The notes under the pieces were generated by a model, which was not told the DNA's origin, did not search any database, and was given only the letters and a program-made list of their open reading frames with translations. Positions 1 to 64,000 of a stretch of DNA of 64,000 nt are shown here, in pieces. The DNA is from Erysipelotrichaceae bacterium (GTDB lineage Bacteria; Bacillota_I; Bacilli_A; Erysipelotrichales; Erysipelotrichaceae), in NCBI GenBank assembly GCA_013334325.1, contig JAAXXT010000001.1:62001-126000 (forward strand), read 5' to 3'. The position numbers and the translations under genes are program-made. Every line of letters starts with the position of its first letter. The stretch's first letter is position 1.

Positions 1-1
1 T

Positions 2-523
2 TTTGGGAATACAGTGCTAGATAGTTTAAAATCAAAGAAATTCGATGTGATAAGTGTAGGTAAAATCAAAGATATTTTTGATTCAGAAGGTATTACTGAG
101 TCTTATAAGTCGAAATCCAATGAAGATGGGATGAATATCACCATAAAACTGGCAGATAAACCGTTTAATGGGCTATGTTTCGTTAATTTAGTTGATTTTG
201 ATGCCCTATGGGGTCATAGAAGAAATCCAGTAGGGTATGGACAAGAGATTGATCTCTTTGATCGTCAATTAGGTGAATTCTTAACTAAAATGACTACTGA
301 TGATCTTGTCATATTAACTGCGGATCATGGAAATGACCCTACATACAAAGGAACAGATCATACAAGAGAGAAAATACCTCTTATATTCTATAGTCCTTCC
401 TTCAAACAAGGGGGAGCTTTAGAAGAGCGAACCTGCTTTGGTGCAATAGGAGCTACTGTAGCCGATAACTTCAAAGTAGATTCACCGGCATATGGCGATT
501 CTTATTTGAATAAACTTATATAA
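2..523 (+). CDS. deoB: phosphopentomutase, C-terminal part (5' end outside window)
   Basis: Phosphopentomutase interconverts (deoxy)ribose-1-phosphate and -5-phosphate in the cytoplasm, linking nucleoside phosphorolysis to the pentose/aldolase step. The reading frame is open from base 2 to the window edge, so the gene begins upstream; the internal GTG at 14 is not a credible start. Alkaline-phosphatase-superfamily motifs are visible: [13 protein letters not shown], then the metal-binding TADHGNDPT and GTDHTRE blocks characteristic of DeoB. An intrinsic terminator follows directly. It works with pyrimidine phosphorylase and deoC elsewhere in the window. Confidence 0.95.
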
Positions 524-527
524 TATC

Positions 528-551
528 GACCCTAAATCAGGGTCTTTTTTT
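528..551 (+). terminator. intrinsic terminator after deoB
   Basis: Six-base stem GACCCT/AGGGTC with a five-base loop, followed by seven T residues, 4 nt after the deoB stop codon. Confidence 0.9.
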
Positions 552-647
552 AGGATATCTCTATAAATAAGAAGGGATGATAAGTTTCTGATATCACATA
601 TTATAAATAATCATATATAAATATTACATAATATACATTATGCGAAG

Positions 648-2144
648 TCAATTTAAGGCTACTATTATTAAGGATTGTATGAGGTTAGTGTTATTTAGCA
701 TCGTTTGTAGATCTGTTACTTTGTTTAACCAAAGAATTGGTACACTTTCATCATAGAATAGCTTATTTTTTGATACAAATCTATATCTACGATTAAGTAT
801 TACTTCATTATAAATATGAATAACTATGCATTTAATGGTAATGGCTCCTTTTGAATCTATGACTTGATAACATAAGTCTTGATCATCAGGATTTGAAGTA
901 TCGATTGTATTTAGTATTTCCAATAAATCTGTAATGTCTCCATCCTGTAGATCATAAGCACTTACATCAAGATAATAGTCAAAATCACTATACTGCAAGA
1001 TGGTTCTATCCTTGGCGTTTATTATTGGAGGATCATTGTATAGGTCAATAGCTGTTATATTGATGGTTTTACGATCAAAATATCCATATTTGTCTTCAAC
1101 ATAGTATGTTACTTGATAAACACCGACTCTTTCTTGAAAATTACTTGATTCTATAACGATTTTAGCACTAATATCACCGTCTTCAAAATCATAACACTTC
1201 GCATAATCTAGCAAATTTATAGGAGTTCCAATGATATATTCGAAGTCTTCAGCAGTAATAACTGGGTTATTGTTGATCAAGACAGAGCTTATTTCTAAAG
1301 GGGTTCCTGAATATTCAACAAACATGCCAGAGATCCACACAGGATTCAATACTGTACCTTCTACGATCCTTTTTCTCATATCTACACATACATCTGATTT
1401 TGCGCTAACACGATAATATGTTTGATTCTCAGCGATTGTTCTATCTAGGATCTTTGTATATACCGAGTACATTTTGAAATACAGTATGTTGAGATAAGAT
1501 GTGGAACAATTCGACCCGTATGTCCATATTGTGCCCGTTTTACTAGGCGATTTTCTAGCGTAGACAGGAGATTCTATGATTTTAATGCTAGTATCGTTAA
1601 GTTTAGAGATGATCGAAAAACGATAATCCCCTTCCATTATTTCAATAGGATTAGTTATTGGATAATATAGAGGTGTTTTAAAGTATTTTTGAGATAGATT
1701 TGCATAGAAAACAACATTAGTATTGTATTTTTGTCCTTTTACAAAACTATCTAGGGGTACAATTGCCTCAAAACCCACATATTCATAGTAATAATTACAT
1801 GATGAAGCCCCATATACACCATCAGCACAGTAACTATAACCCATAGCTGCGAAACTTGAGGTCATACTTAAATTGGTTAAGGTCGCATCAAAAGTAAACG
1901 AATGATTTAAGCTTACGAATTCAAGTTTTATTGAATGATCCGTAGTGTTTTTATAGTGTTGACTATCGTTAATGAAAGCCCAACCTTTGATGCTTATGAA
2001 GTCTGAATTGATTTTTACATCTAGTATTTCAAAGTTTAAGAATTCTTTTGATACTGGTGTGAGTGTTATTGCTTGTATAGATAAAGGATGAATGCCTGTA
2101 CTAATTAGTAATGTCGTAATCAACCATAGAAACAATCTTCTCAT
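648..2144 (-). CDS. exported protein with two DUF5011/HYR-like domains, function unknown
   Basis: Not recognised as a named protein. A signal peptide is visible (RR at residues 2-3, hydrophobic stretch about 4-20, likely cleavage after IQA at 25), so it is probably secreted or surface-exposed. Residues about 293-367 and 373-446 form two Ig-like modules of the DUF5011/HYR type: each has a conserved D-x2-DGDI core (FEDGDI, LQDGDI) and ends in a Y-V/I-D-x2-G strand. The middle part (about 190-280) contains VYARKSPSKTG and could be an SH3b-like domain, but this is weak. No wall-anchor motif or C-terminal membrane segment is seen. Its start overlaps the stop of the upstream small membrane protein by 4 nt, so the two are translationally coupled. 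Confidence 0.6.
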   Translation of the reverse strand: MRRLFLWLITTLLISTGIHPLSIQAITLTPVSKEFLNFEILDVKINSDFISIKGWAFINDSQHYKNTTDHSIKLEFVSLNHSFTFDATLTNLSMTSSFAAMGYSYCADGVYGASSCNYYYEYVGFEAIVPLDSFVKGQKYNTNVVFYANLSQKYFKTPLYYPITNPIEIMEGDYRFSIISKLNDTSIKIIESPVYARKSPSKTGTIWTYGSNCSTSYLNILYFKMYSVYTKILDRTIAENQTYYRVSAKSDVCVDMRKRIVEGTVLNPVWISGMFVEYSGTPLEISSVLINNNPVITAEDFEYIIGTPINLLDYAKCYDFEDGDISAKIVIESSNFQERVGVYQVTYYVEDKYGYFDRKTINITAIDLYNDPPIINAKDRTILQYSDFDYYLDVSAYDLQDGDITDLLEILNTIDTSNPDDQDLCYQVIDSKGAITIKCIVIHIYNEVILNRRYRFVSKNKLFYDESVPILWLNKVTDLQTMLNNTNLIQSLIIVALN

Positions 2145-2527
2145 TTTCTTATTCTCTTAATCAAATAAATAAAACTAATACTAAGGATAGCCAATAAAGT
2201 AGGAATTCCATAAGTTTGAATAAGTGATTGTGGACTTATTCCGATCTCGTAACTTAATAATTCTGATGTTTTATTTACACAATTATTACTCCAACTTAAT
2301 TGAACTGTACTAATAACTTCTGTATTCTTTACGAGTTTAAAGGTAGTAAATCGTTGATCTACTCCTGCGAGAACTCCATTTGAATTTTGTATATAAAATG
2401 GATGTTCTGAAACCAATACCTCCCCTTCTTTTAATCCATTTAGATATACTTGACTATTTCCGCAGCTTCCATATTGAAAAGAAGTTGTTTCTACATGATC
2501 CTGATTCGTTATAGTGATTGTTTTCAT
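2141..2527 (-). CDS. small single-pass membrane protein, function unknown
   Basis: 128 residues with one membrane segment at about 107-123 followed by a basic tail (KRIRK), implying an outside N-terminal domain and an inside C-terminus. The N-terminal 100 residues contain only two cysteines (22 and 83), which could form a disulfide. There is no signal peptide, no Shine-Dalgarno before the ATG, and an in-frame stop lies five codons upstream. The 5' region is squeezed between the yugP terminator and the ATG. It could therefore be a 5'-truncated remnant or an unusually initiated gene. It is coupled by a 4-nt overlap to the exported protein downstream, suggesting joint function at the surface. 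Confidence 0.5.
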   Translation of the reverse strand: MKTITITNQDHVETTSFQYGSCGNSQVYLNGLKEGEVLVSEHPFYIQNSNGVLAGVDQRFTTFKLVKNTEVISTVQLSWSNNCVNKTSELLSYEIGISPQSLIQTYGIPTLLAILSISFIYLIKRIRK

Positions 2528-2560
2528 ACTTATAGATAGAATTTAAATATGAATAATCCT

Positions 2561-2585
2561 AAAAAAAAGGCCCCCAAGGACCTTT
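2561..2585 (-). terminator. intrinsic terminator after the zinc protease gene
   Basis: On the minus strand an eight-pair stem (one G-U) with a TTGG loop is followed by six or more T residues. It lies just after the stop at 2593 and ends the hup/yugP transcript. Confidence 0.8.
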
Positions 2586-2592
2586 AGTTTGA

Positions 2593-3261
2593 TTATCTTC
2601 TTCTACCTCTAATAAGAAGTAGACGCATGATCTGAAGTAATGTTGCGCCAAATGCAGCGACATAGGTCATTGCGGCAGCGGATAACATCGCTTTTGAATC
2701 AGCAATTTCATCAGAATTGATGTAGTTACCTTCTGATAGGATTTGTAAAGCACGACTCGATGCATTGAATTCAAGAGGTAAAGTAACCAATTGAAATGTA
2801 GCAATGACACCTAACATGGCGATTCCTAACAACAAGATAGCATCAATTCCAGCAATAATACCAATTACAGCGACAACCCAACCAGCATAACTTGAAACAA
2901 TCGCAAATGGTAAGATCGCATTTCTTACACCGATAAAACTGTAATGATCGGCATATTGGATGGCATGGCCAACTTCATGGGCTGCAACCGCAACAGAAGC
3001 TACTGTAGCTTCATTATAGACTTTAGGAGAGAGATTGACCGTATTGGTCTTAGGGTCATAATGATCGCTGAGAAGTCCTCTTTGACTGACCTGAATCTGT
3101 ACATCCTGTAATCCATTGGCATCTAAAATCGCTCTTGCGACATCATAACCATTCTTTTTGTTTTCGGTTGGAACTTTAGCGAAATGAGAATAAGCATTGT
3201 TTACTTTCGCCTGAGCCCATATAACCAAGCCTATGGCGGCAAAATATAAGAATATCTCCAC
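2593..3261 (-). CDS. yugP: YugP-like membrane zinc metallopeptidase
   Basis: Member of the Zn_peptidase_2 (YugP) family of integral membrane proteases; substrates are not known. The HEVGH zinc motif is at residues 95-99 and is preceded by the family's beta-strand region. Hydrophobic segments lie at the N-terminus (about 2-18), after the active site (two around 112-165) and near the C-terminus, so the active site faces a membrane compartment. Length (222) is typical. It is the last gene of the minus-strand group gpsA-hup-yugP and is followed by a terminator. Confidence 0.88.
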   Translation of the reverse strand: MEIFLYFAAIGLVIWAQAKVNNAYSHFAKVPTENKKNGYDVARAILDANGLQDVQIQVSQRGLLSDHYDPKTNTVNLSPKVYNEATVASVAVAAHEVGHAIQYADHYSFIGVRNAILPFAIVSSYAGWVVAVIGIIAGIDAILLLGIAMLGVIATFQLVTLPLEFNASSRALQILSEGNYINSDEIADSKAMLSAAAMTYVAAFGATLLQIMRLLLIRGRRR

Positions 3262-3272
3262 AGTAAACTCTC

Positions 3273-3557
3273 TTATTTAACGGATTCTTTGAAGGCTTTG
3301 GCAGCTTTAAATGCTGGAACTTTTGCTTCAGGAACCTGAATCTTTGCTTTTGTCTTTGGATTAATTCCAATTCTCGCGTTTCTAGTCTTAACTTCGAACT
3401 TCCCAAAACCGGCGAGATCTACTTTATTACCGGCCTTTACTTGGGCTACGATCGTGTCGAGGACTAGATCGACAGTTTCCAACGCATCCTTCTTGGAACA
3501 TCCGCAACTCTCAGCAACAGCATCAGCTAAAGCTTTCTTATTAACTACATTTGTCAT
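3273..3557 (-). CDS. hup: HU family DNA-binding protein
   Basis: Small nucleoid protein that binds and bends DNA as a dimer. The start chosen gives MTNVVNKKALADAV and has a strong GGAGG Shine-Dalgarno; a longer frame to 3602 has no ribosome site. The family signature GFGKFEVKTRNARIGINP is present around residue 45-65 and the total length (94) is standard. It follows gpsA directly; in Bacillus spoIVA sits between these two genes and it is absent here. Confidence 0.95.
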   Translation of the reverse strand: MTNVVNKKALADAVAESCGCSKKDALETVDLVLDTIVAQVKAGNKVDLAGFGKFEVKTRNARIGINPKTKAKIQVPEAKVPAFKAAKAFKESVK

Positions 3558-3611
3558 AGAATTTCCTCCATTCTTGACCTTATCATAACAAACTTGAGGC
3601 AATTATACAAA

Positions 3612-4604
3612 TCATTCGGACTTAAGTTCTCTTGCCATTAAGATTTGAATGCTTTCAGATGGTTTAGCGCCTTCATATAAGACTTTATACACTTGTTCAG
3701 TTATAGGCATAGATATTTTATTTTTTAGAGCTTCATCATAGACGACTTTGGCAGCGTTTATACCTTCTACAGTTTTTTCGTTGGTATCCCAGAAGATCTT
3801 AGAAGTATCGAATTGACCAATGAGTAATCCTGCTTGGAAGTTACGAGAATGAACAGAAGTACAGGTTACGATAAGATCCCCTACCCCATCCAACCCAAGA
3901 AAGGTTTCTGGTTTAGCCCCAAAGAAGAGCCCATAGCGAGAAATCTCAGCTAATCCACGTGTAATCAAGGCTGCACGTGCGTTATCACCGTATCCTAGGC
4001 CACTGAGGATGCCACTTGCTAAGGCAATGACATTCTTAACGGCTACTCCTATTTCAGCGCCTACGACGTCTGTAGTGCGGTATACACGGAAATAGTTGTT
4101 TGAGAAGACGGTTTGAATCAACTTTGAGGCTTCTTCATTATCAGAAACTGCATTTAGAACCGTAAGCAATCTAATAACGACTTCTTCAGCATGTGATGGA
4201 CCAATCAAAGAGACGATCGCCTTTAAAATGTGAGGATTGATGTTATCTTTGATGACCAAGGAAAGACGTTTATGATTGATAGGATGAAAGCCTTTCGCAA
4301 CGTTTACGATGGTGACAGGATGTTTAAAATGTTCATTGATCTTTATACAAACATCTTCTATGGCTAAAGTAGGTACAGCTAAGATAAGGATTTCAGCATC
4401 CAAAAGATCTTCAAAATTCAGACTGGCTTGGATAGAATCATTTAGGATCTGATTTGGAAAGAAGCGTTCATTGCGATGATAACGAGATATATCTACGATT
4501 TCATCGAGATCTCTTCCCCAAATCGTTACTTCATGTTTGTTGTCTGTTAATACTTGAGCTAATGCAGTTCCCCAACTACCACTTCCTAAAATACCAATTT
4601 TCAT
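3612..4604 (-). CDS. gpsA: NAD(P)-dependent glycerol-3-phosphate dehydrogenase
   Basis: Converts dihydroxyacetone phosphate to sn-glycerol-3-phosphate for phospholipid synthesis. The N-terminal nucleotide-binding motif GSGSWGTAL is at residues 7-15, and the catalytic lysine block AVKNVIALASG lies near residue 190. Length (330) matches the family. The start ATG is 1 nt after the der stop, with AAGGA inside the end of der, so it is translationally coupled. It ends in TGA, showing that TGA is a stop codon in this organism. Confidence 0.96.
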   Translation of the reverse strand: MKIGILGSGSWGTALAQVLTDNKHEVTIWGRDLDEIVDISRYHRNERFFPNQILNDSIQASLNFEDLLDAEILILAVPTLAIEDVCIKINEHFKHPVTIVNVAKGFHPINHKRLSLVIKDNINPHILKAIVSLIGPSHAEEVVIRLLTVLNAVSDNEEASKLIQTVFSNNYFRVYRTTDVVGAEIGVAVKNVIALASGILSGLGYGDNARAALITRGLAEISRYGLFFGAKPETFLGLDGVGDLIVTCTSVHSRNFQAGLLIGQFDTSKIFWDTNEKTVEGINAAKVVYDEALKNKISMPITEQVYKVLYEGAKPSESIQILMARELKSE

Positions 4605-4605
4605 A

Positions 4606-5916
4606 TTATAGTTCCTTCTTTCTGGCGATGATACGGATAGGAGTTCCTTCCATAATAAAGGCTTCTCTTAATCTGTTTTCTAAATAACGTCGATAGGAGA
4701 AATGAAGCAAAGCAGGATCATTGACGAATAAAACAAAGGTCGGAGGCGCAACAGCGACTTGAGATCCATATAAAATATTTAGACGTAGACCTTTATGTGT
4801 CGGCGGAGGTGTGATTCGTTGAGCATCACTAAGGACCTCGTTTAATACACTGGTCTGTATTCTCATTTGAGAATAATTATAGACATTGTCTATGTTTGGG
4901 ATGATCTGATGAACGCGTTGACGCGTCGTCGCAGAGATAAATAGGATTGGTGCATAGCTTAGATAGATGAAAGCTTTACGAATCTCTTCAGTTACTTTAT
5001 TGATGGTAAATTCATCTTTTTCTATAGCATCCCACTTATTATAAATGATGATGATGGGTTTACCAGCTTCATGGGCATAACCAGCAACATGTTTATCTTG
5101 ATCTCTAATACCTGCAATTCCATCGATGACAAACAAGATAACATCCGATCTTTCAATGGCTTGAAGAGATCTAAGAACAGAATATTTTTCTATAGATTCA
5201 TAGACCTTGCCTTTTTTACGTATACCTGCGGTATCAATTACTACATATTCTTTACCATCTTTAGTAAAAGGAGTATCTACAGAATCACGGGTAGTTCCCT
5301 CTTTATCAGAAACAATGACTCTTTCTTGATTTAAAAGTGCGTTTACTAAGGAAGATTTCCCTACATTAGGTCTTCCAATGATGGCGAAACTGATCTTGCC
5401 TTCATAATCATTTAAATTACGATCAGGGAAATGTGAGATGATCTTGTCTAAAAGATCTCCAATACCGATCCCATGGACACTACTTACAGGAATCAGATCT
5501 TCAAATCCTAAAGCATAAAACTCATAAGAAGCATCGATTAAGGACTGATTATCAACTTTATTGATGGCCATAAGAACAGGTTTCTTAGTCTTATGAAGCA
5601 ACTTGGCGATATATCGATCATCATCTGTCATACCTTCTTTAGCATTGGTAACAAATACGATAACATCGGCTTCTTCAATTGCGATGTCTACTTGCATACG
5701 AATCTCTTTTTGATAATCTTGATCTTTTAGTTGAAGTCCACCAGTATCAATAACTCTAAAATCTTTAGTGAGCCAATTTGCTTTCGCATATAAACGATCC
5801 CGGGTTACCCCAGGTGTGTCTTCTACTATGGATAATCTTTCTCCTACGATACGGTTAAATAACGTGGACTTGCCGACATTAGGTCGACCTACGATTGCGA
5901 TAACGCCATCAATCAT
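4606..5916 (-). CDS. der: ribosome biogenesis GTPase Der
   Basis: Double-Era GTPase required for assembly of the 50S ribosomal subunit. Two complete G domains are visible, with P-loops GRPNVGKS at 10-17 and 181-188, DTGG and DTAG switch motifs, and NKVD/NKWD specificity motifs, followed by the C-terminal KH-like domain. Length (436) is standard. It overlaps the end of cmk by 8 nt and continues into gpsA, forming a cmk-der-gpsA operon as in other Firmicutes. Confidence 0.97.
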
Positions 5917-6586
5917 GTTGGTTTAACCTTTCTACTGTTTCTTGATACAGTTGGGTAATCTTTTCTACGGTCTCATCGATGCTTAAGAAACTGGTATCCA
6001 GTTCTATAGCGTCATCTGCTTTTTTTAGAGGCGAATAGGTCCTTGTTGAATCTGCGATATCTCTAGACCTAAGATCTTCATAAACCTCATCAAACGATAA
6101 AGGATTACCTTTCTCATGAAATTCTTGATGACGCCGTTTAGCTCTTTCTAATAAGAAAGCAACTTGAAATATCTTGAGTTCTGCATCCGGTAATACAACG
6201 GTACCGATATCTCGCCCATCCAAAATGAAGCCCTTTTTAAGGGTAATCTTTTGTTGAATACTCACCAGCTTTGCTCTTACGTTTTGTAAACGAGAAACTT
6301 GAGAAGATCCTCGATCACATTCTGTATTTCTTACTTCATGGCCAACCAAATTTCCATCCATGATCAATTGACCTTGTGCTGTAAAATCAAATTCCGTATG
6401 ATCAAGCATTTCAACGACGGATGCTTCATCATCTAAATGAATCCCATTTTTTAGAGCTTTATATGCTGTTGCTCGATACATAGATCCGGTATCAATATGG
6501 ACATAATCTAATATTTTTGCCAAACGCTTAGCTATCGTACTTTTACCTGAAGCGCTAGGTCCATCAATTGCGATATTGATTTTCAT
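5909..6586 (-). CDS. cmk: (d)CMP kinase
   Basis: Phosphorylates CMP and dCMP to the diphosphates. The P-loop GPSASGKST is at residues 9-17 from the chosen start, and the family motifs DGRDIGTVV and [10 protein letters not shown] are present. The ATG at 6586 shares one base with the stop of the upstream gene (TAATG) and has an AGGGA sequence just before it; the longer frame to 6613 would run nine codons into the upstream gene. Length becomes 225, as expected. First enzyme gene of the cmk-der-gpsA group. Confidence 0.94.
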
Positions 6587-7260
6587 TAGAATCCCTGAGT
6601 ACTGAAAATCCAATAGAACGCTAAACCGAGCATTACCATTAAAACAATCACTAGAATGAAAACGATGAAATTCAAAGTCCTTGATGAACTATTGACAGAT
6701 TGACTCATTTCAAGTAATTCTTTATCTACACTATCAAGTTTCAATTTGATTTTTGCGGTTTCTTCAAACATGTTTCCGTTGTTTGAACGATTAAAATCAT
6801 CGTTAAACTCAACTTCTTCAACATCAAAATCACTTTCAATGACTCTTCTAATTTCTTGAGTCATTTTATCATCACTTTTAGAGGAATCATTTTCTACAGA
6901 TAATACAGGTTGATTTACTTTATTGATGATGTTTAAATCTGTATCTTCTGAAGTCGAATATCCTTTTTTAATGTTGTAAGACTTAACTTCATCGATGAAT
7001 TCATTTAACAGATCATGGTGAAAGTTTGGATCTTCCATTACTATAGTAGGTTCAAGAGTTCGATCTGTTTCACCTTTTGAGTGTAAAGCATTATAATCGG
7101 GTAATTTTGGACTGGTTTCAATCGTACTTAGTTCAGGGTTGATACGATTTAAACGATCAGCGTAGGATGAAAGCACCGTAGATGTAACTTCGCTTTCGCG
7201 GCTATTTTCTACTTCTTGACGTAATTCGGCGTTTTTTCTGACACGTGAAAGATTTTCCAT
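6586..7260 (-). CDS. predicted tail-anchored membrane protein, function unknown
   Basis: 224 residues with no recognised domain. Residues 1-190 are polar, rich in Ser, Asp, Glu and Asn and probably largely disordered. A single hydrophobic segment occupies about 196-219, leaving only a five-residue tail, which is a C-tail-anchor layout with the bulk in the cytoplasm. It is the promoter-proximal gene of the cmk-der-gpsA operon, one base overlapping cmk, and has a good AAGAGG ribosome site. The position is held in Bacillus by unrelated envelope genes such as ypbE/ypfB, so this may be a lineage-specific envelope or division factor; that is a guess. Confidence 0.7.
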   Translation of the reverse strand: MENLSRVRKNAELRQEVENSRESEVTSTVLSSYADRLNRINPELSTIETSPKLPDYNALHSKGETDRTLEPTIVMEDPNFHHDLLNEFIDEVKSYNIKKGYSTSEDTDLNIINKVNQPVLSVENDSSKSDDKMTQEIRRVIESDFDVEEVEFNDDFNRSNNGNMFEETAKIKLKLDSVDKELLEMSQSVNSSSRTLNFIVFILVIVLMVMLGLAFYWIFSTQGF

Positions 7261-7277
7261 AAAAATACCTCTTTGTT

Positions 7278-7286
7278 ATTATAACA
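7278..7286 (-). promoter_or_regulatory. extended -10 promoter of the tail-anchored/cmk operon
   Basis: On the minus strand TGTTATAAT matches the extended -10 consensus; no good -35 is visible. It sits inside a perfect 17-base inverted repeat (7272-7288, eight-base arms around one base), which may be an operator or chance. Confidence 0.55.
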
Positions 7287-7338
7287 AATTTATGACAACT
7301 TAGGATGCTACAACTGAAAATAGATAAGCACGACCATC

Positions 7339-7366
7339 AAAAAACCGCTTATTTAGGCGGTTTTTT
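7339..7366 (-). terminator. intrinsic terminator after ribU
   Basis: AAAACCGC/GCGGTTTT stem flanked by A and T runs on both sides, 13 nt after the ribU stop. The structure is symmetrical and could act in both directions. Confidence 0.85.
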
Positions 7367-7378
7367 ATTGTGGAAAAC

Positions 7379-7954
7379 TTATTTGAAGTATCTTGTAAAT
7401 AAAGTTTTCAAGGGAGTATAGAGTGTAAAGGCAGCAATAGTTATCAGTGTTCCCTTAAATAAATTGAAAGGTGTTACTGAAATGATGCCTGCGATTTTTA
7501 CCGCATGATCTGTCATACCATATAATGGAAACGCAAAATAATAATTAACAAAGCCCATCACAATGGTCGCTAAGATTGTCCCTAGAATGAAACTAGGCAA
7601 GAATCTTAATAGAGCTTTAGATGTGGTCCATTGTTTGAACCTATTTCTAAGTAACCATGCAAAAATCGATACTGGTAGAATAAATCCAAGCCCATAGAAG
7701 AAATTCGCGATTTCTCCAGAGAAGTTAGGATCTTTAGGACTAAATATTCCATGAAGAAGATTTTTTATCAATTCAACAATAATAGCAGGTACTGGACCTA
7801 CAAAGATACCGATAAACAAAGATGGGATATCGCTGGGATCGATTTTTAGATAAGCTGGAAACAAAGCAGGTATTGGGAATTCAAAGAACATCAACATATA
7901 AGACAAAGCAATCATCATACTAATTAGTGTCAATAATCGAAGGTTGTTTTTCAT
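7379..7954 (-). CDS. ribU: riboflavin ECF transporter S component
   Basis: Substrate-binding membrane subunit of an energy-coupling-factor importer for riboflavin. Five to six hydrophobic segments and the RibU-type motif YLKIDPSDIPSL followed by VELIKNLLHG are visible. The start at 7954 has AAAGGAG seven nt upstream; the six-codon longer frame does not. It is a single-gene unit directly behind an FMN riboswitch with its own terminator, which fixes the substrate assignment. The ATPase/EcfT partners are not in this window. Length (191) is typical. Confidence 0.93.
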   Translation of the reverse strand: MKNNLRLLTLISMMIALSYMLMFFEFPIPALFPAYLKIDPSDIPSLFIGIFVGPVPAIIVELIKNLLHGIFSPKDPNFSGEIANFFYGLGFILPVSIFAWLLRNRFKQWTTSKALLRFLPSFILGTILATIVMGFVNYYFAFPLYGMTDHAVKIAGIISVTPFNLFKGTLITIAAFTLYTPLKTLFTRYFK

Positions 7955-7970
7955 TTTTTCTCCTTTCAAC

Positions 7971-7995
7971 AAAAAACCCCAGAATAATCCCAGGG
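7971..7995 (-). terminator. riboswitch expression-platform terminator
   Basis: On the minus strand CCCTGGGA pairs with TTCTGGGG (eight pairs, three of them G-U) around a TTA loop, followed by six T residues, just before the ribU Shine-Dalgarno. FMN binding to the aptamer would favour this terminator. Confidence 0.8.
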
Positions 7996-8019
7996 CTCAA
8001 CATCAAAAGTGATATTGTT

Positions 8020-8127
8020 ATCTTCTTTCATCCAGACTTTACTGTCGCCACCGGAATTAAACCGGTTCGTGCCCTTAGGCTCGCGGGGTATACCGCCGGT
8101 AGGGAATCGCACCCTGCCCTGAAGATA
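8020..8127 (-). promoter_or_regulatory. FMN riboswitch (RFN element)
   Basis: The minus strand carries the conserved RFN core: ATCTTCAGGGCAGGGTG at the 5' side, CCCTACCGGCGGTA, the GCGAGC block, CCGGT...ACCGG arms, GCGACAGTAAAGTCTGGATG, and a closing GAAGAT. The two ends pair as helix P1. It precedes ribU and a terminator, so high FMN should switch off riboflavin import. The upstream promoter must lie in the about 40 bases before efp's 3' end. Confidence 0.96.
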
Positions 8128-8166
8128 GTTATAGTTTAGCTTAAATGATGGTTTTTGTAAAGTGGC

Positions 8167-8724
8167 TTATGCTCTACCAGCGTATTTACCATCGACCGTA
8201 TTAACGATGATCATTTCACCTTCAGCAATAAACATAGGAACTTTAAGTTCTAAACCAGTTTCTAAAACAGCATTTTTCATTGCACTTGTAGCAGTATCTC
8301 CACGAACCGCAGGTTCAGTAGTACTGATTTGTAAAGTGACTTTATCAGGTAAAACAACTCCTAAGATTTCACCTTCATATGAAACGATATTGACATTATC
8401 ATTTGGCTTTAGGAAAGGCATTTCTTTCTCTAAATTGCTCTTTTGAATTTCGATTTGATCATAAGTGCTTGTATTCATGAAGCAAAGTGCATCTCCGCTA
8501 TCATATAGATACTGCATCTCATTCTTATCGATGTGAGCTGCTTCAACTTTGTCACCACCTGTAAAAGTGATTTCATTGATGACACCAGTTCTTAAATTCT
8601 TTACTTTGGATTTGATAATCATCCCACGCATCGCTGTTTTATTGTGTTGTGTGTCGAGGACAGTGAAAATATTGTCTTCATATACAAAGGTAATTCCTGG
8701 TCTTAAATCATTAACGATAATCAT
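8167..8724 (-). CDS. efp: translation elongation factor P
   Basis: Binds between the P and E sites to relieve stalling at proline stretches. The three beta-barrel domains are recognisable, including VKNLRTGVINEITF, QYLYDSGDALCFMNTSTYDQ and the C-terminal VDGKYAGRA. Length (185) is standard and the AGGAGG ribosome site is strong. The domain I loop that normally reads VKPGKG is NKTAMRG here, with Met at the usual modified position 32 and Arg at 33. This resembles Mollicutes EF-P loops and argues against the usual lysine modification routes. Confidence 0.95.
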   Translation of the reverse strand: MIIVNDLRPGITFVYEDNIFTVLDTQHNKTAMRGMIIKSKVKNLRTGVINEITFTGGDKVEAAHIDKNEMQYLYDSGDALCFMNTSTYDQIEIQKSNLEKEMPFLKPNDNVNIVSYEGEILGVVLPDKVTLQISTTEPAVRGDTATSAMKNAVLETGLELKVPMFIAEGEMIIVNTVDGKYAGRA

Positions 8725-8750
8725 AAATAGACCTCCTGTTTAACAGTTCT

Positions 8751-8778
8751 ATTTTAGAGTATTGTATCTATTTGTCAA
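8751..8778 (-). promoter_or_regulatory. promoter of efp
   Basis: On the minus strand TTGACA, a 16-base spacer and TAAAAT. The -35 overlaps the stop codon of the last comG gene. A short dyad CTGTTaAACAG lies between the -10 and the ribosome site. Confidence 0.7.
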
Positions 8779-9164
8779 TCACTATTACCATCAGATGAAT
8801 CATTAATCTGATAATCCAATACATTTTTGAAGACAGTATCATAGAACATGATCGCAGAGACTGTAGTTGGTCCCTGATAAATGATATTAGCAGTTTCTTC
8901 TATGAACACTACTTTGATGTCCCACTCCCCTACCTTGTAATTAAGATTTTTCGGTTTAAAAGTTAGAAACTGATCTTTAACTTGTTTAATGGTATAAATT
9001 TCAACCAATGAAAATTCGTCTAATTTAATAGAATTCCGACTTTCCTGTTTTCTTTGAAAGAGATTTACACTAATTCCATTTAGAAGCATTACAATAAATA
9101 GAAAAATAAGTATAAAAGGATAGAGTACAAAACCCTTATTTGAGATAACCGATGAAGATATCAT
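8775..9164 (-). CDS. comGG: ComGG-like minor pseudopilin
   Basis: Last gene of the comG operon. An N-terminal segment SNKGFVLYPFILIFLFIVML resembles a degenerate prepilin signal (KG then a hydrophobic helix), followed by a 90-residue polar domain. There is no clear sequence match beyond this; the assignment rests on position after ComGF and the pilin-like N-terminus. ComG minor pseudopilins prime the competence pseudopilus that draws DNA to the membrane. It overlaps the previous gene by 29 nt. Confidence 0.65.
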   Translation of the reverse strand: MISSSVISNKGFVLYPFILIFLFIVMLLNGISVNLFQRKQESRNSIKLDEFSLVEIYTIKQVKDQFLTFKPKNLNYKVGEWDIKVVFIEETANIIYQGPTTVSAIMFYDTVFKNVLDYQINDSSDGNSD

Positions 9165-9531
9165 AAGTATTTTCCTTAAATGTGTAACTTAGGCTTAAAT
9201 AATTATCGCTAGTCTTCCATTCGCAGTCATCAATTTCTAAAAGATATTCCATATATCCTTCTACTTCAATCAATCGTTCATTTTGACATAATAATTCAAT
9301 GTTTTGATTATTATACGTCATTGTTAAACTATCTCCTTTGATGACTATATCGCTTCCTACCGCTATTCTTTTTCTCAATTGAAGTATACCTAAAAAGTTC
9401 TGTCGTTCTGTCAACCCATAATCATATCTATGTAGGACTCTTAGAAACGTGTAAGTTAGCGCTAGTACGATAGGTAATAGAAGTATAACCAACATAGTTT
9501 CAATTAGGGTATAAGCTTTCCTAGTGCGCAT
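9136..9531 (-). CDS. comGF: ComGF-like minor pseudopilin
   Basis: The N-terminus RKAYTLIETMLVILLLPIV is a prepilin-type signal with the conserved Glu at +5 of the hydrophobic helix. The downstream domain contains IELLCQNERL and YLLEIDDCEW, with two cysteines that could form a disulfide as in ComGF. Length (131) fits. It overlaps both neighbours, consistent with tightly coupled translation in the operon. Confidence 0.75.
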   Translation of the reverse strand: MRTRKAYTLIETMLVILLLPIVLALTYTFLRVLHRYDYGLTERQNFLGILQLRKRIAVGSDIVIKGDSLTMTYNNQNIELLCQNERLIEVEGYMEYLLEIDDCEWKTSDNYLSLSYTFKENTYDIFIGYLK

Positions 9532-9680
9532 TTTAGATCACATTTCTTTGTAATTTGGACAAACTCATAGCGAAATTCTGTATTTGATACCTCTTGAAAC
9601 ACTTTAATGAACACACCTAATAAAAAAATGAATCCTAAAATGACTAAACTCAATTCAATGATCATAAATCCTTTTTTCAT
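9504..9680 (-). CDS. comGE: short ComGE-like pseudopilin (58 aa)
   Basis: A small ORF between the comGD- and comGF-like genes. Its product begins MKKGFMIIELSLVILG, a prepilin signal with KKG|F and Glu at +5, then a hydrophobic helix to about residue 25 and a short polar tail ending CALGKLIP. It overlaps comGD by 26 nt and comGF by 28 nt, so the region has no free spacing. Normal ComGE is longer (about 115 residues in Bacillus), so this may be a minimal minor pseudopilin. Confidence 0.7.
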   Translation of the reverse strand: MKKGFMIIELSLVILGFIFLLGVFIKVFQEVSNTEFRYEFVQITKKCDLKCALGKLIP

Positions 9681-9990
9681 GTATTTTACCTGTACCTATC
9701 AGTAATGTAATTTCAATAGATTCGAAACTTATACTTTGACCCATATTGATGTTTCCATTTGCGTTATATCGAATTGGATATTCAGTCTCAATTTCACCTT
9801 GATATTCTAAGGTTTGGTGATTAAGAATAGCCATGAATTGTATATGAAGTAGTGAAGATGTAAAATCTATGCTTTTGATTCTATTTGAGCTAATTGGTTT
9901 AACAAAAAACAAACTACAACTTAAAATAATCATCAAAACTATGCTTACTTCTATAAAGGTAAAACCTTTATTCGATACTAGCTTGTCCAT
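9655..9990 (-). CDS. comGD: ComGD-like minor pseudopilin
   Basis: Prepilin-type N-terminus SNKGFTFIEVSIVLMIIL (cleavage after G9, Glu at +5), then a 90-residue domain with beta-strand character. Length (111) is a little short for ComGD. It overlaps the end of comGC by 23 nt and the start of the short comGE-like ORF by 26 nt. Role inferred from position and pilin signal: a minor component initiating pseudopilus assembly. Confidence 0.78.
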   Translation of the reverse strand: MDKLVSNKGFTFIEVSIVLMIILSCSLFFVKPISSNRIKSIDFTSSLLHIQFMAILNHQTLEYQGEIETEYPIRYNANGNINMGQSISFESIEITLLIGTGKIHEKRIYDH

Positions 9991-10261
9991 CTACAATCAC
10001 GATCTGGTCATTATTTTGACAAGTTGTCTGTTCCTCTGTAATATAACCAGCATCTATGAGTTGAGATGTATCATCAGCAATCTCATTGAATTCCATCTTG
10101 TATTCAAGAATCGCTGCATCTATGACCTTTAATTGGGCTTCACACCCTTTCTTCTCAAATAGATTGAGTACCTTTTGTATATTCGGTATTGAAAGTAGAA
10201 AAAGTAAAGTAATTACACTAACAACTACGATCATTTCCAATAAAGTAAAACCTTTTTTCAT
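9968..10261 (-). CDS. comGC: major competence pseudopilin ComGC
   Basis: Major subunit of the DNA-uptake pseudopilus, processed by a prepilin peptidase (ComC, not in the window). The signal MKKGFTLLEMIVVVSVITLL is a textbook class III leader, with cleavage after Gly4 and Glu at +5. Residue pattern and length (97) match ComGC, including two cysteines (Cys40 and Cys80) that may form the intramolecular disulfide known for the family. It overlaps comGB by 4 nt. Confidence 0.92.
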   Translation of the reverse strand: MKKGFTLLEMIVVVSVITLLFLLSIPNIQKVLNLFEKKGCEAQLKVIDAAILEYKMEFNEIADDTSQLIDAGYITEEQTTCQNNDQIVIVDGQASIE

Positions 10262-11223
10262 AAGATCTTCTCCATCATTTCTATTGGTTTCAGCATGACT
10301 TGATATAGAATCATAATCATGAAGCTTATTTTAATATATGAATAAGCCAAGATTACTTTCCCATATTTCTTAATTTGATCAATAACGATTAATTCCTGAA
10401 TAGTAGCATAATGTTGAAGATATTTTGTGATGTCGATTCCTTCTTCATTCATCTTAAAATAAGCTTGTAGATCGGTGTTTATATTTACGATGGAATTTGT
10501 TAGATCCTGCCCCTCCTCAAGTGCCATCATCGTCTCAAAACATAGTTGACTAAGTACAGGTGAAGAACTCCATTGTATTTGTTTAAAAATCATATCTATG
10601 CTTCCTCCTAAACGATAGAAATATAGAAATTTCTCGCAAAATTGATGAGTAACCAATCTTGTCCATATATTTTGAGGCTTATATTTTTTGATCTTTGAAT
10701 AGAATTGGTATCCATTATTTTTTATAGATAATATTGTGAATAGAACTATACCTAATAAACTGAAATCAAAGACAATAAAAATAAGTAAAATCATTTGATA
10801 TAAAGATAAATCTAGTTTAGGACCTAGAAAAAGTAACATGGATTGAAACATTGGTAGGATGATCCCATTAACGAAAATCATCATAAAAAGACTGAACAAC
10901 AAAAGTAGCACTGGATATGATAGTCCTTTCAAAACCTTAGCTTGAATTCGTTTATTCAGATTTATTGAATGTAAAACGACCAACAATGCTTTTCTTGATT
11001 CACATTCCAATGAGAGTCTTTGATATTGAGTGAAACTTGTTTGGGATAATATGTTTCTTATTTGATGCTTATCTTCGAGATTAATTCCCAAAATTTTTTC
11101 GATTTCTTGATCATTGACTTCACTTTCTAACAAATCAGTGAGAATCAACGTATCCCTTTTTCTTTTTAATTTAAATAGATGAAAAACTTTATCTAGCGAT
11201 CTATATATTTTGGTATAGTTCAT
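10258..11223 (-). CDS. comGB: competence pseudopilus inner-membrane platform ComGB
   Basis: Type II secretion GspF-family membrane platform protein on which the pseudopilus is assembled. Three to four membrane segments are visible: about 104-130 (YPVLLLLFSLFMMIFVNGII), about 143-168 and a C-terminal one near 300. Length (321) is near the family's. It overlaps comGA by 23 nt. The partner ATPase is ComGA. Confidence 0.9.
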   Translation of the reverse strand: MNYTKIYRSLDKVFHLFKLKRKRDTLILTDLLESEVNDQEIEKILGINLEDKHQIRNILSQTSFTQYQRLSLECESRKALLVVLHSINLNKRIQAKVLKGLSYPVLLLLFSLFMMIFVNGIILPMFQSMLLFLGPKLDLSLYQMILLIFIVFDFSLLGIVLFTILSIKNNGYQFYSKIKKYKPQNIWTRLVTHQFCEKFLYFYRLGGSIDMIFKQIQWSSSPVLSQLCFETMMALEEGQDLTNSIVNINTDLQAYFKMNEEGIDITKYLQHYATIQELIVIDQIKKYGKVILAYSYIKISFMIMILYQVMLKPIEMMEKIL

Positions 11224-12052
11224 AACTCATGATCCTACTTTTCCCATCAGATTCTAATTTCTGATAAATAACTAGATTAAGAACACTAAGTATCTCATTT
11301 CTAGGTACACCTAAGTTTTCTAATCGGTCTATGGTTTTACTGGCTGAATTCGAATGGATTGTAGATAACACTAAATGGCCAGTTAATGCACAACGTAAAG
11401 CGGCCTTAGCTTCAATCTCATCACGAATTTCACCTATGACAATAAGATTAGGATCATGCCTAAGAACTTGTTTTAAAGCTGTCTCAAAGTTAAGATCCTG
11501 TCTTTCATTAACTTGAAGTTGAATTAACTGTGAATGATAGGCTTCTATAGGATCTTCAATCGTATAAATCTTAAGTTCACTTAAGGCATTTAAAATCGTG
11601 TAGAGCGTTGTTGTCTTTCCACTACCTGTGGTTCCAGATATCAAGATTAACCCCGCAGATCGCTTTAATTCAGCTTTGATTAAACTTAAATCATCAGCTT
11701 TGAATAAAGTGTCTAAACTTATATATCTAGGAGGATTCATGATCCTAATGACGATGCTTTCTGTAAAGTTATTTTTTATATGCGCAACTCTAAGCTGAAT
11801 GATTTGTTGACCTAAATCTACTTTAAAATAACCAGTTTGTGGACGATATGATTTTAAGAGATCTAGTTTTGAATGATATTTAATATATTCGAGTAGATTC
11901 CGATCTAGGTTTATATTTTTTACTTTAACCAAACCATGAAGAGTCCTAAATTCACAAAAACCCTGTCCTTCTCTAAACGTAAGATGAAGATCAGTGCTTT
12001 TTAACTTTAGTGCCTTTAAGATTAATGAATGAAAAAGAACTTCTGTACTCAT
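11201..12052 (-). CDS. comGA: competence pseudopilus assembly ATPase ComGA
   Basis: Hexameric GspE/PilB-type ATPase that drives pseudopilus assembly at the membrane. Walker A GTTGSGKTT is at 140-148, the Asp box around IEDPIE, Walker B LIVIGEIRDE at 203-212 and the His box TGHLVLSTIHS after it. It is 283 residues, shorter than Bacillus ComGA (about 356), mainly at the C-terminus. The ATG has no Shine-Dalgarno and is buried in the 3' arm of a 20-bp hairpin; no later start keeps the conserved STDLHLTFRE block. First gene of the seven-gene comG operon. Confidence 0.92.
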   Translation of the reverse strand: MSTEVLFHSLILKALKLKSTDLHLTFREGQGFCEFRTLHGLVKVKNINLDRNLLEYIKYHSKLDLLKSYRPQTGYFKVDLGQQIIQLRVAHIKNNFTESIVIRIMNPPRYISLDTLFKADDLSLIKAELKRSAGLILISGTTGSGKTTTLYTILNALSELKIYTIEDPIEAYHSQLIQLQVNERQDLNFETALKQVLRHDPNLIVIGEIRDEIEAKAALRCALTGHLVLSTIHSNSASKTIDRLENLGVPRNEILSVLNLVIYQKLESDGKSRIMSYELYQNI

Positions 12053-12080
12053 AATTGAATTTATGAGATAGAAGTTCTTT
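12034..12080 (-). promoter_or_regulatory. long hairpin covering the comGA start codon
   Basis: Arms AAAGAACTTC and GAAGTTCTTT (ten pairs) continue inward as three further pairs, a one-base bulge and CTCATAA/TTATGAG (seven pairs) around a six-base loop. On the minus-strand RNA the 3' arm contains the comGA ATG and is followed by UUUUUC, giving a terminator-like profile. It starts 4 nt after the stop of the MBL gene. Either it ends MBL transcription, or it controls comGA translation, or both. Confidence 0.7.
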
Positions 12081-12084
12081 GTCC

Positions 12085-12678
12085 TTACTTTAAATAAATA
12101 TTCGTTAATTTCTCTAGTTTTAAACTGGTTGATTCATCATGTCCTGGATAAACCAAGTAATCCTTATTAATGGATTTGATCAATCTAAGGCTTTGTTTCA
12201 TTTTAGTTGGATTACTGGTTCTTAGATCAGTTCTACCCACGCTTTGCATAAATAGTGTATCACCACTAAACATAAAATCTTCAATGAGTAAACATACCGA
12301 GCCCTCAGTATGACCTGGGGTTTCTAAAATCTCAAATGAGAAATCACCTATATCTAGAATCTTAGGATAAGGTAATGTTTTAACTTCAACAATAAATCTT
12401 TTTGGAAAAGAATAATTTAATTGGGGATCCTTCATTAAAGGTTCATCTTCTTCATTAAGATAAATAGGACAAGTAAAATGAGTCAAAAGATCGTTGATGG
12501 CTCCAATATGATCAAAATGGGCATGAGTTAAAAGTATAGCCAGTACTTTATTCTCTCCAAGGGCGCTTAAGATACGTTCTGCTTTAGCTCCGGGATCAAT
12601 AATGATGGCTTTACCATTCTTAATTAAGATATAACAATTGGTTTGAAGAATACCAACTTTTACTGTTTTGATGTCCAT
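12085..12678 (-). CDS. MBL-fold metallohydrolase (YqgX-like)
   Basis: Glyoxalase-II-like metallo-beta-lactamase-fold hydrolase. The metal motif THAHFDH is at residues 51-57 and GTLF-type SGDTLF and PGH motifs follow at the usual places. Length (197) matches small stand-alone family members that lack the glyoxalase II C-terminal domain, so the substrate is uncertain (S-lactoylglutathione or bacillithiol-type thioesters have been proposed for relatives). It lies directly upstream of comGA, as yqgX lies near comG in Bacillus. No Shine-Dalgarno precedes the ATG. Confidence 0.85.
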   Translation of the reverse strand: MDIKTVKVGILQTNCYILIKNGKAIIIDPGAKAERILSALGENKVLAILLTHAHFDHIGAINDLLTHFTCPIYLNEEDEPLMKDPQLNYSFPKRFIVEVKTLPYPKILDIGDFSFEILETPGHTEGSVCLLIEDFMFSGDTLFMQSVGRTDLRTSNPTKMKQSLRLIKSINKDYLVYPGHDESTSLKLEKLTNIYLK

Positions 12679-12682
12679 ATAA

Positions 12683-12702
12683 TAAAAAAGCCGTGAGGCT
12701 TA
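12683..12702 (-). terminator. intrinsic terminator after rpmG
   Basis: AAGCC/GGCTT stem with a TCAC loop (minus strand) and a run of six T residues, overlapping the rpmG stop codon. It ends only a few bases before the MBL gene's ATG. Confidence 0.75.
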
Positions 12703-12849
12703 TTTTTTTTCCTTATGCATGGTTTGTTTGTTGCATCTTGGGCAAAACTTTTTAACTTCCATCTTTTCTGGATGTTTCTTTTTATTTCTGGTGTTAATGT
12801 AGTTTTCTTCGTTGCAAACAGTACATTTGAACATAATGTTCTCTCTCAT
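12700..12849 (-). CDS. rpmG: 50S ribosomal protein L33
   Basis: 49-residue large-subunit protein. The translation starts MRENIMFKCTVCNEENY and has the zinc-ribbon pairs CTVC and CPRC, so it is the zinc-binding (C+) form. The RNKKKHPEK basic stretch is typical of L33. The start has AAGGAG at good spacing and an extended -10 promoter upstream. Located between the class B PBP and the MBL gene. Confidence 0.95.
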   Translation of the reverse strand: MRENIMFKCTVCNEENYINTRNKKKHPEKMEVKKFCPRCNKQTMHKEKK

Positions 12850-12874
12850 ATTGTTCTCCTTTTAACGCTTAATT

Positions 12875-12883
12875 AGTATAACA
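12875..12883 (-). promoter_or_regulatory. extended -10 promoter of rpmG
   Basis: TGTTATACT on the minus strand, about 25 nt before the rpmG start and upstream of its AAGGAG site. Confidence 0.55.
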
Positions 12884-12896
12884 TAGGTTTTTTAAA

Positions 12897-14969
12897 TTAT
12901 CTACCTTTAAAATAATAAACCATTATTTCATTCACTATTTTATAACAAAGATTATCATATGACTTTATCCCACTAAACGCATCAGGGATTCCACACGCAA
13001 TTGCGATCTCTGGTTTGGTGTAAGGAGCGTAAGTAACGACGAGAGAATTTGAAGACTCGATCAAATTACCCTTACTATCCACCACAAAGGTTTCAGCTGT
13101 TCCTGTCTTAGCAGCAACAGCAACTGATACATTTTGTAGAGAACGACATAATCCGTTGGTGACACATAATCTAAAGCCTTTTTGTACTCTTTCTAGCGCC
13201 ATTTGATTGTCTAGAACATTCAGTACAGTAACATCATTTTGATAAGTAATGATGTCTGTATTGGCTTGAGTAGCTTTTAAAAGAAGCCTCGGTTCAATAC
13301 GTTTGCCTCCATTAGCGATGGTGGATATATATTGTGCGAGTTGCATTACGGTATAAGTATCATATTGGCCAATTGCGAAATCTAATAGATGGCCCCCTAA
13401 GATTGCTGAACCTTTATACCCTGTCGCTTCATAAGGTACATCCACTCCGGTTAAAGAACCCAAACCAAATTGACTGTAATAATTTCTCATTATATCGAAA
13501 GCTGCGATATCTATATCCAATCCTTGATCATACTTATAGGTTGCTCCTCCAAGCCTCATTGCCACATGAAACATATAAACATTACTTGAGAGTGCTAATG
13601 CTTGTATATCTGAAAGCTTACCTAAGTACGTATATGATTTCTTTATTGGTGTTTCTTTTATTTTAATAGCAGCATCATCAATGACTTCTCCCGGTTTTAT
13701 GACACCTTCGGAAAGTCCCATATATACAGTTGCGCCTTTAATGATAGATCCAATCGACATAGCTTGAGAAAATATTCGATTGGTATCATTGACGATAACT
13801 CCATCTTCATATCCCATCGATAGCATGGTTAACACATCCCCATTATTAGGATTCATGATAACGATATTAACATTTTTGAAGTATGCTCTCACTTTATTTT
13901 TAGATTCTGTTTCAATCCATCTCGCGACGATACGTTCAACATTTTGTTGCAGAACTGAATCAAAACTAAGGTATAAATCTTGACCGTTTGTTCCCTGTGC
14001 TATTTCAGTAAATCGAACCAATCCCTTTTGATCATAAGTAACTTGATAAGTGCTCTCCTGCCCTTTTAGTAAGCTTTCATAATATTGCTCAATCCCAGTT
14101 TTTCCGATAACACTGTTTCTCGAATATCCCAAAGCTAGATGATATAACAAATAATCAGAACTTAAGCCTTGTTTACTCGTAGTTACTGTGCCCAATAGAC
14201 TGGTTAATAAGTCTCCATTCAGATAAGTACGATCGTAATAGATCTGAGCATCAAATCCATAGAAATCATCATTATTTTCTGACAGATAAGCTATTTCTTC
14301 TATAGTACAATCATTTTTTATGATTTTTATGCTTTTCGCTGGAGCAGCATTCATTAAGGTATAAACGATGTAAGTACTTTTTGTTTCATCATCAAATGAA
14401 AGATATTCACTCTCTGTAATTCTAGCTAATTTCATTTGATATATGTCAGAATCACTTAGTTTATTATCATAGTATAAAGTCCACTCTTCATCTGTAATTT
14501 TCTTACTAACGAGATCAGGATATTTCATAATATAGAGGTCTTTTAAATCTCTTGGGTAAAGACTTGTGTTATCTATCGCAAAATGTTTAATGAAAAGTTT
14601 AGCCATCTCCCATTCTTCAGTTGAAGAAATATTAGCTGGAGGGTAGTAAACAATTGATAAACGCTCAGCATTACTGACTAAGATCTCGCCATTTCGATCA
14701 TAGATAACCCCTCTTTGAGAAGGAATACCAATATAACTCTTAGTAAAATCTACTAGCTTTTGTTTATATTCTTCATTTTTTGTGATCTGTAGAGCGTAAA
14801 GATTAACCCATACGAGACTAAATAGTAAAAGAACGGATACGATAATGATCTTAAATCGACGATCTATGGATCGATCTAAATCAAATTCTCTTTCTCTTTT
14901 TATTGCATTGATTTCTGCGAGTTCTTTATTTTCAGATGTTGTTGGTTTATTAAGTTTAGGTTTTATCAC
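12897..14969 (-). CDS. pbpA: class B penicillin-binding protein (PBP2/PbpA-like transpeptidase)
   Basis: Monofunctional DD-transpeptidase that cross-links peptidoglycan. An N-terminal membrane anchor is at about 39-58, then a dimerisation/pedestal region starting SQRGVIYDRNGE, and the transpeptidase domain with S408-I-I-K411, S461-S-N463 and K621-T-G-T624. 690 residues is normal. The start is GTG at 14969, exactly 6 nt after a TATAAT hexamer and without a Shine-Dalgarno, so the mRNA may be leaderless. Its position next to rpmG and near ispG matches Bacillus pbpA, whose product acts in sidewall elongation. Confidence 0.9.
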   Translation of the reverse strand: MIKPKLNKPTTSENKELAEINAIKREREFDLDRSIDRRFKIIIVSVLLLFSLVWVNLYALQITKNEEYKQKLVDFTKSYIGIPSQRGVIYDRNGEILVSNAERLSIVYYPPANISSTEEWEMAKLFIKHFAIDNTSLYPRDLKDLYIMKYPDLVSKKITDEEWTLYYDNKLSDSDIYQMKLARITESEYLSFDDETKSTYIVYTLMNAAPAKSIKIIKNDCTIEEIAYLSENNDDFYGFDAQIYYDRTYLNGDLLTSLLGTVTTSKQGLSSDYLLYHLALGYSRNSVIGKTGIEQYYESLLKGQESTYQVTYDQKGLVRFTEIAQGTNGQDLYLSFDSVLQQNVERIVARWIETESKNKVRAYFKNVNIVIMNPNNGDVLTMLSMGYEDGVIVNDTNRIFSQAMSIGSIIKGATVYMGLSEGVIKPGEVIDDAAIKIKETPIKKSYTYLGKLSDIQALALSSNVYMFHVAMRLGGATYKYDQGLDIDIAAFDIMRNYYSQFGLGSLTGVDVPYEATGYKGSAILGGHLLDFAIGQYDTYTVMQLAQYISTIANGGKRIEPRLLLKATQANTDIITYQNDVTVLNVLDNQMALERVQKGFRLCVTNGLCRSLQNVSVAVAAKTGTAETFVVDSKGNLIESSNSLVVTYAPYTKPEIAIACGIPDAFSGIKSYDNLCYKIVNEIMVYYFKGR

Positions 14970-14975
14970 AGGTCT

Positions 14976-14981
14976 ATTATA
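14976..14981 (-). promoter_or_regulatory. -10 element of the class B PBP gene
   Basis: Perfect TATAAT on the minus strand with 6 nt to the GTG start codon; TG lies two bases further upstream (TGATTATAAT). No Shine-Dalgarno follows. Confidence 0.5.
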
Positions 14982-15031
14982 ATCATTTTAAGACCAAAAT
15001 CATAGTGTGATATACTTGTTTAGAGGTTAAA

Positions 15032-16102
15032 ATGAACAGAACACAAACAAGACCCATCTTCGTAAACGGTTTACAAATCGGTGGTCAAAACAAAGTCATC
15101 ATTCAATCAATGACGAATACGAAAACAAAAGATATTGAATCTACCATCTCTCAAATCAAAGCTTTAGAAGGATTTGGTTGCGAAATGATAAGATTAGCTA
15201 TACTAGATGAAGAAGATGCTTTAGCAATTAAGGAAATCATAAAGGAATCAAAAGTGCCTTTAGTCGCAGACATTCATTTTAACTATAAATTAGCATTAAT
15301 GGCCATTGAAAGTGGCATCCATAAAATCAGATTAAATCCAGGAAACATAAAGAACAAAGATCATATAGAATTGGTAGTAAAAGCCTGTATAGAAAAGAAA
15401 ATTCCAATTCGTATCGGTATCAATTCTGGATCATTAGAAAAATCCATCTTACAGAAGTACGATAATATTCCATGTGCAGAAGCTATGATTGAATCTGCAC
15501 AGGTTCATATCAAGATTCTAGAGGATTTAGATTTTCATGATATCGCCTTATCTTTTAAATCTAGCGATGTGCGATTAACGATAGATGTATATGAAAAGGC
15601 ATCTAAACTCTTTCCCTATCCTCTTCATTTAGGTGTGACAGAAGCAGGAACTCTTATTGGTTCTTCAATAAAATCATCCGCAGCTTTAGGTATCTTACTT
15701 CATCAAGGCATAGGAGATACACTTCGTATTTCTATCAGTGATGATCCAGTTGAGGAAATAAAAGTAGCGAAGCAATTACTTAAAGCATTTGGGTTGTATG
15801 CCAATGTAGCAGATCTGGTTGCGTGTCCTACTTGTGGTCGACTTCAATATGATATGTTGCCCATCGTAAATGAGATAGAAACTTATCTAAATACAATTCA
15901 AAAAGACATAACAGTAGCTGTGATGGGTTGTCCAGTCAATGGTCCTCAAGAAGCCTCTAGAGCTGATATTGGGGTTGCTGGCGGATATAAAGAGGCATTA
16001 CTCTTCAAAAGAGGTATATTTATCCGTTCTATTCCTCAAGAAGATATTGTTAAAGAGTTAAAGATCGAAATAGAACAATACATCAAAGACAATAAGCTTT
16101 AA
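15032..16102 (+). CDS. ispG: 4-hydroxy-3-methylbut-2-en-1-yl diphosphate synthase
   Basis: [4Fe-4S] enzyme of the MEP isoprenoid pathway that makes HMBPP from MEcPP. The cluster ligands appear as CPTCG and GCPVNGPQEASRADIG in the C-terminal part; the N-terminal TIM barrel has the VADIHF and RLNPGN motifs. Length (356) fits the short bacterial type. It has an AGAGG ribosome site and a TGtgaTATACT promoter-like sequence upstream. The next enzyme, ispH, is encoded 1.4 kb downstream on the same strand. Confidence 0.97.
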   Translation: MNRTQTRPIFVNGLQIGGQNKVIIQSMTNTKTKDIESTISQIKALEGFGCEMIRLAILDEEDALAIKEIIKESKVPLVADIHFNYKLALMAIESGIHKIRLNPGNIKNKDHIELVVKACIEKKIPIRIGINSGSLEKSILQKYDNIPCAEAMIESAQVHIKILEDLDFHDIALSFKSSDVRLTIDVYEKASKLFPYPLHLGVTEAGTLIGSSIKSSAALGILLHQGIGDTLRISISDDPVEEIKVAKQLLKAFGLYANVADLVACPTCGRLQYDMLPIVNEIETYLNTIQKDITVAVMGCPVNGPQEASRADIGVAGGYKEALLFKRGIFIRSIPQEDIVKELKIEIEQYIKDNKL

Positions 16103-16104
16103 AG

Positions 16105-16137
16105 AAAAGGAAATCAGTTACTCTGATTTCCCTTTTT
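16105..16137 (+). terminator. terminator between ispG and the helicase gene
   Basis: GGAAATCAG/CTGATTTCC stem (nine pairs, five-base loop) with a T tract on the plus strand. It overlaps the 3' end of the convergent helicase gene and may serve both directions. Confidence 0.85.
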
Positions 16138-17443
16138 CTATTTGTTTTACTTTTGACTTAATATGCTGTTGTTCTTTGATGGATTTCTTGATCATCGCTC
16201 GACGTGCTTTGCGCTTGATGGTTTCAATATCTCTTTCTTTCTTCTTTTTGTAGTTAGGTTTTACAGCAACCTTCTTTTGATTAACAATACGAGCAATCTC
16301 TTTATCTGCTTCTTTCTTTCTGAAAGTGAATTTGAATCCATAAGGCTTCATTTCTCTTAAAGAACCATCCGCTAAGTTGCGATGTTCGAAGAAGATCCCA
16401 CGTTCCATCAATTGACGAATGACCTGATCATCTTTTACTGTATAGAAGATGTAGCTTTGTCCATTACGACCTGCTCTACCAGTTCTACCAGCTCTATGAA
16501 CATAAAAATCTAGATCCTTTGGAAAGCCAACGGAGATGACATCACTGATTTCTGGAATATCGATCCCACGAGCTGCCAAATCAGTAGTTAATACATAAGA
16601 TACCTGTTGATTGCGAATCAAAGTCAAATTCTGCGTGCGTTCTCTTGCGGAAAGTTTACCATGAAGAACAATGTGCTTCATTCCTTTCGCATTAAACGCA
16701 TTGCTTAATTTCGTTAATTCATCTAGATTGTTTAAGAATATCAATGCGATATACGGATTGATGACTTCAAACAAATCAAAGAGTACTTCACTTGATCTGT
16801 GTTTTATAGGAATCAAGAAATGTTTGATTTTAGGATCAAACTTCTCATCAACTTCAATAGAGATTTGTTCTGGATTCTTTAGATACTTTTTAATAAAGGA
16901 TTTCAGATTATCTGGAACTGTAGCACTAAATACCATCGTTTGGTGTTGTGCTCTGATTTTATCCATCAAAGAATCTAGATCCTCAATAGTACTTTTTTCA
17001 AGCATCATGTCTGCTTCATCGATAACGACTATCTTAGGTCTTTGGATCTGAAGAACATTCTCTTCGATAAATAAAGCTTTAAGTCTTCCTAAAGTTCCAA
17101 TAACGATATGGCTTTTTAATGCATCAGCCGCTATTTTATCAGAGCCTTTGGTAACCATCTTTACACTAAGTTTAGGATCCAATGTTTTAAAAGGTTGGAT
17201 CATATTAAAGACTTGCTTTGCCAACTCTAAAGTAGGAACCAATATTAAGGCTTGTGTCTCATTGGCTGAGGTATCTATCGCATTAAAGATCGGAAATAAA
17301 TAAGCGTGTGTTTTACCAGTTCCTGTTTTAGAAACGGCAATCAAATCCTTACCTGCAGTGGCAATAGGAAAAACGTTCTCTTGAACGGCAGTAGATTCTT
17401 TAAATCCAAATAAGGTATTCAGTGTTGTTAAGGTATATTTCAT
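16118..17443 (-). CDS. cshB: DEAD-box RNA helicase (CshB-like)
   Basis: ATP-dependent RNA helicase for RNA remodelling. Motifs in order: AVSKTGTGKTHAY (I), PTLELAK, TLGRLK, VIDEADMM (II), VFSATVP (III), RGIDIPEI and HRAGRTGRAGR (VI). The C-terminal about 60 residues are strongly basic (KPNYKKKKERDIETIKRKARR), an RNA-binding tail. Length 441. The place between ispG and ispH is that of Bacillus cshB (yqfR), which supports the name; a related cold-shock helicase is the alternative. Confidence 0.88.
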   Translation of the reverse strand: MKYTLTTLNTLFGFKESTAVQENVFPIATAGKDLIAVSKTGTGKTHAYLFPIFNAIDTSANETQALILVPTLELAKQVFNMIQPFKTLDPKLSVKMVTKGSDKIAADALKSHIVIGTLGRLKALFIEENVLQIQRPKIVVIDEADMMLEKSTIEDLDSLMDKIRAQHQTMVFSATVPDNLKSFIKKYLKNPEQISIEVDEKFDPKIKHFLIPIKHRSSEVLFDLFEVINPYIALIFLNNLDELTKLSNAFNAKGMKHIVLHGKLSARERTQNLTLIRNQQVSYVLTTDLAARGIDIPEISDVISVGFPKDLDFYVHRAGRTGRAGRNGQSYIFYTVKDDQVIRQLMERGIFFEHRNLADGSLREMKPYGFKFTFRKKEADKEIARIVNQKKVAVKPNYKKKKERDIETIKRKARRAMIKKSIKEQQHIKSKVKQIEKGKSE

Positions 17444-17490
17444 AAGTCTCCCGCACCATTATAATGATTTTTATGTATAAATGCAAAATA

Positions 17491-17499
17491 TGTTATAGT
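17491..17499 (+). promoter_or_regulatory. extended -10 promoter of ispH
   Basis: TGTTATAGT with exactly 6 nt between the hexamer and the ATG at 17506; no Shine-Dalgarno follows, so a leaderless transcript is predicted. Confidence 0.55.
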
Positions 17500-17505
17500 T
17501 TATCC

Positions 17506-18429
17506 ATGGAAAATCGATTTAAAGTCATTAATGTTACCCCAAGAGGATTTTGTAAGGGTGTTTATAACGCAATTGAGCTTGCTAAACAAACCCGAATGGA
17601 TTATCCAAACGAAAAAATAACTATTTTAGGAGAACTTGTCCACAATAAAGATGTTGTTTTAGCATTAAAATCACTAAATATCCACACGATTGAATCCAAA
17701 GGAAAACAAAGAATTGACCTTTTAGATGATGTTTTAGAAGGAATCGTTATCTTTTCAGCTCATGGAATAAGTCCTTTGGTTCAAATAAAAGCAAAAAACA
17801 AAGGACTGAAAACCATAAACGCAAGTTGTGAAGATGTCTTAAAAACTCAAGATCTCATTAATGCATATCTCGAAAAAGATTATGATATTTTTTATATAGG
17901 TCAGTTAGGACATCCAGAAGCAGAAGCCTCACTAGATCTAGACCTTAATAAAGTACACTTAATTCAAATAGGTAATGAACTTCCTAAAATAGATTCGAAG
18001 AAGATATTCGTAACGAATCAAACCACAATGAGTATTTTAGACATTAAAAATACGATAGAGTCCATTCAAACCATCTATCCTTACGCAATTGTAAGTGATG
18101 AAATATGTAGTGCGACTCGTTTAAGACAAGAAGCTATCCTTAAATTACCAGAATCAGTAGATGCAATCATTATCATTGGAGATAAAAGTTCAAACAATAC
18201 AAAAATGTTGGCTAAAATTTCTAGAAATAGATCTATTCCCACCATTATTAAAATACAAAACTTAGGAGAACTAGATCCTAAGTTACTTGATCAATGTCAT
18301 GAACTTGCGATTACTGCTGGTGCGTCAACACCGAAATTTATTATTGATGAGATCGTTCATTTCGTAAATGCATACGCTATAGATCCACAAATCGATAAAA
18401 AAGATTATTCAATTCACCCGTTCATCTAG
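17506..18429 (+). CDS. ispH: 4-hydroxy-3-methylbut-2-enyl diphosphate reductase
   Basis: [4Fe-4S] enzyme for the last MEP-pathway step, yielding IPP and DMAPP. The three cluster cysteines appear in RGFCKGV, NASCEDV and DEICSATRLRQEA; the substrate motif region TAGASTPKFIIDE is near the end. The start at 17506 gives MENRFKVINVTPRGFCKGV, matching homologues; an upstream in-frame ATG at 17464 would add 14 poorly conserved residues. The chosen ATG lies 6 nt after an extended -10 box. The 3' end overlaps trmK (opposite strand) by 21 nt. Confidence 0.95.
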   Translation: MENRFKVINVTPRGFCKGVYNAIELAKQTRMDYPNEKITILGELVHNKDVVLALKSLNIHTIESKGKQRIDLLDDVLEGIVIFSAHGISPLVQIKAKNKGLKTINASCEDVLKTQDLINAYLEKDYDIFYIGQLGHPEAEASLDLDLNKVHLIQIGNELPKIDSKKIFVTNQTTMSILDIKNTIESIQTIYPYAIVSDEICSATRLRQEAILKLPESVDAIIIIGDKSSNNTKMLAKISRNRSIPTIIKIQNLGELDPKLLDQCHELAITAGASTPKFIIDEIVHFVNAYAIDPQIDKKDYSIHPFI

Positions 18430-19068
18430 ACGGGTTTTTAATAGAGATAAAAGATAAAGATGTTTTTTTGACTTAGGATTATTTTTTAGTATGAATTCAA
18501 GTGTTGATTTCTCGCTTAGTAGATACTCATAAACAAGATCATCTTCTACACTTAATAAACACCCAAAATTAATTGCTTCTTCTTTTAGCTCGATTGCTTT
18601 TTCAATATAATGATAAGATTGAGCGATATAAAAGAAGCCATCTTTAACTATTTTTTCTTCAGTCATTTCAAATCCTAACGAAGCCATTTCTTTTCTTAAA
18701 TAGGGCAATCTTGTATTGGCTTGGGTAATGATTTGAGTCATTATTTTAAATCGATCTATGTCTTGTTTAATAATTTTAAGAATTAAATCGGCTCCCATCC
18801 CACAAATAACTACAGTATTAGGATTTGTGTTTACTTGATGAATTCCATCACTTAGAAAATAGCTGATATGTTCAAAGACATTCGCTTGAGCAAATGTCTT
18901 TTGAGTATGTTGTAAGGGTTTATGGCGAAGATCGGTCGCGATTACATCCTTAGCAAGTCCTTTTTTAAGAACGGCTAAAGCAAGATAACCATGATCACTA
19001 CCGACATCACAAAGAACTTCACATGGTTCGACCATGCTTAATATCATAGATAGACGTTTAGAAATCAT
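18409..19068 (-). CDS. trmK: tRNA (adenine22-N1)-methyltransferase
   Basis: SAM-dependent enzyme that makes m1A22 in tRNA. Motif I CDVGSDHGYLALAVL lies at about residues 20-34 and the CGMGADLI catalytic region follows. Length (219) matches TrmK. It starts inside the rpoD stop region (1-nt overlap), the same order as sigA-trmK in Bacillus; the yqfO gene usually found between trmK and ispH is missing. Confidence 0.93.
   Translation of the reverse strand: MISKRLSMILSMVEPCEVLCDVGSDHGYLALAVLKKGLAKDVIATDLRHKPLQHTQKTFAQANVFEHISYFLSDGIHQVNTNPNTVVICGMGADLILKIIKQDIDRFKIMTQIITQANTRLPYLRKEMASLGFEMTEEKIVKDGFFYIAQSYHYIEKAIELKEEAINFGCLLSVEDDLVYEYLLSEKSTLEFILKNNPKSKKHLYLLSLLKTRLDERVN
18416..18439 (+). terminator. 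intrinsic terminator of ispH
   Basis: ACCCGT/ACGGGT stem with an eight-base loop and five T residues, overlapping the ispH stop and the convergent trmK 3' end. Confidence 0.75.
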
Positions 19069-20783
19069 TACACCTTATCCATGAAATCCCGTAAACGTTT
19101 AGAACGATTAGGGTGTTTAAGTTTTCTTAAGGCTTTGGCTTCAATTTGACGTATTCTTTCACGAGTTACATTAAAGAGTTTACCTACTTCTTCAAGTGTT
19201 CGTGTTCGACCATCAATGAGACCAAATCGTAATCTCAGTACTTTTTCTTCTCTTTCAGTCAAACCTTCCAATACAGAATTTATTTCATCTTTGAGTAATT
19301 GATTGTTTGCGTATTCATCTGGACTCATCGCATCTTTATCTTCAATGAAATCACCCAAATGACTATCATCTTCTTCCCCAATTGGAGTTTCTAAAGAAAC
19401 AGGTTCCATCGCAATCTTTTTGATTTCTCTAACCTTTTCGGAAGTTAAACGAGCCGTTGTCTCAACTTTGTTATTTTCTTCTATAATTTCCTTAGAATCA
19501 ATGTCAAATCCGTTATTCTTAAATTCTTTGACTTTATCGATTCCAATATTTGCGGCTACAGCGATTTCTTCATCTGTAGGTTCACGATCATACATTTGAA
19601 CCAAAGTACGTTGTATACGAGTTATTTTATTGATGGTTTCAACCATATGAACCGGAATACGAATCGTTCTAGCTTGATCAGCAATGGCTCTAGTAATGGC
19701 TTGTCTGATCCACCATGTTGCATAGGTCGAGAACTTAAATCCTTTGGTATGATCAAACTTTTCAACAGCTTTGACCAAACCCATATTCCCCTCTTGAATA
19801 AGATCTAAGAAAAGCATGCCTCTTCCTACATATTTTTTAGCAATTGATACAACCAAACGTAGATTCGCTGAGATCAATTCATCTTTTGCATAATCTCCAA
19901 CCTTTAGAATTTTCTTAATATCATTGATTTCAACAATTTTCAATGGATAATTCACAAAAATAGCGTGTAAGAAGAAACGTGCTAATACATTATTTGGAAG
20001 TAATTGATTGAAATCGGATTTAAGAGTTTCTTTAATAACGTAAGTATCTTTTTTAAATAGTATCGCAAAATCATCAATATCAGTTATTTCTAAATAATTA
20101 TCAAGTGAACTAAAAGTATCAAATTGGATAAGATCTTCAAGAATATCTTTTATTCCAGTTTCACTTAGTTTTGAATAATATTTTTTAAAATGAGCATTAG
20201 CATTCTCTACGTAACTTAAACTATTTTCAATCATATAAGTTTCAATGATTGAAATATCTTCTTGAGATAAACTTAAAACATTCTGATGTTTCTTACTATA
20301 AACAGGAATTTGAGTAAATATTTCTGTAAAGATCTTATTTTGAGCTTCTAAAGCTAAGACACCTTCAGCAATTTGAACAGCATATACATTTTCTAAGGCT
20401 GTGGTCAACAATTCAACTCGGCCTATCTCTTTAAGATATTGCTTAACTGGATCGTTTACTCTGTTTTGAGTGGTAACGTTATAATTAAGATCACTAATGG
20501 TTTCTTCAATTTCTTCACTTTCATCTAAGTGTTCTTCTATGGTATCCAGTTCATCTTCTAGAATGGCAGTTACAAGATCATTGTCTTCTACCAATTCAAC
20601 GTCTTCTGTTAATTGAATGCCTTGTTTTAGTAAATCATCCAAAAAAGAGGAACTATCTTCATCGCTTAGATTAAAATCTTCTAATTCATTAAGTACTTGT
20701 TCATGGGTCAAGATCCCTTTTGTTTTAAATGTTTCTAGAAAATGCGCTTTTAAGTCAGTGATATTTGTGAATTTTTGTGACAT
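19068..20783 (-). CDS. rpoD: primary sigma factor RpoD (SigA)
   Basis: Housekeeping sigma-70. Region 1.2 ([17 protein letters not shown]) at about 111-127, region 2 from [16 protein letters not shown] to [18 protein letters not shown] (307-377), region 3 and region 4 ([25 protein letters not shown], 528-552). 571 residues is longer than Bacillus SigA (371). The excess is an acidic N-terminus, about 150 non-conserved residues between regions 1.2 and 2, and about 33 residues inserted in region 3 (421-453) between KVKE and KVRE. It follows dnaG with an AAGGAG site. Confidence 0.96.
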
Positions 20784-20784
20784 C

Positions 20785-22557
20785 TTAGGCTCCTTTTATT
20801 TCTTTACGCAAAGCTTGGCGCTCTTCTCTCAGCTGACTCATAGATTTAAGATACCTTTGGTGCTCGTTTAGTTCGAGTTCGTTTTTGATCAGTTGTTTTA
20901 TCTGATTCATTTTTTCATCCAAAAGGCTAATCTTAACCTGAATCATCGCATCATTTAGAGACACCTCATTGTAATCCTTATAGTAGATCTCATTGGCTGA
21001 TAGATCCGTCATAAGTCTAAGCATGGCAGGATCTTCGATCGTATTGATAAAATCAGCAACTTCAATCGTCTCATTCTTACGATAATAATCCAAAATCAAC
21101 AAGGCACAAGTATTGTGCTGAGGATTTGGAAGAAAACCTAGCTTATCTTTAAATTCAATTGCCGCCTGTAAACTTTTAAGCATCATTCCCAAGATTTCGA
21201 AATCTGCCCATTGGCGAATACTGTTTGAAGAAACAGCTTGTGTACTGATGATGTTTGGTTTAGACGCATCATAAGCGAGTTTTACGCTCAATAACTTAAG
21301 CTGATCACTTTCAAAACCAGTAGTTTCGCTCAATCTAAGTAGAAGATTGTTTTGATCGAATTCATCTTTGATGTTGGTGATTTCACTCATCATCAATTTT
21401 GCGAATTCTTTCTTCTGAGAATAATTGTTCATATCGAACTTCTTCAGTAGATATGAAAATACAAAATCTGTAAACCCTTGTTTAACTTGGACTAAAGCTC
21501 TTAAAGCTTCCAGCGATTTCTTTTGGGAAATCTCATCTGGATCGAGTCCAGTATTGTTGATGACAACTTCAACATTGAGATGGAAAGTATTTAATAACTT
21601 TCCAATCTTATAGGCAGCATTTAATCCTGCCTCATCCCCATCATAACACAATAAGACATTTGTTGATGCTTGTTGGATCAGACGGATTTGATCTGAAGTA
21701 CAGGCTGTACCCAAAGTCGCAACCACATTAAATACATCTGCTCGATCAAATGCTAATACATCTGTGACGCCTTCCACTAATATAATCTGCTTCTGTTTTT
21801 TACAGGTACTTAAGGCGCGATGATAATTATACAACAATTTTCCCTTAACGTAGACAGGTGTTTCAGAAGAATTGATGTATTTACTAGACTCATTTGGATT
21901 AAGGGTTCTTGCACTGAATCCAACAGGATTTCCAAGTGCGTCATGAATAGGAAATAAAATACGGTTATAAAAGACATCAGATGGGCCATTATCGGTCAAT
22001 CTAGTAACGTTCGCACTGACACATTCTTGTAGAGTAAATCCTTTGGCTTGAAGAAACTGCGTCGTTTGAAGTTTATCTAGATTCAACCCAATCTCAAATT
22101 TCTTGATTTGCGATTCTAAGATACCTCTTTTAGTGAGATAGTTTTTCGCATCGATCGTATCTTGGGTAGTGAGGAGATATTGAGTATAATTAATGGTTTC
22201 TTTAAGTAATTTATGAAGTCGTTGGTGTTCAGGAGCGATTTGAGGAAGATCAGAAGTATAATTTGTCGTAAGCGAATAATTGACGTAATTGGCGACCTTG
22301 ATGATCGATTCACTGAAGCTTATCTTTTCATAAGATTTAACGAAGTTGAAGACATTTCCACCTTCTCCACAAACAAAACACTTAAAGATCTGTTTGTCTA
22401 CATTTATGGAGAGCGAAGGATCATGGTCATCATGAAAAGGACAGACTGCCGCGAAGTTCTTCCCTTTTTTAACCAAAGGGATATAACGCTGGATGATGTC
22501 GGCGATGTCGGCTCTTTTACGTATCTCTTGGATGTCTTCCTCGCTGATTCGGCTCAT
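20785..22557 (-). CDS. dnaG: DNA primase
   Basis: Makes RNA primers at the replication fork. The CHC2 zinc finger is C39-x2-H42...C60-x2-C63; the catalytic core has [17 protein letters not shown] and the acidic TOPRIM residues in CYDGDEAGL. The C-terminal part carries the helicase-binding region. Length (590) is standard. AAGGAG precedes the ATG. It is the first gene of the dnaG-rpoD-trmK macromolecular synthesis operon; rpsU, often with it, is located separately here. Confidence 0.97.
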
Positions 22558-22566
22558 TGATCTCCT

Positions 22567-23937
22567 TTAAAAGCTAACTTTAGATAAAATATAAGCGTGT
22601 AAATCGGTAATTGCGACTCTTTCTTGAGTCATAGAATCACGTTCACGAATGGTAACTTTACCATCGGTCGCGGTATCAAAATCAACAGTGATACAATAAG
22701 GTGTTCCCATCGCATCTTGTCGACGATAACGTTTCCCAATTGACCCAGCTTCATCATAATCAACCATAAAGCTAGGAGCCAATAAAGCTCTTATAACTTC
22801 AGCTTGTTCAGAAAGTTGTTTACTTAAAGGTAAAATGGCTGCTTTATATGGCGCTAAAGCAGGATGAAAATGTAAAACAACTCGAGTATCATTTTCTAAT
22901 TGTTGTTCTTCATAAGCATCATTCAAAAAGGTTAAAAATAGTCGTTCTACCCCTACCGCCGGTTCTACACAATATGGGATATACTTTTCATTGGTCATAG
23001 GATCTAAATATTCCATAGAAACTCCAGAGAATTTCTCGTGTTGAGATAAATCGTAGTTTGTACGATCAGCGATTCCCCAGATTTCATCAAAACCCCAAGG
23101 GAATTTATATTCAATATCACTTGTACCAGCAGAATAATGTGAAAGCTCTGCTTTTTCGTGTTCACGAATTCTAAGATTTTCTGGTTTAACACCTAAACTT
23201 AGTAACCAATTGAAGCAAGTTTCTTTCCAATAGGCATACCACTGAAGATCTTCACCAGGTTTACAGAAGAATTCGAGTTCCATCTGTTCAAATTCACGTG
23301 TACGGAAAATGAAGTTGCCTGGTGTGATTTCATTACGGAAAGATTTGCCTATTTGACCGATTCCAAAAGGAATCTTTTTACGCATGGTACGTTGAACATT
23401 CTTAAAATTAACAAACATCCCTTGAGCTGTTTCAGGTCTTAAGTAAATAACACTCTTATTGTCTTCAACGACACCTTGGAAGGTCTTAAACATTAAGTTG
23501 AATTGTCTGATTTCAGTAAAATCATGAGCACCACAATTAGGACAAGCAATATTATTGTCTTTCATATAGGCTTCCATCTCTTCTTTTTTCATCGTAGAAG
23601 CATTAACCTTACCTAAAGCAAAAGCATCGATCAATTTATCGGCTCTATGACGTGTTTTACATTGTTTACAATCCATCAAAGGATCACTAAAGGTCTTCAG
23701 ATGACCTGAAGCTTCCCATACCTTAGGGTTCATCAAGATCGCGGATTGGATCCCAACATTGTATTTATTAGCTTGGATGAACTTCAACCACCACGCTTTT
23801 TTGATGTTGTCTTTAAGTTCAATGCCTAAAGGCCCAAAATCCCATGTATTCGATAAACCACCATAAATATCTGAACCTGGATAGACAAAACCAGAGATTT
23901 TAGCGTGATTGACAATCGTTTCAAAATTTGTAGACAT
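22567..23937 (-). CDS. glyS: glycyl-tRNA synthetase (single-chain, dimeric type)
   Basis: Class II synthetase charging tRNA-Gly. Motif 2 ([25 protein letters not shown]) region and motif 3 ([10 protein letters not shown]) are clear, as is a zinc-finger insertion with CKQCKTRH and CPNCGAH. It is the alpha2 type found in Mollicutes and Gram-positive cocci, not the GlyQ/GlyS tetramer of Bacillus. The start at 23937 ([13 protein letters not shown]) has AAAGGAG; an ORF extension to 23991 would overlap recO without a ribosome site. Confidence 0.97.
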
Positions 23938-23954
23938 AGTATTCTCCTTTATAT

Positions 23955-24707
23955 CTAGTTTATTATAGACCATTTCTCTATAAATACCCAAGATTTTAAT
24001 GAAATGTTCGTATGATATTTCATAAATTCATACAAGATATCTACTAAGATTTTTTCTGGTTTTTTATAGTTTAAATAGCGTTCGAAATTATCATAAGTAA
24101 CTTTATTAACTATTCTAAAAGCATATAAAAACTCCGTGGTATAAATAGTACTCTGTATTTCCTTTTGACAATTCACACAAATAAATCCACCTTCATCCAT
24201 CGATAAACTATTGATTTGATTATCCCCACATAATGTACATTCGTCGACTTGCGGCTCAACTCCTAACCAAATCAATGAAGAAACTAAAAAATAGGTCATA
24301 ACATGCGCATATTTGTCAGTTTTCTCAAGCGTCGCGATACATTGTTGAACGACTTTATATATATCTTGACTTAAACTAGGATCATAATTGTCTTTAAGTA
24401 ATTGCTCAGTCAATTCGCAAATAATGGTCATAATGGTTTGCTTATTTAGATCTTCTCTTAAAACTCGATGAGAAGTTATCAGAGATGCGCTATGCAAGAT
24501 CTGTAGACCACTACCCTCTTTATCATCATAAGTTAAAGTACTTTCAGAGAAAGGCATACAAGCCGAGGCGTTTTTACTTTCACTTTTTAATAGACCTTTG
24601 GCGATGAAAGTAACGATCCCTTTTTCTAAACTAAAGGTTTTAACTAATGCGTCATTTTCTTTATAATCATTTTGACTCAAGATCAAGACATTAAGCGAAT
24701 CATTCAT
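23955..24707 (-). CDS. recO: DNA repair protein RecO
   Basis: Mediator that loads RecA onto SSB-coated DNA in the RecFOR pathway. It has the N-terminal OB-fold region ([20 protein letters not shown]) and a C-terminal four-cysteine zinc knuckle, CTLCG...CVNC. Length (250) is standard. It overlaps era by 8 nt, the usual era-recO arrangement. Confidence 0.93.
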
Positions 24708-25599
24708 CGTAATTGGATCCTGTATTCTGTTTATTGATGGCGTTTAGTTTTTGAGTTGAATTGCGCCAATTCTTTTCTTCTTTTACGATCAAATCTAAAT
24801 AAATCGGCTTTCCTAAACGTTTCTCTAAAATAACACGTGCACCACTTCCAATCGCTTTAATTTTTTGACCTTGTTTACCTATAATGATCGACTTTTGAGA
24901 ATCTCGTTCAACTAAAATGCTGGCTTGAATAAGAATGGATTGTTTGTCTTCTTTAAAACTGTCAATCACAATCGCTACAGAATGAGGTATTTCTTCTGAA
25001 GTAGAAATCAAAATCTGTTCTCTTATGATTTCAGTGATAAAAAACTGTTCAGGATACTCAGTAATCATATCAGTAGGATATAAAGCTTCACCTTCTGGTA
25101 GATATGAGTTGGTTACTTTAAGTAAAGTTTCAACGTTATCGTTATTTATGGCACTTACTGGGATGATTTCACTAAACAATTGCGTCTCATTGAGTTCTGT
25201 TAATTTAACGATCATTTGTTCACGAGTTAGTAGATCAATTTTATTAAATATTAGAAATATAGGTATATGTTCTTTCTTTACGAGATCTAAAACGAACTGA
25301 TCACCTGATCCAAAAGGTTTGGTTGCGTCTAATAAGAAATAGACGATATCTACCCCATCCATCGCAGAAACGGCAGTTTTATTCAACTGTTTTCCTAATT
25401 CATGAAGTGGTTTATGAATACCTGGTGTATCGATGAAAATGATCTGTGATTCTTCTGTAGATAAAATCGCTTTGATACTATTACGAGTCGTTTGAGCTTT
25501 ATCGGATACGATTGAAATCTTATCCTTCATAATTTGATTAAGTAGTGTACTCTTGCCTGCATTAGGACGCCCTATGAGGGCAACAAATCCGACTTTCAT
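24700..25599 (-). CDS. era: ribosome maturation GTPase Era
   Basis: GTPase binding 16S rRNA during 30S assembly. G1 GRPNAGKST at 10-18, G3 DTPGIHKP, G4 NKID and the C-terminal KH domain with ILVERDSQKSIIIGKQGQKIK. Length (299) is typical. It shares one base with the end of cdd (coupled), and continues into recO. Confidence 0.97.
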   Translation of the reverse strand: MKVGFVALIGRPNAGKSTLLNQIMKDKISIVSDKAQTTRNSIKAILSTEESQIIFIDTPGIHKPLHELGKQLNKTAVSAMDGVDIVYFLLDATKPFGSGDQFVLDLVKKEHIPIFLIFNKIDLLTREQMIVKLTELNETQLFSEIIPVSAINNDNVETLLKVTNSYLPEGEALYPTDMITEYPEQFFITEIIREQILISTSEEIPHSVAIVIDSFKEDKQSILIQASILVERDSQKSIIIGKQGQKIKAIGSGARVILEKRLGKPIYLDLIVKEEKNWRNSTQKLNAINKQNTGSNYDE

Positions 25600-25994
25600 T
25601 AAAAATCCTCTTGAGTAAAACGCATCGGTAAAAGTTCAGCGACGGTCTTTGTCATGGTTTCTTTACCATTAGACAAAAGTATAGGACAATTTTCATCGAT
25701 CAACTCCGATAAAACTTGGCGACATATCCCACAAGGAGCTCCGATTCTATGGCCATTGGTAACGATCGCGATGGCTGTTATGTCATCTCTACGATATCCA
25801 TGAGAGTAAGCAGAAAATATAGCGCTTCTTTCACCACAATTGGTGGCTCCATAAGATGCATTCTCTACATTGGCTCCTATGAAGGTCTTTCCATCTTTGG
25901 TTAAGACAGCTGCGCCTACATGATAATGAGAGTATGGTGCGTAAGCATTATCCATGGCTTTAAAAGCCAATTTAAGCAGTTCATCGTGATTCAT
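25599..25994 (-). CDS. cdd: cytidine deaminase
   Basis: Deaminates cytidine and deoxycytidine to (deoxy)uridine in pyrimidine salvage. Zinc-site motifs: NCGERSAIFSA (catalytic Cys/Glu) and PCGICRQVL. Length (131) is that of the small tetrameric enzyme. AGGAGG precedes the ATG. It sits between dgkA and era, as in Bacillus, and supplies substrate for the pyrimidine phosphorylase encoded at about 35 kb. Confidence 0.96.
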   Translation of the reverse strand: MNHDELLKLAFKAMDNAYAPYSHYHVGAAVLTKDGKTFIGANVENASYGATNCGERSAIFSAYSHGYRRDDITAIAIVTNGHRIGAPCGICRQVLSELIDENCPILLSNGKETMTKTVAELLPMRFTQEDF

Positions 25995-26003
25995 AGAATC
26001 CTC

Positions 26004-26372
26004 CTAGATGTGATTGAATAGAAACATAAGTCCAATAATGAGTGAAACCAAAGCACTAAGTCCTACTGAAGCGGAACCTAGATCTTTAGCTACTTTAGCT
26101 TGAGGTGTAAATTTAGGCTCCAAATGATCTATCATGGCTTCAACGGCACTATTTAGATACTCAAAACATAAGACCATCCCAATACATACCATTAAAATAC
26201 TTGTTTCAATATCGGTAAATTTGAAGACAATCGCAACAATCAATGCGAAAGTCGCAAATCCAAATTGAAGCTGAATACTAAAATCATGAAGTATCCCATC
26301 GATCAACCCAACAAAAGCATAACTAAATTTCTTATAAATTCTAACAGGAATACTATCTTGGGGCGATGTCAT
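26004..26372 (-). CDS. dgkA: diacylglycerol/undecaprenol kinase
   Basis: Small membrane kinase of the DgkA family; Gram-positive members phosphorylate undecaprenol for wall lipid carrier supply. Three hydrophobic segments and the family motif FEYLNSAVEAMIDHL are present. The start MTSPQDS at 26372 has AAGGAG seven nt upstream, inside ybeY; the longer frame to 26396 has no such site. It overlaps ybeY by 20 nt. Confidence 0.92.
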   Translation of the reverse strand: MTSPQDSIPVRIYKKFSYAFVGLIDGILHDFSIQLQFGFATFALIVAIVFKFTDIETSILMVCIGMVLCFEYLNSAVEAMIDHLEPKFTPQAKVAKDLGSASVGLSALVSLIIGLMFLFNHI

Positions 26373-26802
26373 GAAGGATCTCCTTTTGGTAATCAAACAT
26401 TATTTTCTCATCCTTAGGATTTTGATGATCATATCCTAATAGATGTAAAACACCATGAGTAATCAAGAATAAGTATTCTCGTTCAGGAGTATGACCATAC
26501 TCTAAGGCTTGTTTATTCACATAATCAAGATTAATAAAGATATCTCCAATTTCATCAGAGAAGTCTTTATATTCTTTTATTCCATCATTGTAAGCGAAAC
26601 TGATCACATCGGTAGCTTTATCAAGTTTTCGATAGTCTCGATTGATGATTTGGATGGTTTCACTATTTACTAAAATGATGGAATAGTTAAAACGAAGCGG
26701 TAAATTTAAGCTTTGCGTTACTTTTGAATTGATTTTTGTTATTTTAGATCGTAAGGAAATAAAATCCTTGTTTTCGGTTTGATTGATTAAGGTAGTTTTC
26801 AC
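26353..26802 (-). CDS. ybeY: endoribonuclease YbeY (rRNA maturation)
   Basis: Zinc-dependent RNase involved in 16S rRNA processing and ribosome quality control. The signature HGVLHLLGYDH lies near residue 115-125. Length (149) is standard. The start is GTG at 26802, without a Shine-Dalgarno and exactly 6 nt after an extended -10 box, suggesting a leaderless mRNA. In Bacillus pgpH separates phoH from ybeY; here it is absent. Confidence 0.94.
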   Translation of the reverse strand: MKTTLINQTENKDFISLRSKITKINSKVTQSLNLPLRFNYSIILVNSETIQIINRDYRKLDKATDVISFAYNDGIKEYKDFSDEIGDIFINLDYVNKQALEYGHTPEREYLFLITHGVLHLLGYDHQNPKDEKIMFDYQKEILHDIAPR

Positions 26803-26808
26803 GCTTTA

Positions 26809-26817
26809 ATTATACCA
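26809..26817 (-). promoter_or_regulatory. extended -10 promoter of ybeY
   Basis: TGGTATAAT (exact TGnTATAAT) on the minus strand with 6 nt to the GTG start. This would start the ybeY-dgkA-cdd-era-recO transcript. Confidence 0.6.
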
Positions 26818-26868
26818 TAATCGAGCTATAAGCTTTTTATGGTGATTCAAGAAAAATTCTCTAAATAT

Positions 26869-27825
26869 CTATACTGTTTTATTAGAATAAGCTTCGATAA
26901 CAATCTGAACCAAAGGATTTCTAACGATATCAACCGCCGTTAATTCAACAAATCCTATGTCTTTTTTACCTTTAAGCAATCTTAGAGCCTGAATAAAACC
27001 AGAATCTTGTTTAAGATCAACTTGAGTAGTGTCTCCATTGATGATGATCTTGGTTCTAAAACCCATACGAGTCAATACCATCAACATTTGGCTCTTAGTA
27101 GTATTCTGTGCTTCATCTAATATCACAAAGGCATCTTCTAAGGTACGACCTCTCATATACGCTAAGGGAGCGATTTCTATGATCCCCTTCTCAATGTATT
27201 TTTGAACTTGTTCATTGCCTAATAGATCATTTAAACCATCATAGAGAGGTCTTAAATAAGGATCTACTTTCTCTTTTAAATCACCTGGTAAAAAACCCAA
27301 TGATTCCCCAGCTTCAACCACAGGTCTTGTTAATACGATACGTTTAACATCGCCTTTTTTAAGGAGATCAACCGCATAGACAACAGATAAATAGGTCTTG
27401 CCTGTTCCTGCAGGACCAGAAACAAAGACCATATCAAAATCAGCCATAGCTTCCATCAACTTTTGTTGACCTAAAGTTTTGATGGTTATTGGTTTATTAA
27501 AGGCTGTTCTTCCTATGATTCTACTGTTGAGTTTAAAGAAAGATTCTTCGGTATTGTTTAGTACGCAATGAGAAAGATAAATGATATCTCGTTCATCTGG
27601 TGTCTTTCCCATCTTGATCCAGCGAATCAATCCATTAAGTGTCTTCTGTATGTTTAGGCAAAGGTCTTCATCTAGTGTATCTAGAATAACTGAATTATCT
27701 CTTAAAACAAACTCGACACTAAAGACCTGTTTAAGTAGTTTTAGATTCTCATCTTGTTGACCACATAAGGTTTGAAATTCTTCAAAATTACATACTTCGA
27801 TCGGGTAACTGTTTTTATGGATCAA
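26869..27825 (-). CDS. phoH: PhoH-like ATPase
   Basis: P-loop ATPase of the PhoH family, thought to act in RNA metabolism. Walker A GPAGTGKT is at 137-144, Walker B FVILDEAQN later, with the family's TLGQQKLMEAM lead-in. An N-terminal KH-like region precedes it. Length (318) is typical. The start is TTG with GGAG upstream. Lies just after rpsU on the same strand, separated by a terminator. Confidence 0.94.
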   Translation of the reverse strand: MIHKNSYPIEVCNFEEFQTLCGQQDENLKLLKQVFSVEFVLRDNSVILDTLDEDLCLNIQKTLNGLIRWIKMGKTPDERDIIYLSHCVLNNTEESFFKLNSRIIGRTAFNKPITIKTLGQQKLMEAMADFDMVFVSGPAGTGKTYLSVVYAVDLLKKGDVKRIVLTRPVVEAGESLGFLPGDLKEKVDPYLRPLYDGLNDLLGNEQVQKYIEKGIIEIAPLAYMRGRTLEDAFVILDEAQNTTKSQMLMVLTRMGFRTKIIINGDTTQVDLKQDSGFIQALRLLKGKKDIGFVELTAVDIVRNPLVQIVIEAYSNKTV

Positions 27826-27860
27826 TGGAGCTCCTCGCTTCTGTTACTTCTATTATAAAT

Positions 27861-27881
27861 AAAAAAGAAGCCAGTGGCTTC
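27861..27881 (-). terminator. intrinsic terminator after rpsU
   Basis: GAAGCC/GGCTTC stem with an ACT loop (minus strand) followed by six T residues, adjoining the rpsU stop. Confidence 0.88.
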
Positions 27882-28061
27882 TTATTTTTTGCGGCTTGCT
27901 TTTCTGGCTGCTTCAGATTTGAGTTTACGTTTGACGCCCGGTTTAACATAATATTCTCTTTTACGGGTTTCGGCTAATGTACCGTTACGAGAGACACTTC
28001 TTTTAAAGCGGCGCAGAGCATCATCAAGATTCTCATTATCTTTTAAGACTATACGTGGCAT
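27882..28061 (-). CDS. rpsU: 30S ribosomal protein S21
   Basis: 59-residue basic protein needed for initiation. The translation [20 protein letters not shown] and the tail rich in Lys/Arg are diagnostic. A GGAGG site precedes the ATG, and a near-consensus promoter lies just upstream. It stands alone between terminator and promoter rather than with dnaG. Confidence 0.97.
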
Positions 28062-28089
28062 TTACATCCCTCCTCTCGGCACGTTTACA

Positions 28090-28118
28090 ATTATAACCAA
28101 GTTATTTGATTAAATCAA
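28090..28118 (-). promoter_or_regulatory. promoter of rpsU
   Basis: TTGATT, 17-base spacer, TATAAT on the minus strand: the best conventional promoter in the window. The -35 lies within a 13-base palindrome TTGATTAAATCAA (28106-28118), which could be an operator. Confidence 0.75.
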
Positions 28119-28120
28119 GG

Positions 28121-28780
28121 TCAATAAGATGTTTTCATCTCAGTTTGTGTCATTAAAGCAACACCACCAGAGGTTCCTATACGATCAGCCCCTGCTTCGA
28201 TCATCGCTTTGACATCATCTAAGGTTCTTACTCCACCTGCTGCTTTAACTAAAGCAAAGCCTTTTACAGTCTCTTTCATCAGTTTAACATCTGCGATTGT
28301 TGCACCAGCAGTAGAAAAACCAGTTGATGTTTTTACGAAATGGGCTTTAGCTTTAACCGCCAATTGACAAGCTCTTACTTTTTCTTCATCCGTCAATAAA
28401 CAGGTTTCAATGATGACTTTAACTGTTAATCCACCTGTAGCATTTACCACAGCTGCGATGTCTTCTTCAACGAGATCATTATTCCCATCCTTAAGCGCAC
28501 CGACATTGATGACCATATCGAATTCTTCAGCCCCTTCAAATAAAGCTAAATGAGCTTCAAAAGCCTTGGTTTCTGTGGTCGTAGCGCCTAATGGAAAACC
28601 AATTACGACACAAACTTTTACTTTAGAACCTTTTAATGCTTCTTTACAGGTCTTAACCCACGTAGGATTAACACATACAGAAGCAAATTGATACGTTTTG
28701 GCTTCTTCACATAGCTTTAGAATCTGTTCCTTTGTAGCATTTTGTTTAAGCAAAGTATGATCTATATAGGTGTTATACAT
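28121..28780 (-). CDS. deoC: deoxyribose-phosphate aldolase
   Basis: Cleaves 2-deoxyribose-5-phosphate to glyceraldehyde-3-phosphate and acetaldehyde, the last step of deoxynucleoside catabolism. The Schiff-base lysine is in [13 protein letters not shown], and the N-terminal YIDHTLLK and the GGVRTLDD motifs are present. The start [11 protein letters not shown] at 28780 has AAGGAG; the longer frame does not. It overlaps murE by 8 nt. Confidence 0.97.
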
Positions 28781-30233
28781 GATGGTTCTCCTTTTCATCA
28801 TTGATGGATTTTAAAATCTCTTCACAAGCAACAACATCTCCCAACCAAAGCTCTTTACCATTAGCACGACAGATATAATCTTCATTACCTTTACCTAAGA
28901 CTAGAACTGTATCGTTCTTATTCGCCAGTTCTATGGCTTGACGAATCGCATCTAAACGATCCAGTATGATCAAATGTCTCGTCGTTTTTATTCCAGAAGC
29001 AATCTGTTTAAGGATTTCAAACGAATCTTCTGTCCTAGGATCTTCTTCTGTAATGATGATATTTGTACAGTAACGATCCGCGATTGATCCTAATACTGCC
29101 CTTTTCTTTGTATCACGTAAGCCTGCTGCCCCAAATACCGCGATAATTTTATTTGTTTTAGGTGTAATAATGTCTGCATATTCAAATACTTTCTCAAATC
29201 CATCCGGAGTATGAGCATAATCAACAATGACCCGGTAGTTTTGACCCATTTTGACATGCTGAAGTCTTCCATCGACTTGAGGTAAATTCTTAACACTTTC
29301 TAAAATATTGCTTATTCTCATCCCATTGAGATGACACGAAGCAATAACAGCCAATAGATTATAGACATTAAACATCCCTAAGAGATTCGTGGATACTTTA
29401 TATGTCTTATCTTGAACGATCATATCAAAACTTGTCTCATCATCCTTAAAAACAATGTTTTTAGCTTTATAATCAGCTTCACCTATAACCCCATAGGTTT
29501 TCTTCTTACAGCTTAATTCTTCAACCAGTCTTAAACCATAGGTATCATCAACATTCAAGATTGCATACCCATCATTGTTTAATAAACTGAAGATCTTTTT
29601 CTTGGCTTGATAATAGTTTTCCATGGTTCCATGATAATCAAGATGATCATGGGTAAGATTCGTAAAAATAGCGCTCTTAAGTCTTAAAGCATCGACCCGA
29701 TGTTGTTCAAGACCTTGACTAGAAATCTCAATGGCGACAGCTTTCATTTTTACTTTAATCATTCTAGAAAGAACTTCATGTAAACCTATGACTTCAGGCG
29801 TAGTGAAATCTGGTTTTTCAATAATATTGCCATATTCAAAACCAATCGTCCCTATATAGCCACAATTGAGATAATCCGAATATACTGATTTGATTACTTT
29901 CGCAATGGTTGTCTTACCATTGGTTCCAGTTACACCAAAAACCCTTAATTTATCACAAGGATAATCATAAAAAATAGTCGCAACTTTATTTAATGCTACA
30001 TATGCATCATCGACTCTGATGTATTCAACAAAAGGTATGTAATTTGATAGATCATCACTATGAACAATCGCAACAGCTCCATTCTCAACCGCTTGATTGA
30101 TATGAAGATGCCCATCATGTTTCATTCCTTTCAAACAAAAGAAAAGAGAATTCTTGATCTGTAAACGAGAATCAGACATCAAAGATTCTATTTCAATTGG
30201 TTTAGCATTTTTAAAAAGGAGGTTTAGTTTCAT
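28773..30233 (-). CDS. murE: UDP-N-acetylmuramoyl-tripeptide synthetase MurE
   Basis: Cytoplasmic ligase adding the third residue to the peptidoglycan stem peptide. ATP site [10 protein letters not shown] near residue 107-116, then [11 protein letters not shown] and [11 protein letters not shown]. The residue-3 specificity loop reads E-E-D-P-R (396-400), closer to the DNPR of meso-diaminopimelate enzymes than to the lysine type, though Asn is replaced by Asp. Length 486. It overlaps mtaB by 4 nt and deoC by 8 nt, an unusual company for a mur gene. Confidence 0.93.
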
Positions 30234-31501
30234 AGAGGTTTCGCTGTTAGGGTATCATGGTCAGATGCCACAATAACACAATCTATTATAGCATGACTTA
30301 GCTCACTCATTTCTGGGATACTGACACAATCATAAGCACTACTAAAGCCATAAACCCCTCTTTCATCTTTGCTTTCAATCAATACAGATACTTTTGAACC
30401 TACTAATGATTTTAGATATTGTTCATATAAAACTTTTGATCGTTCCGTTAGAATATGAACTCTTTTCTTCTTTGTTTCTTCACTATTCAATTGCTCAAAT
30501 TGAGCTGCTTTGGTAAATTTTCGAATCGAATAAGGAAATACATGAAGAAAACTAAAGCCTATCTCATTGATAAAATTAAGCGTATTCTCAAATTTTTCAT
30601 CTGTTTCATTACTAAATCCAACGATCACATCAGTAGAAATACTAATATTTGGGATTTCTTTACGAATCTGCTTGATTCTTTCTCTAAATTGATTTGTTGT
30701 ATATGGGCGATTCATGAGTTTTAACACCTCATCATCACCTGATTGTAAAGAAATATGAAGATGTTGAGCTAAACGACGATTGTTTTTTATTAGTTCAATT
30801 AATTGATCATCAACTTCATTAATATCTATAGATGATAATCTAATGCGTTCTATTTTAGTTTCATTCAACATACGTTGTATGAGATCACTTAAATTACACT
30901 TGATATCAGTTCCATATTTGCCTGTATGGATTCCAGCCAAGACGATCTCAAGATGATCCTTTTCAAGCTGTTTTACCATCTCTATAACATCATCTTGAGC
31001 CAATGAACGTTCTCTTCCTCGTGTATACGGAATAATACAATAGGAACAAAACTGATTGCATCCGTCTTGGATCTTAAGGAATGCTCTTGTTTTGTTTTTA
31101 AAATTAGTTATAGGAATATTTTCGAAAGTTTTAGGCATCGAGAAATCAGAACTCATGCTTTCATCCATCGAATCAATTAATTCAGCAAAACGATCTTTAT
31201 TTTTATTACCTATTAAAAGATCGATATTGTATTTTTCTTGAAGCTCTTCATGATTGCTTTGAACATAACAACCAACTACCACCAACTTAGCACTTGGATT
31301 CAATTTCTTCGCTTGATTTATTTTCTGTCTACTCTTAAAACTTGCTTGATTGGTTACAGTACAAGTATTGATAATGATTAAATCACTATCTTCAAATCCT
31401 TCTGCTTCTTCATAATTCTTCTTGATTAAGACTTCACGATAATATTCAGATTCATAAGCATTCACTTTACATCCTAAAGTAACAATAGAAAATGTTTTCA
31501 T
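30230..31501 (-). CDS. mtaB: tRNA t6A37 methylthiotransferase MtaB
   Basis: Radical-SAM enzyme converting t6A37 to ms2t6A37. The N-terminal UPF0004 domain starts TLGCKVNAYES with cluster cysteines, the radical-SAM motif is CNQFCSYC at about 150-157, followed by IPYTRGRERS, and a short TRAM domain ends the protein. The pattern TLGCKVN distinguishes it from MiaB (TYGCQAN), also present here. A GAGGAAG site precedes the ATG. Overlaps its neighbours by 4 nt on both sides. Confidence 0.95.
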   Translation of the reverse strand: MKTFSIVTLGCKVNAYESEYYREVLIKKNYEEAEGFEDSDLIIINTCTVTNQASFKSRQKINQAKKLNPSAKLVVVGCYVQSNHEELQEKYNIDLLIGNKNKDRFAELIDSMDESMSSDFSMPKTFENIPITNFKNKTRAFLKIQDGCNQFCSYCIIPYTRGRERSLAQDDVIEMVKQLEKDHLEIVLAGIHTGKYGTDIKCNLSDLIQRMLNETKIERIRLSSIDINEVDDQLIELIKNNRRLAQHLHISLQSGDDEVLKLMNRPYTTNQFRERIKQIRKEIPNISISTDVIVGFSNETDEKFENTLNFINEIGFSFLHVFPYSIRKFTKAAQFEQLNSEETKKKRVHILTERSKVLYEQYLKSLVGSKVSVLIESKDERGVYGFSSAYDCVSIPEMSELSHAIIDCVIVASDHDTLTAKPL

Positions 31502-32277
31502 TGCATCTTCCTCTTTAGCTTAATCAAAGCTTTATTAACTCTATCGGAAATGAAAGTAGAATCAATTAACTCATCAATAAAAGGTAGTGTTTGATTAGTC
31601 TCCAAATCATCCATAATGCGAATAAACTTCGCATAATCATCGAAATGTAATTGATATTCTTTATTTAAACATAATTTTTTAAGGATCCATATTGGTTCAT
31701 TTGTTTTTAGTAAGAACAACGACTTAGTAGCATCATAAAAGAAGATGACTCTATTTTCATCTGATTGTATTAGTTTTACATCAATAAACTCATCTCTAAA
31801 CGGAGCTATTCCATACTGAGTGGTGGAGATCATTCTACTCTTAAAGTTTTTATATAGATTAAAATACTGTTCTAAATCAAAGATATTCATCTCTTTATCA
31901 TATAGTGTATTTAATAATTCATCAAAAAAAGCAATCCATATTCTAGTTCCACTTAAACTAGTAAACATTTTACAACGTTTCTTGACATCATTAATTTTGA
32001 TGTTGATGAGTTTATTCTTTTCTTGATAACTTAAGGTTGGCCATAAGTCTGTTAATTCTTTTCTTTCACGTTCATAGGCTTCTTCAAACAAACTTTTGTT
32101 TTTAAGGGATTCAATGAGTATGGCTGCGTTAAAGAAATCAAGCTCAGACTTTATTTTTAGATTAATATTTTGATTATCTTTTACTGTTTTTTTATAGTAA
32201 TCAATAAGAACCTTTGTTGATTTGAGTTTGAATAAATCTAAGCCATGCCGATTGATTATTTTTTCTATTCTTTTCAT
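31498..32277 (-). CDS. hypothetical protein, function unknown
   Basis: 259 residues, not recognised. No signal peptide or membrane segment; predicted mostly helical, Lys/Asp/Asn-rich, soluble. The middle region has RIWIAFFDELLNTLYDKEMN and the end a basic ALIKLKRKMQ. It lies with 4-nt overlaps between rsmE and mtaB, both RNA-modification enzymes, so a role in RNA metabolism is possible but only by context. Confidence 0.6.
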   Translation of the reverse strand: MKRIEKIINRHGLDLFKLKSTKVLIDYYKKTVKDNQNINLKIKSELDFFNAAILIESLKNKSLFEEAYERERKELTDLWPTLSYQEKNKLINIKINDVKKRCKMFTSLSGTRIWIAFFDELLNTLYDKEMNIFDLEQYFNLYKNFKSRMISTTQYGIAPFRDEFIDVKLIQSDENRVIFFYDATKSLFLLKTNEPIWILKKLCLNKEYQLHFDDYAKFIRIMDDLETNQTLPFIDELIDSTFISDRVNKALIKLKRKMQ

Positions 32278-32981
32278 AGATCAAGTACACAATCTACTGT
32301 ATGTATTGCGACCATAGCAGCTGTTTCAGCTCTGTATATTCGTGCTCCTAAACTAACGCTTTCAAAACCATACTTATTTAAGATATCTATTTCTCTAGAA
32401 CTGATTCCACCTTCTGGACCAATAACGATAGAAACGGATCTTGTCGTTCTTAAACGTTTTTTGAGTTGATGGTCAGTATTTTCAACTTCATAAGCAACGA
32501 AGTTTTGATCACACTTATACGATTCAATATTTTTGATTGAAATTGGTTCTACGATCTCAGGTATGGTTAAACGATGGCATTGTTCAGAAGCTTCTTTTAG
32601 AATGCTTCTATAACGAGCCATCTTATCAGGATCATTTTCCCATTTGACAACATTTCTTTCCATGATCAAAGGAACTATTCTACTTACCCCTAATTCAGTT
32701 GCTTTTTGAAGTACAAGTTCAAATTTTTCTCTTCTTATCAAAGCTTGGATCAAAGTAACTTCAACTTTAATGGGTTCAACAAAAACTTCTTTTTCACAGA
32801 TAGCACTTATTGATTTTCCGTTTATCAATAAAGTTGCTTGAAACATCTTTTGTTGATCGCAAAGTAAAATGCTTTCTCCTGTTTTAAGCTTTAGAACTCT
32901 ATCGATCTGATAAGTGATTTCTTTTGGAAGATCTATTGATGTATTAACTTGTAAAGCTTGTGTTATAAAAAACTGGTGCAT
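32274..32981 (-). CDS. rsmE: 16S rRNA (uracil1498-N3)-methyltransferase
   Basis: SPOUT methyltransferase making m3U1498 in the decoding region. The SAM-knot motif IGPEGGISSREID and the SLGARIYRAETAAM C-terminal signature are visible, after a PUA-like N-terminal domain. Length (235) is standard. One-base overlap with rluB. Confidence 0.95.
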   Translation of the reverse strand: MHQFFITQALQVNTSIDLPKEITYQIDRVLKLKTGESILLCDQQKMFQATLLINGKSISAICEKEVFVEPIKVEVTLIQALIRREKFELVLQKATELGVSRIVPLIMERNVVKWENDPDKMARYRSILKEASEQCHRLTIPEIVEPISIKNIESYKCDQNFVAYEVENTDHQLKKRLRTTRSVSIVIGPEGGISSREIDILNKYGFESVSLGARIYRAETAAMVAIHTVDCVLDL

Positions 32982-33709
32982 TATTCCATCTTCCCTTCCT
33001 TTGCCAACTGGATCAACTGAGTAAGCTCAGATTCCTTTAGTACGCGATATTCACCCTCTCTAAGGTCTTTGACTTCGATAAAGCCAAATCGAGCTCTATG
33101 AAGCTTTATAACGCTTAATCCAAGGGATTCTACCATTCTTTTGATTTGTCTATTCTTTCCTTCAACCAAAGTAATTGTAAAGTCTGTTTCTTTTCTAGTA
33201 AGATCCTTTTTTACGATAACTACTTGAGTTGGTATGGTCATAACTCCATCTAATTCAATACCGGTTTCTAAAGCTTTAACATCTTGATTACTTAATATTC
33301 CATCACATTTCACTTCATAAAGTTTCTTGAGATGATATCGAGGATGAGTTAAAGCGTTTGAAAAATCTCCATCATTGGTCAATAGAAGTGCTCCAGTAGT
33401 ATCATAATCAAGACGACCTACAGGATAGATCCTTTCCGATGTATCAATCAAATCGACCACCGTAGTTCTTCCTCGATCATCGCTTACAGAACTCAATACT
33501 TTCTTAGGTTTATTTAATAAAAAATACACCTTGTTTTCTGTTGATAATATCTTACCTTCATAGGTAACGATACTTCCCTTTTCGACGATATAACCCATTT
33601 CCTTAATGGTTATCCCATCGACTTGAATCTTACCTTCTTTGATAAGTTCTTCAGCTTTTCGTCGAGAAGTAATGCCTGCTTTGGCGATGATTTTCTGTAA
33701 TCTTTCCAT
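32981..33709 (-). CDS. rluB: 23S rRNA pseudouridine synthase RluB
   Basis: Pseudouridylates 23S rRNA (U2605-type site). N-terminal S4 domain (MERLQKIIAKAGITSRRKAEELI) and the RsuA-family catalytic motif GRLDYDTTGALLL with the catalytic Asp. Length (242) fits. Directly follows scpB, the same order as in Bacillus and Clostridia. Confidence 0.94.
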   Translation of the reverse strand: MERLQKIIAKAGITSRRKAEELIKEGKIQVDGITIKEMGYIVEKGSIVTYEGKILSTENKVYFLLNKPKKVLSSVSDDRGRTTVVDLIDTSERIYPVGRLDYDTTGALLLTNDGDFSNALTHPRYHLKKLYEVKCDGILSNQDVKALETGIELDGVMTIPTQVVIVKKDLTRKETDFTITLVEGKNRQIKRMVESLGLSVIKLHRARFGFIEVKDLREGEYRVLKESELTQLIQLAKEGKME

Positions 33710-34255
33710 TTATTCGAACAATTGGCTTTCTTCAGTACGATCTTCATAAGTAGGAAGATTTGGTAATTCATCTAGGCTCATAAGTTTAAAAAGATCTAAG
33801 AAAGATTCAGTGATCGAATATAAAATTGGTTTACCTACAGACTCAGCTCTTCCACTTTCGGTGATCAGTTCCATCGCTTGTAACTTCTTAAGCATAAGCT
33901 CACAGCCAACGCCGCGTATTTCTTCTATTTCTACGCGTGTTATAGGTTGTTTATAAGCGATAATAGCCAATGTCTCCAAAGCAGATTGAGATAATTGTCT
34001 TGTCTTAGATAAAGTTAGAATGCGTTCCACATAAGAGCGAATAAAAGGTTTCGTGATGAATTTATATTTATCATTAAAAACAACCAGTTCCATACCACGA
34101 TCATCATGATGATAATGCTCAATGAGTTCATCACATAAGATCTTAGTCAGATCAATTGGATAATCTATCGCTAAAGATAGTTGTTCTAAAGTAACCCCGT
34201 CTTCTCCAAAAATAAATATAATGCCTTCTAAAATAGATTTATTTGGATTTTCCAT
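33710..34255 (-). CDS. scpB: segregation and condensation protein B
   Basis: Kleisin-associated subunit of the SMC complex that organises chromosomes. Two winged-helix domains are recognisable, with QSALETLAIIAYKQPITRVEIEEIRGV in the middle. The start MENPNKSILEG at 34255 has GGGAGA at six nt; the longer frame to 34291 lacks a site. Overlaps scpA by 17 nt. Confidence 0.94.
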   Translation of the reverse strand: MENPNKSILEGIIFIFGEDGVTLEQLSLAIDYPIDLTKILCDELIEHYHHDDRGMELVVFNDKYKFITKPFIRSYVERILTLSKTRQLSQSALETLAIIAYKQPITRVEIEEIRGVGCELMLKKLQAMELITESGRAESVGKPILYSITESFLDLFKLMSLDELPNLPTYEDRTEESQLFE

Positions 34256-34985
34256 ACTGTTCTCCCAATTTGAAGGTGATGCGTTCATCACTTACTGTAT
34301 CTATACCTAAAATGCCTTTTCTTATCAACTCTAAAATCGCAAGGAAACTTACAATAAAGAGATTTATGGTTTGAGCGTCTGCGATGAATTCCTCAAAGTC
34401 ATACGTTAACTTATCTTTATTGATCATCAATAAGATCTGAAGCATTCTTTCTTCTAAAGAAATCTCACTTTTAGTGAATTGAACTTGGGAAGGATGAGAT
34501 AAATGAAATCTTGCGATACATTTCTCCATGGCCTTGATGAGTTCATAGACATCAGACTCATAATAGTGATATTTATCATCGATTTCATTAAGATATCCTA
34601 GATCTGCAGGTTTATCCATTTGAAGTTGTCGTTCATCATAACGTGTTTGTAGACGCATCGAAATATCTTTGAATTTCTGATACTCTATTAATCTTCGTAC
34701 GAGTTCGTCTTTGGTATCTTTCTCGTAATTAGCAATATCTAATATAGGATCTAAAACCGGAAGACATTTCTTTGATTTATATTCGATCAAGGTTGCCAAT
34801 TCAACCAAATATTCACTAGCGATCTCTAATTGGGTATCTTCTAAAGCATGAATATACTCTATGTATTGATCGATCAAGACATCTACTTCTAAGTTAAAAA
34901 GATCAAGTTTCTTTTCCTTAATCAAATGCAGCATTAAATCTAAAGGACCTTCAAATTGATCCAAATTAACTTGGAAACGTACCAT
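34239..34985 (-). CDS. scpA: segregation and condensation protein A (kleisin)
   Basis: Kleisin that bridges SMC heads. N-terminal FEGPLDLMLHLIKEKKLD is the family signature; the C-terminal winged helix is also present. ATG at 34985 (MVRFQVN) has AAGG five nt before it; a GTG two codons upstream is less well placed. Length 248. Confidence 0.94.
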   Translation of the reverse strand: MVRFQVNLDQFEGPLDLMLHLIKEKKLDLFNLEVDVLIDQYIEYIHALEDTQLEIASEYLVELATLIEYKSKKCLPVLDPILDIANYEKDTKDELVRRLIEYQKFKDISMRLQTRYDERQLQMDKPADLGYLNEIDDKYHYYESDVYELIKAMEKCIARFHLSHPSQVQFTKSEISLEERMLQILLMINKDKLTYDFEEFIADAQTINLFIVSFLAILELIRKGILGIDTVSDERITFKLGEQYGKSK

Positions 34986-34994
34986 TTTCACCTT

Positions 34995-36293
34995 CTATAA
35001 ACGATCATAGATCAAAGGAACTTTGTCGATAGGTTGAGTTGAAATCTGAAATGCTTCTTTAAAATCTTTAATCCAGCCTTCACTTAATGGACCATCATGA
35101 TAAATAATCGCTAAAACATCACCCGAATGAACTAGGTCACCCGTTTTACGCTCTAGGATAAAGCCTACAGCTGGGTTTATTTTATCTTCTTTGGTTGCTC
35201 TACCTGCACCTAAGATCATCGCTAAATGACCTAATTGGGTGGTATGCATTGAATTGATATAACCTTTCTGCTCAGAAAGTATCTTCGTTTTGAATTTAGA
35301 ATCTGGTAAAAGTTCTGGATTTAGGATTTGATTAGGATCTCCTCCTTGTGCTTTCACCATATCTGCTAATTTTTGTAGAGCTGATCCATTATGAAGTTGA
35401 GCATCAAGAGCGATTTCTGCTTGGCTAATATCATTAAAGATCTTAGCTTGACATAGCATCACAGCTCCTGCTTTGATACATAGTTCTGTTAAATCTGAAG
35501 GTCCTTTTCCTTTTAAGGTTTCAATGGCTTCTTTGACTTCTAAAGCATTGCCTACTGCATTACCTAAAGGAACATTCATATCCGTAATCAAAGCTTTTAC
35601 ATCACGATTCATCATCTTACCGATATCGATCATGGCCTTAGCTAAGATTTTTGCTTGATCAGGGGTATTCATAAAGGCCCCATCTCCATATTTAACATCC
35701 AACAATATAGTGTCTGCCCCAGACGCCAGTTTTTTAGACATGATCGAAGAAGCAATTAAAGGAATTGAAGGAACAGTCCCTGTAACATCTCTTAACGCGT
35801 ATAGTTTTTTATCAGCAGGTACTAAATAACCACTTTGACCAACGATTGATAATCCTATGTTTTCTACTTGTTTGATGAAATCATCTGTAGAAATCGCTAC
35901 ATTGAAGCCTGTAATAGACTCTAGCTTATCAATTGTACCTCCAGTGTGTCCTAACCCTCTTCCACTCATTTTAGCGACCTTGGCCCCTAAAGAAGCTACC
36001 ATAGGGCCTAAAACTAAGGATGTCTTATCCCCCACGCCACCAGTACTATGTTTATCAACTTTGATTCCACTGATTTTAGATAGATCCAAGACATCTCCAC
36101 TGTTCATCATCGATAGAGTCAAGTGAGCAGTCTCCGCTGCAGTCATTCCTTTGAATACAATGGCCATAAGCAAAGAAGAAACCTGATAATCAGGAATCGT
36201 TCCTTTAACAAAACCATCGATCCAAAACTGGATCTCTTCTTTGTTTAATTCTAAACCTTCTCTCTTCTTTTCAATGATCTCAAGAAATCTCAT
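34995..36293 (-). CDS. pdp: pyrimidine-nucleoside phosphorylase
   Basis: Phosphorolyses uridine, thymidine and deoxyuridine to base plus (deoxy)ribose-1-phosphate. The glycosyltransferase-family motif KVDKHSTGGVGDKTSL and SGRGLGHTGGT are intact. The start MRFLEIIEKKREG at 36293 has AAGGAG; the 10-codon longer frame does not. 432 residues. With cdd, deoB and deoC it completes pyrimidine deoxynucleoside breakdown; could also be called deoA. Confidence 0.95.
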   Translation of the reverse strand: MRFLEIIEKKREGLELNKEEIQFWIDGFVKGTIPDYQVSSLLMAIVFKGMTAAETAHLTLSMMNSGDVLDLSKISGIKVDKHSTGGVGDKTSLVLGPMVASLGAKVAKMSGRGLGHTGGTIDKLESITGFNVAISTDDFIKQVENIGLSIVGQSGYLVPADKKLYALRDVTGTVPSIPLIASSIMSKKLASGADTILLDVKYGDGAFMNTPDQAKILAKAMIDIGKMMNRDVKALITDMNVPLGNAVGNALEVKEAIETLKGKGPSDLTELCIKAGAVMLCQAKIFNDISQAEIALDAQLHNGSALQKLADMVKAQGGDPNQILNPELLPDSKFKTKILSEQKGYINSMHTTQLGHLAMILGAGRATKEDKINPAVGFILERKTGDLVHSGDVLAIIYHDGPLSEGWIKDFKEAFQISTQPIDKVPLIYDRL

Positions 36294-36951
36294 GGGATTC
36301 TCCTTGTTTAAGTTCATTTTCAATTCTGGTTCTAATTTCTTTTAGTGTTTCTTCTGCACTTAGAGTACCATATTCTTCATAATGAAGCGGTGTACAATAA
36401 GCTACACTTATATGATGATGACCAAATTTCATAAACGATTTTGAATTTTTAATCGCAACAGGTATGATAGCAGTTTTTGAGATGTATGCAGCATCCAATT
36501 GCGAAGAACTAAGTGCCTGATGATCCAAATCTTCTAGAAATAGATGAAAATTTTTATGTTGAAGTAGATTTTGACTCATTCCTATTAAATAATCATCTCT
36601 AGAATCAATATTGTATCGATAGGAATCTATGAGTTCAATGAAAGAAGTCATATAAGGTAAACGTTCATGAGCATTTACAAAAAAGCTGAAGTTTAATGGA
36701 TTCGCAGCCAAACATAAATGCCCATCATATTTACTCTCATGATTTGAGATGAAGGTATATCCATCTTCCAGTGGAATTAGATTTGTGTTTTGAACTTGTA
36801 CTTTAACAGCTGCATTGTTTAAAATATATCTTACCCAAATTTTAGTTAATTGTATTCTTTCTAAATAGGGTTGCTCCTTAGCTCTTTTTCTTGAGAAGAA
36901 CATCGTTGGTAATACAAAAAACATTTTAATGAAAACGAAAAACCGTTTCAT
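36280..36951 (-). CDS. divergent PlsC-like acyltransferase
   Basis: Resembles 1-acyl-glycerol-3-phosphate acyltransferases. The catalytic H-x4-D motif is NHESKYD near residue 70, and the last block is IIPVAI. The usual FPEGTRS motif is reduced to FLEDLDH, so substrate or activity may differ from standard PlsC. A hydrophobic N-terminus (FFVFIKMFFVLPTMFF) suggests membrane attachment. Ends 13 nt inside pdp; overlaps folA by 4 nt. Confidence 0.75.
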   Translation of the reverse strand: MKRFFVFIKMFFVLPTMFFSRKRAKEQPYLERIQLTKIWVRYILNNAAVKVQVQNTNLIPLEDGYTFISNHESKYDGHLCLAANPLNFSFFVNAHERLPYMTSFIELIDSYRYNIDSRDDYLIGMSQNLLQHKNFHLFLEDLDHQALSSSQLDAAYISKTAIIPVAIKNSKSFMKFGHHHISVAYCTPLHYEEYGTLSAEETLKEIRTRIENELKQGESHEIS

Positions 36952-37418
36952 TTGAACTTCCTTCCATATCTTTTTTGAGTAAATTCTGAAAACTCCACCA
37001 CTGAGTTTAAAGTAAAATCTTCTTCATTAAATGATGGGAAAAAGGTATCACAGGTATATGTTCCCTTAACTTCAGAAATAATTAGCTCATCGACATAATT
37101 AAGTGCCATCTTATATAAGCTGGCACCTCCGATTACATAAACGAGATCCTCTGAGAATTGTTTATCACAGAAGAATTTATTGATATCATGAACGATGTTT
37201 ATATGTTCATAAGGCAAAGAACTTTGATGAGTTACGACATAATTCTGTCGACCAGGCAAAGCTTTTCCTATACTATCCATCGTTTTACGTCCCATAATCA
37301 CCCCATGGCCTAAGGTTAAACGTTTAAACTCTTTTAAATCCTCTTTTATTGACCAGGGTAACTGATTATTGAACCCAATTCCTCTTTCTTGATCCATAGC
37401 AACAATGATTTTTAGCAT
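36948..37418 (-). CDS. folA: dihydrofolate reductase
   Basis: Regenerates tetrahydrofolate after thymidylate synthesis. N-terminal IIVAMDQERGIGFNNQLPW and the MGRKTMDSIGKALPGR block are diagnostic. Length (156) is typical. One-base overlap with thyA, so the two form a dTMP-synthesis pair. Confidence 0.95.
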   Translation of the reverse strand: MLKIIVAMDQERGIGFNNQLPWSIKEDLKEFKRLTLGHGVIMGRKTMDSIGKALPGRQNYVVTHQSSLPYEHINIVHDINKFFCDKQFSEDLVYVIGGASLYKMALNYVDELIISEVKGTYTCDTFFPSFNEEDFTLNSVVEFSEFTQKRYGRKFK

Positions 37419-38290
37419 TATACACTTACCTTTGCAGGAATTAGTGGATCTGGATCATAATTCAACAGTTCAATATCTTCAAACTTAAAGTCTTCGATAT
37501 TTTTAATGTCAGGATTCAATCTTAAAGTAGGTAATGTTTTAGGAGTTCTTGAGAGTTGTGTTTTGACCTGTTCTAAGTGATCAAGGTAAATATGAACATC
37601 ACCCAAAGTATGAACGAAGTCCTTCGCTTGATATCCACAGACTTGAGCGATCATATGTGTTAATAAGGCATAGGAAGCGATATTGAATGGTACTCCTAAG
37701 AAAACATCAGCACTACGTTGATAAAGTTGACAAGAGAGATATTTCTTATCTGCAGAGACATAGAATTGCATCAGTAAATGACATGGTGGTAAAGCCATAT
37801 CTGTCAATTCTGCAGGATTCCAAGCACTTAAGATGTGTCTGCGAGAAAAAGGATTATTTTTTAAGCCATCGATTAATACGCTTAATTGATCAACGCCGTT
37901 AAAATTACGCCATTGTTTACCATAGACTGGACCTAAATCACCAAATTTTAGGGCAAAGCTTTCATCAAGCTTGATTTTATTTATAAACTCATCCATCGTC
38001 TCGCCCATATAGGCTTCAGATTTACGATATTTATCATAAGGCCAATCATTCCATATCCTTACTCCATTTAACACTAAAGGACGAATATTGGTATTTCCTG
38101 TTATGAACCAAAGAAGTTCATGCGCAACTGATTTAAAATGCACTTTTTTCGTCGTTAAAAGTGGGAATCCTTCTCTTAAATCGACTCTAAACTGATAGCC
38201 AAATTCAGAAATCGTTCCTGTAGAAGTACGATCTTGGCGTTGTTCGCCGTTATCCAAAATGTGTTGAAGAAGTGTGTGATAAGATTTCAT
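37418..38290 (-). CDS. thyA: thymidylate synthase
   Basis: Methylates dUMP to dTMP with methylene-tetrahydrofolate. Active-site cysteine in [12 protein letters not shown], phosphate-binding [11 protein letters not shown] and [15 protein letters not shown]. The start [12 protein letters not shown] at 38290 has AGAGG; 9-codon longer frame rejected. 290 residues. Confidence 0.97.
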
Positions 38291-38345
38291 GGGAACCTCT
38301 AAACTATTATACGACAAACCAAAGAAAAAGAAACGTTTTACGTTT

Positions 38346-38666
38346 CTATTTGGTCGTCAAGAAGGATACTTTTTCTGCGATGACTTCACAGTAGTAAAAA
38401 GGTTTGTTCTCTTTAGTATCGAAGGCATTGGCTTGAATTCTACCCTTAATTCCCACTAAAGAGCCAACAGCACACTGTTCAATCGCACTTTCAGCGATTC
38501 CTCTCCATAAAGTGCATTGAATTTGATCCGTTTCATATTCACCTTGAGAGTTTTTAAAATTTCGATCTACCTCTACCAATAACTCAGCTAATTTGATCCC
38601 AGCAGCTGTTTCTTTGATTTCTGGGAGCTTTACAACTTTTCCTACAATAACGACTTGATTTAGCAT
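38346..38666 (-). CDS. ssbB: short single-stranded DNA-binding protein (SsbB-like)
   Basis: OB-fold SSB with the family start [17 protein letters not shown] and [11 protein letters not shown]. Only 106 residues and ending VSFLTTK: it lacks the flexible linker and acidic protein-interaction tip of replicative SSB. This is the architecture of Bacillus SsbB, which works in natural transformation, and fits the comG operon here; a PriB-like or secondary SSB is the alternative. AGGAGG precedes the ATG. Upstream is about 105 bp without a gene, in which I see no clear promoter. Confidence 0.8.
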
Positions 38667-38771
38667 ATTTGCCTCCTAATAACAGTTTGACAAAAAGCTT
38701 TATTAAGCTCAAATCGTTATACTTGTATAAGAAGTTCACTAATAGACATGTATCCCTAGAGAGTACTTGTC

Positions 38772-40061
38772 TTATTTACCACTTTGACCCTTTTTAATAA
38801 TAACGACTGATTTTTGAGATGTCTCAAGAATTCTTCTAACATTAAGAATAGATTCAGCAGTTAAACTTTCAATGATGTTTATGGTATCTTCAAGTTTTAA
38901 GGAATCAAAATGACTACGGATAAAATGGATCGCATAATCTTCTTGATCATCTAGTAATCGATAGGTATAAGATAAATATCTTCGTTTAAGTTGTTTGATA
39001 AATGGGAGTAAACTCGTAATATCTGCTTTTAGTGTGTTATCGATTAAGTTAATAAAACTTTCTTTGTCTTCAACTTCTCCATAAAACATTGCATACCAGT
39101 ATTCTTCATTGATTTCTACATCATATCCAAAATAATCATGGATAATGCCCTCTTTGATCCAAGTTGCATAATCAGGATTTAGACTAGAAAACAATAATTC
39201 TAGATATATTTTTAGTTGCCATTCTAAAGAAGCTCTTTCTAGACTCGTCAGATGTTGTGGTTTAAGTTTAAATGAATAAGTCATCTTAGAAGCCTGAATG
39301 TCCATATTGACTGATTTCTCATGTGTGACGATTTCAATAGGTTCTCTAGAAGCAAGGTCCTTTAGAGGAACAAATACTTCAAAGGATTTTTTTGATTGAT
39401 TGTTTTTAACGATATTGCATAATACTTCCGGATCAAGAGAACTCACAATTACCATGACACAGTTATTTGGATGATAGTTTAGTCTGTAACATAACTCAAG
39501 TTCAGATCTAGTTATTGCATTAACACTTTCTTCAGATCCTCCAATATCAAATTTAATTGGGTTCTGTGAATACAAGGATTGAAAGGTTTCATACATCAAT
39601 CTTGATTCAGGCATTTGATGATACATACGTAATTCTTGATTTATAATCGATTTCTCTTTCTCTACAGAAGCATCGGTGATATTGAGTTCTTGAACAAAAT
39701 CCAAAAGTAGTTCTAAAGGTTCCTTTACATCACTTTGAGCCGTATTAAAATAATAAACGGTTTCATTATACGAGGTAAAAGCATTTACGTTACAAGATAA
39801 TTCACTAAAGCGTTCCATAACGTCCATCCCATTATGATTTTCAAAGAGTTTATGTTCTAAAAAATGAGCTAATCCTGGATTAAAAGTATAATTATTTCCG
39901 TTAAAATCAACTTGAGAAATATTCAATGAACCATAGGGGAAAGCTAAATAAGCCGATGTATTTATATTCTTTTCTTTATGTAAAATAACCAAACTTAAGC
40001 CATTATCTAGTTCTTCACGATAGATGGTTTCGTTTAGACTCTCATTGTAAGTCTTGATCAT
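38772..40061 (-). CDS. ymfH: M16 family zinc peptidase (YmfH-like)
   Basis: Pitrilysin-type peptidase. The inverted zinc motif HFLEH is present in PGLAHFLEHKLFENHNG, with the distal Glu in SIINQELRMY. Length 429. It is paired with an adjacent M16 homologue that lacks the motif, as in the ymfF-ymfH pair of Bacillus, so the two probably form a heterodimer. Substrate unknown. Confidence 0.88.
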   Translation of the reverse strand: MIKTYNESLNETIYREELDNGLSLVILHKEKNINTSAYLAFPYGSLNISQVDFNGNNYTFNPGLAHFLEHKLFENHNGMDVMERFSELSCNVNAFTSYNETVYYFNTAQSDVKEPLELLLDFVQELNITDASVEKEKSIINQELRMYHQMPESRLMYETFQSLYSQNPIKFDIGGSEESVNAITRSELELCYRLNYHPNNCVMVIVSSLDPEVLCNIVKNNQSKKSFEVFVPLKDLASREPIEIVTHEKSVNMDIQASKMTYSFKLKPQHLTSLERASLEWQLKIYLELLFSSLNPDYATWIKEGIIHDYFGYDVEINEEYWYAMFYGEVEDKESFINLIDNTLKADITSLLPFIKQLKRRYLSYTYRLLDDQEDYAIHFIRSHFDSLKLEDTINIIESLTAESILNVRRILETSQKSVVIIKKGQSGK

Positions 40062-40062
40062 A

Positions 40063-41283
40063 TTACTCCTGACCTGTGACTGTATAAGTGCACAATTTCT
40101 TAATGGTTTTAGCTGCTTCTACTATGCTTTTACGATCTACGTTATCGATCTCTTTAACATAGTTATGAAGATCAAATGTTTTATCTAATAGCCAAGCTGA
40201 AAATGCGATATTCATCCAAGATGAGACATCATCTTCAATCGCAATATAGTTATTTTTTAAAAGTGCTTTTGCGGAATTAAACAAGGACTCAGAAAACTTA
40301 TCATTTCTAATAAGTTCAATTTGTTCCTCTATAAGTTCTAAGACCAGATCTTGTTGTTTCTTACTTATTCCTGTGTGAATAGATAAGACCCCATCATAAT
40401 GCATTAGATTACTATAAATGCTATAACACAGGTTCCTCTTCTCTCTGATTTCAGTAAACAAAAGCGAGTTAGGTAAAGTACCTAATAGATAAGACAAAAC
40501 CCTATAACTCATATAGTTTGGATCAGTATTGTTTTTACCAAGTGTATATAACGATACCAACGAAGTTTGTTTGACTTTTCTCGAAATTTTCTTCATTTGA
40601 AATGCTTTTTCAGAAACATAATAAGAAGCATTTGGTAAAGTTTTAGATTTCGTATATGTTGATTTGATAAGGTCATAATATCTAGGATCAATATTCCCAA
40701 TCCCAATGACATAGACATCATCGTTTTTAAGCATCTTTTGATGATATTGCTTTAATTCATCAATGGTTATTTTTTCAATGATCTCTTTTTGACCTTGACT
40801 GAATATAGATAGTGGCTCATCCTTTCCACCTAAAGCCAATGCATTTAAAGCAGCCAAAGTACTTGGTTTATCATAAATACGCAACAAATTTGATTTGATA
40901 TTCTGTTTGGCTTCTAATACTGTCTCTTCATTGATCAAAGGCGTTCTTAAGCAAGATTCAATAAAAGATAAGGCTTCTTCTAGATGTCTTTCCTTTGAAT
41001 ATCGTTCACTTAAGGTCGTGAACTTCATCTCTAAGACATGAATTTTACCGTAAGATGAGGTCTTTACATCAAAGCTTAAAGCAAATAGATCATCTGTTTT
41101 AAGATTCATACTTTGTTTGGTTGGATACTTCTCGTTACGATCGGTCATTAAATAGGCTAAAAGATTTCTAATGCTTACATCAGGTTCTTTGTTTTCACAC
41201 ATAAAGCGAATTGAGAAGTGAACATCTTTGAATTTATCATTAGTCAGTATTTCTACATTGTTTAATTTTATGTTGTTGGACAT
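40063..41283 (-). CDS. ymfF: inactive M16 peptidase homologue (YmfF-like)
   Basis: M16-fold protein with no H-x2-E-H: the equivalent region reads NLLAYLMTDRN. The domain pattern (MKFTTLSERY, REKRNLCYSIYSNL) matches the non-catalytic subunit of M16 heterodimers. 406 residues; one base before its partner ymfH. Starts next to the divergent pncB promoter region, with AGGAG upstream. Confidence 0.85.
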   Translation of the reverse strand: MSNNIKLNNVEILTNDKFKDVHFSIRFMCENKEPDVSIRNLLAYLMTDRNEKYPTKQSMNLKTDDLFALSFDVKTSSYGKIHVLEMKFTTLSERYSKERHLEEALSFIESCLRTPLINEETVLEAKQNIKSNLLRIYDKPSTLAALNALALGGKDEPLSIFSQGQKEIIEKITIDELKQYHQKMLKNDDVYVIGIGNIDPRYYDLIKSTYTKSKTLPNASYYVSEKAFQMKKISRKVKQTSLVSLYTLGKNNTDPNYMSYRVLSYLLGTLPNSLLFTEIREKRNLCYSIYSNLMHYDGVLSIHTGISKKQQDLVLELIEEQIELIRNDKFSESLFNSAKALLKNNYIAIEDDVSSWMNIAFSAWLLDKTFDLHNYVKEIDNVDRKSIVEAAKTIKKLCTYTVTGQE

Positions 41284-41314
41284 GGGTTCTCCTAAAAAGT
41301 TATCTTAGATAGTA

Positions 41315-41325
41315 TATAATATAAT
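41315..41325 (+). promoter_or_regulatory. -10 region of pncB
   Basis: Two overlapping TATAAT hexamers (41315-41320 and 41320-41325) ahead of an AAGGAAG ribosome site. No convincing -35 is visible. Confidence 0.5.
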
Positions 41326-41353
41326 TACTCTAACACAAAGGAAGACGGCTCAC

Positions 41354-42799
41354 ATGTCAATTAAATTCGATCAATTATCATTACTCACCGATTTTTATGA
41401 GTTTACAATGGCCTACACGTATTTCAAGGAAAAGAAACATGAAGACATCGCTTATTTTGATATGTTTGTAAGAACGATCCCTGATAATGGAGGATTTTTA
41501 ATTTTTAATGGGCTTAATCGATTGATTGATGTTATCCAAAACTTCAAGTTTACTAAAAAAGACATCGAGTTCTTAAGAAGTTCCTATAAGTTTGAAGAAG
41601 ACTTCCTAGATTATCTATTAAACATGCGCTTATGTATCGATATTTGGTCTGTTGAGGAAGGTACACCTGTTTTCGCCAATGAACCTCTAGTGACTGTAAG
41701 AGGCAATGCCATTCAAGCCCAGATCATAGAAACTTTACTTTTGATCTGTATTAATTATCCAACCTTAGTAACCACCAAAGCTGCTCGTATCGTTTATTCC
41801 GCTAAAGGAAGAGCTGTAATGGAGTTTGGGGCAAGAAGAGCTCAAGGGATCGATGCATCTTTAGAAGGCGCACGAAATGCAGTTATCGCAGGTTGTGTAG
41901 GAACTTCAAATTCCTTGGCTGGACTTAATTACTCTATTCCTGTTTCGGGAACGATTGCCCATAGTTATATTCAACTTCATGACACAGAGTACGATGCTTT
42001 CTTGAATTATTGTAAAGTAAATCCTACCAACAGTGTTTTATTGGTAGATACTTATGATACTTTAAAAAGTGGTGTCGTTAATGCGATAAAAGTAGCTCAT
42101 GATTGGTTGATTCCTAATGGTTATAAATTGAATGCGATACGTTTAGACAGTGGTGACTTAGCTTATCTTTCTAAAAAAGCTCGTATTATGTTAGATGAAG
42201 CTGGTTTACAATCCACTAAGATCATAGCTTCCAACTCTTTAGATGAATACATCATTGACGATCTGATCTTACAGGATGCTAAAATCGATATTTTCGGAGT
42301 AGGTGAAAATTTAGTAACTTCTAAATCGAATCCTGTATTAGGTGGAGTCTATAAAGTTGTCGCTTATGAAAAAGATGAAGAAATCATCCCTGTCATTAAA
42401 ATAAGTGACAATATCACCAAGATTACCAACCCTGGATTAAAGAATCTCATTCGTTTCTATGACAATGAATCTCATAAAGCAATCGCTGATCTTATTTGTT
42501 TAGCCGATGAAGTTATCCCACTGGATACCTATACCCTCTTTGATCCTGATTATCCATGGAAAAAGAAAACCATCACCAATTATACATTCAAGCATCTTCA
42601 GGTCCCTGTCTTCGTCAATGGTCAATTGGTTTATAATCGTAAAACAACCATGGAAACCAAAGCCTATTGTGCTGATCAAATGAATACCTTATGGGATGAA
42701 GTAAAACGTCTTAGAAATCCTCATAATTATTATGTCGATTTATCTGATAAATTATGGAATTTAAAAAGAGAACTTATCGATAAAAATAAAAAGGTCTAG
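41354..42799 (+). CDS. pncB: nicotinate phosphoribosyltransferase
   Basis: First step of NAD salvage from nicotinate. N-terminal LLTDFYEFTMAYTYF, the GARRAQGIDASLEGARNA block and VSGTIAHSYIQL (catalytic His) are diagnostic; RLDSGDLAYL follows. 481 residues, the long Gram-positive type. A single-gene plus-strand unit with its own promoter and terminator, placed between the M16 pair and the nucleoside transporter. Confidence 0.95.
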   Translation: MSIKFDQLSLLTDFYEFTMAYTYFKEKKHEDIAYFDMFVRTIPDNGGFLIFNGLNRLIDVIQNFKFTKKDIEFLRSSYKFEEDFLDYLLNMRLCIDIWSVEEGTPVFANEPLVTVRGNAIQAQIIETLLLICINYPTLVTTKAARIVYSAKGRAVMEFGARRAQGIDASLEGARNAVIAGCVGTSNSLAGLNYSIPVSGTIAHSYIQLHDTEYDAFLNYCKVNPTNSVLLVDTYDTLKSGVVNAIKVAHDWLIPNGYKLNAIRLDSGDLAYLSKKARIMLDEAGLQSTKIIASNSLDEYIIDDLILQDAKIDIFGVGENLVTSKSNPVLGGVYKVVAYEKDEEIIPVIKISDNITKITNPGLKNLIRFYDNESHKAIADLICLADEVIPLDTYTLFDPDYPWKKKTITNYTFKHLQVPVFVNGQLVYNRKTTMETKAYCADQMNTLWDEVKRLRNPHNYYVDLSDKLWNLKRELIDKNKKV

Positions 42800-42822
42800 G
42801 AAATTTCCTAGACCTTCTTTTA
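42788..42822. terminator. bidirectional terminator between pncB and nupQ
   Basis: AAGGTCTAGG/CCTAGACCTT stem (ten pairs) flanked by A-rich and T-rich tracts, between two convergent genes. Confidence 0.88.
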
Positions 42823-42823
42823 T

Positions 42824-43786
42824 TTAACGTTTACCTTGATCGTAAGGTTCACCAGCAGCTCTTGGAGATGCTGATTTAGATGATGTAAATGTCAATACGA
42901 TTAATGTTGTTAGATAAGGCACGATTTGATAAAAATACTTATTGATCCCTAATGAGGTAAAGAATGCAAGTCCACTTGAATTTGAAATAACTTGCATTAA
43001 TCCAAAGAAAGCAGCTGCTAAGAAGATCTTAGAAGGTTTCCATTGACCAAAGATCAATACAGCTAAAGCTAAGAATCCATAGCCTGATACAGTTCCAGTA
43101 TATTCAACAGTAGTAGGAATGATTAGAACCAATCCACCTAGTCCTGCCAAAGCACCCGAAATCAAAACACCCCAATAACGCATACGATTGACATTGATAC
43201 CTACTGAATCAGCCGCATGAGGATGTTCACCACAAGCTCTTAATCTTAATCCAAAACGAGTTTTATACAATACAAAGGAAGCAACAACCAATATTCCTAA
43301 TCCAATAAAGGTCGATAAATACACATTCTTAAAAAACAAATCGCCTAATACAGGGATATCTCCAAAGAATGGGATCTTTTCGATTCTAAAGACATTCTTG
43401 AATGAGACCCCTTCTGTACCTGTTTTGGTGATTAGTCGTGCTAGGAAATCATGGAAAGCGAATGCAAATAAATTCAAAGCTGTACCTGAAATGGTTTGAT
43501 TGGCTTTTAGATTAATTGAGGCATACGCATGAAGCCATGAAAACAGAACACCACTTATGATCGCGATTCCCATCGCAGCTAAGATCATCAGTTGAGGTGA
43601 CATTAAGTCAGGAACGAAATAGATGAAGAAGATCCCAAAGGTAGCTCCGAAAACCATGATGCCTTCTAAAGCAATGTTTACGACTCCACTTCGTTCAGAA
43701 AACATGCCTCCTAAAGCGACGATAGTTAAAGGAATCATAAACGGAACCATGTTTCTAATTAAAAATATCATTGTATCTGTATTCAT
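42824..43786 (-). CDS. nupQ: nucleoside ABC transporter permease (NupQ-like)
   Basis: Membrane subunit of the BMP-family nucleoside importer. Eight to nine hydrophobic segments; the permease motif GEHPHAADSVGINVNRMRYWG and SERSGVVNIALEG are typical of the BPD_transp_2 family. 320 residues, overlapping the sister permease by 4 nt. Last gene of the bmp-ATPase-permease-permease operon. Confidence 0.9.
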   Translation of the reverse strand: MNTDTMIFLIRNMVPFMIPLTIVALGGMFSERSGVVNIALEGIMVFGATFGIFFIYFVPDLMSPQLMILAAMGIAIISGVLFSWLHAYASINLKANQTISGTALNLFAFAFHDFLARLITKTGTEGVSFKNVFRIEKIPFFGDIPVLGDLFFKNVYLSTFIGLGILVVASFVLYKTRFGLRLRACGEHPHAADSVGINVNRMRYWGVLISGALAGLGGLVLIIPTTVEYTGTVSGYGFLALAVLIFGQWKPSKIFLAAAFFGLMQVISNSSGLAFFTSLGINKYFYQIVPYLTTLIVLTFTSSKSASPRAAGEPYDQGKR

Positions 43787-44874
43787 TTTTTAGCCCCTTT
43801 CTTCGTAAAGAATTGAACCAGTTTTTCTCTAAAGATCAAAGAGAAAGCACTCGCATAAATGATGACTGCTGTCATAATCTTAACGACCTCTTCATTGAAT
43901 CCAGATCTAGATAAAGCAGGACCCGCATTCTTAAGAGCTGCGATAAATGCAGCAGAGAAGATGATCCCTAAAGGATTACTCATTCCCAACAAGGCAACTG
44001 AGATCCCATCGAATCCTTCTGGAGCTAAAGTAAGTAACGAATCAAAGACTTTGGTGATACTTGAGATATACACCATAGCCCCACCTAGACCCGCTAGAGC
44101 ACCAGCGATGGTCATAGACAAGGTAATACCTAATCTATCATTAATCCCTGCGTAACGGGCTGCATTACGGTTATAGCCACATGCTTTCAGTTCATAACCG
44201 AAAGTTGTTCTTTCTAAGATGATGTAGATTAAGATAGCAACAAGGATCGCAATAAATATACTGATGTCGGTGGTATTGTTTCCAAAAATCTTATCTAAAC
44301 CAAGCGTAGGAATACGACTTAAAGGAGGCATTGTTCTTGAAGGATTATTCTTATCAGCGATGACAGAAACAAGATTACTCACAGTGATCATAGCAATATA
44401 GTTGAGCATGATGGCACTGATGACTTCATTGACATTACGATAAGCTTTTAATAGACCGCTGATGAGACCTACGAGTCCTCCAGCGATGACAGCACCTAAG
44501 ATCCCAACGATCCATAAATATTCTAGAGGGATAAAAGTCCATTTGATACAGATATAAGCCGCTACGAATCCTCCGATAACGAATTGACCAGAGGCTCCAA
44601 TATTGAATAATCCTGTCTTAAACGCAAAGCCAACGGATAAACCAGTAAGAAGGATAGGTGACATAAAACGCATGATGATGCCTAATCCTTTAAGTCCTGA
44701 GAATCTTAATCCCCCAGTTACGATCGTATAAAGCGCATCCATTGGATAAGATGCTTTGCTTATAAAGAAACTCGCAATAAACAGGATTACGATACCAAAG
44801 ACCAAACCAAAGAGGATCGCAAGTAAAGCGGCGAATATTTTTTGAACGCCAGCATTCAATAGAAACTTCTTCAT
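43783..44874 (-). CDS. nupP: nucleoside ABC transporter permease (NupP-like)
   Basis: Second BPD_transp_2 permease, 363 residues with about eight membrane segments; motifs KTGLFNIGASGQF and ACGYNRNAARYAGIN correspond to those of its partner. Overlaps both neighbours by 4 nt, implying stoichiometric synthesis. Confidence 0.9.
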   Translation of the reverse strand: MKKFLLNAGVQKIFAALLAILFGLVFGIVILFIASFFISKASYPMDALYTIVTGGLRFSGLKGLGIIMRFMSPILLTGLSVGFAFKTGLFNIGASGQFVIGGFVAAYICIKWTFIPLEYLWIVGILGAVIAGGLVGLISGLLKAYRNVNEVISAIMLNYIAMITVSNLVSVIADKNNPSRTMPPLSRIPTLGLDKIFGNNTTDISIFIAILVAILIYIILERTTFGYELKACGYNRNAARYAGINDRLGITLSMTIAGALAGLGGAMVYISSITKVFDSLLTLAPEGFDGISVALLGMSNPLGIIFSAAFIAALKNAGPALSRSGFNEEVVKIMTAVIIYASAFSLIFREKLVQFFTKKGAKK

Positions 44875-46397
44875 TCGACTTTCTCCCTCTTAGAACCTGA
44901 CATATATAAACCTAGTTCTTGTTGTGTTATTTTGGATGGATCAACTTCCCCTACCAACTCACCTTCATAGATGACCAAGATACGATCACTGACACTCATG
45001 ACTTCACTGAGTTCCAAAGATACTAGAAGCACAGCTTTGCCCGCATCACGTTGTTCGATCAAGGTCTTATGGATGTATTCGATTGCGCCTACGTCTAAGC
45101 CTCGAGTTGGTTGAACCGCTATCAAAAGATCAGGATTAATATCCAATTCACGTGCTAAGATTGCCTTTTGTTGATTTCCACCAGACATACTTCTGGTCAC
45201 TGAACGAGACCCACTTCCAGATCGAATATCAAAACGTTGAATCATTTTATCAGCGTGATCATAGATTTCTTTAAAGTTCAAGAAACCATATTTTTGAAAT
45301 TTATCAGTAAAATATGTCTGTAAAATAAGATTCTCAGCAAGATTATAATCAAGAACCAAACCGTGTTTATGGCGATCTTCTGGAATATGAGAGATTTTAT
45401 TTAGGGAACGATATCGAATCGATTTAGTCGCCAAATTTACACCCTTATAAAGAATCTTGCCTCCACTAAGTTTTTGTAAACCGGTGATTCCATAAACCAA
45501 GTCAGTTTGGCCATTGCCTTCGATACCAGCGATGCAAAGGATCTCTCCTCTTCTCACTTTAAAACTAACATCATTGACACTATCTTTCCCATGATGTTTA
45601 GATTTCATAGATAAGTGACTGACTTCCATGATGACTTCTTTAGGTTCTGCAGGTGTTTTATTGACTTCAAGCAAGACTTTTCGTCCAACCATCATTTCTG
45701 ATAAGCTTTCTTTTGTACTGCTTGCGACATCGACGGTATCGATGAGTTTGCCTTTACGTAAAATAGAAACACGATCAGCAACCGCTTTGATCTCATTAAG
45801 CTTATGAGTTATGAAAATAATGGTCTTACCTTCAGAGATAAGTTCCTTCATGATTTTCATAAGTTCATCTATTTCTTGAGGAGTTAATACAGCTGTAGGT
45901 TCATCAAAAATCAAAATATCATTGTTTTTATACAACATCTTTAATATTTCTACACGTTGTTGCATCCCAACAGATATATCTGAAATTAAATGATCCGGTT
46001 CAATGAATAAGTTATATCGTTTGGATAACTCTAAAACTTTTCGTCTGGCTTCTGCCATAACTAAAGTTCCATTTTTGACCGTTTCTACACCTAAAATAAC
46101 ATTCTCTAAAACAGTAAAATTATGAACCAATTTAAAGTGCTGGTGCACCATACCAATCCCATATCGATTGGCATCATTTGGATTAGTGATATGAGCTTCT
46201 TCGCCTTTAATAAAGATCGAGCCTTTTTCTGGTTTATATAAACCAAAAAGTACACTCATAAGCGTGGACTTGCCTGCCCCATTTTCTCCGAGCAAGGCAT
46301 GGATCTCTCCCTTTTTGACTTTGAGCGTTATATCGTCATTAGCAATAATCCCAGGAAAAACTTTGGTTATATTTCTTAGTTCGATGACATACTCCAT
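44871..46397 (-). CDS. nupO: nucleoside ABC transporter ATP-binding protein (NupO-like)
   Basis: Double-domain ATPase. N-terminal half has LLGENGAGKSTLM (Walker A), VGMQQRVEILK signature and LIFDEPTAVLT (Walker B); the C-terminal half has GIEGNGQTDLVYG and SGGNQQKAILAREL with a weaker LLIAVQPTRGLD. 508 residues as in RbsA/NupO-type proteins. AAGGAG precedes the ATG. Separated from the lipoprotein gene by a terminator. Confidence 0.92.
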   Translation of the reverse strand: MEYVIELRNITKVFPGIIANDDITLKVKKGEIHALLGENGAGKSTLMSVLFGLYKPEKGSIFIKGEEAHITNPNDANRYGIGMVHQHFKLVHNFTVLENVILGVETVKNGTLVMAEARRKVLELSKRYNLFIEPDHLISDISVGMQQRVEILKMLYKNNDILIFDEPTAVLTPQEIDELMKIMKELISEGKTIIFITHKLNEIKAVADRVSILRKGKLIDTVDVASSTKESLSEMMVGRKVLLEVNKTPAEPKEVIMEVSHLSMKSKHHGKDSVNDVSFKVRRGEILCIAGIEGNGQTDLVYGITGLQKLSGGKILYKGVNLATKSIRYRSLNKISHIPEDRHKHGLVLDYNLAENLILQTYFTDKFQKYGFLNFKEIYDHADKMIQRFDIRSGSGSRSVTRSMSGGNQQKAILARELDINPDLLIAVQPTRGLDVGAIEYIHKTLIEQRDAGKAVLLVSLELSEVMSVSDRILVIYEGELVGEVDPSKITQQELGLYMSGSKREKVE

Positions 46398-46446
46398 GAT
46401 GAACTCCTTTTGTCAAATTATACCAAAAATAAACTATTAGTGGGCA

Positions 46447-46474
46447 TAAAAAAAAGGCGGATTTTCATCCGCCT
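46447..46474 (-). terminator. intra-operon terminator after the BMP lipoprotein gene
   Basis: GGCGGA/TCCGCC stem with a TGAAAA loop and eight T residues on the minus strand, between the lipoprotein and its ATPase. Partial read-through would give more binding protein than transporter. Confidence 0.85.
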
Positions 46475-46482
46475 AATTAAAC

Positions 46483-47550
46483 TTATTCTTCACCTACTAC
46501 AGAAACTACGACGTGAGGAACTACCAGGTCAACAACTTTTTCAGCATCTTTTTTGACAACAACTGTGCCAGCAACTAATTTGTCATAGATTTCATCATAT
46601 TTTGCTTGATTGAAAGTTATGAACTTGGAAGTAGCCATTGGCAAGCCAACGCCGTCTTTAGTAACGTCTAAAGTAACGATCGTTTTACCTTTGAATGTTC
46701 CAGCATAATAATCTGTCAATGCTGCGAATACAGAGGTTGTTAAACCTTTTGTAGCTGAAGTAATGACAGAAGTAGAGTTGGAAGATTGGTCAACGTCAAC
46801 ACCGATAACTTTTGCGGAAGCAACTTCAGCAGCAGCCATAACGGACAAACCAGCACCGCCAGCAGCAGCGAAGATAACTTCGACGCCTTCAGAGTACCAA
46901 CCAGCAGCTTTTGTCTGGTGAGCAGCATCTGGAGCAAAGCTATTCAAGTATTCATACTTAACAGTAACAGTAACATTGAGTTCAGCAGCAGCAGCTTCAG
47001 CGCCTTGAACAAAGCCGTGTCCGAAACGAACAACAGCAGGAACAGCCATACCGCCCATAAAGCCTAATGAAGTATATCCGTCGATAACAGCAGCATAACC
47101 TGCCAAGAAGCCGGATTGTTCTTCAGCGTAATAGATGGCATAAACATTGTTTTCAATTTTGAAAGTAGCATAATCTTCAGTATGTGGATCAGCATCTAAT
47201 AAAACGAACTTAACTTCAGGATACAATGTTTGTGCTTCATAAACTGCTGGAGCAAACATATAACCAGGAGTAACTACAACTTTAGCTCCGCCGTCAACAG
47301 CCAAACCAATGGCTTCAACATAAGCAGCGGTAGATGCTTCGGTTGGTTTGTAGTAGTTATACGTGATATCGTTTTCATCTGCATACTGCTTAACGCCTTC
47401 CCATGCACCTTGGTTAAAGGATTTGTCATCGATTGTACCGATATCGGTAACCAATGCCAATTCATAGGTAGGAGTTTCTTCTTTCTTAGTGCAAGCAGTC
47501 AAGCTTACTACTATGAGAAGAACTGATAAAACAGCTAGAATCTTCTTCAT
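46483..47550 (-). CDS. nupN: BMP-family nucleoside-binding lipoprotein (NupN-like)
   Basis: Extracellular substrate-binding lipoprotein of the nucleoside importer. Signal peptide with lipobox LTAC, Cys20 being the lipidated residue; then TYELALVTDIGTIDDKSFNQG, the hallmark of BMP/Med proteins, and AAGGAGLSVMAAAE. The start MKKILAVL at 47550 has GGAGG; the six-codon longer frame lacks one. 355 residues. Alanine-rich and regular in codon use, as expected for an abundant protein. Confidence 0.93.
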   Translation of the reverse strand: MKKILAVLSVLLIVVSLTACTKKEETPTYELALVTDIGTIDDKSFNQGAWEGVKQYADENDITYNYYKPTEASTAAYVEAIGLAVDGGAKVVVTPGYMFAPAVYEAQTLYPEVKFVLLDADPHTEDYATFKIENNVYAIYYAEEQSGFLAGYAAVIDGYTSLGFMGGMAVPAVVRFGHGFVQGAEAAAAELNVTVTVKYEYLNSFAPDAAHQTKAAGWYSEGVEVIFAAAGGAGLSVMAAAEVASAKVIGVDVDQSSNSTSVITSATKGLTTSVFAALTDYYAGTFKGKTIVTLDVTKDGVGLPMATSKFITFNQAKYDEIYDKLVAGTVVVKKDAEKVVDLVVPHVVVSVVGEE

Positions 47551-47582
47551 TACATTCCTCCATGGCAAAACTTGCCACTTTT

Positions 47583-47611
47583 AGTTTATATTTTATAACT
47601 CATAAAGTCAA
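47583..47611 (-). promoter_or_regulatory. promoter of the nup operon
   Basis: TTGACT, 17-base spacer, TAAACT on the minus strand. The short leader contains a GGCAA/TTGCC hairpin just before the GGAGG site. Confidence 0.65.
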
Positions 47612-47621
47612 TTGAAGCGAC

Positions 47622-47652
47622 GAAAAAAAAGCGATTTTCATCAAAAATCGCT
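47622..47652 (-). terminator. intrinsic terminator of ftsK
   Basis: AGCGATTTT/AAAATCGCT stem with T run on the minus strand, overlapping the last codons of ftsK. Confidence 0.85.
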
Positions 47653-49731
47653 CTCATTATTTTTTCCATAGACATCTCTAGGTTTTGAGCCCTGTTGAGG
47701 TCCTATGATTCCCTTTTGTTCCAACATGTCCATAATGCGTGCAGCACGATTATAACCTAAGCCAAAATGCCGTTGAATGGTGGAAGTCGAGGCTCTTCGT
47801 GTATCTAAAACAAACTGTTTAACTTCTTCATATAAAGGATCTTCTGTCATATTCTTAAAGCCTGTTTCTTCTTCTGGATCATTGAGATGTAAGAAAGCAT
47901 CATCAAAATTAGGTTTGCGTTGAATGGAGGTCGCATCTGCTAATCTACGAACTTCATCGTCAGACACATATACCCCTTGGATACGAATGGAAGATGGTTC
48001 ACCTACCGGGAAAAACAACATATCCCCATAACCCAATAAACGTTCAGCACCTACATGATCCAAAATGGTTCTTGAATCGATACCACTGGATACTGCGAAA
48101 GCTATTCTTGAAGGGATATTCGCTTTGATGATTCCGGTGATGACATCCGTTGATGGACGTTGGGTCGCAACGATCAAATGGATACCTGCAGCTCTCGCCA
48201 ATTGAGTGATACGTTGGATACTGGATTCAACTTCTTTTCCCGCTACGATCATTAAATCAGCTAATTCATCAATAATAACGACTATCCAAGGCATGAATTC
48301 CAAATGATCTTGAGGTTGTTTAACTAAAAGCTCATTGTAGGTAGTGATGTTTCTAACGCCTACCTTTGAGAAAACTTCATAACGATTTTCCATCATATTG
48401 ACGATGACTCTAAGTACTTTTGCGGCTTCAGTCGCATCCGATATGACTGGACAAATTAAGTGAGGAATTTTTTGATAAGAAACAAACTCAACTTTTTTAG
48501 GATCGATAAGTAGTAATTTAACTTCATCAGGAGACGTTCTTAATAGAATGGTACTAATAAATGCGTTGATACATACGCTCTTACCACTTCCGGTTGCTCC
48601 TGCAATCAGTAAATGAGGCATCTTATCGAGCTCAGTATAAACAACCTTACCCATAAGATCTTTTCCTAAAGGAACGAGAAGTTTTTTATTAGTTCTATCC
48701 CCTATCGTAGGATCTTTCATCATTTCGCTCATACGAACTGGAATCATCTCTACATTAGGTATTTCAACACCAACGGCATTTCTTCCTGGAATTGGAGCTT
48801 CTATGCGTAATTCTTTTGCCTGTAGTTCCATTTTGATGTTGTCTTGAATGGAAGAAATCTTTGAAATCTTAATGTTAGAATCAGGTTTAACTTCAAATTT
48901 AGTGACGGCAGGACCAATATGAGTACCTATTAAAGTTGCATTGATCTCAAATTGATTCAATATTTCAATCAAACGTTTTCCCTTAACAACAGCAGCATTT
49001 TGATTCGCAACCGACTTATTTTTCAAAGGAACTTCATCTAAAAGATTTACAGAAGGTAAAGTATAGTTTCCAATACTATGGATGGTCGCAGCGGAAGTAG
49101 TTGGAATATCTGCGATGATGGTTTCTTTGATTGCTCTTCGTTTAGGCATAGGTTCATCAGGTTCGATAAACAAAGGTTGATCATCCTCTTCTTCTATTTC
49201 ACGAATTTTACGCTCTTTTCGTTTTAAATTCGGCCATAATTGATGATAATCAATTAGAAGCACAGAAGCGATGATAAAGAATACAAAAGCAACGATGATT
49301 GTACCTGTTCTAGCCACCATCACATTAAACAAAGTATATAAACCAATACTGAAAAACCCACCTTCATCACTTTCAACTTTAGAAAAAATATCGCCTAGTT
49401 TATTAAGCCAATCTCCTAAAGATGATGGGGATGCTGATCGTAAGATGGTGTTGAAAAGTAGAATACTTAACGTAAAGAGTACGATTGAAAACCATATTCT
49501 AAGTTTAAATACAGGCCATTTCCTAAAGATCAGTGTATAAAGAAAAAACAATCCAAAAACACCATATAAAACTTTATTGAATCCTGATCCAAATAAAATC
49601 ATCATTACATCATCGAAGAATTCACCAACAAGTCCAAAACGAGCAGCCATAATTAAAAGTAGACATAAGGAAATGAGAGAGTAGATAAAGATCAATAATT
49701 TAGTTTCTTTGGTTTTATTTTTTCTTGCCAT
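47641..49731 (-). CDS. ftsK: DNA translocase FtsK/SpoIIIE
   Basis: Septum-associated translocase that moves chromosome DNA. Four membrane segments in the first 165 residues, an acidic linker, then the RecA-like motor with Walker A GATGSGKS at 378-385 and Walker B VVIIDELADLM, and the C-terminal gamma winged helix (GYNRAARIMDMLEQKGIIGP). 696 residues, close to SpoIIIE. The start is 1 nt after the upstream RNase J-like gene. Confidence 0.96.
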   Translation of the reverse strand: MARKNKTKETKLLIFIYSLISLCLLLIMAARFGLVGEFFDDVMMILFGSGFNKVLYGVFGLFFLYTLIFRKWPVFKLRIWFSIVLFTLSILLFNTILRSASPSSLGDWLNKLGDIFSKVESDEGGFFSIGLYTLFNVMVARTGTIIVAFVFFIIASVLLIDYHQLWPNLKRKERKIREIEEEDDQPLFIEPDEPMPKRRAIKETIIADIPTTSAATIHSIGNYTLPSVNLLDEVPLKNKSVANQNAAVVKGKRLIEILNQFEINATLIGTHIGPAVTKFEVKPDSNIKISKISSIQDNIKMELQAKELRIEAPIPGRNAVGVEIPNVEMIPVRMSEMMKDPTIGDRTNKKLLVPLGKDLMGKVVYTELDKMPHLLIAGATGSGKSVCINAFISTILLRTSPDEVKLLLIDPKKVEFVSYQKIPHLICPVISDATEAAKVLRVIVNMMENRYEVFSKVGVRNITTYNELLVKQPQDHLEFMPWIVVIIDELADLMIVAGKEVESSIQRITQLARAAGIHLIVATQRPSTDVITGIIKANIPSRIAFAVSSGIDSRTILDHVGAERLLGYGDMLFFPVGEPSSIRIQGVYVSDDEVRRLADATSIQRKPNFDDAFLHLNDPEEETGFKNMTEDPLYEEVKQFVLDTRRASTSTIQRHFGLGYNRAARIMDMLEQKGIIGPQQGSKPRDVYGKNNESDF

Positions 49732-49732
49732 G

Positions 49733-51397
49733 TTATTCAGGGAGATTGAGTTCTACGATGACTGGAAGCAACAATGGACGCTTCCCTGTTTCTTTCATCA
49801 AATACTTTTGCATACGATCTTTAGCTTCTACACGCACTGCCATATTCTCATATTTCTTAGCGTTCACAAATTCATTGATGGTATTTTCAAAGACATTTCC
49901 AAGTTCTTTGACGATGTAGTCTGCATCTTTAAGATAAATGACTCCTCGTGATTGAACATCAGGACCACCTATTACTGCTTTAGAGTTAAAGTTGATGACC
50001 ATGCCTATTACAATAACGCCGTCTGTAGAGAGAAGTTCTCTGTCTTTGAGAATCAAACCAGAAACATCCAAGTGTTCATTCCCATCGATCATGATTTCTT
50101 CTAATTTTATCAATTGGGTCATATCTTTCAATTCGCCTTCTTTGAAAAACGCGATTTGACCATTATCTAAAACGATGATCTTATTGGCTTGATAGCCCAT
50201 ATCTAAGGCAACATTCGCATTGTTGATCAAATGACGATATTCTCCATGGATTGGAATGTAGTATTTTGGTTTTAGTAGATAAGTAATCATCTTGAGATCC
50301 TCAATCGAGGCATGCATAGACGTGACTTTCTTACGATCTAAAGTAATGATTGAAACATCTTCTTTATAGAGTTCATTTTCCATACGTCCAGATTCTTTTT
50401 CAGTACCAGGAACCATAGGTGATAGGATTACTACCGTATCTTCTTTTCGTAGTTCGATGAGTTTATCTTCTAGAGTAGCTATTTTATACATCGTATTGAA
50501 GACTTTAGGTCCACTTCCGGATACTAAAATAATCAAATCATCTCGTGTATTATTAAAATTCTCGCGACTAACTTCTATACCTACTGGCATTCTATAGTAA
50601 CCTAGTTTTTCAACCAATCTCAATAGATCACGTTGTTCATCGTTGTAGAAGAAAACTTTTTTCTTGTATTTCGCTGCGAGATCTAGTACTTCGATTAAAC
50701 GATAAACATTTTGTTCATAAAGGGTAACAATGATTCTATTGCTTGCTTCATCGAGAGCTTTCTCAAAATAAGAAGCAATCTTATGACTAGGTGAAGTATG
50801 ACCTGCTCTATCAGATCCAACAGATTCGGTTAATAAAGCGAGAACACCTTGTTTACCAAGTTCAGAGAATTCTGTAATATCACATTGGAAAGCTTCATTG
50901 TGCACATCAAAATCAATAATGAATTCACTGGTATATACGATCCAACCATATTCTGTCCATAAAGCTATCCCAAAAGCATCTGCCATAGAATGAGTGATCC
51001 CAAAAGTACGAATCTTTCTAGAACCTACAGTAAATGATCCATTACGTTTGATACGATGTATTTCTACATCTTTCAACTCATATTGTTTACATAGATTATC
51101 TAGTATCATGGCTGTTAATGGGGTCGTATAGACCGGTACTTTAGCTTCTTTGAGTAGATAAGGTAAAGCAGCCATAACATCGTCATGACCTTGGGTAATG
51201 AATACCGCTTTGATTCTATGTTTATTTTGAATGAGATATGAAAAATCTGGGATGATCATTTCTATGCCTAAATGATCCGCTGCTGGGTATTTTAAACCAG
51301 CATCGATGACAAAGATATCATCATTTATTTCGATGACGGTTAGATTCTTGCCGTCCTCATCTAAACCCCCTAAAGCGAAAAGGCGTATTTGTTCCAT
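49733..51397 (-). CDS. rnjB: RNase J-family protein with degenerate metal site (RNase J2-like)
   Basis: Beta-CASP metallo-beta-lactamase-fold protein of the RNase J family. The metal-binding motif normally THGHEDH is TQGHDDV (68-74), losing His69 and His74; GGxGEIGKN is GGLDEDGKN; TGDFK is TSEF. HGEY near the C-terminus is kept. It is probably catalytically weak or inactive, like J2 subunits that partner an active RNase J1 (not in this window). It adjoins ftsK, where rnjB lies near spoIIIE in Bacillus. Start MEQIRLFAL at 51397 has AGGAGG; 555 residues. Confidence 0.85.
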   Translation of the reverse strand: MEQIRLFALGGLDEDGKNLTVIEINDDIFVIDAGLKYPAADHLGIEMIIPDFSYLIQNKHRIKAVFITQGHDDVMAALPYLLKEAKVPVYTTPLTAMILDNLCKQYELKDVEIHRIKRNGSFTVGSRKIRTFGITHSMADAFGIALWTEYGWIVYTSEFIIDFDVHNEAFQCDITEFSELGKQGVLALLTESVGSDRAGHTSPSHKIASYFEKALDEASNRIIVTLYEQNVYRLIEVLDLAAKYKKKVFFYNDEQRDLLRLVEKLGYYRMPVGIEVSRENFNNTRDDLIILVSGSGPKVFNTMYKIATLEDKLIELRKEDTVVILSPMVPGTEKESGRMENELYKEDVSIITLDRKKVTSMHASIEDLKMITYLLKPKYYIPIHGEYRHLINNANVALDMGYQANKIIVLDNGQIAFFKEGELKDMTQLIKLEEIMIDGNEHLDVSGLILKDRELLSTDGVIVIGMVINFNSKAVIGGPDVQSRGVIYLKDADYIVKELGNVFENTINEFVNAKKYENMAVRVEAKDRMQKYLMKETGKRPLLLPVIVELNLPE

Positions 51398-51436
51398 TAT
51401 ATTCCTCCTAAACTGCAACAGTTATCTGATGTAGTT

Positions 51437-51442
51437 ATTATA
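51437..51442 (-). promoter_or_regulatory. -10 element upstream of rnjB
   Basis: Perfect TATAAT on the minus strand about 40 nt upstream of the start; -35 weak. Confidence 0.4.
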
Positions 51443-51470
51443 GTACAAATGTCTATGATAAGATAGTCCA

Positions 51471-52901
51471 CTACACTTGTTTACCTTGAAGTGTCCACGT
51501 TTTAGCTGAGATGATCTCAACCAATACGATTTCACCTATACAATCTGTAGTGGGTTTAAAATTCACTAATTTATTTGTTTCTGTATAACCACTATATACA
51601 TCTGAATTCTTTTTTGATGGTCCATCTACTAAAACAGAAACAGTTTTACCCACCATCGCTTGATTGTGCATCAAAGCATGAACACCTATTCGTTTATTGA
51701 GTCTTTGTAGACGATCATTTTTTTCACTTAAGGATACATTATCCACCATAGAAGCCGCAGGTGTTTTTTCTCGAGCAGAATATATGAATGAATAAACATT
51801 GTCAAATTGACAGTGATCAATCAACTCAAGTGTTTCTTGAAACTGAGCTTCTGATTCATTTGGAAATCCAACAATAATGTCAGTTGATAAGGCGATGTTT
51901 GGTACTTGAGACCTTAGTTTATCAAAAATAGTCAAATAGTCTTCTTTGGTATATCGTCTGCCCATGATTTTTAAGATCTCATTATTTCCTGATTGAAGTG
52001 GTAAATGGATAAAGGGCATTACATTGGGCATTTTAGCGATAACCCCAATCAATTTATCAGTAAAGTCCCAAGGATGACTCGTCATAAAACGAACTCTTGG
52101 GATATCTTTCAAGGCAACACTTTCTAAAAGATCCGCAAAATCAAAATCTAGATTGAGATCTTTCCCATAAGCGTTGACATTTTGGCCCAATAAAGTGACT
52201 TCTTTAAAGCCTTGATTAACAAGATCATCAACTTCAGATAAAATGTCTTCTTTTAAGCGTGAACGTTCTTTTCCACGAGTATAAGGCACGATACAATAAG
52301 TACAGAATTTATCACATCCATACATGATATTGACCCAAGCCTTGCTTTTATTGTTTCTTGAAACAGGAAGATTCTCATAGACTTCACCTTCTTTTGAGAA
52401 AACTTCAACAACTCTTTCTTTATTGAAGTAAGCTTGAATCAGAAGCTGAGGTAAACGATGTATATTATGGGTTCCAAATATAACATCCACTTGATGATAG
52501 GTCTTTAATAAACGATTGACGACATTTTCTTCTTGGGTCATACATCCACCCACCATTAAAACAACATCCGGACGTGTTTGTTTAATAACTTTCACATTTC
52601 CGATTTCTCCGAATACTTTATTCTCCGCATTCTCTCTTATCGCACAAGTATTGAATATGATCACATCTGCTTCGTTCATTTCATCACATTGTGTAAAAGA
52701 CATCTTTTCGAATATGCCTTTGATGGTTTCGCTGTCTCGTTCATTTGCTTGACACCCATAGGTACGAAGATAATAGGTCTTATCTTGGCCTATGTTGATA
52801 TATTGTTCTGGTATCTCAAAAAGGGATCTTTCGATCAATGTTTCATCGATGGATCTTTTTTGAGCCATTTTTAAATTAGGAAGATTCCAATCTTTATTCA
52901 T
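51471..52901 (-). CDS. miaB: tRNA-2-methylthio-N6-dimethylallyladenosine synthase MiaB
   Basis: Radical-SAM methylthiotransferase acting on i6A37 in tRNA. The N-terminal motif RTYGCQANERDSE, the radical-SAM motif CDKFCTYC with VPYTRGKERSR, and a C-terminal TRAM domain are present. The start MNKDWNLPN at 52901 has AAGGAG; 23 further in-frame codons upstream run into the terminator and ferredoxin gene. 476 residues. Confidence 0.95.
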   Translation of the reverse strand: MNKDWNLPNLKMAQKRSIDETLIERSLFEIPEQYINIGQDKTYYLRTYGCQANERDSETIKGIFEKMSFTQCDEMNEADVIIFNTCAIRENAENKVFGEIGNVKVIKQTRPDVVLMVGGCMTQEENVVNRLLKTYHQVDVIFGTHNIHRLPQLLIQAYFNKERVVEVFSKEGEVYENLPVSRNNKSKAWVNIMYGCDKFCTYCIVPYTRGKERSRLKEDILSEVDDLVNQGFKEVTLLGQNVNAYGKDLNLDFDFADLLESVALKDIPRVRFMTSHPWDFTDKLIGVIAKMPNVMPFIHLPLQSGNNEILKIMGRRYTKEDYLTIFDKLRSQVPNIALSTDIIVGFPNESEAQFQETLELIDHCQFDNVYSFIYSAREKTPAASMVDNVSLSEKNDRLQRLNKRIGVHALMHNQAMVGKTVSVLVDGPSKKNSDVYSGYTETNKLVNFKPTTDCIGEIVLVEIISAKTWTLQGKQV

Positions 52902-52911
52902 AGGACTCCTT

Positions 52912-52937
52912 AAAAAAACCAAGCAGTGCTTGGTTTT
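52912..52937 (-). terminator. intrinsic terminator after the ferredoxin gene
   Basis: AAACCAAGC/GCTTGGTTT stem (nine pairs, three-base loop) with T run on the minus strand, ending just before the miaB ribosome site. Confidence 0.82.
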
Positions 52938-53112
52938 ACTTTTGACTAATGGCTGAAGTCGGGCAAACACCGATGCAAGCCAAGCAATCGATACAGATTG
53001 ATTCCTCGCATTCAGCTAACCCATTCGCATCTAAGGACAATGCGCTTGTAGGGCAGACACCGATACAGGCACCACATCCAATACAAATATCTTTTGATAC
53101 AACAACTGGCAT
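52936..53112 (-). CDS. 2[4Fe-4S] ferredoxin
   Basis: 58-residue electron carrier. Two complete cluster motifs are visible: CIGCGACIGVCP (10-21) and CIDCLACIGVCP (40-51). The ORF starts MPVVVSKDICIGCG, with AGGAGG upstream. It lies directly before miaB in the same direction and could supply electrons to radical-SAM or MEP-pathway Fe-S enzymes; the partner is not shown by the sequence. Confidence 0.93.
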   Translation of the reverse strand: MPVVVSKDICIGCGACIGVCPTSALSLDANGLAECEESICIDCLACIGVCPTSAISQK

Positions 53113-53167
53113 GATTAAATCCTCCTTTAACGAAACAATTATAACATGATTTTATTTTTTCACAAGA

Positions 53168-53938
53168 TTAAGGGCGAATTTGAAGACGTGTTATTGAACG
53201 AGCTCTTCGATTGGATTCATCGATATCAATCAAAACTGCACAGAATTGAGCTTTATCTTCAGATACTGTAAATGTTTTGACTTCAAAACCTTTGAATTTG
53301 TCTAATACTTCAGTGATATCTCGACCTATGACACTGTTATATGGTCCGGTCATTCCCACATCACTGATGTAGGCACAAGATCCAATCAATCGTTCATCTG
53401 CGGTCTGAACATGCGTATGTGTACCTAACACAGCACTACAGGTATATTTAAATTGATGAGCGAAAGCAATTTTCTCACTGGTCGCTTCTGCGTGTAAATC
53501 AACAATAACGATCTTATCTTTAAAGAAAGGTAATAATTTCGCCATCGAGTCAAAAGGTGTTTCTTCTACATTGTTCATAAAAATAGATCCACATAGATTT
53601 AAAACGATGACCTTCGTTCCTTTGAGATCTACTTCTATAAAGCCTTTCCCAACATCCATCGGGGTAATATTGTAGGGTCTAACCAATCGATCAGCTTTCT
53701 CGATGTAGGTAAATATCTCAGATTTTGAGAACGCATGATTACCTAAAGTAACCACATCGATCCCATAGGACAGGATTTCTTTATAGTGAGCTTCGTTGAT
53801 GCCTTTTCCGTGAGTAACATTCTCCCCATTCGCAATGACCAAGTCGATGGCGTGTTCACTACGCAAAGAAGGCAACAGTTCTTTGACTGTTGCCCTTCCT
53901 GATTTACCGACGATATCACCGATAAATAATATTTTCAT
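53168..53938 (-). CDS. ymdB: YmdB-family metallophosphoesterase
   Basis: Calcineurin-like phosphodiesterase; Bacillus YmdB hydrolyses 2',3'-cAMP and affects biofilm and late adaptive responses. Metal ligands appear in FIGDIVGKSG (Asp8), NGENVTHG, GNHAF, DLHAE and GTHTHVQTAD. 256 residues. Its ATG overlaps the rny stop by one base; the rny-ymdB pairing is conserved in Firmicutes. Confidence 0.93.
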   Translation of the reverse strand: MKILFIGDIVGKSGRATVKELLPSLRSEHAIDLVIANGENVTHGKGINEAHYKEILSYGIDVVTLGNHAFSKSEIFTYIEKADRLVRPYNITPMDVGKGFIEVDLKGTKVIVLNLCGSIFMNNVEETPFDSMAKLLPFFKDKIVIVDLHAEATSEKIAFAHQFKYTCSAVLGTHTHVQTADERLIGSCAYISDVGMTGPYNSVIGRDITEVLDKFKGFEVKTFTVSEDKAQFCAVLIDIDESNRRARSITRLQIRP

Positions 53939-55497
53939 TACTTAGCGACTTCCTGTGCTCTAGATTCACGGATGACCGTGACTTTGATTTGACCAGGATA
54001 GGTCATCTCTGCTTCAATTTTTTCTTTTATTTCACGAGCTACTCTGTGACAACCCAAATCATCGAGTTTATCAGGCATAACCATGACACGGATCTCACGA
54101 CCAGCTTGAATCGCATAGGTCTTCTCAACGCCTTCAAAAGAGTTGGCGATGGTTTCTAGTTGTTCAAGACGTTTAATGTAGTTTTCCATACCTTCATAAC
54201 GGGCACCAGGTCTTGCAGCACTTAAAGTATCTGCAGCTTGAACCAATAATGAATAGATGTTGTCTGCTTTTTCATCTCCATGATGAGATTCAATGGAGTT
54301 GATGATGACATGGTGTTCGCCATGTTTCTTAGCGATCTTAGCGCCTAATTCAACATGACTACCTTCCATTTCAAAGTCGAGGGCTTTCCCGATATCATGC
54401 AACAAACCAGCACGTTTAGCCAATTGTTGATTGAGTCCAAGTTCAACAGCCATAATGCCTGCGATCTTAGAGACTTCCATGATATGAGATAAAGCATTTT
54501 GTCCATAAGAGTAGCGATAACGCATACGTCCTACGAGTTCAACGATTTCACGATCAACTTTACCGATGCCTAGTTTGAACAAAGCTTCTTCACCAGTTTT
54601 GATGATGGATTCTTTGAGTTCACCTTGTACACGAGTAACGACTTCTTCAATACGTCCAGGTTGAATGCGTCCATCTTTCAATAGAATTTCCAAAGCTTGA
54701 CGAGCTACTTCACGACGGATAGGATCAAAACAAGAAATCGTAATGGTTTCAGGTGTATCATCGATCAATAGATCAACTCCTGTTGCCTGTTCGATGGCAC
54801 GGATATTACGGCCTTCACGACCAATAATACGACCCTTCATTTCATCATTCGGTAAGTTGACGACACTAACGGTACGCTCAATGGTTTCTTCCTGAGCATA
54901 TCTTTGAATCGCTGTACCAATGATTTCTTTCGCGGCATCAGAAGCTCTTGATTTAGCTTGATCTTCTTCATCGCGGATATAAGCTTCAATTTCGTTTCTG
55001 GTCTTGTGTTTAACCACATCCAGTAATTCTTGTTTCGCACTCGCGGCACTCATGCCTGCGACACGTTCCAATTCGACGATCTGCACGTCAATTTTGTCTT
55101 GCAGATCTTTTTCCATCTTATCTAGACTTGATAGTTTGTCAGTAACTTGCTTATTTCTTTCGTCAAGTTGTTTTTCTTTCGAGGTCAACGTTTCATCTCT
55201 AAAACTGAGATTGTCTTCTCTACGGCCTAATTTTTGTTCTGATTCTTGTAATTCTTGCCGTCTTTCTTTCAGTTCTCGTTCTGCAGCCAGCTTAAGTTCA
55301 TAAGCTTGTGTTTTACCGTCTAAGACGGCTTGGCGCAAAATGTTTTCAGCTTTGATGGAAGCATCATCGATCATGAGCTTCGCTTTTTGTTGATCTCTAT
55401 TTAAACCTAACTTCGAGGCCATATACATAATGATGAGCCCCAAAGCAATACCTATAATACCAGCTAGTAAGGATGGAAATAAAGACTCTTGTCCCAT
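53938..55497 (-). CDS. rny: ribonuclease Y
   Basis: Membrane-bound endoribonuclease initiating mRNA decay. N-terminal transmembrane helix (about 7-27), long charged coiled coil to about 200, KH domain with IIGREGRNIRAIEQATG, and HD domain with HDIGKALDFEMEGSHVE. 519 residues as in Bacillus. AGGAGG precedes the ATG. A palindromic hairpin lies at the predicted 5' end of the transcript. Confidence 0.97.
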   Translation of the reverse strand: MGQESLFPSLLAGIIGIALGLIIMYMASKLGLNRDQQKAKLMIDDASIKAENILRQAVLDGKTQAYELKLAAERELKERRQELQESEQKLGRREDNLSFRDETLTSKEKQLDERNKQVTDKLSSLDKMEKDLQDKIDVQIVELERVAGMSAASAKQELLDVVKHKTRNEIEAYIRDEEDQAKSRASDAAKEIIGTAIQRYAQEETIERTVSVVNLPNDEMKGRIIGREGRNIRAIEQATGVDLLIDDTPETITISCFDPIRREVARQALEILLKDGRIQPGRIEEVVTRVQGELKESIIKTGEEALFKLGIGKVDREIVELVGRMRYRYSYGQNALSHIMEVSKIAGIMAVELGLNQQLAKRAGLLHDIGKALDFEMEGSHVELGAKIAKKHGEHHVIINSIESHHGDEKADNIYSLLVQAADTLSAARPGARYEGMENYIKRLEQLETIANSFEGVEKTYAIQAGREIRVMVMPDKLDDLGCHRVAREIKEKIEAEMTYPGQIKVTVIRESRAQEVAK

Positions 55498-55517
55498 ATT
55501 ATTTCCTCCTGCTTCTT

Positions 55518-55533
55518 AAGAGTAAATACTCTT
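55518..55533 (-). repeat. 16-bp perfect palindrome in the rny leader
   Basis: AAGAGTAaaTACTCTT on the plus strand (self-complementary), 5' of the rny ribosome site and at the predicted transcription start. Could form a 5'-terminal hairpin or be a protein-binding dyad. Confidence 0.6.
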
Positions 55534-55539
55534 GTCTAT

Positions 55540-55569
55540 ATAATAACCCATAAACGATGTGTTTCACAA
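55540..55569 (-). promoter_or_regulatory. candidate promoter of rny
   Basis: TTGTGA, 18-base spacer, TATTAT on the minus strand. Confidence 0.5.
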
Positions 55570-55579
55570 GCCAATGCAT

Positions 55580-55604
55580 TAAAAAGAGCCTTATTTGGCT
55601 CTTT
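55580..55604 (-). terminator. intrinsic terminator of recA
   Basis: AAGAGCC/GGCTCTT stem with AAATAA loop (minus strand) and five T residues at the recA 3' end. Confidence 0.88.
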
Positions 55605-56601
55605 TCTCTTCATTAATCAAAAGTAATTTAGATTTTAGTTCAACCATGATTGCATCACCGATGACAGGATTGGCTTCTAGATAAGCTTTTACAGCATCTC
55701 TACCCTGTCCAATCTTTTCACCCTTATAACTCATCCATGATCCACTCTTCTGGATAATTTCATTTTCTACAGATAAATCGATCAATTCTCCTATACGAGA
55801 AATACCTGTTCCATACATGATATCGATGATGGCGATTTTAAATGGAGGAGCAACTTTATTCTTAACAACTTTAACAGTTACTTTATTCCCTATGACTTCT
55901 ACGCCATTTTTAATTGCTTCGCCTCGACGGATATCGATACGAATAGAGGCATAAAATTTTAATGCTTTACCACCAGCAGTCGTTTCAGGATTACCAAACA
56001 TAACCCCGATCTTTTCACGTAACTGATTGATGAATATGGCTGTACATTCACTACGATTCATAACGCCAGCCAGTTTACGCATCGCCTTCGACATCAAGCG
56101 AGCTTGTAGACCAACATGAGCATCAGACATTTCTCCATCTAGTTCAGCTTGAGGCACCAAGGCCGCAACGGAGTCGATGACCACTAGATCGATGGCACCA
56201 CTCTTAATGAGCATTTCAGTGATTTCTAAAGCTTGTTCACCACTATCTGGTTGAGATAAGACTAATTCTTCAATGTTTACACCTAATGCTTTTGCATATC
56301 TAGGATCGATGGCGTTTTCTGCATCGATAAATGCAGCTCTTCCGCCTCTTTTTTGAACTTCAGCGATGGCATGTAAAGCTAAAGTCGTTTTACCACTGGA
56401 TTCTGGGCCATATATTTCAACGATACGTCCTTTTGGATAACCACCTACACCTAAAGCAGCATCGATGGCTATAGAACCAGAGCTGATCGCATCTACATCT
56501 ACATTGGCTCGATCACCAAGACGCATAACAGAACCTTTTCCATATTGCTTTTCTATTTGTTTAATTGTTTCTTCTAACATCAAATTTTTCTTATCGTCCA
56601 T
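55591..56601 (-). CDS. recA: recombinase RecA
   Basis: Strand-exchange ATPase for recombination, repair and transformation. Walker [10 protein letters not shown] at 65-73, [12 protein letters not shown], the DNA-binding loops ([19 protein letters not shown]) and the [12 protein letters not shown] block. 336 residues, without the long acidic C-terminal tail. GGAGG ribosome site. Follows cinA (24-nt gap), a common cinA-recA order linked to competence; no LexA-type operator is apparent. Confidence 0.98.
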
Positions 56602-56626
56602 AAGTCCTCCTTTAACGGTTTATGTG

Positions 56627-57094
56627 TTAACCTTGTGTATTCCTAAACAACTCTAGTAAATTTTTACAACCGGTCTCGATTGCGTCTTCTCTTAAGTCAT
56701 TTCGGCTTAAATTACTGATTCCACCAAAGACAATGGTCTGAGATGCAGTAGAAATGGCTCCAAACCATAAACCAACTGCTTTCCCTTCTTGAGCTTCAGG
56801 TCCAGCATTTCCGCTAAAAGCGATCGCATAATCCGTTTTAAATAAAAGTCGAGTTTTTTCAGCCATTTGGCTTACGACTTGTGGACTGATTGTACCATAC
56901 TGTTGAATAAGCTTTGGGTCGATGTGCACTAGATCAAGTTTAGCACTCACACTATAAGCTACGATACTTCCTAAATAAACTTGCGACGCGCCAGGAATAC
57001 CACATATTTTTGAGGCGAATAGACCACCTGTAAAACTCTCACAGGTACTTAATGTCTTGCCATGTAGACTGAAAGTTTTAATAAGTTTTTGCAT
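56627..57094 (-). CDS. cinA: CinA C-terminal domain protein (nicotinamide-nucleotide amidase type)
   Basis: 155 residues corresponding to the CinA C-terminal (PncC) domain only; the N-terminal MoaB-like domain of full CinA is absent. Motifs TCESFTGGLFASKI and VAYSVSAKLDLV and AFSGNAGPE are typical. PncC converts NMN to nicotinate mononucleotide in NAD recycling; pncB in this window feeds the same product. One-base overlap with pgsA. Confidence 0.9.
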   Translation of the reverse strand: MQKLIKTFSLHGKTLSTCESFTGGLFASKICGIPGASQVYLGSIVAYSVSAKLDLVHIDPKLIQQYGTISPQVVSQMAEKTRLLFKTDYAIAFSGNAGPEAQEGKAVGLWFGAISTASQTIVFGGISNLSRNDLREDAIETGCKNLLELFRNTQG

Positions 57095-57687
57095 TATTTA
57101 GACTCAAGTACCAAGGAGCTCAGTTGTCTGAAATAACCGACCCCACTAATGATGGAAACCACAACTGAGAACCATAATAAGAAATTAGATACTGGTAAGT
57201 TATAGAGTTCAAAAGGTAAATTTGAGACCAAAATCAACATAATGGTTAGCATTTGAACGACAGTTTTTAGTTTCCCCATATAACCAGCAGAAACTACACG
57301 ACCTTTTTCAGCAGCCAACATTCTTAATCCATCCACGAAAACATCTCTCCAAATCATCACCAAAACCGCGATTACTGGAATCAAACCTTGTATCGCAAAT
57401 AAGATAAACATCGTATTGACCAATAATTTATCCGCAATAGGATCCATAAACTTACCAAAGGTAGAGATTTGATGATTCTTACGTGCAAGGTATCCATCAA
57501 AGAAATCAGTGATACTGGCTAACGCAAATAATCCTAAGGCAATTAAATTTACTATCGGTAAGGTAACGAAACCTACCGCAATATGCCCAAAAACTATTCC
57601 ATATTGTGCAAAAGGAAATACAAAAACAAAGACAATAAGAGGAACAAAAAATATCCTCAATAAGGTTAATCGATTGGGTAGATTCAT
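57094..57687 (-). CDS. pgsA: CDP-diacylglycerol-glycerol-3-phosphate 3-phosphatidyltransferase
   Basis: Makes phosphatidylglycerophosphate, the precursor of phosphatidylglycerol. The CDP-alcohol phosphotransferase motif is FFDGYLARK...FGKFMDPIADK around residues 62-87. Five or so membrane segments. 197 residues. Four-base overlap with the rodZ-like gene; order rodZ-pgsA-cinA-recA is conserved in Bacilli. Confidence 0.95.
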   Translation of the reverse strand: MNLPNRLTLLRIFFVPLIVFVFVFPFAQYGIVFGHIAVGFVTLPIVNLIALGLFALASITDFFDGYLARKNHQISTFGKFMDPIADKLLVNTMFILFAIQGLIPVIAVLVMIWRDVFVDGLRMLAAEKGRVVSAGYMGKLKTVVQMLTIMLILVSNLPFELYNLPVSNFLLWFSVVVSIISGVGYFRQLSSLVLESK

Positions 57688-58592
57688 TGGGTCGTTCCTT
57701 TAAAGGTAAAATAGAAAGAACTCTTATTCTTAGACGCTACTAAGGAATCATCGATTCGTACTTCGATTCCATTGACAGTAATTTTTGGGGAAGCTAAGTA
57801 TCCAATGTATAGTTCTACGAGCATACCATCGGTTGCCTTCACGATCTTAGTGTAGGTATCACCTTTTTCATAGTATCCACGAGCAGGATTGATTGTACTT
57901 ACCCCATCTACTTTTGAACTTAACCATGACTTACTGTTTGGTAGTTCAATGATGAAAGTGATGTCTTGATCAGCTTTAAATCCTGTAATCTCATAATTGA
58001 TCGTTCCGGTCGATGTAAGTGTTAATTCAATTACAACAGGATCAACGGGATCGTCTGGATCAACAGGATCGTCTTCATGAACAATCGGATCAGGAACCAC
58101 AATGACTTTATTGTCATCGATATTTTTACTGATCATTGGTAATACTGAACTCAGAAAAACATAAATCAAGGCTAAAACAATTAATACACTGATCACAAAC
58201 ATCGATACAAAACCGATGTCTACTTTTACTTTCTTCTTTACTTTTGGTTTCTCAGTTTTTGTTTTAGGTGAACTTAAATTTTGAACACGGCTTTTAACAC
58301 GAGCATTAGATTCATTGATCTCTTCTATCTTTTTTAAACTAGAGGTTTGTGTATAATCATCCAATGAAGCACTTAATAACTCTTTATAATCCTCGTAATT
58401 GAGATGTAAACTGTTGAAATAATAACGAACATAGAATTTGACATAGGTCAATTCATCTTTAAAATAGGCCATATTGCCTTCTTCTATCGCATTTAGTTTA
58501 GCTAAAGGAACTTTGGTTCTTTCGCTCATCTTTGATAGCGAATAGCCCAACTCTTCTCTTCTAGCCTTTAATATTTGGCCAATTTCTTTCAT
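57684..58592 (-). CDS. rodZ: RodZ-like HTH membrane protein (YmfM-like)
   Basis: Cytoskeleton-associated protein linking MreB-type filaments to the wall machinery. N-terminal HTH_25 domain (IGQILKARREELGYSLSKMSERTKVP, 4-29, continuing to about 70), a basic linker, one membrane helix about 125-152, then a low-complexity acidic/proline spacer (DPVDPDDPVDP) and an outside beta-rich domain with the DUF4115 look. 302 residues. No strong Shine-Dalgarno, but an extended -10 box lies upstream. Confidence 0.88.
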   Translation of the reverse strand: MKEIGQILKARREELGYSLSKMSERTKVPLAKLNAIEEGNMAYFKDELTYVKFYVRYYFNSLHLNYEDYKELLSASLDDYTQTSSLKKIEEINESNARVKSRVQNLSSPKTKTEKPKVKKKVKVDIGFVSMFVISVLIVLALIYVFLSSVLPMISKNIDDNKVIVVPDPIVHEDDPVDPDDPVDPVVIELTLTSTGTINYEITGFKADQDITFIIELPNSKSWLSSKVDGVSTINPARGYYEKGDTYTKIVKATDGMLVELYIGYLASPKITVNGIEVRIDDSLVASKNKSSFYFTFKGTTQ

Positions 58593-58610
58593 AAGTTTGT
58601 TTTCTTACGA

Positions 58611-58619
58611 ATTATAACA
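58611..58619 (-). promoter_or_regulatory. extended -10 promoter of the rodZ-pgsA-cinA-recA operon
   Basis: TGTTATAAT on the minus strand about 18 nt before the ATG. Confidence 0.55.
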
Positions 58620-58640
58620 AATATGCCTCATAATGACAAA

Positions 58641-58661
58641 TAAAAAGGAGCTTTCGCTCCT
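58641..58661 (-). terminator. intrinsic terminator of rnpB
   Basis: GGAGC/GCTCC stem with a GAAA tetraloop on the minus strand, followed by T residues. Confidence 0.9.
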
Positions 58662-58668
58662 AATTATT

Positions 58669-59006
58669 TAACATCTGATAAGCCATGTTCTGTCCTGTTG
58701 CCAGGGGCAATCATTTATCTACATTGCTGTCTCTCGCTGGCTTCATTTCGCCTTTGAAAGTTCCTCTACCAAATTTGAGTTTCTCGCTTAAGGGGTTTAC
58801 CGCGTTCCAAACTCTAAGTTTCCTTAAAGCCTACGTTACTGTGGCACGTTATGGGCTTAGACCATGGTTTTCACTTTAGGTGTCAGCTCCGCCGTCAGTT
58901 GCCTGCCTGGATTTATGGTTTCATCCAGCATAATCACTACAATCATCTCAGATTGTGCGAGCATGGACTTTCCTCTGGGGGTTACCCAGCGATTGCCTTG
59001 ATGTTA
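58669..59006 (-). ncRNA. rnpB: RNase P RNA, class B
   Basis: Catalytic RNA that matures tRNA 5' ends. Conserved blocks on the minus strand: CAATCGCTGGG near the 5' end, GAGGAAAGTCCATGCTCGC, a central AACTGACGG region, and near the 3' end ACAGAACATGGCTTATC. GTAACATC and GATGTTAA at the two ends pair as helix P1. About 338 nt. The 5' end overlaps the gpsB stop codon, and the 3' end is followed by a terminator. Boundaries are approximate. Confidence 0.95.
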
Positions 59007-59318
59007 CTTTTTATAGACTTCTTGTTCTAATTTTGCCAATCTTTTTAAGAGATCCGTCTGTTGAATGATCGGAGTCTCTGATTGAGAAGCTTCTAATCGA
59101 CCTTGAAGTTCTATTAACTTATTTTGGAGATTACTGTTACTGCGTTGAAGCTGGTCAATCATGTTCATTTGAGCACTGAGTTGATTTTGAAAAGTTTGAT
59201 AGTCAGAAATAACTTCATCTAACATCGTATCTACCTCTAAGATAGAGTACCCTTTAAATTCAATATTGAACTCTTTTTTAAAAATCTGTTCTGCACTTAG
59301 TTTAGGTTGATTGGCCAT
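59004..59318 (-). CDS. gpsB: cell-division regulator GpsB (DivIVA family)
   Basis: Cytoplasmic membrane-associated adaptor that controls PBP1 and division. N-terminal DivIVA-like region: IFKKEFNIEFKGYSILEVDTML, then a coiled coil (about 38-75) and a short C-terminal helix (LLKRLAKLEQEVYKK). 104 residues as typical. Adjacent to rnpB and to PBP1A, its known partner, which is encoded divergently 0.7 kb away. Confidence 0.93.
   Translation of the reverse strand: MANQPKLSAEQIFKKEFNIEFKGYSILEVDTMLDEVISDYQTFQNQLSAQMNMIDQLQRSNSNLQNKLIELQGRLEASQSETPIIQQTDLLKRLAKLEQEVYKK
59010..59039 (-). promoter_or_regulatory. promoter of rnpB within gpsB
   Basis: TTGGCA, 18-base spacer, TATAAA on the minus strand, inside the last codons of gpsB and placed correctly for the rnpB 5' end. 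Confidence 0.6.
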
Positions 59319-59390
59319 AACATTACCTCACGCACTCATTAAACCAAATTAAAGTCTTTTAATCAAGCACTTAGGATAAAATGCATTTGT

Positions 59391-59419
59391 TAGAAACATA
59401 GGATAATATAGGGTATAAT
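59391..59419 (+). promoter_or_regulatory. promoter of recU-ponA
   Basis: Perfect TATAAT at 59414-59419; the -35 (TAGAAA, 17 bp upstream) is poor. An ACGGAG site follows. Confidence 0.5.
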
Positions 59420-59435
59420 TATTACGGAGTAATTA

Positions 59436-59999
59436 ATGATAGGCTATCCAACGAAGAAAAAAGTAAATGTTATCGCCAAGTCTGGTGATACCGCCAGACG
59501 TGGTTTAAGTTTAGAAGAAGACATCAATCAGAGCAACCTGGTTTTTCTTGACCGTAATCTCGCAAATATCCACAAAAAACCAACTCCAATTACGATCGTT
59601 AAAGTGGATTATCCAATGCGATCAAAAGCTAAGATAACTGAAGCTTATTTCAAGATTCCTTCTACTACGGATTATAATGGAGTCTATAAAGGACGAGCCA
59701 TTGACTTTGAAGCAAAAGAAACCGCCAGTAAAACTTCCTTTAGTTTATCGAATCTTCATCCTCATCAAGTCCAACACATGCAGAGTGTAAAATTTCATGG
59801 GGCAATCGCCTTTTTAATCATTAGATTCACATCCTTAGATGAAACTTACTATTTATCCATTGACAAACTGACGGATTTTACAAATAATCAAGTGCGTAAG
59901 TCCTTGCCTTATGAGTGGATCAAAGCCCAGGGCCATTTAATCCCATACAACTATCTTATTCCAATTAATTACTTGACTGTGCTTGACATGTATCTATAG
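59436..59999 (+). CDS. recU: Holliday junction resolvase RecU
   Basis: Resolves four-way junctions in recombination, the Firmicutes counterpart of RuvC. Signature features: RGLSLEEDINQSN, YFKIPSTTDYNGVYKGRAIDFEAKET (active-site Asp/Glu/Lys) and NLHPHQVQHM. 187 residues. Directly upstream of the PBP1A gene (9-nt gap), the conserved recU-ponA pair. Confidence 0.96.
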   Translation: MIGYPTKKKVNVIAKSGDTARRGLSLEEDINQSNLVFLDRNLANIHKKPTPITIVKVDYPMRSKAKITEAYFKIPSTTDYNGVYKGRAIDFEAKETASKTSFSLSNLHPHQVQHMQSVKFHGAIAFLIIRFTSLDETYYLSIDKLTDFTNNQVRKSLPYEWIKAQGHLIPYNYLIPINYLTVLDMYL

Positions 60000-60008
60000 G
60001 AGAAAATC

Positions 60009-63002
60009 ATGACCAAAAAAACAAAGATTAAAAAAACAAAGATTAAGAAACCCATTAAACTAAGTACCATCTTTTCATCGATCGTACTCTTTCTAATGGT
60101 TTTAACTTTGACCGTTGCTGCTACAGGCTTTGCCTATATATCAAGTGTCATTGCCAAAGCACCAACATTAGATCCGGCTGATTTTGAAAGTGCCCAATCT
60201 ACCAAGATCTATGATAAGGACGGCGTTCTTATCGCTGATATCGGGATGGAACTAAGAGACATCATTACTTATGATGAACTTCCACAAACTACCATTGATG
60301 CCTTTTTGGCCATTGAAGATTCTCGTTTCTTTGAACACAATGGCTTTGACGTTCCTCGTTTTATTAAAGTTTCACTAGAAACAGTTAAAACCCTTGATTT
60401 TGGAGCTGGTGGATCTACCTTAACCATGCAATTGGTTAAGAATACCTATTTTGGATCTATTGAACAAATTGAAGCTGAAGGCAATAGTATCATTGACAAG
60501 ATCAATCGTAAAATCAAAGAAATCTATTTAGCTCTAGAAGCAGAGAAAGTTCTCTCAAAAGAACGTATTTTAGAATTGTATCTAAATAAAATCAATTATG
60601 GAGTTCCCGCAAATAAGCGTGGTATCCAAACAGCGGCCCAATATTATTTTGGAAAAAGTGTCTCTGATTTAACCTTAGTAGAATCCGCTTTATTGGCTGG
60701 TATCATCAATAAGCCTAGTACTTTCAATCCACTTGGAAACTCAAATCCAGATATAAATTATCTTCAAGAATCCATTGATAGAACTCACCAAGTACTTTAT
60801 TTAATGGTAGTTCATGGCTATATTACAGAAGAAGAATATGATCAAGCAGTAAAGATCAATATTGCAGATTTATTGGTTGGATCATTAGCAGCCACAGCGA
60901 ATACACCATATCAATCCTATGTTGATACCGTAATCAATGAAGTCATAAAAATCACTGGACAAAATCCAGTTGATGTTCCTATGGTGATTTATACTTCCAT
61001 GGATAGAACAGTCCAAGATAAAGTCGAATCTATCCAAAACGGAGATGCGATTACATGGATAGAAGATCGTTTACAAATGGGAGTCATCACATTAAACAAT
61101 CAAACTGGAGAAATCATCGCGATTGGTGGTGGTCGCTTCTATAATGGTGAACGTTTATTCAATCGTGCTACTGATATGTATAGACAACCAGGGTCAACCA
61201 TGAAGTCAGTATTATCCTATCTTCTTGCTTTCGAATATTTAGGTTGGTCTACGAAACATATGTTAAGTGATGAACCTTACAGTTTCTCGACAACCAATCC
61301 TGAAATGATTGTTGGAAATGTCAACGGACTTTACCAAGGTGATGTTATGTTGGAATATGCCTTTGGGTGGTCATTAAATATCCCTGCCATTTTGACCTTA
61401 AAACAAATCGTTAGTGTTATTGGAAGTTCGGCTGTTGTCGATCATCTTAATGCGATGGGATTTACCGATGTTACGCTTGGAAAAGGCGATATGGCATTTG
61501 ACCTTGGATATGCCATTGGTGGTTCATCATTAAGAATATCCCCTTACCAACTAGCAGGTGCTTACTCTGTTCTATTCAATAAAGGACAGTATATACAACC
61601 TCATACAGTTACCCGTATCGAATTCTTGGATGGAACACAACCTTTAGTTCCAACCTATTCAAAAACACAAGTAGTTTCTGAAGACGCTGCTTATTTAATG
61701 ACACGTTTATTGATTAATAATCTTAAAGGTGAATATTATGTCGGGTATAAGAAATTAAGAAGAGATTATACTACCTTCTATAAATCCGGTACATCTAACT
61801 GGGGAAAAGAAGGTGCCCAATATGGTATTCCAGACAATTCGGATAAAGATCTGTGGTTGGTTTCTGGAACACCAGAATTTACGACTGCACTTTGGATCGG
61901 TTTTGATAATGCTGTTTTAGGAAAATTGTCTTACTTCAACGCAACCTTACAGAAAAAAGGTTATAGGGAGAATATTTCCTCAATGATTCTAGATTCTATT
62001 TATTCTACAAGAAACAAACCTGCTGATCTTGAAAAGCCTGCTGGTGTCACTTCAATCACACATGTAGTAGGTATCTTCCCTTATGTTTCGATTTTACCTA
62101 GTATGAATGAAACTTTAGCTGTACAAGGTTGGATCAAGAAATCCTTCGCATCTATCCCTCAACTCACGGTCCCTGCCGTTTATGATCCAAGTACCATGAC
62201 ACTTGATTTACAACCAAATGGTTCTTTAAAACACCTTACGGTCACCATGAATGATTATCCTGATCCATTGGCTTTGATTCTAGCCCCTAATACAAGAGAA
62301 ATGTCGTTGACTGTAGGAAACGTTACTGTAACTTCTGTTGGTAAAAGACTCTTTGATTATTCATGGATCTTTGGACCTATTCAATATCATGCTCGTATCG
62401 TTGTAGATGGTGTAACTGTAAGTACCCTAAATTCGGCTACCGCAATCATGGAAACCGATTTGGACATCACACCAGCAAACTCTGTCTTGGTATGTAGTTA
62501 TTATGGTTATGAAACAGCCCCTGATCATTCTGCTGAGATCTGTGAACCGGTTAATTTCGCCAATATGACTGTTACTTCCCCTTCTATCACAACAGGTGGT
62601 TCCATTAGTTCTTTAGAAGCTTGGTTAGCTCTTAATGGTTTAACGAACTACACCATCACCTATCAAATGCCACCGACTACTGATCCAACTAAACTTGGCA
62701 CAGTCGCATCCATCACTAACTTAAATACTAATACGACCTACACCTATGATCAATTAAGTGCGCTTCATTTTGATATCGTTGTTTACGATAAGACCATCAA
62801 TCTGTTTTCTGATTTCATTGGAAATGCCTACGCTAGACCAAGCTATTATGATTATTTGAATTATACAGAACCTCTCGTAGGCGCTACAGTAAATACCATC
62901 ACGGTCAATTACTTTCAAGTCGATGCGACCAATTCTACTTTTAAGCTTAGTGAACTCTATAATGCGATTCAATTGAGTTCTACTCGTCTCAAATTCAACT
63001 AA
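60009..63002 (+). CDS. ponA: class A penicillin-binding protein PBP1A
   Basis: Bifunctional glycosyltransferase/transpeptidase. A basic cytoplasmic tail with a tandem TKIKK repeat, membrane helix about 20-45, GT51 domain (catalytic E103 in AIEDSRFFEHNG, then GGSTLTMQLVKN) and transpeptidase with S396-T-M-K399, S455-L-N457 and K592-S-G-T595. About 340 residues follow the transpeptidase, Thr/Asn/Ser-rich and beta-strand-like with no clear domain (a PASTA-like fold is possible). 997 residues, longer than usual. AGGAGA site overlaps the recU stop. Confidence 0.95.
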   Translation: MTKKTKIKKTKIKKPIKLSTIFSSIVLFLMVLTLTVAATGFAYISSVIAKAPTLDPADFESAQSTKIYDKDGVLIADIGMELRDIITYDELPQTTIDAFLAIEDSRFFEHNGFDVPRFIKVSLETVKTLDFGAGGSTLTMQLVKNTYFGSIEQIEAEGNSIIDKINRKIKEIYLALEAEKVLSKERILELYLNKINYGVPANKRGIQTAAQYYFGKSVSDLTLVESALLAGIINKPSTFNPLGNSNPDINYLQESIDRTHQVLYLMVVHGYITEEEYDQAVKINIADLLVGSLAATANTPYQSYVDTVINEVIKITGQNPVDVPMVIYTSMDRTVQDKVESIQNGDAITWIEDRLQMGVITLNNQTGEIIAIGGGRFYNGERLFNRATDMYRQPGSTMKSVLSYLLAFEYLGWSTKHMLSDEPYSFSTTNPEMIVGNVNGLYQGDVMLEYAFGWSLNIPAILTLKQIVSVIGSSAVVDHLNAMGFTDVTLGKGDMAFDLGYAIGGSSLRISPYQLAGAYSVLFNKGQYIQPHTVTRIEFLDGTQPLVPTYSKTQVVSEDAAYLMTRLLINNLKGEYYVGYKKLRRDYTTFYKSGTSNWGKEGAQYGIPDNSDKDLWLVSGTPEFTTALWIGFDNAVLGKLSYFNATLQKKGYRENISSMILDSIYSTRNKPADLEKPAGVTSITHVVGIFPYVSILPSMNETLAVQGWIKKSFASIPQLTVPAVYDPSTMTLDLQPNGSLKHLTVTMNDYPDPLALILAPNTREMSLTVGNVTVTSVGKRLFDYSWIFGPIQYHARIVVDGVTVSTLNSATAIMETDLDITPANSVLVCSYYGYETAPDHSAEICEPVNFANMTVTSPSITTGGSISSLEAWLALNGLTNYTITYQMPPTTDPTKLGTVASITNLNTNTTYTYDQLSALHFDIVVYDKTINLFSDFIGNAYARPSYYDYLNYTEPLVGATVNTITVNYFQVDATNSTFKLSELYNAIQLSSTRLKFN

Positions 63003-63028
63003 AAATGAACCTACGGGTTCATTTTTTT
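63001..63028. terminator. bidirectional terminator between ponA and nth
   Basis: AAATGAACC/GGTTCATTT stem with a TACG loop and T runs in both orientations, overlapping the nth 3' end. Confidence 0.88.
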
Positions 63029-63664
63029 ATATCTACATTCTTGATTTAGAGGACAAGACTCACATTTAGGCTTTCTGGCTGTACAATGATATCTACCAAA
63101 GAAAAGTAGAGCATGATGAGCATCTCCCCACTCTGATTCATCAAGTGCATTTTTTAGTGTCTTTTCAACAAGTAATGGATCTGCATCATTCGATACGATC
63201 CCAAATCGTTGAGATACGCGTAAAACATGCGTATCTACCGCTAAACCAGGTTGATTAAATCCTACAGAAACAATAACGTTGGCTGTTTTTCGTCCTACTC
63301 CAGGTAAGGTTTGAAGCTGATCAAAATCATGTGGTATCTCCCCATCAAAGTTTTTTACCACTTCTTTCGCAAATTCAATCAGATGTTTAGCTTTAGTATG
63401 ATATAGACCTATCGTCTTGATCATATTTTCAAGTGAAACTAGTTCAGCTTGAGCTAAATGATCTGGATCAGGATAGGCTTTGAACACTTCAGGTGTAACT
63501 TTATTCACAGATGGATCTGTTGTCTGAGCACTCAAGATGACCGCTACACTCAATTCATAGACATTCTTGAAATCTAATTCACACCCTGCATTTGGGAATA
63601 AAGATTTTGCGGTAACTAGTAAGCGTCTAATTCGTATTTCTTTTACCTTCGTTGAGTTGTTCAA
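63011..63664 (-). CDS. nth: endonuclease III
   Basis: DNA glycosylase/AP lyase for oxidised pyrimidines. Helix-hairpin-helix TLPGVGRKTANVIV with the catalytic Lys, catalytic Asp in AVDTHVLRVSQR, and the [4Fe-4S] loop C-x6-C-x2-C-x5-C at the end (CTARKPKCESCPLNQEC). 217 residues. The start shown is TTG at 63664, inside the dnaD-like gene, with no good ribosome site, so the exact start is uncertain. Pair with dnaD is conserved. Confidence 0.93.
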   Translation of the reverse strand: MNNSTKVKEIRIRRLLVTAKSLFPNAGCELDFKNVYELSVAVILSAQTTDPSVNKVTPEVFKAYPDPDHLAQAELVSLENMIKTIGLYHTKAKHLIEFAKEVVKNFDGEIPHDFDQLQTLPGVGRKTANVIVSVGFNQPGLAVDTHVLRVSQRFGIVSNDADPLLVEKTLKNALDESEWGDAHHALLFFGRYHCTARKPKCESCPLNQECRYKKMNP

Positions 63665-64000
63665 TGGTGGTCTTATCTTTCTGCCATTGGGCCAATATAC
63701 GATCGATATACGTAAAATTCACTTTATTATGCATCAAAGCTTCTCTTAAGGCATGTACGATAAAAGCTCGATCTACACGTGTTAACCAATCGTTGATCTT
63801 ATCCATTTCGGTTGAACTTAAGGTTCTCTTGAATTCTTTTTGATAAAGATCGATGAGATCACTATCACTGGTTAAAATGGTTTTATCTTCAAATAGACCA
63901 TCGATGATGTAGGCAACTTCTTGTTTGTTTATCTTGATGATAAGGTAACCTTTTCGACTTAATCCGGCCATCGCTTTATCGATCTTCTCAAGGGATAATC
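63627..64000 (-). CDS. dnaD: DnaD-like replication initiation protein, 3' part
   Basis: The frame is open to the window edge, so the 5' end lies outside; the ATG at 63971 is internal. Visible is part of the N-terminal winged helix (MAGLSRKGYLIIK) and a DnaD-domain-like segment (MDKINDWLTRVDRAFIVHALREAL) ending with the family's FTYIDRILAQWQKD. DnaD helps load the replicative helicase. Overlaps nth by 38 nt. Confidence 0.85.
   Translation of the reverse strand, partial: LSLEKIDKAMAGLSRKGYLIIKINKQEVAYIIDGLFEDKTILTSDSDLIDLYQKEFKRTLSSTEMDKINDWLTRVDRAFIVHALREALMHNKVNFTYIDRILAQWQKDKTTIEQLNEGKRNTN

Follow-up and report, generated by a model that had tools for sequence, protein, structure and literature searches.

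How can a gene be expressed when its start codon lies inside a hairpin that resembles a transcription terminator? This question is raised by comGA, the first gene of a competence operon, in an Erysipelotrichaceae bacterium of an uncultured lineage, of which a stretch of 64,000 nucleotides (the window) was analyzed. The initial annotation had offered two explanations for the hairpin: an attenuator or RNA switch in the comG leader, or a terminator of the upstream gene, encoding an MBL-fold hydrolase, that has been incorporated into the 5'-end of comGA. In addition, it had considered that comGA might be leaderless, pointing to a TAAATT just upstream of the ATG. A comparison with related genomes points to the second explanation, and to a way in which the comG mRNA would escape termination.

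A terminator-like hairpin covers the comGA start codon

The hairpin on the minus strand has a folding energy of -20.6 kcal/mol (z -6.5), and none of 200 shuffled sequences was equally stable (Table 1). Its outer stem of 11 pairs and its inner stem of 7 pairs are separated by a 2 x 3 internal loop. The six-base terminal loop had been described in the initial annotation, but the "ten further pairs" proved to be an overcount; a near-continuous helix of 20 pairs exists on the plus strand only, where an A.C mismatch turns into G.U. The other features reported at that time were found again: the ATG of comGA (12052-12050) sits in the inner 3' arm, the U tract follows the hairpin, and no Shine-Dalgarno (SD) motif is present at normal spacing. 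The sequence AAGGA at 12086-12082 precedes the ATG by 29 nt, which is outside the normal SD spacing. The choice of the start codon was also correct, as the N-terminus of ComGA begins at this ATG. The best NCBIfam match of the protein is NF041000 (ComGA) with 252 bits, below the cut-off of 300. The stem begins 4 nt past the stop codon of the MBL gene, which is encoded on the same strand.

Such hairpins are rare. When the 63 gene starts of the window were screened, comGA alone had a hairpin of this type at -8 kcal/mol or lower, and the background was 3 in 1490 random sense positions inside genes. The strict terminator criterion that was applied requires six T within a window of seven bases; it replaced a more lenient one that resulted in a background of 13% at intragenic positions. 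An earlier search for contiguous stems had failed to find the comGA hairpin because of its internal loop. A scan of positions 8000-16000 against Rfam revealed no known cis-regulatory RNA at the hairpin; the lone match was an FMN riboswitch (RF00050, 105.8 bits) at 8016-8130 on the minus strand. At the other end of the MBL gene (12678-12705), the start is situated a few bases past the U tract of the rpmG terminator and has no SD motif, and the arrangement is identical in genomes G001 and G002.

Table 1. Features of the comGA locus and the recA promoter, in coordinates of the window.
Feature	Position	Strand	Remarks
comGA, competence pilus ATPase, first comG operon gene	11201..12052	-	PF00437, E 1.1e-67; predicted to be leaderless
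U tract UUCUUUUU	12032..12039	-	within comGA codons 5-7; closes the stem and extends beyond it
Terminator-like hairpin	12034..12080	-	basis: fold and four double compensatory pairs
Hairpin outer stem	12080-12070 with 12044-12034	-	11 pairs
Hairpin inner stem	12067-12061 with 12054-12048	-	7 pairs
Hairpin loop	12060-12055	-	6 nt
Predicted transcription start region of comGA	12052..12054	-	A of ATG or no more than 2 nt upstream of it; deduced from where the -10 box lies and from the recA leader
-10-like box CATAAA	12060..12065	-	CRTA at positions 21-24 counted from AGGA
-35-like box AGGA of the comGA promoter	12082..12085	-	33 nt before ATG
MBL-fold hydrolase gene, 197 aa, upstream of comGA	12085..12678	-	PF00753, E 1e-31
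recA promoter motif AGGAATACACAAGGTTAACACATAAA	56619..56644	-	43 nt before recA ATG

Competence genes of the genus share one promoter geometry

Eight genomes of the genus, known from uncultured assemblies, were compared, and seven of them carry this comGA (the only relative named by the contig scan is CAIXIN010000131.1, which is 92% identical). In all seven, the distance from AGGA to the ATG of comGA is exactly 33 nt, and CRTA is found at positions 21-24. At the locus in the window, the TAA stop codon of the MBL gene (12087-12085) overlaps the -35 box by one base, corresponding to a stop-to-AGGA gap of -1.

When the genus was searched with the short pattern AGGA-N16-CRTAWA alone, the enrichment was mild (31 matches versus 18 for the reversed pattern). 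The pattern became informative because the distance to the ATG was added: MGGA-N16-CRTA-N9-ATG yielded 67 matches, versus 22 for the reversed pattern. The matches with a proper gene at the ATG comprised comGA, dprA, comEA, comK (PF06338, E 1.5e-21), comFA-like helicase genes, an ABC transporter ATPase gene, and genes for proteins of 110 and 124 aa. For dprA, the same geometry, with (A/C)GGA as the box, was present in eight of eight genomes. The box of comEA is found at 33 nt in seven of eight genes and at 34 nt in G006, and that of comK at 33 nt in five genes and at 34 nt in one; a seventh comK (L217), whose start was not assignable, was left out of this count. A ComK homologue is encoded in seven of the eight genomes. 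The promoter is absent from ssbA and ssbB.

The statistics of the regulon promoter cover 41 gene starts of the genus (comGA, comEA, comK, dprA, comFA and others). The -35 box contains GG in 41 of 41 cases and is AGGA or CGGA in 40. In the -10 box, the first position is C in 40 of 41 starts, the second is A or G in all 41, the third is T in 35 (A in five), and the fourth is A in 40. GT directly precedes the start codon in 37 of the 41 starts, unlike the comGA genes of G000-G002, which lack it. An SD-like tetranucleotide was observed at only two of the 41 starts, and not at comGA.

The recA gene provides the key comparison. Its motif lies exactly 43 nt before the ATG in eight of eight genomes, and the extra ten bases contain an SD motif. 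We infer that comGA is leaderless mainly because a start about 33 bases after AGGA would give recA a normal short leader and the other genes none. The comGA mRNA apparently begins at the ATG or within about 2 nt of it, and from this predicted start site the 5' arm would not be transcribed into the comG mRNA, which would be unable to form the hairpin. The idea of a leaderless comGA thus gains support from the shared promoter geometry, but the -10 box is better read as CATAAA within AGGA-N16-CRTA than as TAAATT. The predicted leaderless 5'-end is unusually unstructured (z +1.7), and 197 of 200 shuffled sequences were more stable.

To judge from the sequences, the regulon promoter is probably read by a SigH-like sigma factor that is encoded elsewhere in the genome. 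The best NCBIfam match of this protein of 203 aa is SigH, with 89.5 bits versus an equivalog cut-off of 294.8. The synteny mrnC-rlmB-sigH-nusG around its gene is conserved; the flanking genes are named mrnC, rlmB and nusG on the basis of ORF positions and the B. subtilis gene order. The -10 element of the SigH consensus, RRMGAAW (PMC4754846), at a spacing of 11-12 nt was not found, and CRTA(W) at positions 21-24 is present instead. Because of this departure from the consensus, the sigma factor is called only SigH-like.

Pairing is conserved, and the hairpin alternates with ordinary terminators

The comGA hairpin is present in four of the seven genomes (G000, G001, G002 and G006). The initial annotation had named a loss of pairing in relatives as evidence against an RNA structure; the alignment revealed that pairing is kept in these four genomes, with compensatory changes. 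Among 14 pairs, four double compensatory changes were detected, which represent four sites in one lineage because all of them come from G006. Overall, 92.9% of the cells were paired, a value that was reached by 4 of 500 shuffles for these four sequences, and when the partners were shifted by one, two or three columns, the pairing fell from 93% to 36-46%. In G006, the outer stem is mostly different, yet it is paired in the same register, and the arm sequences are wholly different (GAACTTCT in G000 versus GGTTTCCG in G006).

The four genomes with the hairpin all have a T-rich tract, which is absent in the three genomes without a hairpin. In these three (G003, G004 and G005), the site is occupied by an ordinary terminator, the T run of which directly touches AGGA. 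The gap between the MBL stop codon and AGGA is -1 or -2 in the four hairpin genomes and 27-28 nt in the other three, a length equal to that of the ordinary terminator located there.

This alternation is not confined to comGA. In eight of eight genomes, a terminator-like hairpin with a U tract lies over the start codon of comEA (L198-L205); for example, L202 (G000:C17:25788-26243) has the arrangement AAGAAGAGT-ATGAA-ACTCTTCTTTTT. The comEA hairpins have differing arm sequences, and a compensatory change from A-U to G-C distinguishes G000 and G006. The comFA gene of G006 also carries a terminator hairpin over its start codon. Ordinary terminators abut the -35 box of comK (five loci tested), of four copies of the 110-aa gene, and of comFA in G000. 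For dprA and the ABC transporter gene, neither form was found. Using strict criteria, 13 of the 41 starts had only an overlapping terminator, 14 had only an upstream terminator (counting orf124 of L159), two had both, and 12 had neither; as the loci are related, these counts are not independent. The complementary distribution of overlapping and ordinary terminators matches what insulation from upstream transcription would predict. In two of three genomes, an upstream terminator and an overlapping hairpin coexist at orf124, the gene for the 124-aa protein, and the overlapping form may therefore have reasons other than insulation as well.

A proposed terminator that would exempt the overlapped gene

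We consider it probable that the comGA hairpin serves the MBL gene as its intrinsic terminator, and that the comG mRNA, which would start from its own promoter at or near the ATG, is thereby exempt from it. The proposal that an MBL terminator has been incorporated into the 5'-end of comGA is supported by the position of the hairpin, the U tract, the compensatory changes, and the ordinary terminators that replace it in congeners. As the MBL stop codon is immediately adjacent to the competence promoter of comGA, the terminator would extend across this promoter, the start codon and the first codons. RNA polymerase arriving from the MBL gene would transcribe both arms, such that the hairpin would form and transcription would stop in the U tract inside comGA; in a read-through transcript that escaped termination, the ATG would be buried in the hairpin. 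In contrast, RNA polymerase starting at the comG promoter, with its AGGA and CATAAA boxes, would transcribe the 3' arm with the U tract but not the 5' arm, so that its transcript would be exempt. The competence operon would thus be insulated from the neighboring gene without extra intergenic DNA. For the genus, we favor, with somewhat less assurance, the view that the competence regulon is leaderless with a fixed promoter distance, and that its operons are guarded by such self-exempting terminators (comGA, comEA, comFA and orf124), which were swapped with ordinary ones in evolution.

Several other explanations of the hairpin were weighed. It is unlikely that transcripts reading through from the MBL gene account for part of comG expression, and that the hairpin, while terminating little, serves mainly to adjust the translation of these long transcripts by hiding their AUG. 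The AUG would indeed be paired in a read-through transcript, and a ribosome ending at the MBL stop codon would touch the 5' arm, but the U tract is present in the four genomes that have the hairpin and not in the other three, and the hairpin and ordinary terminators stand in for one another. Quite unlikely is the attenuator or RNA switch, in which the comG mRNA would start upstream of the hairpin and the latter would terminate transcription or hide the AUG until a signal opens it. A hairpin with a U tract over the AUG, kept in four genomes with compensatory changes, would be compatible with a switch. However, the 33-nt distance from promoter to ATG leaves no leader, the 5' arm apparently lies outside the comG transcript, and between the MBL stop codon and the ATG there is no space for an alternative antiterminator fold. 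Furthermore, G003, G004 and G005 have the same promoter without a hairpin at the start, and the Rfam scan showed no known element at the hairpin. The first explanation of the initial annotation therefore did not find support; a predicted transcript start within the hairpin counts against a switch, but not against a terminator.

Two further explanations do not invoke an RNA structure with a function. The inverted repeat overlaps the promoter, a ComK homologue is encoded in seven of the eight genomes, and A-rich and T-rich ends are present in some cases, all of which could fit an operator on the DNA for ComK or another regulator of competence. We regard this as highly improbable, because the arms differ completely between G000 and G006 and among comGA, comEA and comFA, i.e., pairing and not sequence is kept, and because the T tract at comGA of G006 has no matching A tract opposite. 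Hardly probable at all is a functionless palindrome that arises as a by-product of a CATAA -10 box beside a TTATG start. The CRTA box and the TATG start are inherently complementary and would yield four or five pairs for free, but the outer stem, which lies outside both signals, carries compensatory changes, the same signals occur without a hairpin at dprA, comK and three comGA loci, and the comEA hairpins make no use of the -10 box.

Relation to known systems

As in the intrinsic terminators of Bacillota, e.g., B. subtilis, the comGA hairpin is stable, lies a few nt after a stop codon and is followed by a U tract; terminators at this distance from stop codons in B. subtilis, as well as terminators early in ORFs, were reported to be functional (PMC7858274). 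Unlike ordinary intrinsic terminators, that of comGA is superimposed on the promoter, the start and the first codons of the next gene, the transcript of which would escape. The promoter resembles the SigH promoters, which are characterized by an AGGA -35 box and drive comG and comE in Listeria monocytogenes (PMC4754846), and SigH likewise drives competence genes in Staphylococcus aureus and Lactobacillus sakei (PMC3486894, PMC3364868). The SigH-like sigma factor gene in an rlmB-nusG neighborhood is a further similarity to SigH systems, but the -10 box is CRTA(W) and not GAAT. In addition, the start codon of comGA coincides with the predicted transcription start here, whereas the Listeria comGA promoter is 19 nt away from the gene (PMC4754846). 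Leaderless mRNAs are efficiently translated and account for about 9% of operons in Streptococcus pneumoniae (PMC6212727); in this genus, the putative leaderless mRNAs are tied to the competence regulon and to one fixed distance between promoter and ATG. The inverted repeat in the 5' UTR of S. aureus sigH is also a hairpin near a start codon in a competence pathway, but it is part of the mRNA and lowers SigH production post-transcriptionally, whereas the 5' arm at comGA is predicted to be absent from its own mRNA (PMC3486894).

Intrinsic terminators have been described before, as have SigH competence promoters and leaderless mRNAs. In the open-licence literature, we found no description of leaderless competence genes or of terminators over start codons, nor of a superposition that spares the overlapped gene and is repeated through a regulon. 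If the proposed mechanism is true, it illustrates how an operon that is kept tightly silent can be insulated in a compact genome at no cost in intergenic DNA. About 50 bases would serve as both terminator and promoter and would also include the start codon and the first codons, and the transcription start site would decide what is terminated.

Further regulon members and other lineages

A putative leaderless competence regulon of an uncultured lineage could thus be defined from sequence alone, and ComK as well as the proteins of 110 and 124 aa are candidate new competence genes. The 110-aa protein (L131, L138, L162 and L172) belongs to the MG284/MPN403 family (NF045770, E 1.7e-20), which is named after mycoplasma proteins, and its gene starts at a putative leaderless competence promoter. 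The 124-aa protein encoded by orf124 (L154, L159 and L166) is of unknown function and has a C-terminal hydrophobic segment; its gene has the same promoter and lies downstream of the start of comGA, at a distance of about 9.5 kb.

PF03772 (ComEC) had no match in any of the eight genomes, which first suggested that the DNA channel is absent. This possibility was rejected and the missing match was read as divergence, because a large ORF resembling a membrane protein is located immediately downstream of comEA in the genomes that were inspected. This ORF (L135, L155, L168 and L170) resembles a highly diverged ComEC.

With the strictest pattern, 4 of 58 genomes of the family were matched, and the full architecture seems to be mainly confined to this genus. 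AGGA is also located exactly 33 nt before the ATG at comGA of G009 (L013), which belongs to another genus. In a different family of the order (f2), the comGA loci L015, L017, L019, L024, L027 and L030 have a different recurrent element upstream of comGA, a GCGTATAT-like box followed by an AGGAGG SD motif; this element is perhaps a competence promoter of that family's own.
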